From assembly GCA_025360715.1 (NCBI GenBank), contig JANYBS010000046.1:1-35683 (forward strand): DNA of 35,683 nucleotides, read 5' to 3'. Below the pieces are notes generated by a model. That model saw only the letters and a program-made list of their open reading frames with translations, was not told the DNA's origin and made no database searches. This document shows, piece after piece, positions 1-35,683 of this stretch (position 1 is its first letter; every line of letters starts with the position of its first letter). Origin of the DNA: Candidatus Eiseniibacteriota bacterium. Its GTDB lineage: Bacteria; Eisenbacteria; RBG-16-71-46. The translations under genes were made by a program, and so were the position numbers.

Positions 1-1179
1 GCCGGCCACGCCCAGATCGAACGGCGCGAAGACGGCATCGGTCGAGCCCTGCTCGTTCACGATGACCGTTCCGCCGGTCTGCGTGTAGGCGAGGATCGCG
101 GTGGCGTTGTTGCCGCAGATGCGGCCCGCCACATCGAGCACGCCGCCTTCGACCGTGAGCTGCGGCGCCGTGCCTTGATAGACCAGCGAGCTGTCCGCCG
201 CGTTGCCCGCCTGAATGGTGCCCTGCGTCAGCCGCAGCAGGCCGCGGAGCGAGAGATTGCCGCCTTGGCCGAGCATCGTGACGTTGGGATTGTCGATCCA
301 GAGCCCCGTGCCCACGGAGATGTTCACACCCGGGCCCGGCAGGAACGTGTTCGCGAGCGTGAAGGTGCCGCTCACGCGCAGCTGGCCGTTCACGAGATTC
401 ACGAAGCCAGGCGGCGCGTCGAACTGCGACGCGGTGATGCGCAGGACATTGTTGATGCTCGCGCCCAGGCTCACGCGCAGGAGATTGAAGTGGTTCGTGC
501 CGGTGCCCTGCAGGAACTGATCACCGTTCTTGGCGAATGTGACCGTGCTCGTATTGCCGATGAAATTGCCGTTGTTGGTCCAGTCGCCCGACACCGTGAG
601 CGTGTTCGCGCCGCCGTCCATCGCCGCGCCGGGCGCGATCGTGAGTGTGCCTGCGACGGTGGTGACGCGCTGCAGCGTCGTCGTGCCCGCCGAGATGAGC
701 AGGTTGTTGAACTGGATCACGTTCGTCTTCGGCTCGGTGTTGGTGGCGTTGAACTCCACCGTGCCCGTCCCCGCAGTCCACGTACCAAGGCGCGTGTCGA
801 TGAGCCCGCCACACGTGAGCGTGCCGCCGCTCGCCATCGTGACGGATCCTGGCGTGTTGTTCGTCACGCCAAGCACGACCGGCGCACTCACGGTCAGGTG
901 CGAGAGCGCGGTGAACGCCAGCGTGCCCGCACCGGTGCCCAGCGTGCTGCCGCCCAGCTGCAGGCTCAGGCACGAAGCGTTCGGGACGTCGAGCGTGACG
1001 GTGAAATTGCCATTGATGATCACGTCATCGGTCGCCGTGGGCGCGGGATTGCCGCCCCACGTGGCGCTGCTGCTCCAGAGCCCGGAGGCAGAACTCGTTC
1101 GCGTCGCAGCGGCCGCGATACCGCTCATGATGAGCATCGCGAGGAAGACGAGGAATACGACGAGGGAGGAACGCTTCAT
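1..1179 (-). CDS. Secreted beta-structure repeat protein, C-terminus beyond left edge
   Basis: The frame is open from an ATG at 1179 down to base 1 with no stop, so at least 393 residues are encoded and the C-terminus is missing. It begins MKRSSLVVFLVFLAMLIMSG, a clear signal peptide ending near AAAA. The mature protein starts with a WSSSATWGGNPAPTATDDV stretch like that found at the start of G8-like or parallel beta-helix surface proteins. It continues as repeated T/G/N-rich strands such as GTLTIAPGA and GGNLSLRGLLRL. No catalytic motif is visible. It is probably an extracellular or cell-surface protein, and the missing end may carry the same FlgD-like sorting domain seen in four other genes here. 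No convincing ribosome site precedes the ATG. Family assignment is uncertain, but coding status is well supported by the signal peptide and the long uninterrupted frame. Confidence 0.8.
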   Translation of the reverse strand, partial: MKRSSLVVFLVFLAMLIMSGIAAAATRTSSASGLWSSSATWGGNPAPTATDDVIINGNFTVTLDVPNASCLSLQLGGSTLGTGAGTLAFTALSHLTVSAPVVLGVTNNTPGSVTMASGGTLTCGGLIDTRLGTWTAGTGTVEFNATNTEPKTNVIQFNNLLISAGTTTLQRVTTVAGTLTIAPGAAMDGGANTLTVSGDWTNNGNFIGNTSTVTFAKNGDQFLQGTGTNHFNLLRVSLGASINNVLRITASQFDAPPGFVNLVNGQLRVSGTFTLANTFLPGPGVNISVGTGLWIDNPNVTMLGQGGNLSLRGLLRLTQGTIQAGNAADSSLVYQGTAPQLTVEGGVLDVAGRICGNNATAILAYTQTGGTVIVNEQGSTDAVFAPFDLGVAG

Positions 1180-1413
1180 GGATGGCCCCGCACAGGAAAT
1201 GGTGTGCTCGCCCGCAGCGACCGAGCTGCCCGGGCACGAAGGGAGGCGCAACTCCTGCGCAACGCTCCGTGGCCCCACAGGTGGCAGTCACTTTCCGCAG
1301 ATACCTCTGCGGCACTTCAGGGACTCGATCCACACGCGCTGGTTCCGAACACGTTCGCGCGGAGTGAACACACCCACCGGGTTCTTCACGCCCTGCGAAG
1401 AATCATGGTCACA

Positions 1414-1435
1414 CTCGCGGCAGGCACACCGCGAG
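1414..1435 (-). terminator. Hairpin after the glycosyltransferase gene
   Basis: CTCGCGG at 1414-1420 pairs perfectly with CCGCGAG at 1429-1435 around an 8-nt loop, starting 3 nt beyond the stop codon of the minus-strand gene. No T-tract follows, so termination is inferred from position and stem only. Confidence 0.4.
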
Positions 1436-1438
1436 CGG

Positions 1439-2623
1439 TCAGATCAAGGGCCGGCGCCGCTCGACCAGGGCTGCCACTCCCAACGATGAGAGCGCGATCA
1501 TCTGCGGCTCCACAGGGATCCGGTAGCGCGTCTGGGTGAAGAAGAGCGAGTAGAAACCCGCCGTCGTGAACACGACGAGCGCGAGCACCAGCCGCTGGTC
1601 GCGGCGGCCGCGGCCGCGCCACAGCCCGAACAAGAACAGCGCGAGCACGGGTGTGAAGTAGATGGCCCCCACGATCAGCACGCTTGGCTGGTTGTACTGG
1701 TTCCGGGTCTGCACGCGATCCGGCATCGGCGCGAAGAAGTGCACGAACTCGAAGCCAACATCGTGAGCATACGCGATGGGCTGTGTGGCCATGAGATGCA
1801 GTTCGTGCCGCAGGAACTCGCCCATGGGCAGCGTGCTGCCGCTCTCCCCTGCGGGCAGTTCCACCCAGCGATTCGCACTGAGCGTCGAATCCGTGCGCGC
1901 GAAGTGCAGGACCCATTGGCTCTTCTGCACGAAGGCCTGCGGCGAGCCACCCGCATGCCGCCGCACAAGCTGGTACGGCGTCATCACGGCGATCATCGTC
2001 ACCGCCACGACGAGCATCGCGCGCACGAGCGCAGGACCCGCCGTACGCACCCGCGTGAGCATCCACAGGAATAGCGCGATCATCGGCGCCGCGATCACGG
2101 TGTCGGTCATCCAGCCGAGCATCGCCAGCACGCCCAGCAGGACCGCATCACGGCTGCGCGCCGACTCCGCAAGGCGGATGGCCGCCAGCGTCATGGCGGC
2201 GAGGATGAACGTGTAGAGCGAAGTCGGGTACAGCATCGAGGAGACGAAGATCAGCGTGGGCGCGACGGCGGTCCCGAGTCCGGCGAGCCACCCGGCGGTC
2301 CGTCCGCCGATGCGCTCGGCGAGTTTCTGCACGATCGGGATGAGCGCGATGCCGAAGGGCAGCTGCACCCACCGCACAGCCCAGTAGTTCTTGACGCCTC
2401 CGAGCAGGAATCCCAACGCCATGACGGCCGGATAGAGTGGCGCGCGTGGCAGCGCGGCGCCGTGCGTCTTTCCCAGCATCTGCATCGCGACCGTTTCGTA
2501 TTCGTACGTATCGCTGAACGAAGGCGCGTCACCCTTGGTGAGAAGGAATGCGATCCGCAGCACAGCGCCGAGCACGAACAAAGCACTCGTCGAGGTGAGC
2601 CAGCGCGAGATCGGCGACTTCAA
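1439..2623 (-). CDS. GT-C family membrane glycosyltransferase (ArnT/PMT-like)
   Basis: This is a polytopic membrane protein of about 394 residues. An N-terminal membrane segment is followed by an acidic loop (SFSDTYEYETVAMQML) and an APLYPAVMALGFLLGG helix, the arrangement of GT-C glycosyltransferases of the ArnT/PMT (GT39) superfamily. These move sugars from polyprenyl phosphates onto lipids or proteins at the outer face of the inner membrane. Six to eight further hydrophobic segments follow, ending FFTQTRYRIPVEPQ, a typical final luminal motif. I chose the TTG at 2623 because GGAG lies 9 nt before it and a perfect hairpin (2738-2763) separates it from the upstream gene. An in-frame ATG at 2779 would add 52 Pro/Arg-rich residues with atypical codons, spanning that hairpin. 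The acceptor and donor cannot be read from sequence. Confidence 0.72.
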   Translation of the reverse strand: MKSPISRWLTSTSALFVLGAVLRIAFLLTKGDAPSFSDTYEYETVAMQMLGKTHGAALPRAPLYPAVMALGFLLGGVKNYWAVRWVQLPFGIALIPIVQKLAERIGGRTAGWLAGLGTAVAPTLIFVSSMLYPTSLYTFILAAMTLAAIRLAESARSRDAVLLGVLAMLGWMTDTVIAAPMIALFLWMLTRVRTAGPALVRAMLVVAVTMIAVMTPYQLVRRHAGGSPQAFVQKSQWVLHFARTDSTLSANRWVELPAGESGSTLPMGEFLRHELHLMATQPIAYAHDVGFEFVHFFAPMPDRVQTRNQYNQPSVLIVGAIYFTPVLALFLFGLWRGRGRRDQRLVLALVVFTTAGFYSLFFTQTRYRIPVEPQMIALSSLGVAALVERRRPLI

Positions 2624-2737
2624 ACGAGGATGCTCCGGTGGGGGTCCATGCCGGACGCCTCGCTGGTGCGGGCGCGGCGGTATCAGGCTAGGGGCTCGCG
2701 GCCCTACTGGCAACTTCCTGCGCCAGATACGACCAGG

Positions 2738-2763
2738 GCTCCGCCGGATGGTGCCGGCGGAGC
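2738..2763 (-). terminator. Perfect 10-bp hairpin after the PhoX-like gene
   Basis: GCTCCGCCGG (2738-2747) and CCGGCGGAGC (2754-2763) pair perfectly around the 6-nt loop ATGGTG. The hairpin starts 25 nt past the stop of the phosphatase gene and there is no T-run. Its position argues that the next gene starts downstream of it. Confidence 0.55.
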
Positions 2764-2787
2764 TCTCGGTCTTCAACATCTCGAAGC

Positions 2788-4893
2788 TTACTGACCGACG
2801 CGGACGAGGCGGGTCGTGGCCGCGCCCTTGACCGTCGCGACGCGGGCGTAGAACACACCCACATGCAGCTGGCCCGCGGCATCGCGGCCATCCCACGCGA
2901 CAGCGCGCTGGCCCGCGGTCAGCCGGCCCGAGAAGACCGTCGCGATTTCACGACCGCTCAGGTCGAAGATCTTCACGTCGCCCGAAGTGCCGTCGAGATC
3001 CGAAGGCACCGAGAACGAGAGCGAGACCAGACCGCTGCTCGGGTTCGGGCTTGGCGCACGGAAGGAGAGCTTGGCGGCGAGCTGGCCGCCGATGTCGGCG
3101 CGGACCGGCGAGGACTGCATGACGATCGCGCCGCCGCGCATCGCCTCGACGCGGTAGAACCACGTGCCCGCGCCGGGCGTGTCGGAGAAGCTCGTCACAC
3201 CCGCCGACACCAGCGTCGGCGTGAGATTCGTGAACTCGCCATCCGGAGTGCTCGAGCGCAGCACACGGAAACCGTCCAGGCCCGTGCGATCTCCGATGCT
3301 CCAGCCCAAGTGGAGCACATCGCCATCCAGCCACAGATCGGCGCCGAGCGTGTTCTGGGTCGGGACGACCGCGTTGTTGAGCGAGATGAGCATGATCTGG
3401 CCGCCCTCGATCGTCTCGGCCGCGGGGTTGATGCGCAGCGCATGCGCCTGCACGTCGAGGATCCACGTGTCCAAGCCCGTGAACGGCTCGGCATCGATCA
3501 CGCCGCTGAACTCCTCGAAGCCCGGCAGGTTCTCGGCCGCCGATATCGTGTTGAGCGGATCGGCCGCGAGCGCGTGCGAGATCTGCGACGGGCGGTCCAT
3601 CTCGAGCACGGGGATCAGCGACGCCGTGTTCGTATCGTACAGCCAGAGGTAGCTATCACGCGTCAGGCTGAGCGGCGCGATGCCCAGGTTGTAGTTGGGA
3701 TCCTCGCAGATCATCATCTGGCCACGGCTGTTCAGGTCGATGTTGTCCGGGCTCACGATGCCTTCCGAACCATCCAGCAGCAGCGTGAGCGTCGTCGGAC
3801 CCGCCAGCGGGTCATTCGCGTTCCAGTTCAAGCGGTACAGCCGGCCGTAGGGATTCGACGTGCCGGAAGAACCCGTGGTGACGAAATAGGCGACACCGGG
3901 CGCCGTCTTGGAATACGCGTTGTCCTCGATGCGCACGAAGTTGAACGAGCCGACGGCCTTCGACTGGGTATCCAGCTGCGCATCGGTCTGGTTGTAGTTC
4001 ACCGCCGCGAACGACACCGGCACCGACGTGCCCTTCGCGGTGAACGTCGCCTCGTCCTTGTGGGCCGGATCCTCGGCCTTCAGGACATAGAGCGCGCCGT
4101 TGTTCAGGCCGTTGATCGACAGCGGGTCGCCGGCACCCGGGTTCTTCGCGCCCAGGTACATGTAGAACTGCGAGTTCAGGCCCGTTCCGCTGCCGGAGCT
4201 ATCCTCACTGCCGAAGATGACCGTCTTGTTGCTGGTGCCGGGCTGCACCACCAGGTTCTCCCAGTTCGTATGACCCAGGCGCGGCAGCACGTAAAGGTCG
4301 CCGCCGAACGTGACCGTCGCCGAGCCACCCTTGCCGTCGAATGTCGCCGCGCCGGAGACTTCTTCTCCCGTGAAGTACATCGGGCGATCCAGACCCGACC
4401 ACGGGCCGCCCAGGTACGACGAGCAGAAGCGCGTGAACTTCGCGGTGCCCGGAGCCACAAGCATCGGCGGCTCACCGGCGTACACGTTCTGGATCCACTG
4501 ACGGCCTTCGACGACGCTCGCCGAAGGGCCGACGGGGTTCACGTTCAGGTGCAGCTCCGAGATGCGCGCACCGCTCGCCAGCGGGCCCGATGCGATGCTT
4601 GTGAGCAACGTGAGTTCGTGGTTCGAATACAGCGTCGCCTGGCCTGGGCCCGTGGACACCATGCCGAGGCCGTCGGGGATACCGGGGAAGCGATAGGTCG
4701 CGCCCGGCGCGCCGCCGATCAGCGATACCTTCTGACCCGTGGTGATGATCGGCCGGATCACCGTGCCCGGAGCGATCGGACGAGCGTACGGCGGGGCCAC
4801 CGCGTAGGGATCGGCCGCGAAGGCGGCCGAAGCCCCCACGAGACCGGCGAGCACGGCGAGACGTGCAATAGAAAGTGGCGAAGCCTTGAACAC
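2788..4893 (-). CDS. PhoX-like (DUF839) secreted phosphatase with C-terminal sorting domain
   Basis: This predicted exported phosphatase has about 701 residues. GTG at 4893 is the start: GGAGG lies 6 nt upstream, and the product begins MFKASPLSIARLAVLAGL, a signal peptide ending ASAAFA. The body matches the PhoX/DUF839 fold, with ATLYSNHELTLLTS, MYFTGEEVSGAA, RLGHTNWENLVV, VIFGSEDSSGSG and EGIVSPDNIDLNSRGQ in that order. Known PhoX enzymes are Ca/Fe-dependent phosphomonoesterases working outside the cytoplasm. Then come a fibronectin-III-like segment (about residues 520-605) and a FlgD-like C-terminal domain with VKIFDLSGREIATV and AWDGRDAAGQLHVGVFYARV. The tail implies surface delivery or secretion rather than a Tat-exported soluble enzyme. 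An upstream ATG at 4929 would place 12 unlikely residues before the signal peptide. Individual metal ligands were not verified. Confidence 0.82.
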   Translation of the reverse strand: MFKASPLSIARLAVLAGLVGASAAFAADPYAVAPPYARPIAPGTVIRPIITTGQKVSLIGGAPGATYRFPGIPDGLGMVSTGPGQATLYSNHELTLLTSIASGPLASGARISELHLNVNPVGPSASVVEGRQWIQNVYAGEPPMLVAPGTAKFTRFCSSYLGGPWSGLDRPMYFTGEEVSGAATFDGKGGSATVTFGGDLYVLPRLGHTNWENLVVQPGTSNKTVIFGSEDSSGSGTGLNSQFYMYLGAKNPGAGDPLSINGLNNGALYVLKAEDPAHKDEATFTAKGTSVPVSFAAVNYNQTDAQLDTQSKAVGSFNFVRIEDNAYSKTAPGVAYFVTTGSSGTSNPYGRLYRLNWNANDPLAGPTTLTLLLDGSEGIVSPDNIDLNSRGQMMICEDPNYNLGIAPLSLTRDSYLWLYDTNTASLIPVLEMDRPSQISHALAADPLNTISAAENLPGFEEFSGVIDAEPFTGLDTWILDVQAHALRINPAAETIEGGQIMLISLNNAVVPTQNTLGADLWLDGDVLHLGWSIGDRTGLDGFRVLRSSTPDGEFTNLTPTLVSAGVTSFSDTPGAGTWFYRVEAMRGGAIVMQSSPVRADIGGQLAAKLSFRAPSPNPSSGLVSLSFSVPSDLDGTSGDVKIFDLSGREIATVFSGRLTAGQRAVAWDGRDAAGQLHVGVFYARVATVKGAATTRLVRVGQ

Positions 4894-5332
4894 CTGGCAC
4901 CTCCGATGTGGGGTTCGCGACGCGTGCATGAGTGGGAGTCTGCGGGTGCGCGTCGTGCGGGCAACCTAAAGGAGGGCCGATGACGGTCTGTTGACGAAGA
5001 GGTTAAGAACGGATGATGCGGCGTGACGCTCTCGTGTCTGCCGGATGGGTGGCATGAGTTCCGCGCTTGGTGAGCGCGCAGGTTGTGGAGCTTGTCAGAC
5101 AGCGCCACAAGAAGGTCGTTTCGAAGCGAGCGCCGAGCTTGGGACCGGGCTTGCGTGCGCGTGGCGACACCAGGACTGCCTTCCTGAGGGAAGCTGCGTG
5201 CGACGGAATCTGCAATCGGTAGCCCTCGAGCTCGCCGGACGCAAGCGCCCCGGCGTGCTAGCCTTGCGTGACCGGCCCCCACGAGCGGCCCGCGGCACCT
5301 TGTTTCTGATTGGCGCACCCATGGAGCACCTC
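4894..5332. other. Divergent intergenic region
   Basis: This 439-bp stretch separates the minus-strand phosphatase from the plus-strand DUF4404 gene and must hold both promoters. No reading frame here has coding character, and I could not pick out a convincing -35/-10 pair or operator. The left end carries the ribosome site of the phosphatase gene (GGAGG at about 4899-4903, minus strand). Confidence 0.5.
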
Positions 5333-5608
5333 ATGTCCGATCCCAGCCTTCGCAGTCTCGCGCAGGTGCTTCATTCCAAGCTACAGTCCGCGCAGACGCT
5401 GGATGCTTCCGATCGCGCGTCGCTCGAGCAACTCTCCAGCGACCTGCACGCCCTGCTCGACTCCTCTGGCGCTACCGCCGCAGACACTGCGCACGCGGGC
5501 ATCCTGGACCGCATGCGCGACGCCGCGACGCGATTCGAGGTCTCGCACCCGGACCTCACCGCCACGTTGGTGCAGATCGGCAAGGGTCTCGGCGACATGG
5601 GGATCTAG
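5333..5608 (+). CDS. DUF4404 family small helical protein
   Basis: The product has 91 residues and starts MSDPSLRSLAQVLHSKL; GGAG sits 6 nt before this ATG. It is predicted all-helical with two amphipathic stretches. It ends in the diagnostic SHPDLTATLVQIGKGLGDMGI region, matching the DUF4404 C-terminal pattern of SHP...T.L...I...L..MGI. Function of the family is unknown. Its stop is 5 nt before the start of the dioxygenase-hydrolase fusion, so the two are very likely co-transcribed. An ATG 12 nt upstream (5321) is a possible alternative start. Confidence 0.8.
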   Translation: MSDPSLRSLAQVLHSKLQSAQTLDASDRASLEQLSSDLHALLDSSGATAADTAHAGILDRMRDAATRFEVSHPDLTATLVQIGKGLGDMGI

Positions 5609-5613
5609 CTCGC

Positions 5614-7254
5614 ATGACGAGCGTCCTTGGGATCCATCACGTCACCGCCATCGCCAGCGATCCCCAGCGCAATATTGATTTCTACGCGGGCGTGCTGGGT
5701 ATGCGGCTCGTCAAGCGCACGGTCAACTTCGACGATCCCCAGACCTATCATTTCTACTATGGCGATGAGACCGGTTCCCCGGGCAGCATCCTGACCTTCT
5801 TCCCCATGCCCGGCGCGCGCCGCGGGCGCGTGGGCTCGGGGCAGGTCGCGGTCACGTCGTTCGCGGTGCAGCCACATGCGATCGCGTTCTGGATCGACCG
5901 CCTGCTGCAAGCAGGTGTCGCCTGTCGCGGCCCCGAGAAGCGCGGCTCCGGCGCGGAGCTTGAGACAACGCTGTCGTTCAAGGACCCCGATGGCCTCCTG
6001 CTCGAGATCGTGGGTCATGCCGGCGCCGTTGCGCGTTCGGCGTGGGGCGGTGCGCCGGGCATCGCGCAGGACGTCGCGCTGCGCGGCTTCCATTCGGTCT
6101 CGATGTGGGTCGAAGCAGCCGATACGAGCGAACGCGTGCTCACGCAGACGCTGGGATGGCGTCTGGTCTCGGAGGACGGCGCGAGCAAGCGCTTCGCGAT
6201 AGGCGATGGCGGTCCGGGCCTGCGCATGGAATTGCGCGCGATCGGCGGCTTCGGCCACGGGCTCGGCGGCGCCGGGACCGTGCACCACGTGGCGTGGTGC
6301 GTCGCCGACGACGACGCCGAGATGCAGGTGCGCGAGCAGGTGATTGCTGCCGGGCTGCACCCCACCACGCCGGTGGACCGAAATTATTTTCACTCCGTTT
6401 ATTTCCGCGAGCCCGGCGGTGTGCTCTTCGAGCTCGCCACGATCCCGCCGGGATTCGCGATCGATGAGGACGCGGCGCACTTGGGCGAGGCGCTCAAGCT
6501 CCCGCCGCAGTACGAGAACGAGCGCGCGGCGATCGAGCGCGCACTCCCGCCCATCCACAGGCCTGGCGAAGCGTCGCTCGCCCGGCAGTTCGCCGACACC
6601 GCCGCGGGCGAAGGCGAGGATCCGACGCTCGGTTTCCTGCACCGCTGGATCAAGGCGGCGCCCGAGACGAGCCCGGGCACGCCGACACTGCTGCTGCTGC
6701 ATGGCACGGGCGGCGACGAAGAGGACCTGCTGCCGCTCGGCCGCGCGCTCTGGCCCGGCGCCGCACTGCTCAGCCCGCGCGGCAACGTGATGGAGCGCGG
6801 CGCACCGCGGTTCTTCAAGCGCCTGCGCGAGGGCGTCTTCGACCTCGACGACCTTGCGGTGCGAAGTGTGGAGCTCGCCGCATTCGTCGACGACGCCGCG
6901 CGCGCCTACGGCTTCGAGCGCGGTAACGTGATCGCGGTGGGTTTTTCCAACGGCGCGAACATCGCCGCGAACCTATTGCTCACCCGAAGTGGCGTCTTCA
7001 AGGGCGCGATCCTGCTTAGTCCGATGCTGCCGTTCGAGCCGGCGCCACCTCCCACGCAGGCCGGCGCGCATGTGTTCATCGGCGCCGGACGTGCGGACGC
7101 GACCGCGCCGCTGGCGCAAGCGGAACATCTGGCTGAACTGCTTCGCGGCGCCGGCGCTCAAGTCACCCTCTTCGCGCACGATTCCGGCCACACGCTCACG
7201 CCCCAGGAACTGGCGGCCGCGCGCGACTGGCTCGACACGTTCCCGCGCAGTTGA
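5614..7254 (+). CDS. Ring-cleaving dioxygenase (MhqO-like) fused to MhqD-like carboxylesterase
   Basis: The product is 546 residues in two modules. Residues 1-320 form a two-repeat vicinal-oxygen-chelate extradiol dioxygenase of the MhqO/glyoxalase type. Likely metal ligands are His8/His9 (LGIHHVTAIASD), His224/His225 (GTVHHVAW) and Glu273 (GGVLFELATIPPGF). Residues about 350-546 are an alpha/beta hydrolase of the phospholipase/carboxylesterase type, with TLLLLHGTGGDEEDLLPL, a GFSNG nucleophile elbow (Ser445), Asp495 in GRADATAP and His526 in DSGHTL. In Bacillus the separate MhqO and MhqD proteins belong to the quinone- and catechol-responsive regulon. The fusion probably couples ring opening of hydroquinone-like compounds to ester or lactone hydrolysis. 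The ATG lies 5 nt after the DUF4404 stop, with GGGGAT upstream. No regulator of the MhqR type is nearby. Confidence 0.88.
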   Translation: MTSVLGIHHVTAIASDPQRNIDFYAGVLGMRLVKRTVNFDDPQTYHFYYGDETGSPGSILTFFPMPGARRGRVGSGQVAVTSFAVQPHAIAFWIDRLLQAGVACRGPEKRGSGAELETTLSFKDPDGLLLEIVGHAGAVARSAWGGAPGIAQDVALRGFHSVSMWVEAADTSERVLTQTLGWRLVSEDGASKRFAIGDGGPGLRMELRAIGGFGHGLGGAGTVHHVAWCVADDDAEMQVREQVIAAGLHPTTPVDRNYFHSVYFREPGGVLFELATIPPGFAIDEDAAHLGEALKLPPQYENERAAIERALPPIHRPGEASLARQFADTAAGEGEDPTLGFLHRWIKAAPETSPGTPTLLLLHGTGGDEEDLLPLGRALWPGAALLSPRGNVMERGAPRFFKRLREGVFDLDDLAVRSVELAAFVDDAARAYGFERGNVIAVGFSNGANIAANLLLTRSGVFKGAILLSPMLPFEPAPPPTQAGAHVFIGAGRADATAPLAQAEHLAELLRGAGAQVTLFAHDSGHTLTPQELAAARDWLDTFPRS

Positions 7255-7256
7255 CC

Positions 7257-7278
7257 CCGCGGCACAGCCGAGCCGCGG
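7257..7278. terminator. Bidirectional hairpin between convergent genes
   Basis: CCGCGGC (7257-7263) pairs with GCCGCGG (7272-7278) around an 8-nt loop. It starts 2 nt after the plus-strand fusion gene and lies 16 nt from the end of the convergent minus-strand gene, so it could serve both. There is no T-tract. Confidence 0.45.
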
Positions 7279-7294
7279 CGCGAGCTGCTGCGGT

Positions 7295-7963
7295 TCAGCG
7301 CACGATGGCGAACACGCGGGTGAACTGCGTCTCGCCCAGGTGCGCGAACATCAGATAGGTGCCCGAGCGCACCGCGGCACCGCGATCATCGCGCAGGTCC
7401 CAGTCAACGTCCTCGCTGCCCGCAGAGCCCTGCCCGCTGCGCAGCGTCCGAACGTGGCGGCCGAGCACGTCGAGCACCTCGATACGGACCTTCGCGTCCC
7501 GTGGAAGCGAGTAGCGCAGGTGTGCCACGTCGCGCGCCGGGTTCGGCCACGGCGCGGCGAAGCTGACCGGGAGCTCGGCACGCACGACGCCGGAGGTGAC
7601 ACTCGCACGCGTGACCACGTTGGAGACCGAGGACCAATTCCCCACGTCGTCGATGGTCCGAAGGGCCAGATACCATGTGATGCCATCGGCGAGACCGTTC
7701 ACGACGAAGCTCTGCCGCGTGCCCGCTGCAGCCGGCGCCGGCAGCCCCGTGATGCGCGTCGCGAGCAGGAAGTTGGCGGCGGTCAGGAGCTGCGCGGAAT
7801 AGCGCAGTTCGTAACCGGTCGCGGTGCCGGCGGTGCCGTCATCTCCGGGCGCGGTCCAGATGAGTGTGAATGGCGTCGACGTCGCGGCGTGCAGGATGTC
7901 GTGCGAGAGGACCAAGGCGAGCAGCATCAAGCCTGCCGCCCCGAGTCGCGATCGTGGCGTCAT
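7295..7963 (-). CDS. Secreted fibronectin-III protein with FlgD-like sorting domain
   Basis: This is a 222-residue exported protein. ATG at 7963 has GGAGGG 4-5 nt upstream. The product starts MTPRSRLGAAGLMLLALVLS, a signal peptide ending about LHAAT. Residues about 35-125 form one fibronectin type III domain (FTLIWTAPGDDG, ATGYELRYSAQ, ADGITWYLALRTIDDVGN). The last 85 residues are a FlgD-like beta-sandwich: APWPNPARDVAHLRYSLP, VRIEVLDVLGRHVRTL, SGTYLMFAHLGETQFTRVF. No enzyme domain is present, so it is probably a small surface or matrix protein. Longer frames upstream to 8164 lack coding character. It is convergent with the dioxygenase fusion. Confidence 0.82.
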   Translation of the reverse strand: MTPRSRLGAAGLMLLALVLSHDILHAATSTPFTLIWTAPGDDGTAGTATGYELRYSAQLLTAANFLLATRITGLPAPAAAGTRQSFVVNGLADGITWYLALRTIDDVGNWSSVSNVVTRASVTSGVVRAELPVSFAAPWPNPARDVAHLRYSLPRDAKVRIEVLDVLGRHVRTLRSGQGSAGSEDVDWDLRDDRGAAVRSGTYLMFAHLGETQFTRVFAIVR

Positions 7964-8272
7964 GGATCCCTCCGTGAGTGCTCCCGGTACTCCGAGCCCG
8001 CCCAAGGGACCCGGGGGCCTGCAACGCAAGGCCGATGCCACCAGCGCACTCATCCTGCGACCGCGCTTCAAGTGCCAGCAGGGCAACGCGTCCGGGCTGT
8101 TGCGACCGAGTCCCCGTGCACGAAGGCGCACGCGCGCTGCGCCAGAGTGTGGCGGAGTCGCCACGCATCGTCCGCCACGCTCGCCTCAGTCAGGACGAGC
8201 GCGTGCGTCCACCGCGCGAACGCTTTGTCGTCACCTTGAGGCCGGAATTGGGCGGCCACGTAAGGGACACTC
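7964..8272. other. Intergenic region with no recognisable gene
   Basis: Several open frames cross this 309-bp stretch on both strands but their products are Arg/Pro/Ala-rich and carry no domain or ribosome site. It should hold the promoter of the minus-strand fibronectin gene. I see no convincing promoter motif. Confidence 0.4.
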
Positions 8273-8892
8273 GTGAAACTGAATTCGGATATCGGACAGC
8301 GTTGGTGGATCTTGGCGTACCAGTACGCGACACGATCGACGAGGACGCGTCACTGCCCATCGGCGCCGACGCCCGCGCATATCCCGCGTGAGCATCGACG
8401 TGATCCGCGCCGGCGACGACTCGCCCTACTACCGCGACCAGCTCGTGGCCACGACGCAGGAGGATCTTGACCACGTCATGCCGCGTCTATAAGTACGAGC
8501 TGCGCGACTTCCCGATCGAGACGACGACGCTGGGGGGTTTCACCTGGGGCCAAGGCTCCATCGATTGGACGATGCTCGACGTGGGCGTGACGCGCCTCTT
8601 CAGCATGAACGACATCAACCCGTTCGCCGGCGCTTCGCTGGGCCTGCACTCCGTCACGGTCGGGGACCGGCACCCGCCGCTGCTCGTGACGCCGTACTAC
8701 TCGTACTACACGCCCACACGGGAGTCGAAGACCACGCCGACACTCGATCTGTACGCGGGCATGCTCACGATGCGCACATACGATTTCCAGACGGTCCTCG
8801 AAGTGCGTTTCCATCTGGTGTTCGACAAGTTCCGCGAAGTCAACGGTAAGGGCGCGAACGGTGTGATGATCTCCTTCGGCACCAGCCACTGA
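8273..8892 (+). pseudogene. Frameshifted outer-membrane beta-barrel relic
   Basis: Three frames each carry beta-barrel-like segments that only make sense when joined. The GTG at 8273 opens VKLNSDIGQRWWILAYQYAT. Another frame then reads DEDASLPIGADARAYP to a stop near 8391, and a third reads SIDVIRAGDDSPYYRDQL and HVMPRL to a stop near 8492. After a further shift, VYKYELRDFPIETTTLGG runs intact to 8892 through NPFAGASLGLHSVTVG, LDLYAGMLTMRTYDF and a strand-like end VRFHLVFDKF. At least two frameshifts within about 200 bp make a functional protein unlikely, unless these are sequencing errors. The original was probably a small outer-membrane protein. An ATG at 8467 in the last frame could make a 141-residue C-terminal fragment without a signal peptide. 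Confidence 0.6.
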
Positions 8893-8902
8893 AGCACTGC
8901 GA

Positions 8903-8926
8903 CGGGCGCGAAGTGCCTGGCGCCCG
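8903..8926. terminator. Hairpin between convergent barrel relic and NIPSNAP-like gene
   Basis: CGGGCGC (8903-8909) pairs with GCGCCCG (8920-8926) around a 10-nt loop. A short CTTT follows on the plus strand. It lies 10 nt past the plus-strand stop and 21 nt from the minus-strand stop. Confidence 0.4.
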
Positions 8927-8947
8927 CCGCCTTTGCGCTTCGAGCGA

Positions 8948-9259
8948 TCACCCCTCGATGCGGTAGATCTCACGACGGCCGGACTCCACCAGGTCGTGAT
9001 AGCCCTTCATGATCTCTTCGAGCTGCTTGCCCATCTCGGGATCCATGCCTTTGCCCGACATCATCTCTTCGAACGCCTGCAGGTTCTCGACTTCCATCTC
9101 GGACACCACCGTCCAGTAGCGCTCGGCGGTGAAGTCGGTCATCACTCGCATCTTCGGCATACGGGTGGTGGCGGACAGTTTGGACATAGCGAGGAATTTC
9201 TCGACGAGCGGCTTGGCCTTGCCTGGCTTGCAGAACATGGTTTCCCGAACGAGGAACAT
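8948..9259 (-). CDS. NIPSNAP-like dimeric alpha/beta-barrel protein
   Basis: The product has 103 residues and begins MFLVRETMFCKPGKAKPLVE; GGAGG lies 6 nt before the ATG at 9259. The pattern is a beta strand with a Cys-Lys-Pro-Gly-Lys turn, a helix, paired strands (RVMTDFTAERYWTVVSEMEV), and a Met/Glu-rich helix (LQAFEEMMSGKGMDPEMGKQ) before a YRIEG end. This is the layout of stand-alone ferredoxin-like alpha/beta-barrel proteins such as NIPSNAP and related monooxygenase-fold families. No catalytic role can be assigned. A much longer frame runs upstream to 9760 but reads as noise before this start. Confidence 0.7.
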   Translation of the reverse strand: MFLVRETMFCKPGKAKPLVEKFLAMSKLSATTRMPKMRVMTDFTAERYWTVVSEMEVENLQAFEEMMSGKGMDPEMGKQLEEIMKGYHDLVESGRREIYRIEG

Positions 9260-9611
9260 GTGCGGCCTCCGGAAGGATGGTAAGAGCGCAACGTGGACTG
9301 CGGCCGCGAACGCTATCGGTTCATCCAACCCTGCTGCAAGACCCCATCGACCGCCCCATCGACCGCGGCTGCCGAGCCATGGGTGGCGCCGGGGAACGTG
9401 TAGGCCTATCAGACCGTGGCGCCACTGCGATGAAGGCACCTCGCGATGAGGATGCTTCATCGATTCGCAGGAGTGGACGGGGCGAGAGCCGCGGCATGGA
9501 CGTTGCGGCGGTCGGCGCGCCTGACGGGCTTCGCAAGCGCGTCTCTGGCGCCCGCGCGGTTTCAAGCACCGCGGCACCTCCACGACCTCGCCGTTCAGCA
9601 ACCTAGTCCTT
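9260..9611. other. Intergenic region holding a 12-bp tandem duplication
   Basis: No coding frame is convincing in this 352-bp stretch between two minus-strand genes. It holds the promoter of the NIPSNAP-like gene and the end of the envelope operon, but I could not identify a promoter or a strong terminator. A tandem duplication lies at 9342-9365. Confidence 0.4.
9342..9365. repeat. Two tandem copies of a 12-bp unit
   Basis: CCCCATCGACCG occurs at 9342-9353 and again directly after at 9354-9365. Two perfect copies are consistent with a small replication-slippage duplication. No function is inferred. Confidence 0.6.
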
Positions 9612-10169
9612 TTACTCCGATGCAGAAACGGCTTGGGCCGCTCGCAACGACGGAATGGCCTCCACGAGCGCGCGCGGCAGCTTGAACACATGGCCGGACT
9701 GTAACGTCGCGAGGCCGGGGCCTTCGATCGTGAAGGGGTAGTAGAGCGGATCGCCGACACGGTCCTCGAACTCGCGCAACACCGGGAAGAGCGTCCACTG
9801 CACCTGCGCGATATGCGCGAGCGTGACGGAGGGCTCGATCGACGTCGTCGGACCCAGTCCCATCACCAGACTCGGCACCCATCGTGGCGGTTGCAGAACC
9901 GCAGTCTCCTGCGAATTCCGGCGGACGAACCCACGCTGACGGACCTTGCCGCTGGCGACCGCCCAACCGGTGATCGCTTGCGCGACCGTGTCGTAGTGGA
10001 AGACGGTCTCACCGCTACGGATATGGCGGATGAGCGAGGGCAGATCACGGCGTTGCCTATGCCCTTCCGTGCTCGGTGCAGCGAGTCCCTCGGCGGCTCC
10101 CGCGCTATCGATTCCCAGCCAGAAACGCTCCTTTGGCAAGTGCTCCCACCACGTATGGACATTCGGCAT
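9612..10169 (-). CDS. EVE/PUA-like domain protein (possible modified-base reader)
   Basis: The product has 185 residues and starts MPNVHTWWEHLPKERFWLGI. AAGGAGG ends 8 nt before the ATG and overlaps the stop of the upstream YtxH gene, so it belongs to the same transcript. Features recalling EVE-like or ScoMcrA-type N-terminal domains are the aromatic opening, SLIRHIRSGETVFHYDTVAQ followed by AITGWAVASGKVR, and the later FEDRVGDPLYYPFTI. Those domains belong to the PUA superfamily and bind modified bases in an aromatic cage. No nuclease (HNH) domain is attached, so if it reads modified DNA or RNA it does so alone. Assignment rests on motif resemblance only. Its place at the end of an envelope-protein operon is unexpected. 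Confidence 0.6.
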   Translation of the reverse strand: MPNVHTWWEHLPKERFWLGIDSAGAAEGLAAPSTEGHRQRRDLPSLIRHIRSGETVFHYDTVAQAITGWAVASGKVRQRGFVRRNSQETAVLQPPRWVPSLVMGLGPTTSIEPSVTLAHIAQVQWTLFPVLREFEDRVGDPLYYPFTIEGPGLATLQSGHVFKLPRALVEAIPSLRAAQAVSASE

Positions 10170-10182
10170 GCTTCAGGCCTCC

Positions 10183-10479
10183 TTATGTTCGGGGTAGCGA
10201 AGCGCGACGGTCTGCATCGATCGCAGACCTCGCGTCGGCGCCCAACTCGGTCGCTACCTCCTTGACCGTGTCGGTGACATTCTCGCGGATGTCCTGAATC
10301 GACCGGCCCGCGTCGTTGCCCAAGCGCTGCGCCACCGAGCTGAGCTTGCGGCGCGTCTGCTCCCCACTCGCGGGGGCCATCAGAAGCGCGATCGCGGCGC
10401 CGACCACTGCACCCAGGGCGAAACCGATGAGCGGGTTCAGGTTCATGCCATCATTCTTGGACTGCTTCATGTCATTCAT
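10183..10479 (-). CDS. YtxH-like membrane-anchored small protein
   Basis: The product has 98 residues. ATG at 10479 is preceded by GGAG at 9 nt; a second ATG at 10470 is a less likely start. One transmembrane segment (PLIGFALGAVVGAAIALLMA) is followed by the family signature PASGEQTRRKLSS and a polar helical tail (SIQDIRENVTDTVKEVATEL). This is the YtxH family layout, in which a short glycine-rich anchor carries a cytoplasmic coiled helix. Its start overlaps the end of the DUF948 gene by 8 nt, repeating the ytxG-ytxH pairing of Bacillus, where the genes are general-stress responsive. Molecular function is unknown. Confidence 0.85.
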   Translation of the reverse strand: MNDMKQSKNDGMNLNPLIGFALGAVVGAAIALLMAPASGEQTRRKLSSVAQRLGNDAGRSIQDIRENVTDTVKEVATELGADARSAIDADRRASLPRT

Positions 10480-10885
10480 CGTCGTGGGCTCCGTGATTCG
10501 AGAAGGGCTGCGACTGCATACGGCGGCTCCAAAGCGAGGCAAGACGGACAGCGCCGGCACGTACACCTCGCGCAACTGCGGCGACGGCGAATACAGGCTC
10601 CTCGACCTCATCGAGAAGCACATGCGAGAGACTGGTCACTCGGACGCTCAGGCGTTCCAGGCCCGTCACCGCCCTTTGCGCCGGCATGACGACTTCACGG
10701 ATCGAGACCAGAAGTGCTTGGGTCTCCATCGCGATGCGTTCGATCTGCGCCATCGATTGTTCGGCGGTGGCCGTCAGGCGCGCGGCCGCCTGTCCGACAC
10801 GGACCATGGCCACCGATGTCACGGCGACAAGGGCCACGAAGGAAAGAGTTACAACCACGATGCAGATCTGGACCAAAGGCGTCAT
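10472..10885 (-). CDS. DUF948 (YtxG-like) membrane protein
   Basis: The product has 137 residues starting MTPLVQICIVVVTLSFVALV, one N-terminal membrane anchor. A long helix follows (QAAARLTATAEQSMAQIERI and on to LERLSVRVTSLSHVLLDEVE), typical of DUF948. GAGAGG lies 6 nt before the ATG at 10885. It pairs with the YtxH gene through an 8-nt overlap. The 135-bp gap to the AI-2E gene upstream is the largest inside the block, so a promoter of its own is possible, though none is obvious. An upstream extension of the frame to 11020 lacks coding character. Confidence 0.78.
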   Translation of the reverse strand: MTPLVQICIVVVTLSFVALVAVTSVAMVRVGQAAARLTATAEQSMAQIERIAMETQALLVSIREVVMPAQRAVTGLERLSVRVTSLSHVLLDEVEEPVFAVAAVARGVRAGAVRLASLWSRRMQSQPFSNHGAHDDE

Positions 10886-11020
10886 CGTGAACCTCTCGTA
10901 TTTCGGGGTGGCATCGCGATTCGGCGTGGGTCCGGCGCAGCGACCTGCCGCGCTGCGCTGTCTCTGCCGGCAGCTCACCGCAATAAGAGGGCCAACGGCG
11001 GGAGCCCCGCGGGCTGACAT

Positions 11021-12103
11021 TCACGGGACCCGTTGCGAGGCGGTGCTGTCGAGTCCCTCGGCGGGAACAGTCGCAAGGGCGCCGATGATCGCTTGTAAGC
11101 CCGCAACGACCGGGAGCGCGAGCAGCGCGCCGCCGGGACCCAGCACCTTTGCTCCGGCAAGGACGCTCACAGTGACCACGAACGGATGCATGCGCAGCTG
11201 CCGACCCAGGACTCGAGGCGCGATGAACGTGCCGATGGTCCAGTTGAGGGCGACGTAGATCGCGAGACCGAACCACGCCTCGAAGGGGCTCACACTCCAA
11301 CCTGCGATCCCGATCGCAAGCGCGGTCACCGAGAAGCCCAAGTACGGCAGCAGTTCCGCGAGCCCTGCGAGGAGCGCGAGCACGAGCGCCGCAGGATGTT
11401 GTGCGATCGCCAGCCCCGCTCCCACCGCAGTGGCGGTGACGGCACAGACGATGGCCTGTCCGCGCACGTACCGCTGCAGCGACCGGCCCACGGCGCTGCC
11501 CAGACGTGTGATCTCGGGGCGAGCTTCCTCGGGCGCCAGGCGCATCACACTCACGAACACGGCATCGGATTCCGCCAGGAGATAGAACGAGAGGAGTGGC
11601 AGAAGCGCGAAGCTCAGCAGTTGGCCCAATGCGCCGGCGGCGCCGTGCGCCACGGTGCCACCCACATGCTGCAAGATGCGAGGCGCCTCGTCCTGCAGGC
11701 TCGCGAGTGCCGGGTCAAGCCATGGACTCAACTGGCGCTCCACGCCGAACGAGCGCAGGTCCGAGACGATCTTCGCGAAAACCACGGGTGTGCTCGCGGC
11801 AAGGTGCGCGAGTTCGACACCAAGCCGGGGGATCGCGAGCACGATCGCCGATACGAAGACCGCCATGACGAACGCCATCACGATCGCCGCGACGACGCTC
11901 CGGGGCAGCCGTCGTCCCCGCGGATCGCGGATACGCTCCACCGCGGTGATCGCCGGTAGCAGCGCGTAGGCCAGCAGAATGGAGTAGCCCACGAGCACCG
12001 CCAAGTCGCGCAGGACCCACACGGTCAGCGCGAACATGGCCACGATCATCGCGAGTGTCACGCGCGCGGAAGCAAACGTGCGCTTTATACGCCGATGGGC
12101 CAT
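11021..12103 (-). CDS. AI-2E family transporter (PerM/YdgG-like)
   Basis: The product has 360 residues with about eight hydrophobic segments in the arrangement of AI-2E permeases. Two N-terminal helices (TLAMIVAMFALTVWVLRDL; YSILLAYALLPAI) are followed by a helix pair, an extracellular segment (DLRSFGVERQLSPWLDPAL) and FALLPLLSFYLLAESD. The conserved C-terminal block includes LLPYLGFSVTALAIGIAG, NWTIGTFIAPRVLGRQL and HPFVVTVSVLAGAKVLGPGG. Family members export small molecules or act as ion antiporters, and the substrate here is unknown. The ATG at 12103 lies 4 nt after the TPR lipoprotein stop. A longer frame to 12211 would overlap that gene. Confidence 0.88.
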   Translation of the reverse strand: MAHRRIKRTFASARVTLAMIVAMFALTVWVLRDLAVLVGYSILLAYALLPAITAVERIRDPRGRRLPRSVVAAIVMAFVMAVFVSAIVLAIPRLGVELAHLAASTPVVFAKIVSDLRSFGVERQLSPWLDPALASLQDEAPRILQHVGGTVAHGAAGALGQLLSFALLPLLSFYLLAESDAVFVSVMRLAPEEARPEITRLGSAVGRSLQRYVRGQAIVCAVTATAVGAGLAIAQHPAALVLALLAGLAELLPYLGFSVTALAIGIAGWSVSPFEAWFGLAIYVALNWTIGTFIAPRVLGRQLRMHPFVVTVSVLAGAKVLGPGGALLALPVVAGLQAIIGALATVPAEGLDSTASQRVP

Positions 12104-12107
12104 GACC

Positions 12108-12572
12108 TCACTTTGGTGCGCGCTCGACTTCGGCGAGCGTCGAGCGGTAAAGCGAATCGTGCGCACCACCCGCGGCGACCGCGCGTTGGGCCCAGGCGCG
12201 AGCCTCTGCATGAAGCCGCCGCTGACGCAGCAAGGCGATCGCCAGATTATTCATGGCATCGGCATCCGATGCGGAGTCCCGCAGGGCCCGGCGATATGTG
12301 CGCTCGGCCGCCGACCAGCGCTCCTGCGACGCCTGGATGTTCCCAAGATTGACCCGGGTGCGACTCTGGTGGGGTTGAAGACGCAGGGAGCGCCGGTATT
12401 CCTTCTCGGCCAACGCGCTCTGACCCGTGCGCTCATAGGCAACGCCAAGGTCGTTGTGCTCGCTTGCGTCGAGCGGGTCGTGCAGCACGACCAGATGCGC
12501 GCAACTGGTGAGCGACAGACACAGGAACGCACCAGCCAGTCCGCAGACCACACGCATGCCGGTCGTCGTCAT
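12108..12572 (-). CDS. TPR lipoprotein, partner of the C39 peptidase
   Basis: The product has 154 residues. A lipoprotein signal (MRVVCGLAGAFLCLSLTSC, lipidated Cys24) is followed by about three tetratricopeptide repeats: DASEHNDLGVAYERTGQSAL, SRTRVNLGNIQASQERWSAA and DADAMNNLAIALLRQRRL. It is probably a periplasmic protein-interaction module anchored to a membrane. The ATG overlaps the stop of the upstream C39 peptidase gene by 4 nt (ATGA), a sign of translational coupling and equal output. In some PA2778-type peptidases I recall TPRs attached to the peptidase itself, so here the two modules seem to be split into adjacent genes. Confidence 0.85.
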   Translation of the reverse strand: MTTTGMRVVCGLAGAFLCLSLTSCAHLVVLHDPLDASEHNDLGVAYERTGQSALAEKEYRRSLRLQPHQSRTRVNLGNIQASQERWSAAERTYRRALRDSASDADAMNNLAIALLRQRRLHAEARAWAQRAVAAGGAHDSLYRSTLAEVERAPK

Positions 12573-13462
12573 GGCGTCATCCTAGTGACGACAAGAGCCT
12601 GCGATCCGGCTGTATTCCAGCGCTTCTGCAGTTCGTCGCGACGCTCCTTGCGAGGAGTCGATGTGCCATCGTGAAGCGTGAATGTGGCATGGCTGGCATC
12701 CCAGCCGATGAGCACGCCGAAGTGGCGTACGGTCACGGGCCCGGAGCCGTTCTGGTAGAGCAGGATCACGGGCACACCCCGCTCCAGAAAAGCGATCAGC
12801 GTATCTGCAGTGAGCGTCTGGATATCGGCACGGTAGCCCGCGCGGCGCGCCGCACCTGCGAGATCGGTGATGAGTGAGCCATGCAGCACAGGGTCGTACG
12901 CACTTTCGACCTGCTGCAGCGCAGAGGCGTCTGCGCCGTAGAAGCGCAGGACCATCGCCAGCGAGGCTTGCCCGCAGCGCTCGCGTCTCTGCACCAGGTT
13001 CGGTACGTCCAGTAGGATCGGGGCAAGCTGCGTTGCCGATGATGGGCGGGCCAGCGCAAGGCGCCCAGGCACGGCATCGGCAAGGGTCCAAGGGTTGCTG
13101 CTCTCACTGCGATTGCCGGCCACATCACTCGAACGTACGGTGATCTCGACAGGGCCGTCCCGGTCCTGCCATGGCACCCAGACGACTTCACGCGTACCCG
13201 GGGCGCCAGGCGACAGCAGGACGTGCCCAAGCGAATCACGGAAGCCGGGGATCGAATCGGTCTCGCCTCCCGGCCGCCGGCGCTGGAAATGGTACGCATG
13301 CACCGGCGCATCAGAGCGGACGGTGTGCCCTTGATGGTCCGGGCCCACGAGGTCCGCCGGCGCTGTGAAATGCAGCGGCGTCAGCAGCGCCGCGAGCATC
13401 GCGGCGCTGCCCCCAGAAGTGCGGCCGCCCCGAGTGGGAGATCCCGGGATGCGCGGCTTCAT
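12569..13462 (-). CDS. PA2778-like C39-family cysteine peptidase
   Basis: The product has 297 residues. After a short N-terminal region with a hydrophobic stretch (AAMLAALLTPL) come an Ig/fibronectin-like part (about 45-125; VEITVRSSDVAGNRSESSNP) and a papain-like C39 domain (about 148-290). Predicted catalytic residues are Cys163 in RRERCGQASLAMVLRFYG, His247 in VTVRHFGVLIGW and Asp265 in FTLHDGTS, with Gln158 placed for the oxyanion hole. C39 domains usually cleave double-glycine leaders on ABC exporters. This one stands alone with no transporter or leader peptide, matching the PA2778 type of unknown substrate. Its start overlaps the PA2779-like gene by 4 nt (ATGA) and its stop overlaps the TPR gene in the same way. 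Confidence 0.85.
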   Translation of the reverse strand: MKPRIPGSPTRGGRTSGGSAAMLAALLTPLHFTAPADLVGPDHQGHTVRSDAPVHAYHFQRRRPGGETDSIPGFRDSLGHVLLSPGAPGTREVVWVPWQDRDGPVEITVRSSDVAGNRSESSNPWTLADAVPGRLALARPSSATQLAPILLDVPNLVQRRERCGQASLAMVLRFYGADASALQQVESAYDPVLHGSLITDLAGAARRAGYRADIQTLTADTLIAFLERGVPVILLYQNGSGPVTVRHFGVLIGWDASHATFTLHDGTSTPRKERRDELQKRWNTAGSQALVVTRMTP

Positions 13463-13851
13463 CGCACGATCACGTCATGATGCAGGAGCCGGATCACCAC
13501 GATGACAAGCACTACGACGACGAGCACACCGATGATGCCGCCGGCGGCGTCGCCACCGCTGGGCAGGCCCTTGGTCGCGCTCGCGAGCGTATGCAGGTCC
13601 GCATCCGACATCGACGCAAGCCTGGCCTGCGCGTCGGCCGGCGTGACACCGTAGTCCTTGAGCTTCTGAGCTACGATCCGGTTCTCGAGTCCGCGTTGGG
13701 CGACGAGCATGTCGGCGTCACGCGGAGACCCGATCGCCGTGACGTCCGTGACGCGCGATGCCGACAACCCTGCGAGCGCCGGCGTGACCTGGAGGGTGCT
13801 CATGCACAGCGCCACCACGAGAGCGGTGGTGATTCGGAATGAACGATTCAT
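13459..13851 (-). CDS. PA2779-like (DUF6627) membrane protein
   Basis: The product has 130 residues. The N-terminus is a signal sequence (MNRSFRITTALVVALCMSTL, cleavage near ALAG). The middle has the PA2779 signature in which a KLKDYGVTPADAQARLASMS segment leads into DADLHTLASATKGLPSGGD. The C-terminus is a single glycine-to-valine-rich membrane helix (AAGGIIGVLVVVVLVIVVIR). In Pseudomonas, PA2779 lies next to PA2778, and the same pairing occurs here with a 4-nt overlap. AGGA precedes the ATG by 9 nt. The mature part between signal and anchor would sit outside the inner membrane, next to the exported C39 peptidase, so the pair could be protease and membrane adaptor or substrate (inference). 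Confidence 0.8.
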   Translation of the reverse strand: MNRSFRITTALVVALCMSTLQVTPALAGLSASRVTDVTAIGSPRDADMLVAQRGLENRIVAQKLKDYGVTPADAQARLASMSDADLHTLASATKGLPSGGDAAGGIIGVLVVVVLVIVVIRLLHHDVIVR

Positions 13852-14081
13852 CAGCCGACATCCTTTCCTGTGAGCGAGCGTCGTGAGGACGCGAGCAAAA
13901 CCAATCCGGCCAGGATCGCCACCCCGCCCAGGATCGGCGAGATCGGCACCTGGTGATGTTCCGTCGTCGTGGCCTTGATCGGCCCGACATCGATGAGCGT
14001 GCGCTCGCGGTTGTAGCGGAATCCGCCAAAGAGAAGAACCAACACTCCGACCGCCACGAGTACGGCTCCGATTCGTTTCAT
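13851..14081 (-). CDS. Small two-helix membrane protein
   Basis: The product has 76 residues: MKRIGAVLVAVGVLVLLFGG forms the first helix, then RYNRERTLIDVGPIKATTTE forms a polar loop, and ISPILGGVAILAGLVLLAS the second helix. Similar small proteins are common in bacterial stress clusters and resemble DUF3185-type proteins, but I cannot name the family with certainty. The ATG at 14081 has AAGGA about 10 nt upstream. The stop shares one base with the PA2779-like start (TGATG), so translation of the two is coupled. Confidence 0.75.
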   Translation of the reverse strand: MKRIGAVLVAVGVLVLLFGGFRYNRERTLIDVGPIKATTTEHHQVPISPILGGVAILAGLVLLASSRRSLTGKDVG

Positions 14082-14110
14082 CGATCGTATTCCTTTCGTC
14101 GCGGCAGGAC

Positions 14111-14260
14111 TCAGACCACCTTGCGGCCTTGGATGACTCGCAGCAACACGACGACGATCGCGATGACCAACAGGATGTGGATGAAACCGCCCATCGTGTA
14201 GGAGGTGACGACACCCAGCAGCCACAGCACGATCAGGATCACAGCAATGGTCCACAGCAT
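14111..14260 (-). CDS. Lmo0937-like 49-residue membrane peptide
   Basis: This very short gene starts MLWTIAVILIVLWLLGVVTS and ends RVIQGRKVV. Two closely spaced hydrophobic helices are separated by YTMGGFIH, matching the Lmo0937 family of tiny membrane proteins almost position for position from memory. AGGAGG lies 5 nt before the ATG, a strong ribosome site. It lies 15 nt after the lipoprotein gene and 29 nt before the next gene. Function is unknown, but relatives often sit in stress-response operons. Confidence 0.85.
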   Translation of the reverse strand: MLWTIAVILIVLWLLGVVTSYTMGGFIHILLVIAIVVVLLRVIQGRKVV

Positions 14261-14275
14261 CTCGGCCTCCTGGTC

Positions 14276-14890
14276 CTAGCGCATCGCCACGGTCTGGCTG
14301 ACCGTGAAGCTCATCACGAGGCCGTCGGGTAGCACGACCTGATACCCCTTCGAATGTGCGACCAGACCGGTTGCCGCGAGGCCGCCGACGAGACCTCCGA
14401 CTGCACTGTTGTGCCCGTCACCGACCACCTTGCCGACGAGGGCGCCCGCAGCAGCACCACCTGCGATCGCGCCCAGGTTACGGGCGCGCGGGGAGCCTGC
14501 GACCACCGCCTCCGAATTGGCGCGGATCATCTCCATCTGACCTTCCACGTCGATGCTCCGCACTGCCAGATCCAGCATCGCGCGCGAGCCGCGTTGGGCG
14601 CGCCCCACGCCAGCCACCACACCGCTTACGCGGCTGCCGGCAGCGATCATACCGCCGTTCTGAGTCGGCACCGCTTCGGTGAGTGTGCCGTGCCAAGGGT
14701 CGCCGACGTTGGCGGTCTCCGACGACAGCGTGGATCCAAGCGCGACCCGAAACCGGGTACCGCTCGGAATCGCGCGGGTTGAAACGTGCTCCTGCGTTGC
14801 AGCGTCGGCAGTCGGGCTGGAGGGCTTGCATCCGGCCAGGAGCAGCAGGCCGCACAGGCTGCCAGCACCCAGGAAGAAGCGGTAGGGCAT
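14276..14890 (-). CDS. Glycine-zipper lipoprotein
   Basis: The product has 204 residues. A lipoprotein signal MPYRFFLGAGSLCGLLLLAG is followed by Cys21. A beta-rich domain follows (about 45-150), with SGTRFRVALGSTLSSETANV, GGMIAAGSRVSGVVAGVGRA and LDLAVRSIDVEGQMEMI, resembling TrbI- or FlgI-like hydrophobic-envelope domains used for pore or coat proteins. A glycine-zipper segment (GAIAGGAAAGALVGKVVGDG, then AVGGLVGGLAATGL) may insert in or line a membrane. I preferred the ATG at 14890, which gives a standard lipobox spacing. An ATG at 14929 overlaps the barrel gene stop (TGATG) and is equally possible, adding 13 residues. Confidence 0.75.
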   Translation of the reverse strand: MPYRFFLGAGSLCGLLLLAGCKPSSPTADAATQEHVSTRAIPSGTRFRVALGSTLSSETANVGDPWHGTLTEAVPTQNGGMIAAGSRVSGVVAGVGRAQRGSRAMLDLAVRSIDVEGQMEMIRANSEAVVAGSPRARNLGAIAGGAAAGALVGKVVGDGHNSAVGGLVGGLAATGLVAHSKGYQVVLPDGLVMSFTVSQTVAMR

Positions 14891-14928
14891 GAAAGCGCCA
14901 CCGCGCGGATCGAGACGGGGGATGTTCA

Positions 14929-15519
14929 TCAGAAGCCGATCGCCAGACCGGCGCTGACGGTCCAGAAGTCCGGGTTGAACGTCGTGGGTACGGTCAGGGT
15001 CTTCGCATCTTCCTTCATGAAGATGTAGCGCCCCTGCAGATCCAGGCCGAGCTTGGGGCCCAGCGGCAGGTCGACACCACCCCCCAGATGCACGCCGAGT
15101 TTGTCCGAAGTGGAATCCTTGATCGGAATCGCGCTCGAGTAGTCGAGCGTGGTGCGATACCAGCCCACACCACCGCCCAAATAGAGAGACGGCGCCGGCA
15201 CGAGCCAGAGCGAAGCGGTGACGGGCCACTGATGGATCTTGAGCGCATCGCTCGGGCCGAACGTGTCCTGACGGTAGGCGATCCCCAACTCACCCTTGAG
15301 CACCGGGGCGAGCGTGGTGCGCAGGGCGAGTCCCGCATAGGCCTTGGCATCGGGGGCATTCGTGTCGGTCGACTTCGTGATCCCGACCGAAGGGATCAGC
15401 TCGGTCATCGAAGCGGCAGCGGCATCACGGGCCGGAAGTCCGGCCAGCAGAAGTGCCACAAGAACCATGGCCGGGGCAGCGCGGACTACAGAATTGCGAT
15501 TGAAGGTGAAGGGCTTCAT
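14929..15519 (-). CDS. Outer-membrane beta-barrel protein, first gene of the envelope operon
   Basis: The product has 196 residues. A signal peptide starts MKPFTFNRNSVVRAAPAMVL and ends about DAAAA. Alternating strands typical of an eight-stranded barrel follow: PSVGITKSTDTN, KAYAGLALRTTLAPVLKGEL, SLYLGGGVGWYRTTLDY, KLGVHLGGGVDLPLGPKLGL. It ends in a strand with a C-terminal phenylalanine (FWTVSAGLAIGF), the signal recognised by the BAM machinery. GGAG lies 6 nt before the ATG. It opens the minus-strand block down to about 9.6 kb and has a sigma-54-like promoter about 110 bp upstream. Confidence 0.8.
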   Translation of the reverse strand: MKPFTFNRNSVVRAAPAMVLVALLLAGLPARDAAAASMTELIPSVGITKSTDTNAPDAKAYAGLALRTTLAPVLKGELGIAYRQDTFGPSDALKIHQWPVTASLWLVPAPSLYLGGGVGWYRTTLDYSSAIPIKDSTSDKLGVHLGGGVDLPLGPKLGLDLQGRYIFMKEDAKTLTVPTTFNPDFWTVSAGLAIGF

Positions 15520-15627
15520 GGAGGTCTCCCCGAAAGTGGATGCGAGCGCGCCATCGGCAGCGCCTGCGAATACGTTAAAGGGACGCAGAGCAGGCCATCG
15601 CGCTATCGTCACCGTGGTGGTTTGCGA

Positions 15628-15643
15628 AGCACGAAAAGTGCCA
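15628..15643 (-). promoter_or_regulatory. Sigma-54-like (-24/-12) promoter candidate
   Basis: On the minus strand the sequence reads TGGCAC-TTTTC-GTGCT. The -24 element is perfect and the -12 element differs from TTGCT at one base. The GG and GC doublets are exactly 10 nt apart, as the family requires. It lies about 109 nt upstream of the barrel gene start. Sigma-54 promoters need an NtrC-type activator; none is intact in the window. Confidence 0.45.
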
Positions 15644-16661
15644 GTGTCGCGAGGCGCGGCGCGACCCAACTTAGGTCGTTGCAGCAAAATCGGTTATGCG
15701 CTTTCTCGCTGTGTCGGTCACAGGTCTGGGCCTCGGTGCGCAGGAGAAGAGTCTGCAAGCGTAGGACGAAGTTTCAAACCCGGGCCAGGTTCGACCAGCC
15801 TCGTTGCTTGGCAAGCCTCTGTACGACAGCTGGAGCGAGCAGGCATGCGAGGATGACAGCCGTGACTGATTTCGTTGGCATGCCCATTGAGCCACGGGAA
15901 GCCTCGTAAGAGAAGAGGATTTCTAGCCTGCGCCGGGTCCTGCGAGAATGCCCTATGCGCCTGATGGGCTGGCGCAGCACGACACAGCACTGCAGCAAGC
16001 GGGTCGCAGCTGCCTGCCGAATGGAAGAGAGTGCGCGGAACGAGTGTCGACAACAAGGAATGGGCGTCCGCGCGGTGTCATCGATCGGTGCTACCTGCGG
16101 CGGCGAACGCCCCTGTTTCAGATCACGACCAGCGCTGGGTGATTCCACGTCTGCTCGCGGGCGAAACTCGGTGCCCGCGCGGAGGGGGCGAACGGCAGGC
16201 CCGGGCCGAGCCCGACACGAGCGTCAGCGAGGATGTCGCAAGCAGAAGCATTCGGCGGGAGGCTTTCATGATCGTGCCCGTTCCGCGGCTCCAAGAGCCG
16301 GTGAGCGCTCGATCGGATCGCGTCGCTCCCAGGTCTCTCGTCACTCACCACGTCCCTCTCGAGGGCATGGTCGAGACCTACGGGGCGCTCGAACATGCGG
16401 CCGACCACGAGTGTCAGTGCGATCACGAAGAAGGTCCGGGACGCGGGCGAGACGCGATCGTCGACGCTCCCGCCGGCGATCGCGAGCACTCCCCCGCATT
16501 TCCACAGGCCAGAAGACGAGGCCTGCTATCACGCGGCGAATGCAGCAGCACCGAGTCGGCAACGACACGCGCGCTTCCTCCCCCCCTCACGGTCAGGCGC
16601 CGGGGCCGTGCGCGAGCAGTCCGCGCCGGAAAGCGCGAGAGCGATGCACAGGACCGGGACA
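15644..16661. other. 1-kb region without a convincing gene
   Basis: Several overlapping frames cross this region on both strands. Short plausible peptides appear on the minus strand, such as MPTKSVTAVILACLLAPAV near 15,880 and SRTFFVIALTLVVGRMFERP near 16,400. The latter belongs to a GTG-start frame at 16118-16489 with GGGGGA just before it. Both look like hydrophobic N-termini that lose coding character quickly. They may be remnants, in keeping with the decay further right, but I do not call genes. The promoter of the downstream barrel operon lies at its left edge. Confidence 0.4.
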
Positions 16662-17210
16662 TCATCGTGCGCAGGACTCGGCTTGGGCGCGTTCCTCCGC
16701 GCGAGTACGCACGCGAAGCGCGATCAGGTCGAGGAGCGAGATGACCAGAGCCGTTCGCCACGCCCCGAATATCAACGAGCCGCTCAGAAGCTCGATGACG
16801 ACGGCGCAGTAGTTCGGATGGCGCATATGCGCATAGGGCCCGGTGCGCACGAGTGGGCGTCCGGGTTCGACCCAGATCCCCACGCTCCAACGCGGTCCCA
16901 GCGCGTGCACGGCCGAATACCTCAACGCCTGCGCGGCGAGCCAGAGTGCGAGCCACAACGGCCACGCGAGACCCGGGCGTGCGCCGAGGAAGACGACTTC
17001 AAGGACGAGTGCGATGGGATAGAGCACATGTACGGCGACGAGAAGCGGGAAGTGCCGGGCGCCGTGCTCGATCGCGCCGGCAGCGCGAAGTCCGCGGGTA
17101 TTCACGCTTGAGACGTGGAGCTCGACGATGCGTTGCACGATGACCACCGCGATGAACAGGGCCAGCCAGCCGCCACTCGCCAGCGATCCAGAATACGTGC
17201 CCGGACTCAT
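16662..17210 (-). CDS. Isoprenylcysteine-methyltransferase-like alkylpyrone O-methyltransferase
   Basis: The product has 182 residues with about five hydrophobic segments. The catalytic signature of the ICMT/phospholipid methyltransferase family lies at the C-terminal side: GRPLVRTGPYAHMRHPNYCA followed by VVIELLSGSLIFGAW. The His-Pro-Asn-Tyr and Glu positions of the SAM and substrate site are present. Its ATG overlaps the stop of the type III polyketide synthase by 4 nt (ATGA). This pairing is well known: in Bacillus subtilis BpsB methylates the pyrones made by BpsA. The likely job here is therefore O-methylation of a long-chain alkylpyrone in the membrane. Product chain length cannot be predicted. 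Confidence 0.85.
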   Translation of the reverse strand: MSPGTYSGSLASGGWLALFIAVVIVQRIVELHVSSVNTRGLRAAGAIEHGARHFPLLVAVHVLYPIALVLEVVFLGARPGLAWPLWLALWLAAQALRYSAVHALGPRWSVGIWVEPGRPLVRTGPYAHMRHPNYCAVVIELLSGSLIFGAWRTALVISLLDLIALRVRTRAEERAQAESCAR

Positions 17211-18301
17211 GCTGCACCTTCGAGCAGGACGAATTCCGAGCAGAAGCCAGGGCCCAGCGCCGCCATGAGCGCCAGCTCGCCGGGTTGGATCTGAAGTGAT
17301 GCCAGAAAGCGCTCGAGGACGAACAAGCAGGAAGGCGACGACATGTTGCCGTGTTCGCGAAGTACATCTCGCGCATGCCGCAGTGCATCGGACTCGCATT
17401 CAAGGGCCTCGGCGTAAGCGCGCAGCACCTTGACGCCGCCGGGATGGACGACCATGTGCGCGATGTCGGCCACACGGAGCCCACGTGTCTCAAGGAACGC
17501 CCGGAGGCTGGGACCGAGCCGGGCGCGGACGATGCTGGGGATGTCCTGCGAGAACACGACGTGCAGTCCCTCGCAGTCGACCTCCCAACCCATGACATCG
17601 ACCGAGTCCCGCCAGAGCGTGCTCGCCGACGCGATGACACGCACCTCGCCTCGCGGAACCGGGATGGCGGTCGCAACGTCTGCGCCCACGACGACAGCGG
17701 CCGCAGCGCCATCCGCAAACAGCGAAGCTGCGACTAGATTCCGCTTGGAGGTATCGCCATGCTGGAACGTGAGACTGCAAAGCTCGAGCGCGATGAACAG
17801 TACGCGCGCGGTGGGATCGGCCAGCGCCACCTCGCGCGCGCGAGCCAATCCGGCGACGCCGCCGGCACAGCCCAATCCCCATATCGGGGTGCGGCGGATA
17901 TCCGAGCGGAAATCCATCACGCCGGCGATCCGCGCTTCGATGCTCGGCGTGGCGATCCCGGTCGACGAGACGAACACCACGTGATCGACATCCGAGCCCC
18001 GCAGGCCGGCCCGATCCAATGCTTTTTGGCCGGCCTCGCACGCCAGATGCTGGGCGTCGATGATGTAGCGGTCGTTCTTCTCGCCGAACGTGTGAGGCTC
18101 GTCGAACCATGTCAGCGGCACGCACACGTGCCTCGTGTCGATGCGGGCGTGATCGAACACCTTGATCAGGGCCGGTGCCGCCGCCAACGTCCCCGAGAAC
18201 AACCGCTGCGCGAGTCCTTGCACATCGGACTGCCGAACCACGAAAGCTGGCGATGCCGTAGCCAAAGCGATCATCCGGGGCTGCGCGATGGGTGAGGCCA
18301 T
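17207..18301 (-). CDS. Type III polyketide synthase (BpsA/chalcone-synthase-like)
   Basis: The product has 364 residues, normal for the family. The Cys-His-Asn catalytic triad is visible: Cys145 in IWGLGCAGGVAGLARA, His286 in MVVHPGGVKVL and Asn319 in REHGNMSSPSCLFVL, with the late GPGFCSEFVLL motif. The enzyme condenses a fatty acyl starter with malonyl-CoA to tri- or tetraketide pyrones or resorcinols. ATG at 18301 is chosen because GGGAG sits about 7 nt upstream; a frame extension to 18352 lacks a ribosome site. It is 4-nt overlapped with the methyltransferase and 47 nt downstream of a coiled-coil lipoprotein gene, so the three probably form one operon. Confidence 0.92.
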   Translation of the reverse strand: MASPIAQPRMIALATASPAFVVRQSDVQGLAQRLFSGTLAAAPALIKVFDHARIDTRHVCVPLTWFDEPHTFGEKNDRYIIDAQHLACEAGQKALDRAGLRGSDVDHVVFVSSTGIATPSIEARIAGVMDFRSDIRRTPIWGLGCAGGVAGLARAREVALADPTARVLFIALELCSLTFQHGDTSKRNLVAASLFADGAAAAVVVGADVATAIPVPRGEVRVIASASTLWRDSVDVMGWEVDCEGLHVVFSQDIPSIVRARLGPSLRAFLETRGLRVADIAHMVVHPGGVKVLRAYAEALECESDALRHARDVLREHGNMSSPSCLFVLERFLASLQIQPGELALMAALGPGFCSEFVLLEGAA

Positions 18302-18348
18302 GCATGGACTCCCGAGGAAAGTGGCCGGTGAAAGGTCCGAATCGGACT

Positions 18349-18891
18349 TCAATACCGCTTGGGCCCAAGTGCAGCCGGCGCCGCCGCGGCCTTACGGAGC
18401 GCGAGGGAGCTCTCCGCGATCGAGCCCATAGCGCGGCGGGTCCTGGCACGAAGCCGGTCGATGCGTGTGTCCACATCGTCAAGCGCTGGCGAGAGGCCTT
18501 CACGCATGTCGTTTAGGTCATCCCCGCCCGCTTGTTGGACGAATGCAAGCGAGCGAGCAGCGGCTTCCAGACGATACTCAACCTCTGCCACTTCATGCAG
18601 CAGCACATCGTCCATCGGCTGCCGTGACGCGGCCCACGAGTGGCGAAGGGCTTTCAGGCGCGCGCGCGAACGCGCGAGATGCGCCGATGCCGCCTGCTCC
18701 ACCACATGCGAATCACTCTCGTGGTGCGCGAGCAGAGGCGTGATCGCACTCGACTCCGCGTCGTTGGAGCAGCCGCTCGCGCCGATGACGAGCCCGAGGA
18801 TCGCCAACGCGATCAAAGCCCAATGCGCAAGCCTGCTCAACCCGCTCACCGCCTTCCGCGAATCCAGTCCGTGGCGCCACCATTCGAGCAT
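18349..18891 (-). CDS. Coiled-coil lipoprotein of unknown function
   Basis: The product has up to 180 residues. A hydrophobic stretch (AHWALIALAILGLVIGASGC) ends in a lipobox with Cys41. A long Ala/Arg/Glu-rich helical region follows (AHLARSRARLKALRHSW; LLHEVAEVEYRLEAAARSLA; DDVDTRIDRLRARTRRAMGS), predicted to form coiled coils. The N-terminus before the hydrophobic stretch is long for a lipoprotein signal. A GTG at 18849 with GGAAGG just upstream would give a more normal one. I do not recognise a family. Its position 47 nt ahead of the polyketide synthase suggests a shared transcript, but there is no evident link to pyrone synthesis. Confidence 0.68.
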   Translation of the reverse strand: MLEWWRHGLDSRKAVSGLSRLAHWALIALAILGLVIGASGCSNDAESSAITPLLAHHESDSHVVEQAASAHLARSRARLKALRHSWAASRQPMDDVLLHEVAEVEYRLEAAARSLAFVQQAGGDDLNDMREGLSPALDDVDTRIDRLRARTRRAMGSIAESSLALRKAAAAPAALGPKRY

Positions 18892-19184
18892 GCGCGGGTT
18901 GGGGCGAGCCGGACATGCCGCACGGGCTTGAGCAAGGGTCGGGCCGCGTCGAGGAGGGAATTCACTTCCGTGGATCCGCGATGCGCGCAGTCTCGAGGCT
19001 AGGGCCCCAAGTCTTGCGTGGGCGAGTCGTTACCCGATACCGCATCTCCGTTCCACACGTCGGGGGGCGGGGCAGAGTGCCGATCCCTGGCGGCTCTGCG
19101 GCGCCCCAGCGGAGCGCGGGCCTCGCGCACACACCCATTCTTACAAAAGATGGGACTCGGGCGGGATAGCAATTCGGAGTTCGC
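18892..19184. other. Intergenic region, no gene seen
   Basis: This 293-bp stretch separates the BON-HTH gene from the coiled-coil lipoprotein gene on the same strand. It should hold the promoter of the lipoprotein-polyketide operon. No clear -10/-35 or -24/-12 element was identified. Confidence 0.4.
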
Positions 19185-19463
19185 TCAGAGGCGCAGACGG
19201 TTGTCGAGCGTCTTCAAGCTCACGCCAAGGATCCGGGCCGCGCGTTTCTTGTCGCCGCCGCACGGTTCGAGCGTCGTCAGGATCAGGACTCGCTCGGCCG
19301 CAGCGCGCTCCACCCAATGCTGCACAGTGGTATTGAACGTCACGATGCCGTCATCGACCAGCATGCAGATCTTGGATTCATCGACGCTGGGCTCCCAGCG
19401 CAGCTCGGCCAGGACATCCGCCTTGAGCTGCAAGTCCGTATTCACATCCACAGAGGTCTTCAT
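19185..19463 (-). CDS. Half BON domain fused to an NtrC-type DNA-binding helix-turn-helix
   Basis: The product has 92 residues in one unbroken frame; AGGA lies about 7 nt before the ATG. Residues about 9-57 match the first two thirds of a BON domain: LQLKADVLAELRWEPSVDES and DDGIVTFNTTVQHWVERAAA. The usual second half is missing. From about residue 58 the sequence is instead the C-terminal Fis-like helix-turn-helix of sigma-54-dependent response regulators (VLILTTLEPCGGDKKRAARI, then LGVSLKTLDNRLRL). The join falls where both families carry an ERA/ERV-like segment, as expected from a deletion between two genes through short homology. The product lacks a signal peptide, unlike most BON proteins. 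It could be a small DNA-binding protein or a non-functional scar. Confidence 0.65.
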   Translation of the reverse strand: MKTSVDVNTDLQLKADVLAELRWEPSVDESKICMLVDDGIVTFNTTVQHWVERAAAERVLILTTLEPCGGDKKRAARILGVSLKTLDNRLRL

Positions 19464-19778
19464 GACTGATCCTTCGGTGCGTGCTCATCTGGAATATCTC
19501 CCATCCATGGTGAACATGCCGTCGCCGAAGCGTTCGTCGGCGGTCACGCTCACCTGCCGGTCGGACAGGTCGCGGGCAGCAGGCGCTGCCTGCGGGAGCC
19601 GCCAGCTTGGCATCGCTCGCGCGTATCGGAGCGCCTTCCCATTTGAAGTCGATCGTGGTGCCCAGCGAGCCCCTTGCCACGCCCCAGGGACCGTCCTATC
19701 GGACGAAATCGCGATGCGAGACGTCGTGGGACTCGACCTTCGACCCGAAGATCTCGTGCATAGCCGGTTTCATGTCAC
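19464..19778. other. Degenerate coding fragments
   Basis: No intact gene is visible. Minus-strand pieces with protein-like character occur in different frames, for example LGTTIDFKWEGAPIRASDAK near 19,640 and QVSVTADERFGDGMFTMDGR near 19,540. They do not join in one frame. With the neighbouring relics this reads as decayed coding DNA. Confidence 0.4.
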
Positions 19779-20036
19779 TCAAGCGGCGGAATATGACCTC
19801 GTGACGGTGGCGCGCTGCCGAAGCACGCGCTTGCCATCCGGGCGGGAATGAACGAACGCACCGATATGCTCGTGGTCCACCAGCACGTCCCAAGCAACCG
19901 CAACCGGCACGGCCACCTGGAACGCACGGTGAACCTGGTAAACGCCGCGAACTTCGCGCACGACGACAGTCACACCCCCTGATCGTGACTCCGCCGCCCA
20001 CGTCACTCTCAGCGCCACCACCCAAAGGAAGCACAC
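19779..20036 (-). pseudogene. Truncated SRPBCC (cyclase/dehydrase-like) gene
   Basis: A hydrophobic leader (MCFLWVVALRVTWAAESRSG) is followed by VYQVHRAFQVAVPVAVAWDV and LVDHEHIGAFVHS. This is the opening of an SRPBCC lipid-binding domain of the polyketide cyclase/dehydrase type. The frame then loses similarity and stops at 85 residues, about half of the expected length. A different frame just downstream (FRRLSDMKPAMHEIFGSKVE) does not restore the domain. I read it as a truncated gene. A short functional product is possible but unlikely. Confidence 0.5.
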
Positions 20037-20059
20037 GAGCAGCAGTTGGCCCGTACGAC

Positions 20060-20345
20060 TCAGACCGAGATCGCGGCTGAGAACATCGCACCCTCGAACT
20101 CACCGCCGGAGAAGCTATCGGTGACCGGGTAGTCCTTGTCCTGCTGATGCAAGAACTCTGCCTTCATCATCAATTTCGACGTCAAGAAGAGCCCGCCACC
20201 GATCTGCAGGCGATCGACCGTCATGTCGTTCGTCATGGCGAACATGCGGCCCTTGGCGATGACCTATCAGCCTGCGACATCGAACGTGTCATGGCAGCCA
20301 TGGAACTTCACGAACGGGTTCACGACATTCGCGGTGATCTCTCTG
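20060..20345 (-). pseudogene. C-terminal remnant of a porin-like outer-membrane protein
   Basis: One frame gives ITANVVNPFVKFHGCHDTFD and stops at about 20,267. The next frame gives VIAKGRMFAMTNDMTVDRLQ then IGGGLFLTSKLMMKAEFLHQ, and ends in EFEGAMFSAAISV, a typical last strand. Joined, these are the final strands of a large bacterial porin-like barrel. The more N-terminal pieces of what looks like the same protein are found in frame inside the YceI-containing gene just upstream. The interruption by a frameshift and the missing middle mark it as a pseudogene. Confidence 0.6.
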
Positions 20346-21228
20346 GAAAGCCGGGCTGGATATCGCTATTCCATGCCTGCGCCCTGACCGTGGATGTCGT
20401 GTTCGGTGGCACGTCGAAATACGGCGATCCAACACGGCTGCCGATGAGCGGGTTCTGGTTCACTTCGGCGATCACGTTCGGCGTCGCCGAGTTGGTGTGA
20501 TGGTGTGCTTGGAACTGCAGAGTGAAGGCGCCATCCCAATTCAACCGCATGCCCGTGTCGGCGACACCCACTTCCTTGGGAGGCTCGAACGGATTCAACG
20601 AACGTGAATCATCCAAGCCGAATTCCGACATCATCAGGGCTTCACTGCCTTCGAACCACTCGCCGCCCTCACCCGTATAGGCGCGTGCCGCTATCCTGAC
20701 GTCCTTCGCCACGCCCGAGACGGTGAGCACGCCTTCCATGCGGATCGCCAAAGTGTCGGCCTGCGCTGCAGATGTCACGGCATAGCGCTGCATGTGAAAG
20801 TGGATCTCGGGGCAGCGATCGCTCTGCAGGGCCTTGAGCATCTTCTTCTCGAAGCCCTTGCTAACCGCGCGGAAAGCCCTCACGGGGATCGCCACTTCGA
20901 GCCCATCGAACGCATGACCGCGGATCAGCGACTCGAACGCAGCGCTGCTGGCCGGCTCGATGTGCCTGTTGGCCCGCATGAGTTCCAGCTTCACATGGCT
21001 CGTACGGCACTCCCAGTCATGGAGGGTCGAGGTTCCGTCCATCCAGAGTTCGCTCCCCGCCGTCGTGCTCATCGCCGAGGCGTTTTGGGCGGGACCCGCG
21101 TTGCCGTGGGCGACGGTGATGACCCCGATCGCAAATAGAACAAAGAGGAGCATCAGGACGCCAGCCCACTCTTGGGAGAACCGGTGGCGCCAATGTGCGT
21201 ATTGCGGCTTGCTGCTGTGGTCACGCAT
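20320..21228 (-). CDS. YceI-like domain protein running into porin fragments (chimera)
   Basis: The frame has 302 codons; AGGAG lies 9 nt before the ATG. Residues 22-41 are a membrane anchor or signal (WAGVLMLLFVLFAIGVITVA). Residues about 58-205 are a YceI lipocalin-like domain that in relatives binds polyisoprenoids in the periplasm: ELWMDGTSTLHDWECRTSHV, GLEVAIPVRAFRAVSKGFEK, MEGVLTVSGVAKDVRI and a final MSEFGL. The normal YceI end is absent. Residues about 206-261 (SLNPFEPPKEVGVADTGMRL; WDGAFTLQFQ; NQNPLI) look like the N-terminal part of a porin. Residues 262-294 (GSRVGSPYFDV; AWNSDIQPGF) look like a much later part of it, after which the frame breaks. The YceI domain may still function. 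Confidence 0.72.
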   Translation of the reverse strand: MRDHSSKPQYAHWRHRFSQEWAGVLMLLFVLFAIGVITVAHGNAGPAQNASAMSTTAGSELWMDGTSTLHDWECRTSHVKLELMRANRHIEPASSAAFESLIRGHAFDGLEVAIPVRAFRAVSKGFEKKMLKALQSDRCPEIHFHMQRYAVTSAAQADTLAIRMEGVLTVSGVAKDVRIAARAYTGEGGEWFEGSEALMMSEFGLDDSRSLNPFEPPKEVGVADTGMRLNWDGAFTLQFQAHHHTNSATPNVIAEVNQNPLIGSRVGSPYFDVPPNTTSTVRAQAWNSDIQPGFPERSPRMS

Positions 21229-21256
21229 GCTGACGTGCTCCTGGATTCAGGAACGG

Positions 21257-21282
21257 CTGCCAATATTACAAAGCGTTGGCAG
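21257..21282. promoter_or_regulatory. Inverted repeat upstream of the yceI-like gene
   Basis: CTGCCAA (21257-21263) and TTGGCAG (21276-21282) form perfect 7-bp arms with a 12-nt AT-richer spacer, 28 nt before the ATG at 21228. Position and symmetry suggest an operator, but no partner regulator is identified. Confidence 0.35.
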
Positions 21283-21340
21283 GAAAGACCGAGCCACGGT
21301 GGGCATTTCAGGCGTCATTCCAGTCACGCTGCGGCAAGCG

Positions 21341-21377
21341 CGGGCGTTGAGACCTGTCGCGACAGGCCCAACGCCCG
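21341..21377. repeat. Nested hairpin with palindromic core
   Basis: CGGGCGTTG (21341-21349) pairs with CAACGCCCG (21369-21377). Inside lies the perfect palindrome CCTGTCGCGACAGG (21353-21366). The whole folds as a long stem with a small internal loop. It lies between the yceI-like gene and the terminator of the propeller gene, and could be a second terminator or a protein-binding palindrome. Confidence 0.5.
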
Positions 21378-21431
21378 TTGCCCACTGCCCTATGCAATAA
21401 GAGGGCCACGCTTTGGGCCGAAAATGCGAAG

Positions 21432-21462
21432 GGCGAGCGGACGGTCCTGCCGTCCACTCGCC
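21432..21462 (-). terminator. Strong hairpin after the propeller gene
   Basis: GGCGAG-C-GGACGG (21432-21444) pairs with CCGTCC-A-CTCGCC (21450-21462) around a 5-nt loop, with a single mismatch. It begins about 40 nt past the stop of the minus-strand gene. The exit side on the minus strand is T-richer (CTTCGCATTTT), which fits intrinsic termination. Confidence 0.65.
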
Positions 21463-21501
21463 TGTCTCGCGTTTCCGCATCCCTTGCGAGGAAACGCCGG
21501 G

Positions 21502-22662
21502 TCAGCGCGCGATCGTCACCCGCGTCGTGCGCGACTGGCCGCCGGCCGTGAGGCGCATGAAGTAGGCACCCGCCCGCACCACGGCCCCTTGGTCATCCCG
21601 TCCGTCCCACGCTGCGACATTCGCCCCCGCCAAGCGCCACGCTTCGGGCAGACGTCGCACGAGCCGGCCCTGCGCATCGAACACGCTCACGCGCGAGATG
21701 CCGGCTGCGCGCTGGACGAATCGCAAGGCACACGCGCCGTTCGTCGGATTGGGCGCCACGACCGGTGGCGCATCGGCGAGCGCGCCCGCATCGACGCCGG
21801 TGGTCGAGCCCTTGCGGATGCGGTAGAGCCCGCCCTGATTGCTCACCACATAGAGTCCGCCATCGCTGGGGCGGTACGCGACATCCGCCGCACCCGTGAG
21901 CGTGGCGAATACTGTTCGAACGCCCGTGCTCTTCACGCGATAGAGGATACCCGCGCTCATGTCGGTCGCGAACATGTCACCGTCGAATCCCCAGTCGAAG
22001 CCCTCGGGAACCAGCAGACCGGAGGTGAGCGGGCTCACGACTCCGGTCGACGACACCTTCGAGATCCCACTTCCGGTGGCGGAACCATATTGTGTCGCAT
22101 ACATCCCGTTGCCCCAGACGCCGCCGGGACCGAACTTGAGATAGGCCGTGGCGAGCGCGTTCCACGACGTGAGCACACCGGTGGGCGAGACGCGGTAGAT
22201 CGGGCCCGAGAATGCCACGCACGCATACAAGAAGCTGCCGTAGGCGCTGCCGCTGGGCGGGAACGCGAGGGCACCCGCATTCGCGAGCGTCGCGAACGTG
22301 GTGCTGGCCGTGCAACCGGCCGCGCGGCGGATCTCGCCGAGACTGTTGTCGGCGGAGTAAAGGAAGTTGCCGAACGCCCCGCTCGTACTGAATGCCAAGC
22401 CGACCGGGAACGACAGCGTGGTATCGCAGATGGACGTGCTGTTGTTCGAAGGGCAGAACCGCGTCAGGCCGTCGAAGCTGCCGTAGTAGAGGCAGGAATC
22501 CGGCCCGACGCTGAGCTCGATCTGCTTGGAGAAGTCGCCCGCGAGTTGAGCCCCGATGAAGCCGGGCTCGGTGAGCGTGAGTTGCGCCTGCGCTCGCGGC
22601 GCAAGGGCCGCTAGTACGAGCACGGCGATGAAGATCGATGGGACTCGGCGCGTGAGGGGCAT
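21502..22662 (-). CDS. Secreted beta-propeller-like protein with FlgD-like sorting domain
   Basis: The product has 386 residues. ATG at 22662 has GAGG 6 nt upstream. A signal peptide (MPLTRRVPSIFIAVLVLAAL) ends at AQAQ. The middle (about 30-295) consists of repeated blades with YSADNSLGEIRRA, GPIYRVSPTGVLTSW, SGISKVSSTGVVSPL and AGILYRVKSTGVRTVF. This is an NHL/SMP-30-like pattern of I.RV.STGV turns, probably binding a ligand outside the cell. The C-terminus is a FlgD-like domain (SRVSVFDAQGRLVRRL; NVAAWDGRDDQGAVVRAGAY). Cys pairs in the first blades (DSCLYYGSF and RFCPSN) may form disulfides. No catalytic residues were recognised. Confidence 0.82.
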   Translation of the reverse strand: MPLTRRVPSIFIAVLVLAALAPRAQAQLTLTEPGFIGAQLAGDFSKQIELSVGPDSCLYYGSFDGLTRFCPSNNSTSICDTTLSFPVGLAFSTSGAFGNFLYSADNSLGEIRRAAGCTASTTFATLANAGALAFPPSGSAYGSFLYACVAFSGPIYRVSPTGVLTSWNALATAYLKFGPGGVWGNGMYATQYGSATGSGISKVSSTGVVSPLTSGLLVPEGFDWGFDGDMFATDMSAGILYRVKSTGVRTVFATLTGAADVAYRPSDGGLYVVSNQGGLYRIRKGSTTGVDAGALADAPPVVAPNPTNGACALRFVQRAAGISRVSVFDAQGRLVRRLPEAWRLAGANVAAWDGRDDQGAVVRAGAYFMRLTAGGQSRTTRVTIAR

Positions 22663-22861
22663 GGCGGACCTCGTCGTGAATGTGGTCAATGGTGGCGGGC
22701 ACTCGGCGATCCGTCGCGAGGCACGCAGGCGGCTCCGCTACGGGGAACCCCGCGCCCCGGAAATCATCACATGGAATCGCGCACGCTGGAACCCATGCGC
22801 GTGAATCCTGCTGCCCGCTCGGCGGCTTGCCGGTTCTGCTGCAGTTGGCGCCTGCGCATCG

Positions 22862-22987
22862 CTATTGGGCCAGCCCCTCGCGCCGCGCCACGGCCGCCTG
22901 AGATCGTCGAAGAGGCGCGCGCATCTGTTCTCTCACGCGGACGGCCTCCTGCGCGCGCCACCACACCTGCACTTTCGCCGGCAACAT
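22862..22987 (-). CDS. Possible 41-residue small protein downstream of the polymerase gene
   Basis: This short frame starts MLPAKVQVWWRAQEAVRVRE and ends RREGLAQ. It is Arg/Gln-rich and predicted helical. AAGGAGG lies upstream but about 15 nt from the ATG. It follows the family B polymerase gene on the same strand, beyond a hairpin. Codon choice looks plausible, yet the size makes chance likely. The rest of the 22,663-23,038 gap holds nothing I can support. Confidence 0.2.
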   Translation of the reverse strand: MLPAKVQVWWRAQEAVRVREQMRAPLRRSQAAVARREGLAQ

Positions 22988-23013
22988 CTCCCAGCAATCG
23001 AACCTCCTTGACC

Positions 23014-23032
23014 GGCACGGCGGCAGCGTGCC
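23014..23032 (-). terminator. Hairpin directly after the polymerase gene
   Basis: GGCACG (23014-23019) pairs with CGTGCC (23027-23032) around a 7-nt loop. It begins 6 nt past the polymerase stop. There is no T-run, so confidence is modest. Confidence 0.35.
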
Positions 23033-23038
23033 CCAGCC

Positions 23039-25363
23039 TCACTCGAAGATGCTCAGCACCGGCTGCATGACCTCGAATCGCGCCGGGAACAACTCGCCCT
23101 GTGCGGGATCGGCGAAGAGCGCTACGTGATCCTGGGGCGCGAACGCGCGCTGCAGACGCGCCGCGTAGTTGCGCACGAGCACGCGCAGGTAGTGCGCCAC
23201 GTCGTAGTCGGCCGCCTGCGTAGTGCGCTCGCGCACGAGCCCCGCGCCGCCCTCGTGCGTGCGGTAGACGCGCACGCGTTCACCGCGGCGCCAGCGCGCG
23301 CGACCGGCGGCGAGCATGGCCTCGTAGGGTAGTTCGCGCCGCGCGTGACGCGTGGCCTCGTACTGTTCGGGCGTCTTCGTGAGTCGCACGTGCGTCGCCA
23401 CATCGTTCGTCGTATAAGTGCGCGCACGCAGCGCCATCACCGTGTCCACATAGGCCGCGCGCACGCCGGCCACATCGCGCTCGAGCAGCGCGCGTACCGC
23501 GCGGCGCAGGAACGCTTCGCCGAACGGCTCAAGCCGGCTCGATCGGAACGCGACGCCTCGGAGAGTGAGCTTGCCGTCGTAGCCCAGCAGCGCGTAGTTC
23601 TTCGGCTCGTGCGACAGCATCGCCGCATAGCGCCCTTCGAACTCCAGAGTCACGAGCGCAGGCAGCAGCGCCGCGACCTCCGCGACGGCCCGGCGCTCAT
23701 CGGCCTCGCTCCAGTCGGGCGGCACCGCGAAATACACGCCATCGGTATCGGCTTCGAGACGCGTCACGCCGCGCGCTTCGAGCTCCGCGCAAATGCGCGC
23801 GAGCATCTCGCGGCCGCGGCGCGTGACCTCGTTCGCAGCATGCACGTCGGCGAAGCGCGTGAGGTCGCCACCGGCGGCCAGGTAGCCGTACGCCGTATTC
23901 ACCACGAGCTTCATCGCAGCGGACGTGGCCTCGTGTGTGAAGCGTTCTCCCGAGCCCGCGGGAGCGGCCTTGGCCGCAGCCTTCGCCGCAAGGCGGCGCT
24001 CGACAAGCGCATCGACCAGCGCGAGCATCGCTCCCAGCGTGTCACGCTTGGGGCCGATCCGGAACGCGCGCATGAGTGACGGGTACAGGCTCGCGACGTC
24101 TGCCTTGACGACGCGGTCCGCTACGCCGCACGCGAACAGGTGCAGCGCCGCCCCCGTGTGCGTGGTGCCGTCATTCGGCTCATGCGCGGGCAAGGCCTGA
24201 CCCGCGCGCAGGTACGCGCGCACGAGCAGCGGATCGATCACGCCCGTTGCCGCGCCCGCGTCGGCGAGCCGCTCGTAGCGCCGCGGCGCGATCTGCGCCA
24301 GCGCATACGCAGCGCCGCCCAGCAGGCGCGCAAGACCCGCGACCTCGACCACGTCGGCGGTCGCGTAGCGGCGCACGCGGTCGGGGTCGCTGCGGAAGGT
24401 GGTGTGGATCTGGTCGCCCGGGATGAGCACGCGATCGCTCGCGGCAAGCCCGAAGTGCCGCGCGACCGCCTTGAGTCCATGCCCGGGCAGTTCGCGGATC
24501 GCGAAATCGTAGCGCCGCACGGCATCGAGCGTATCGATGCACTCGCGCCCGGGGATCACGAGGCGCTTGACGTCGCGTGCCGCCGCGCGTTCGCGCAGGC
24601 CCAGCCCCGGAAGGCGGCCCAACGGCAATGACACGCCCAGGCGCCTCGCTCGTTCTGCAAGAAACGGCAGGTCGAAGCCGAACAGATTGTGATTCTCGAT
24701 CACGTCGGGATCCGACGCGGTGAAGCTGGCGACGAAGCGCCGGATCAGATCGGCTTCATGCGCGTCGTCGTCACGCGCGCTCTCGAGCAGCTCTTCGCGG
24801 CCGTCGGGATGGCGGATCGCGATGAGGAAGATGCGGCTCGCGCTGGCCGCCAGCCCAGTCGTCTCGAGGTCGAACTGCAGCCGGTGGAGCTGATCGAACG
24901 CGAGGTCGCGAAAGTACGTTCGACCGCTCGTGACCAGGTACTGCTCCTCGGGCGAGAGGAACAGCACATGTTCCTTGCCGAGTTCGCGCATACCGTCGGG
25001 CTCGCGCCCCAGCCGCCGCGCGGCACCGCGCAACAGTGCGCGCCGAAGCTTGCCTCCGTCGGCCGCCGTGACGAGGAACCGCAGCGCCCCCGGGCCCGTG
25101 AGTTCGCGGTAGGTAAACGTGGCGCGCGCATCGCCGTCGGGCATGAGGTCCGCGCCCAGATGCTCGAGGTCGCGCAGCGAATCGACCAGCGCCCAAGGCC
25201 GGAACGGCTCGATTTCGTGCACGAGCCGGCCGTCGGCCGGCAGGCGGCGCCACACCGAGGCGCGCCCGTCGGCATCGGCCCAGACCGAAACGATGCCCGG
25301 CGTCGCGTCCCAGCCCCAGAGTCCTTCCTGCAGCGCCGCCTCGGGCGCGTTCGGCGAGATCAT
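23039..25363 (-). CDS. Family B DNA polymerase with proofreading exonuclease
   Basis: The product has 774 residues, close to the length of E. coli Pol II. The exonuclease domain is complete: FDLETTG (Asp165, Glu167), NHNLFGFDLPFL (Asp231) and YATADV (Tyr333, Asp337). The polymerase motifs are also complete: motif A DVASLYPSLM (Asp422), motif B KLVVNTAYGYLA (Lys485, Asn489, Tyr492) and motif C EADTDGVYF (Asp539, Asp541). In motif C, Gly replaces the Ser usual after DTD. Both activities should therefore be functional, and a repair or translesion role is likely. The ATG at 25363 has no good ribosome site; upstream in-frame sequence to 26005 reads as noise. It is divergent from the DUF2087 gene. 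A 13-bp tandem duplication lies just before the start. Confidence 0.9.
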   Translation of the reverse strand: MISPNAPEAALQEGLWGWDATPGIVSVWADADGRASVWRRLPADGRLVHEIEPFRPWALVDSLRDLEHLGADLMPDGDARATFTYRELTGPGALRFLVTAADGGKLRRALLRGAARRLGREPDGMRELGKEHVLFLSPEEQYLVTSGRTYFRDLAFDQLHRLQFDLETTGLAASASRIFLIAIRHPDGREELLESARDDDAHEADLIRRFVASFTASDPDVIENHNLFGFDLPFLAERARRLGVSLPLGRLPGLGLRERAAARDVKRLVIPGRECIDTLDAVRRYDFAIRELPGHGLKAVARHFGLAASDRVLIPGDQIHTTFRSDPDRVRRYATADVVEVAGLARLLGGAAYALAQIAPRRYERLADAGAATGVIDPLLVRAYLRAGQALPAHEPNDGTTHTGAALHLFACGVADRVVKADVASLYPSLMRAFRIGPKRDTLGAMLALVDALVERRLAAKAAAKAAPAGSGERFTHEATSAAMKLVVNTAYGYLAAGGDLTRFADVHAANEVTRRGREMLARICAELEARGVTRLEADTDGVYFAVPPDWSEADERRAVAEVAALLPALVTLEFEGRYAAMLSHEPKNYALLGYDGKLTLRGVAFRSSRLEPFGEAFLRRAVRALLERDVAGVRAAYVDTVMALRARTYTTNDVATHVRLTKTPEQYEATRHARRELPYEAMLAAGRARWRRGERVRVYRTHEGGAGLVRERTTQAADYDVAHYLRVLVRNYAARLQRAFAPQDHVALFADPAQGELFPARFEVMQPVLSIFE

Positions 25364-25372
25364 GGCGGCGAG

Positions 25373-25398
25373 GATAGCCGAGATGGATAGCCGAGATG
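25373..25398. repeat. Tandem 13-bp duplication at the polymerase start
   Basis: GATAGCCGAGATG occurs at 25373-25385 and again at 25386-25398, ending 9 nt upstream of the polymerase ATG. It occupies the position of the expected ribosome site and leader of that gene. Confidence 0.6.
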
Positions 25399-25619
25399 GC
25401 GGCAGGCTGGCCCGGGCTGAGGTAGACTCTCCGCCGGGTCGGCAGACCACCCAGGCGTCGCCACGTGGTCCCGTGGGACCGCGAGCTGAACCTGCCGCGC
25501 AGCATCCCTTCTCGAGTCGCACCCGCGTATGCGGCGCGCGCCCGGCTGGCAAGATGGCGACCCCCGGCACCTGCGTCTTGCAGGCCATGAGCGCGCGTAC
25601 CGTCTTGCGAGGATGCGTC

Positions 25620-26177
25620 ATGCCCCGAGAGCCGATCCCCTTCGCCGTCGCTGACCTGAGTGTCTTCGCGCGCGCCCTGTCACGCGCACTCACCGCACGC
25701 GAGTCGGACGATCCACCAAGCCATGTCGAGATGCTGAACCTGCTCGCGCGCGCGTCCGGCCATCGCAATTTCCAGGCGCTGCGCGCGGCACACCGAGCAC
25801 CCGCGACGCCGCTCGCCGCCGAGGACCGCACGCCGCTGCCGCTGTCGCCGCATGCGCGCAAGGCGCTGCGGTTGTTCGACAGCCGCGACCGGATGACCCA
25901 GTGGCCGAGCCGCTTCGCCGTGCAACGGCTCGCGATGTGGATCCTGTGGAGCCGGTTCGAGCTACGCCGCGTGTACACCGAGAAGGAAGTCAACGCGGTG
26001 CTCAAGGCAGCGAACCTGTTCGAGGATCACGTCACGCTGAGGCGCGAACTCATCAATCACCGCCTGATGTCGCGCACGAGCGACTGCGCCGAGTATCGCA
26101 AGCTCGCCGCGCGACCTGACGAGGATGCGCGCGCGGTGCTGCACGCGTGGCGGGCACGAGCGCGAAAGGCACTTTGA
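25620..26177 (+). CDS. DUF2087 domain protein
   Basis: The product has 185 residues. ATG at 25620 has GAGG 7 nt upstream. Residues about 15-60 contain SHVEMLNLLARASGHRNFQA, a helical region often found ahead of this domain. Residues about 90-165 match DUF2087, with MTQWPSRFAVQRLAMWILWS, RFELRRVYTEKEVNAVLKAA and DHVTLRRELINHRLMSRTSD. That segment is a small winged-helix-like module whose proteins are often annotated as transcription-related. It is divergent from the polymerase gene across 256 bp, so the two may share control. A role in regulating that region is inference only. Confidence 0.82.
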   Translation: MPREPIPFAVADLSVFARALSRALTARESDDPPSHVEMLNLLARASGHRNFQALRAAHRAPATPLAAEDRTPLPLSPHARKALRLFDSRDRMTQWPSRFAVQRLAMWILWSRFELRRVYTEKEVNAVLKAANLFEDHVTLRRELINHRLMSRTSDCAEYRKLAARPDEDARAVLHAWRARARKAL

Positions 26178-26224
26178 TCGCCGGCGAGCCCAGCCCCGCA
26201 GAGCGGTGACGTGATGCAAGCGCT

Positions 26225-26266
26225 ACGAGGGGCGTGCCGCGCGAGCGCGAAGCGGCATGCCCTCGT
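26225..26266. terminator. Long bidirectional hairpin between convergent genes
   Basis: The arms at 26225-26240 and 26252-26266 pair over about 15 bp (ACGAGGG plus CGTGCCGC against GCGGCATG plus CCCTCGT), with one bulged G and one G-U pair around an 11-nt loop. It sits midway between the DUF2087 stop (26177) and the convergent SEC-C gene stop (26294). Confidence 0.6.
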
Positions 26267-26293
26267 GGGGCGCGCTCGCGACACAGGTGCTCC

Positions 26294-28351
26294 TCAGTCC
26301 GGCTCCCGCTTGTGGAGAGTTCGACGGCCGATCGGCGGAGGCTCTTCCGGAAGCACCCAGGTTCGATGGAACAGCCCGTTGATCGCCGACGCCTCGAACG
26401 CCTCGGGATCGAACGCACCCCCGACCCATCGCTGCGTGTTCTTGTGCTCAGGATCGCGTCGATCAGCGAGCACTCGCAACAAGTCCTCGTAGCCCGGAAC
26501 GCCACCGCAGTCCTCAGGCGGACAGGCGCGCGCGCCTTCGAGCACGAACGGATACTTGCCGTGTCCGGGATCCGGCGGCAACACGCGCAGGAGCTCGATG
26601 TCGTGCTCCCACGAGTCGCCGAAATCGTACTCGTACACCAGCCGATCGCCAGGTTTGAGCAACAGGGTGCCGAGCCGCACGCTCTTCTCAGAGCGAATCT
26701 GCGGCAGTTCGTCATCTCGCACGCCGTACTCGATTCCGCCGGCGCGGAACAGGTGAAGGTGGCTGTCGGTCCAGCCCATGACCCTCTGCAGTACGTCGTG
26801 AAATGCGGGGAGCGTGATGTTGGCGCGGACCCGAAGCCTTCGCCAGATGCGGGGCTCGACGTCGCGGAGCGTCACCATGAGTTCGAGCACGTCGATGGCG
26901 CCCCACGGGCGGGCGTTGGTGGCGATCGGCTTGGATGGTGCGACGCTCACTCCGCGCCGTGGCGCCGCAGCCGAGTCGCTCACAGGGTCGAGCCCGAGCG
27001 CAGCCCAAGTGCGGCCGAAGTCGTGACGCTCGTATTCAGGCTTGCGCCGATCCTCGATCTCGAACTCCTTGAGCATCGCGACGAGCTGCGGCCGCAGCGT
27101 CGCACTTGCCGCGGCCTCCCGAGGGGTGCGACCGCCGAACGCGGGCAAAGCCGTGTCGAGCCACGTCAAGTAGTGACGCTCGAGCATCTCGCGCATGACG
27201 GCGCGTATCTCGGCCGGCGGCTCGGGCCGCGCGACGCGCGGTGCAGGATCGGCCTGCGCCTCGCGCATCATGGATTCCGCACTGCGCTTTTCGCGTCGTT
27301 GGTGCTTGATACGCGTACCGGCCAAGCGCTCGACGCGCTTGCGCAGAGCATCCGCACGCTTGACGGAGTTCGTCTCGAGAAGCAGCAGGCCAGCTTGCAT
27401 CCGCGCCCGCCCCACCAGAGTGTTGTCCCAGCCGGCGTGCAACTGGTTTCCCGGCCGCGAGAAGCTCACCACGTCGCCATCTTCATGTTCGTCGAGGTGA
27501 CTGTCCTCGAGGGTGGCGAGCGATTCCAGGATCGTCGGCCGGTCGGCCTCTGCAACGTGGAAGTGATCGGTGCACAACACGAGTGGATCTCCGTCGGTGT
27601 TCTGCATGACGCGTGGCTCCATGCGCCGCCGGTCCTGTTCGCCCACCGCGAAGCGCCACTCGACGATCATCGCGAGTTGCGCTTCGGGCGTTTGCATTCT
27701 CTTTGCAGGCAGACTCTTGGTGCGCACGCGCAAGAACCGGCGGATACCCGCGATCACGTCGGTCGATTCCACAGGCATGAGCGGCCGCGGATGAAGGCCG
27801 CCGAAGGCGGTGACGTCCCCGTAGTCGACGACGATCGCCAAGAACGTCATCCAGCGCTGGGCACTGCGCGAACAACTCACGTCGTGCACGAAACGCATCT
27901 CTTGCGAGAGGCGATCGTGCAGCTCGAGCCCCACACCCGGCTCCACGCGGTGAACCTCCCAGAGCGACAGACGGCCCGCGAGATTGGCTTGAAGCGTGGT
28001 TCGTTCGAATTCCGAAAGTCGTGTGCCTCTTTGAGCGAGGAAAGCGGCGGCCGGTGGCTGGAGACCGTGCGGAAGCTGGTAGAGCAGCCATGGAACCATG
28101 AGCGCGAGTTCCTCCGGGTCCACTGGTTCCACCGCCGCTGCGCCATGTAGGCCGGCGGCCATCCAGGAGTCGCCGTAGGTGCCTTCAGCCCAAGCCATGA
28201 TGTCCTGCGCGAGCGGTCGCTCTGTGCGAAGCCGTTGCCGTGCGAGTCGGCCCAGCGGGCTCGTGGCGGGCTCTTCCTGCCCCAGACAGCATTGCTTGTA
28301 CTTCTTGCCGCTACCACACGGGCACTGGCTATTTCGACTGATCGACGACAT
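26294..28351 (-). CDS. SEC-C zinc motif protein with C-terminal pRiA4b ORF-3-like domain
   Basis: The product has 685 residues. Residues 10-22 are a SEC-C zinc motif (CPCGSGKKYKQCC), as at the C-terminus of SecA. A large helical middle of unknown family follows, rich in Arg/Glu, with LTDHFHVAEADRPTILESLA-like and KRADALRKRVERLAGTRIKH stretches. Around 420-450, TALPAFGGRTPREAAAS resembles the toxin-binding segment of MbcA/Xre-type antitoxins. From about 500 to 665 there is a pRiA4b ORF-3-like domain: LRDVEPRIWRRLRVRANITL, VMGWTDSHLHLFRAG, YEYDFGDSWEHDIELLRVLP and CPPEDCGGVPGYEDLL. The pRiA4b domain is widespread but of unclear function. No toxin gene accompanies it. The start at 28351 is required to include the zinc motif. 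Confidence 0.85.
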   Translation of the reverse strand: MSSISRNSQCPCGSGKKYKQCCLGQEEPATSPLGRLARQRLRTERPLAQDIMAWAEGTYGDSWMAAGLHGAAAVEPVDPEELALMVPWLLYQLPHGLQPPAAAFLAQRGTRLSEFERTTLQANLAGRLSLWEVHRVEPGVGLELHDRLSQEMRFVHDVSCSRSAQRWMTFLAIVVDYGDVTAFGGLHPRPLMPVESTDVIAGIRRFLRVRTKSLPAKRMQTPEAQLAMIVEWRFAVGEQDRRRMEPRVMQNTDGDPLVLCTDHFHVAEADRPTILESLATLEDSHLDEHEDGDVVSFSRPGNQLHAGWDNTLVGRARMQAGLLLLETNSVKRADALRKRVERLAGTRIKHQRREKRSAESMMREAQADPAPRVARPEPPAEIRAVMREMLERHYLTWLDTALPAFGGRTPREAAASATLRPQLVAMLKEFEIEDRRKPEYERHDFGRTWAALGLDPVSDSAAAPRRGVSVAPSKPIATNARPWGAIDVLELMVTLRDVEPRIWRRLRVRANITLPAFHDVLQRVMGWTDSHLHLFRAGGIEYGVRDDELPQIRSEKSVRLGTLLLKPGDRLVYEYDFGDSWEHDIELLRVLPPDPGHGKYPFVLEGARACPPEDCGGVPGYEDLLRVLADRRDPEHKNTQRWVGGAFDPEAFEASAINGLFHRTWVLPEEPPPIGRRTLHKREPD

Positions 28352-28481
28352 GTGTGCTCGGCCTCGGCATGGGCGGGTCGGCGCAGGATTCAGGAATCGC
28401 GAGTCTGTATCAGCCTAGCATGCGCGGCGGCAGGCGAGCGGACGCGCATGAGCGCGCCCGCCCGTCACGCAGGCTCTGCCG

Positions 28482-28913
28482 CTACTGACTGCCCAAAGCG
28501 CGGGCGGCCAGCGTCGCCGGGAAGAGGTCCATGAAATGCGTCCAGCCCTTCTCGTGCGCCCTCGCCATTTCATCCTCGGGCAGGTCGGAATGCACCAGCG
28601 TCATCTTGGTACCCTCTGCGTGCGGCTCGAAGGTCAGCGTCACCGTGGACTCTTCGCCAAGCGTGTAGGGCGACACCCAGGTGTGCTGCAGGCGAGCCGG
28701 ACGCTCGGTCTGCGTGAACCGGCCGTAGTGCGCAGTGTTGCCGACGAGCCAATAGAAGAACCCGTCGACCCTTGGGTCGAGCAGCAACTTGTCCGCCTCG
28801 GACCAGGGATTGCCCGGGATCTTGGGATCCAGCCAGGCGTCGTAGACTTCGGCCGGAGGCGCCGGGATGATGCGCTCGAACTGCAACGTCAGGGGCTTCG
28901 TCTTGTGTCTCAT
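28482..28913 (-). CDS. SRPBCC (AHSA1-like) domain protein
   Basis: The product has 143 residues forming one START/Bet v1-like domain of the AHSA1 type: LQFERIIPAPPAEVYDAWLD at the start, YGRFTQTERPARLQHTWVSP in the middle and GTKMTLVHSDLPEDEM followed by GWTHFMDLFPATL at the end. Such proteins bind hydrophobic ligands. The ATG overlaps the ArsR stop by 4 nt (ATGA), with GGAG 8 nt upstream. The ArsR-SRPBCC pairing is common; the regulator controls its own operon. The ligand is unknown. Confidence 0.88.
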   Translation of the reverse strand: MRHKTKPLTLQFERIIPAPPAEVYDAWLDPKIPGNPWSEADKLLLDPRVDGFFYWLVGNTAHYGRFTQTERPARLQHTWVSPYTLGEESTVTLTFEPHAEGTKMTLVHSDLPEDEMARAHEKGWTHFMDLFPATLAARALGSQ

Positions 28914-29239
28914 CGCTTCTTCTCCTTCTGCTTGTTCGTGAAGTGCTGTTCGAACCGATCCAAGCGGTTGTTCCAGAACCGTTCATACTCATGCACCCAA
29001 CTCGAGACGAGCTTCAGCGGCTCGGGACGCAGCGAGACGAAGACCTCGCGGCCCCTCTTCTCGCGCTCGATGAGGCCTGCCCGCTCGAGCAGTTTGAGAT
29101 GCTTCGTGACGGCGTTCAGCGAGACATCGAGCGGCCGCGCGATGTCGGTGAAGCGCGCCGGCGCCACCGCCAACCGCCGGAGGATGTCGCGGCGAGACGG
29201 GTGCGAGAGCGCAGTCATGACATCGGTCAACGGATCCAT
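28910..29239 (-). CDS. ArsR-family transcriptional repressor
   Basis: The product has 109 residues. The winged helix-turn-helix is clear: MTALSHPSRRDILRRLAVAP, ARFTDIARPLDVSLNAVTKH, LKLLERAGLIEREKRGREVF. There is no metal-binding ELCVCDL cysteine motif, so it belongs to the non-metal branch that accompanies SRPBCC genes. ATG at 29239 has no Shine-Dalgarno sequence. A TAATAT -10 element ends 4 nt before the ATG, so the mRNA is probably leaderless. A perfect palindrome overlapping that element is the likely operator. A longer frame to 29683 would cross the operator and is rejected. Confidence 0.9.
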   Translation of the reverse strand: MDPLTDVMTALSHPSRRDILRRLAVAPARFTDIARPLDVSLNAVTKHLKLLERAGLIEREKRGREVFVSLRPEPLKLVSSWVHEYERFWNNRLDRFEQHFTNKQKEKKR

Positions 29240-29243
29240 GAGA

Positions 29244-29249
29244 ATATTA
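29244..29249 (-). promoter_or_regulatory. -10 element of the arsR-SRPBCC operon
   Basis: TAATAT on the minus strand, 4 nt before the start codon, is one base from the TATAAT consensus and stands out in a GC-rich region. Transcription would begin at or within the ATG. No good -35 hexamer was found at 16-18 bp. Confidence 0.5.
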
Positions 29250-29265
29250 CACCATAAGGTGTAAT
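29246..29265. promoter_or_regulatory. Palindromic ArsR operator
   Basis: ATTACACC (29246-29253) and GGTGTAAT (29258-29265) are perfect 8-bp arms with a 4-nt ATAA centre. The site overlaps the -10 element and lies 6 nt from the arsR start codon, as expected for autorepression. Confidence 0.75.
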
Positions 29266-29399
29266 GACACGCGAGGGGTTTCTTCCGGTGCTCGTGCGGC
29301 AGGCGAATCCGTGCACAAAGTCTGGATGGGCATGGGTGAGCGTGCCATCCTCGCTCGGGGATCCGCAGTCCACCTTCACCCTTCGAGGCACGGTCCACC

Positions 29400-30191
29400 A
29401 TGCGCATCGCAGGCTGGGGCCATGCGGTCTTTGCGGCGACCATAATCGCCATCGGGATCCTGGGTCTGGTCAAAGGCGAGTTCGCGCCGATCTGGCTGCC
29501 TGTGCCTAACCACCTGCCCGCGCACCAGGCACTGGCGTACCTCTGTGCGGTGAACTCGCTCGCATCGGGATTCGGGTTGTTCTGGCGGCGCTCGGCTGCG
29601 AAGGCCGCTGGCCTGCTGTTCTTGCTGCTACTGGCCTGGCTGGTGTTGATCGACGGGTACCTCTTCTTGCGCGAACCCGGCATCCCCGTCGCGTACGCAG
29701 CAAGCCAGACAGGCGTTCTGGTGGCGACCGCCTGGCTTTTGTCCGAGGCCTTCGCTGGCGATGGGAATCGTCCGCGGCGCGCATTCGCCGCCGGTGAACT
29801 GTGGCTGCGCCTTGCGCGCGCGCTCTATGGGCTGCCGTTGATCCTGTTCGGCGTCGCGCACTTCACGTACCTCGCCCGGACCACTTCGATGGTGCCGGCG
29901 TGGCTGCCGTGGCATCAGGCCTGGGCGTGCTTTTTCGGCGTGACGTTCATCGCCGCGGGCTTGGCGGTACTCACCGGCGTTCTTGCACGGCTGGCGGCCA
30001 TGCTGTCGGTATTCCAGATCGGCCTGTTCACGCTTCTGGTGTGGGCGCCCGTCCTGGCGGCGACGCCCAGCGCTGGGGATTGGAGCGAGGCGGTGGTGTC
30101 ATGGGCCTTGATGGCCGCCGGCTGGGTCGTGGCGGATTCTTACAGGGATCTGCCGTGGCTCTCGGCGCGTTCGCGCGAGAGCAATGCCTGA
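29400..30191 (+). CDS. DoxX-like duplicated membrane protein
   Basis: The product has 263 residues with about eight hydrophobic helices. The two halves look like repeats of one another. In the first half WGHAVFAATIIAIGILGLVK leads to FAPIWLPVPNHLPAHQALAY and LASGFGLFWR. In the second half LYGLPLILFGVAHFTYLAR leads to MVPAWLPWHQAWACFFGVTF and IAAGLAVLTGV. Each half has the layout of a DoxX-type four-helix unit. No catalytic residues are apparent and function is unknown. GAGG lies 11 nt before the ATG at 29400. It is divergent from the ArsR operon, but 135 bp separate the operator from its start, so control by ArsR is uncertain. Confidence 0.75.
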   Translation: MRIAGWGHAVFAATIIAIGILGLVKGEFAPIWLPVPNHLPAHQALAYLCAVNSLASGFGLFWRRSAAKAAGLLFLLLLAWLVLIDGYLFLREPGIPVAYAASQTGVLVATAWLLSEAFAGDGNRPRRAFAAGELWLRLARALYGLPLILFGVAHFTYLARTTSMVPAWLPWHQAWACFFGVTFIAAGLAVLTGVLARLAAMLSVFQIGLFTLLVWAPVLAATPSAGDWSEAVVSWALMAAGWVVADSYRDLPWLSARSRESNA

Positions 30192-30204
30192 TTCGAGCTG
30201 GGAA

Positions 30205-30239
30205 CAGGTGGCCGGCGCTCGTGCGAGCGCCGGCACCTG
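30205..30239. terminator. Long bidirectional hairpin between convergent genes
   Basis: CAGGTG and CCGGCGCTC on the left pair with GAGCGCCGG and CACCTG on the right, about 15 bp with a single bulged G, around a GTGC tetraloop. It fills the 55-bp gap between the plus-strand DoxX-like gene and the minus-strand dehydrogenase gene, so it can terminate both. Confidence 0.7.
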
Positions 30240-30246
30240 ATCCGGC

Positions 30247-31833
30247 TCACCGGGTGATGACGACCCTTACGACGCGGGTCTGCCCGGACACTGCAAGACG
30301 CGCGAAATAGACGCCGGGCTCGCTCCGTGCTCCGAGTGCACCGCGCCCGTCCCAATGGAGTACGTGTGCGCCCGCCGCATAGCGAGCGTTCGGGACGAGT
30401 TCGCGGACCTCGCGACCGGCAGCATCGAGGACCGTGAGCCGAACGTCGGCCTCGTCCCGCTGCGACCACGCGAGCGTCATGTCACCGCGCGTGGGAGTTG
30501 GAAACGGCGCTGCGAATTCGAGCGCCGATACGCGGCCCGGGGGCACGCCCGCCACACTCGTGTACGCGATCCGCCGGATCTCGCCCGTCTGATAGGCATA
30601 GTTGACCGCCTGGCGCACGTAGACGAGTGAACCGTCGGGCAGTTGCACGAAGTCGGTGACCTGGTCGAAGCCGGTCCCGAAATCGAGTGAATCGGCCTGG
30701 CCGGCCACCTGCGGCGCGATCGCCCATACTCCCGCAGTCTGATGGAGACGCCGGAACATGCCGGAATAGTAGTCCAAGAAGAACGCATCGCCCTCGTATT
30801 CCACTGGGAACCGGGCAGTGCCCACGGCCGGACGGCGGTACACGCCTGCCGAGATCACGACCAATCCGCTCGCATGCGTGTACGAATAGATCGGCGCGGT
30901 CATCCCGGCCGTAGTGATACCGGCACAAGTGGAGTAGGGATCCGGGCCTTCGAGCAGTGGCCAGCCCATGTTCGCCCCGCCGGTCGGGACGCGATCGAGT
31001 TCTTCCCACGTGTTCTCGCCGACGTCGCCAATGAAGAGCGCGCCGTCGAGCGGATCGATCTGGAAACGGAATGGATTGCGAAGGCCGATCGTCCAGACCA
31101 AGCGCGCGGTCGAATCCGTGGAGGTTGCAAATGGATTCCCGGCGGCTGTCAGCAGCGCGTAGGGCGCCGGACCGGCTCCGCTCGCGGGCAAGCGGCTTAC
31201 GTCGAGTCGCAGGATCTTGCCCACGAGCACCTTGGGATCCTGCGCGGGGCAGCCCTGCGCGTCGTCACCAAGGCTCACATAGAGACGCTTATCCGGGCCG
31301 AAGCGGACCGTGCCCCCGTTGTGGTTCACCGCGTCATCCGGAAGATCGCGCCGAAGGTCGTAGCGCGAAGCGGCCGCGAACTGCAAAGCACCCGTACCGG
31401 TGCCGGCAAGGTCACCGGTGAGCGTGAAACGCGAGATGGCGACATGGTTCCCGGAACGCGAATCGCAATAGTGCACATACAGATATGGCGCGGCGGGAAA
31501 ATCAGGATCGACGGCCACACCCAGCAACCCACGCTCGCTATCCACGGCGGTCACGTTCGGCACCACACCCACGGTGTAGGAGAGTGCGCCGACGATCAGC
31601 CCCACGCGCGCGGTGCGCTGTTCCACGTACACGATGCGCGCGGGTCGGCCCACGGGATCGTGAACCAGTGCGAGTCCCACCGGCGAGTCGAGTCCGGTCG
31701 AAAGCGCCGCGTCGCTGAAACCGGTCGGCAGGCTTGCCGCGCCCGCGTGCGCGAGTGATGCGGGAATCCATGCGAGCATCAGCATGAGTACCCACCGCGC
31801 TGAGGGCACGGGGATGAAACGCGACCGCCTCAC
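30247..31833 (-). CDS. PQQ-dependent sugar dehydrogenase-like protein with FlgD-like sorting domain
   Basis: The product has about 528 residues. I chose GTG at 31833, which gives MRRSRFIPVPSARWVLMLML, a signal peptide ending SLAHA, with GAGAG about 8 nt upstream. Residues about 35-430 are a six-bladed glucose/sorbosone dehydrogenase propeller: RGLLGVAVDPDFPAAPYLYV, VNHNGGTVRFGPDKRLYVSL with the putative general-base His171, WTIGLRNPFRFQIDP and FIGDVGENTWEELDRV. Family members oxidise sugars with bound PQQ in the periplasm or outside. No PQQ synthesis genes are present here, and PQQ use is inferred. The C-terminus (about 445-528) is a FlgD-like domain with VRLTVLDAAGREVRELVP and EPGVYFARLAV. 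Convergent with the DoxX-like gene. Confidence 0.87.
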   Translation of the reverse strand: MRRSRFIPVPSARWVLMLMLAWIPASLAHAGAASLPTGFSDAALSTGLDSPVGLALVHDPVGRPARIVYVEQRTARVGLIVGALSYTVGVVPNVTAVDSERGLLGVAVDPDFPAAPYLYVHYCDSRSGNHVAISRFTLTGDLAGTGTGALQFAAASRYDLRRDLPDDAVNHNGGTVRFGPDKRLYVSLGDDAQGCPAQDPKVLVGKILRLDVSRLPASGAGPAPYALLTAAGNPFATSTDSTARLVWTIGLRNPFRFQIDPLDGALFIGDVGENTWEELDRVPTGGANMGWPLLEGPDPYSTCAGITTAGMTAPIYSYTHASGLVVISAGVYRRPAVGTARFPVEYEGDAFFLDYYSGMFRRLHQTAGVWAIAPQVAGQADSLDFGTGFDQVTDFVQLPDGSLVYVRQAVNYAYQTGEIRRIAYTSVAGVPPGRVSALEFAAPFPTPTRGDMTLAWSQRDEADVRLTVLDAAGREVRELVPNARYAAGAHVLHWDGRGALGARSEPGVYFARLAVSGQTRVVRVVITR

Positions 31834-32411
31834 CGGGACGTCTCTCGGGATCCCGCGAGCGCGAGCCGAAGGCCTCGAACGATCGCGTTCCCGACGCCGA
31901 AGTAGTTGCACATGACGGAGACCCTCGTCACCCAGTACGCCAACCGTACCCGGGCATGGACCATACAAGCGTACACCAGCCGGCGCACGGATCGCATGGC
32001 CCACACACCCACAAGCAAGTGCGAGGCCACCGGGCGAGTATCTGACAATCTCGAAACGTACGCGGCGTGAAGCCTCCACCCGCCTTGCGCCAACGCGGAC
32101 GCTCCGATGCGCTTGCATGCGACAAGCGGCATTTCAGCAACCGTGGCGGCCGCGTAGGGTCGGCCCTCGCTCACATAGGCCGCAGAGCAGGAACTACAAG
32201 ACGGGCTGGTTGTTACATTCGATTCCCGCGAGCGGAGTGATCGCGTTGCCTTTTCCGGGGTCATGCTTGGCGATGGCCGTCGCGACACACGCGCCGGGGC
32301 CCGGATTCCTGCCGCTCGACACATCGAGTCTGGTGGGACGCTCATGGTGCAATTAGGGTTGGCGGTTTCACCCCTCGTGCACTCCGACCACTTCCATGGA
32401 GCCGCTCCCGC
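31834..32411. other. Divergent intergenic region
   Basis: This 578-bp region lies between the dehydrogenase (minus) and the Asp-box protein (plus). Long frames cross it on the minus strand, but they are extensions antisense to the Asp-box gene and lack coding character. I see no clear promoter, hairpin or repeat. It presumably carries the promoters of both flanking exoprotein genes. Confidence 0.45.
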
Positions 32412-35400
32412 ATGAACACGTTCCCCACCCGACGGACCCCGGCGTGCCCGATGGCTGACCGGAAGGGTCGTGATCCGCGAATCATGATCGCAATGCTGCA
32501 TGCCATCGCACTCCTGCTTCTGCCAGCGCACCCGAGCGGCGCCGCCACGACATCGGCAGCAGCGAAGCCCGCCGCGCCACCGACGCCCGCGCTCGAGAAG
32601 GTCTCGCTGGATGGCCTGGCGTTCCGCAGCATCGGCCCAGCGGTCACCGGCGGGCGCGTGATCGACATCGAAGTGAACCCGCGCGATCACTCCGAATACT
32701 ACGTGGCATCGGGACATGGCTCGCTGTGGAAGACGACCAACTCGGGCGTGACGTTCGCCCCCGTCTTCGACGACCAGTCCTCGTTCTCGATCGGTGCGGT
32801 GACGATCGATCCGTCGAATCCGAATGTGGTGTGGGTCGGAACCGGTGAGAACAATGCGCAATCCAATGTCGTGCCGGGCGACGGTGTCTACCGAAGCGAT
32901 GACGGTGGCAAAAGCTGGACGAACAAGGGGCTCAAGGCCTCGCAGCAGATCGGCGAGATCGTGGTCCATCCGCACCACCCCAACGTGGTGTGGGTCGCGG
33001 CCTACGGTCCGCAGCGGACCTCGGGCGGCGACCGCGGCGTCTTCAAGACGACCGATGGCGGCAAGACCTGGGTGAATGTGCTTCACCCAAGCGACAACAC
33101 CGGCTGCTGGGACCTGCACATGGATCCGCGCGACCCCGACGTGCTCTACGCCGTGGCCCACCAGCGCCAGCGCACCCCGGGCATGGGCGTCTCCGGCGGC
33201 GACGAGAGTGCGATCTACAAGACCACCGACGGCGGCACGATCTGGACCCGGCTCGAGGGTGGCCTGCCGCAGAAGAAAGTCGGGCGCATCGGCATGAACC
33301 TGTCGCCGGTGGATCCCGATCGCCTTTACGCGCTCGTCGACGCCAAGGAGAAGAAGGACAAGGGTACGTACGTGAGCAACGACGCCGGCGCCAGCTGGAC
33401 GCGAGCGAGCGACTACGAGTCCACGTATCCGTTCTATTGCCAGAAGGTGTTCTGCGACCCCAAGAACATCGATCGCGTCTTCGCGATGGACATGTTCAAC
33501 CAGGTCTCGATCGACGGTGGCAAGACGTGGTCGCGACTCGGCGAGGATAAGAAGCATGTGGACAACCATGTGTTGTGGATCGATCCGGACGATGCGCGCC
33601 ACCTGCGCTCGGGTAACGACGGTGGGCTTTATGAATCGTTCGACGGCGCCGCCACGTGGGCCTTCAAGTCCGTGCTGGCCATCGCCGAGGTCTACAAGGT
33701 GACGGTCGACAACGCGAAGCCGTTCTACAACGTGTACATCGGCACGCAGGACAACAACAGTCTCGGTGGCCCCTCGCGAACGCTGAACTCCAGCGGCATC
33801 ACGAACAGCGACTGGACGTTCACCGAAGGCGGCGACGGCTTCCAATCCCAGGTCGACTGGGCGGATCCGAACATCGTCTACTCACAGGCCCAGTTCGGCG
33901 CGCTCGTGCGCTACGACAAGAAGACCGGCGAGCGGCTCTACCTGCGCGGCTTCGAGGATTCGGGCAAGCCCGCGTACCGGTTCGACTGGGACACACCGCT
34001 GCTCGTGTCGCCTCACGACCACACGCGGCTCTATCAGGGCGCGAACATGGTGCTGCGCTCCGACGACCGCGGCGAGAACTGGCGCGAGATCAGCCCCGAT
34101 CTCACGCGCGGCGTCCCCAAGGAACTCACGCGTGTCATGGGCCGCAGCTGGAGCATCGATGAGATGGTCACCAAGGGCGACAACGCCCACATCACCGCGC
34201 TGGCCGAATCGCCGGTCGACGAGAAGCGTCTCTATGCCGGCTCCGGAGACGGACTGCTGAACTTCACGCGCGACGGCGGCAAGACGTGGCAGCGCGGCGA
34301 GCTTCCAGGATTGCCCGGAACCGCGGGGATCCACCAGATCACCGCCTCGCCCACCGATGCGAATGTCGCCTACGCCGCATGCAACAACTTCTATGCGGGC
34401 GATTACGCGCCGTATCTTTATAAGACGATCGATGGCGGCGCGCATTGGACGCTGATCAACGCGAATCTCCCCGTGCGCGGATCCACTTGGTCGATCGCCG
34501 TGGACGATGTGAACCCCGACTTGCTGTTCGTCGGCACGATGACGGGCGTGTTCGTCTCGAACACGCCGAAGATCGAGTGGGTCAAGCTCAAGGCCGGCCT
34601 GCCCACGACCGTGCAAGTGACAGACATGACCATTCAAAAGGATCATCACGACCTGGTGGCCGCCACCTTTGGCCGCGGTGTGTACATCCTCGACGACTAC
34701 ACGCCGCTGCGCAGCCTCGATGCGAAGCGGCTGGACGAGCCCCAGGCGATGTTCGCACTCTCCGACGCGCCGATGTTCGTGCAGGCCGATCCGCTGGGCT
34801 TCCCGGGCGTGGGCTTCCAGGGCGCATCGTTCTTCACCGCTGCGAATCCCCCGATCGGCGCCACGATCACCTATTTCGTCAAAGAGGACTACAAGTCGCT
34901 TAAGAAGCAGCGCGACGCAGCGGAGACGAAGCTTCAGGAGGCCGGCAAGGACGTCGCCTATCCGAGTTACGAGACACTCAAGAAGGAAGCCGCCGAGCAG
35001 GATCCCTACCTGCTTTTCGTGATCTCCGATGGCGCGGGACGGGCCATCCGCCAGATCAAGCAACCGATCAAAGCGGGGGTGCATCGGGTGACCTGGGACT
35101 TCCGCACGAGCCCGGTGGTGCCGATCGCGCTCGAGCCGCCGGCGAACCCGGCACCGTGGGATTCGCCGGATCAGGGCTACATGGTGACGCCCGGTTCGTA
35201 CCAAGTGGCCATGTACCGCTATCAGGACCGCAAGCTCACGGCTCTGGGTTCGCCGCAGACCATCAAGTGTCAGCCGCTGCGGCTCGCAAGCGTACCGCCC
35301 TCGGATCTGCCAGGCCTGCGTGCGTTCAATGAGAAGGTCGCCTCGCTCGCGCGTGCGATCGCCGCAGCCGATGCGCATCGCTCCAAACTGAGCGAGGTGC

Positions 35401-35683
35401 TGCCCTATCTGGAAGCGGCGGCGGTGAGCGTGCCCAAGGTCGATGAAACTGCGCTCGCCGAGCTCTCCTCCCTGAAGGCGCGGCTCAAGGAGATCGACGA
35501 ATCGCTCAATGGCGACGACGTGCTCACGCGCTACGAGGGCCAGGCACGCATGTCGCTCAAGGGCCGCACCGATCTGATCACCGGCTCGCTCTGGGCCACC
35601 ACGGCCGGCCCGACCGGCACCTACCAGAAGGCGTATGACGAAGCGCGTGCCTCCTTCGGCAAGGTGCTCAGCGAACTGCGCGC
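32412..35683 (+). CDS. Giant secreted Asp-box (BNR/VPS10-like) propeller protein, 3' end beyond right edge
   Basis: The frame is open from 32412 to the window edge, giving 1,090 codons without a stop. A signal sequence is present (MIAMLHAIALLLLPAHP from the internal ATG at 32484). I list the first ATG, which has GGAG 10 nt upstream; 32451 and 32484 are alternatives. The body carries about ten Asp-box repeats (S/T-x-D-G-G-x-T-W), including YRSDDGGKSW, FKTTDGGKTW, SIDGGKTW, RSDDRGENW and YKTIDGGAHW. These build two propellers like those of sortilin/VPS10-type and xyloglucanase-like proteins annotated as glycosyl hydrolases. After about residue 830 comes a region with coiled helix (YKSLKKQRDAAETKLQEAG) and a FlgD-like strand set (AGRAIRQIKQPIKAGVHRVT). 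The usual length of such proteins suggests the end is close. No catalytic acid was identified. Confidence 0.85.
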   Translation, partial: MNTFPTRRTPACPMADRKGRDPRIMIAMLHAIALLLLPAHPSGAATTSAAAKPAAPPTPALEKVSLDGLAFRSIGPAVTGGRVIDIEVNPRDHSEYYVASGHGSLWKTTNSGVTFAPVFDDQSSFSIGAVTIDPSNPNVVWVGTGENNAQSNVVPGDGVYRSDDGGKSWTNKGLKASQQIGEIVVHPHHPNVVWVAAYGPQRTSGGDRGVFKTTDGGKTWVNVLHPSDNTGCWDLHMDPRDPDVLYAVAHQRQRTPGMGVSGGDESAIYKTTDGGTIWTRLEGGLPQKKVGRIGMNLSPVDPDRLYALVDAKEKKDKGTYVSNDAGASWTRASDYESTYPFYCQKVFCDPKNIDRVFAMDMFNQVSIDGGKTWSRLGEDKKHVDNHVLWIDPDDARHLRSGNDGGLYESFDGAATWAFKSVLAIAEVYKVTVDNAKPFYNVYIGTQDNNSLGGPSRTLNSSGITNSDWTFTEGGDGFQSQVDWADPNIVYSQAQFGALVRYDKKTGERLYLRGFEDSGKPAYRFDWDTPLLVSPHDHTRLYQGANMVLRSDDRGENWREISPDLTRGVPKELTRVMGRSWSIDEMVTKGDNAHITALAESPVDEKRLYAGSGDGLLNFTRDGGKTWQRGELPGLPGTAGIHQITASPTDANVAYAACNNFYAGDYAPYLYKTIDGGAHWTLINANLPVRGSTWSIAVDDVNPDLLFVGTMTGVFVSNTPKIEWVKLKAGLPTTVQVTDMTIQKDHHDLVAATFGRGVYILDDYTPLRSLDAKRLDEPQAMFALSDAPMFVQADPLGFPGVGFQGASFFTAANPPIGATITYFVKEDYKSLKKQRDAAETKLQEAGKDVAYPSYETLKKEAAEQDPYLLFVISDGAGRAIRQIKQPIKAGVHRVTWDFRTSPVVPIALEPPANPAPWDSPDQGYMVTPGSYQVAMYRYQDRKLTALGSPQTIKCQPLRLASVPPSDLPGLRAFNEKVASLARAIAAADAHRSKLSEVLPYLEAAAVSVPKVDETALAELSSLKARLKEIDESLNGDDVLTRYEGQARMSLKGRTDLITGSLWATTAGPTGTYQKAYDEARASFGKVLSELR

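Follow-up and report, generated by a model that had tools for sequence, protein, structure and literature searches.

The window analyzed here, a stretch of 35,683 nucleotides of contig JANYBS010000046.1 from a Candidatus Eiseniibacteriota bacterium, encodes on its minus strand a short open reading frame (ORF) in which part of a BON domain is joined in frame to the C-terminal helix-turn-helix (HTH) of an NtrC-type sigma-54 response regulator. This ORF lies in a tract of damaged genes, the features of which are given below.

19185-19463, minus strand: chimeric ORF of 92 aa, with a BON N-terminus fused in frame to the HTH from the C-terminus of an NtrC-type regulator
19290-19463, minus strand: remaining 5' part of an OsmY-like multi-BON gene, covering residues 1-57 of about 223; intact relative at L097:5573-6241, minus strand
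19290-19299, minus strand: joint, GCC GAG CG, falling in AAE(R), from codon comparison with BON and NtrC relatives
19188-19298, minus strand: remaining 3' part of a sigma-54 response-regulator gene of the NtrC type, equal to residues 400-436 of 445 in L091
19615-20066, minus strand: SRPBCC (polyketide cyclase-like) pseudogene in two frames, with about 8 residues lost, an in-frame TAG and the C-terminus missing
20066-20344, minus strand: porin C-terminal remnant, out of frame with the N-terminal pieces, interrupted by TGA and TAG and lacking about 40 aa internally
20320-21228, minus strand: 302-aa chimeric ORF, consisting of YceI residues from about 14 to 190, porin 98-155 and porin 334-368 (G003 numbering), followed by a frameshift

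Elsewhere in the window, genes for an AI-2E transporter, a DUF948 protein and a YtxH protein stand in a row on the minus strand (10183-12211) and form a cluster of the cell-envelope/stress type. On the same strand, at 16662-18352, a type III polyketide synthase (PKS) gene adjoins a gene for an isoprenylcysteine methyltransferase (ICMT), and we take the two to be a likely alkylpyrone/alkylresorcinol pair; of the 20 genomes searched in the family, 11 have this type III PKS. On the plus strand, an Rfam COG3860 RNA (RF02940, 51 bits) was detected at 25436-25497, just 5' of a DUF2087 (COG3860) gene within ORF 25119-26177. Because this stretch overlaps ORF 23039-26005 (PolB family, minus strand) in its 5' part, the true start of the PolB-family ORF is probably located further in.

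Domain composition of the chimeric ORF

The ORF spans 92 codons from ATG to TGA. Its residues 54-91 match the Pfam HTH_8 domain of the Fis family (PF02954) with an E-value of 2.5e-10 and a score of 40.4 bits, above the curated cut-off of 22 bits, and the TGA directly follows this domain. Residues 10-59 match positions 2-51 of the 69-position BON profile (PF04972; E 4.7e-4), with a score of 20.8 bits that falls under the curated cut-off of 27 bits because the domain is cut, the profile match ending at position 51. A first-pass annotation of this DNA had divided the ORF into about 57 residues of BON and about 35 residues of a Fis-like HTH; Pfam and the comparison with relatives agree with this division, giving 57-59 and about 37 residues, respectively. 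The same annotation described the N-terminal portion as half a BON domain, and although the truncation holds, its extent was overstated, given that about 72% of the Pfam model is retained. The C-terminal part of the first BON domain and all of the second and third are missing. The receiver and AAA+ (Sigma54_activat) domains, both present in the intact relative L091, have no match in the 92 residues.

The start codon is kept, and AAGGA, a Shine-Dalgarno-like sequence, precedes the ATG by about 7 nt. By codon position, the GC content of the ORF resembles that of the genome's normal genes. A single-sequence structure model of the 92 residues had a mean pLDDT of 46 and no convincing fold, which is weak evidence either way.

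Parent genes in related genomes

The BON half was matched in a local search to a 223-aa triple-BON protein encoded at L097, from the same genus (51% over 49 aa, E 3.7e-14), the best NCBIfam match of which is OsmY, under the cut-off of that model. The HTH half is similar to the C-terminus of L091, a 445-aa protein of the same genus with receiver, AAA+ and HTH_8 domains (68% over 37 aa, E 9e-12). Both similarities far exceed what chance would give. Relatives keep the BON protein and the NtrC-type regulator as separate, complete genes. Among the loci fetched, there is no relative with the two genes adjacent on one strand; at L098, about 4 kb separates them and their strands are opposite. A duplicated NtrC gene of the same genome, on contig C142, was ruled out as the source of the HTH, the amino acid identity being 64% over just 39 residues.

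Both halves differ from their relatives at conserved positions. In the BON half, IGV is replaced by ICM and L(T/S)G by FNT, at positions that are invariant in the three relatives compared, with the loss of a glycine pair. In the HTH half, TLYNRL has become TLDNRL, with Asp in place of a Tyr that is invariant in the relatives compared.

Sequence at the joint

Over the joint, the codons in the window are GCG GCC GAG CGA GTC CTG ATC CTG. At the matching place, BON relatives have GCC GCC GAG (G002) and GCG GCC GAG (G012), and NtrC relatives have GCC GAG CGT CAC CTG ATT CTG (G008) and GCC GAG CGC CGG CTG ATC CTG (G015), the latter two sharing the longer GCC GAG CGY. The six bases GCCGAG are common to these BON and NtrC relatives in the same codon phase and are therefore expected in both parents. 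That the halves meet at a similar ERA/ERV segment, as noticed at first pass, is borne out by this comparison, which places the joint in AAE(R), at about 19290-19299.

Search for the same fusion in other genomes

In its own assembly (4.29 Mb in 253 contigs, 96% complete), the BON half was matched by the window alone, and there was no second fusion; the other eight matches fall within open frames 464-819 aa long, which is what the C-termini of complete regulators would give. A search of related genomes, suggested by the first-pass annotation, found the fusion in none of 20 genomes of the family, where matches were either BON-only (query residues 1-60) or HTH-only (query residues from about 50 to 92), and in none of 47 genomes of the phylum, searched with a stricter cut-off, where matches were likewise confined to one half or the other. 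A few weak matches in these searches begin earlier in the query, but these are in long open frames.

More widely, a search of a collection of 84,980 species with the fusion protein yielded 57 pattern hits, none of them a relative, and the exact 32-base joint had no match in this collection, from which near-identical genomes may be left out. Among plasmids, the highest query coverage was observed for Rhizobium (34.9% over residues 9-91) and Sphingobium (35-37%), largely on annotated BON proteins. These matches look like whole BON domains with the end weakly aligned to the HTH and are read as such, not as fusions. When the tract was searched as DNA within the genus, the NtrC tail alone was clearly above background.

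Damaged genes upstream of the chimera

Between 21.2 and 19.6 kb, the window contains genes for YceI, an outer-membrane porin and an SRPBCC protein in the order found in relatives, all of them broken. In G003 (same genus), G007 and G012, these genes form a compact, intact operon, with porin open frames of 460-514 aa. The 1.7 kb just upstream of the 92-codon ORF are interrupted by three internal stops and at least two frameshifts, three large deletions have removed further sequence, and the BON-HTH chimera starts 150 bases beyond the SRPBCC pseudogene. Sequencing error was ruled out as the source of this damage, as the missing stretches, of about 40, 135 and 175 residues, are too large for base-call errors. 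Three further genomes of the genus (G002, G004 and G005) have no YceI or SRPBCC match; therefore, the operon is dispensable, and its loss is tolerated in this lineage. About 0.8 kb downstream of the chimera, the type III PKS gene (17207-18352) retains its full length without interruption and has 62% identity to G005, indicating that the damage is local.

Within the 302-aa ORF, both the YceI/porin and the porin/porin joints are in frame. Together with the BON/HTH joint, this makes three large in-frame joints in the tract, slightly above chance; stepwise loss, with early deletions keeping the frame, is possible.

Origin of the chimera

The 92-aa ORF is, very probably, a lineage-specific pseudogene, a chimera left as the scar of a deletion. 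Of the options listed at first pass, this one is the best supported: the halves are separate in relatives, the fusion occurs in none of them, 1.7 kb of wreckage adjoins the ORF, and the joint carries sequence shared by both kinds of parent. In the ancestor, an NtrC-type response-regulator gene would have followed a multi-BON gene on the same strand, and each would have contained GCCGAG(CG), the BON gene in the helix codons of its first domain (..AAE..) and the regulator gene immediately ahead of the HTH (..AERxLILATLE). Deletion from one short copy to the other would have taken the rest of the BON gene along with about 90% of the regulator gene. The frame would have been kept because the two copies are in phase with each other, and the deletion may be seen as part of a broader decay of stress/envelope genes across 19.19-21.23 kb. 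What we infer is that the two genes once adjoined, that a deletion of this kind joined them and that function was lost; the homology of each part, the absence of the fusion from the other genomes searched, the damage to the neighbors and the sequence shared at the joint in relatives are observed. If made, the product is predicted from the missing domains to be incapable of acting as a BON lipid-binding protein or as a sigma-54 activator: with an incomplete BON fold and without the receiver and AAA+ domains, it would be fit for neither parental role.

Several observations count against a deletion scar, namely, the retained start, the Shine-Dalgarno-like site and the genome-like codon-position GC, along with the three in-frame large joints and the fetched relatives, none of which shows the two parent genes side by side on the same strand. 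We read the codon-position GC as a sign of recency rather than function.

It is quite unlikely that the BON and NtrC pieces lie apart in the living genome and were brought together by the metagenome assembler. The window is a single contig of a 253-contig assembly, and the exact joint is unmatched in the 84,980-species collection, with its possible omission of near-identical genomes, as would be the case for a mis-join; however, only about 6-8 bases are shared at the joint, which is short for such an error, several independent scars are present within one 2-kb tract, unlike a single mis-join, and the type III PKS gene that flanks the tract is unbroken.

Very unlikely, too, is a functional new small regulator, in which the truncated BON would serve as a module for dimerization or for a ligand, and the DNA sites of the old regulator would be bound by the Fis-type HTH. 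An open frame with a start and a Shine-Dalgarno-like site, an HTH_8 score above the curated cut-off and genome-like codon-position GC are compatible with such a protein, but the fusion is found in one genome only across all the searches described above, the BON fold is incomplete and has lost conserved glycines, the conserved Tyr of the HTH is replaced by Asp, pseudogenes lie all around and, as weak evidence, the structure model has no convincing fold. The first-pass annotation, which raised this option, also considered the combination of BON with a DNA-binding motif unusual; nothing in the present analysis supports a functional combination. Likewise very unlikely is co-option of the scar, with the 92-aa BON-fragment/Fis-HTH protein expressed and binding the former targets of the lost regulator; if true, a single deletion would have created a DNA-binding protein.

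Thus, the fusion probably represents ordinary gene decay, not a new regulator. As a deletion-scar pseudogene, the 92-aa ORF matters little beyond annotation, where an automatic pipeline could label it an HTH protein and the 302-aa ORF a YceI protein, both being deletion chimeras. It would also neatly illustrate how an in-frame domain fusion can arise from a short repeat that has the same codon phase in two genes, in a lineage apparently caught midway through the loss of an envelope-stress operon.

Comparison with known systems

Compared with OsmY/DolP-type multi-BON periplasmic proteins (PF04972), residues 1-57 of the ORF match the first BON domain of the L097 protein, whereas the end of that domain and the two BON domains that follow are absent and the conserved glycines are altered. 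Similarly, the ORF shares with NtrC/AtoC-type sigma-54 response regulators (PF00072, PF00158 and PF02954) their C-terminal Fis-type HTH, which takes up its last 37 residues, whereas the receiver, AAA+ and lid domains of these proteins are absent.

Deletion at short direct repeats is an established and well-documented process; in Haloquadratum walsbyi, for instance, many deletions have been found at direct repeats of 4-20 bp (PMC3119063). Although the pre-deletion state is inferred here from relatives in other species and not from a second strain, the BON-HTH chimera resembles these repeat-mediated deletions in combining a large deletion, a short stretch of shared bases where the ends meet and a pseudogene-rich tract.
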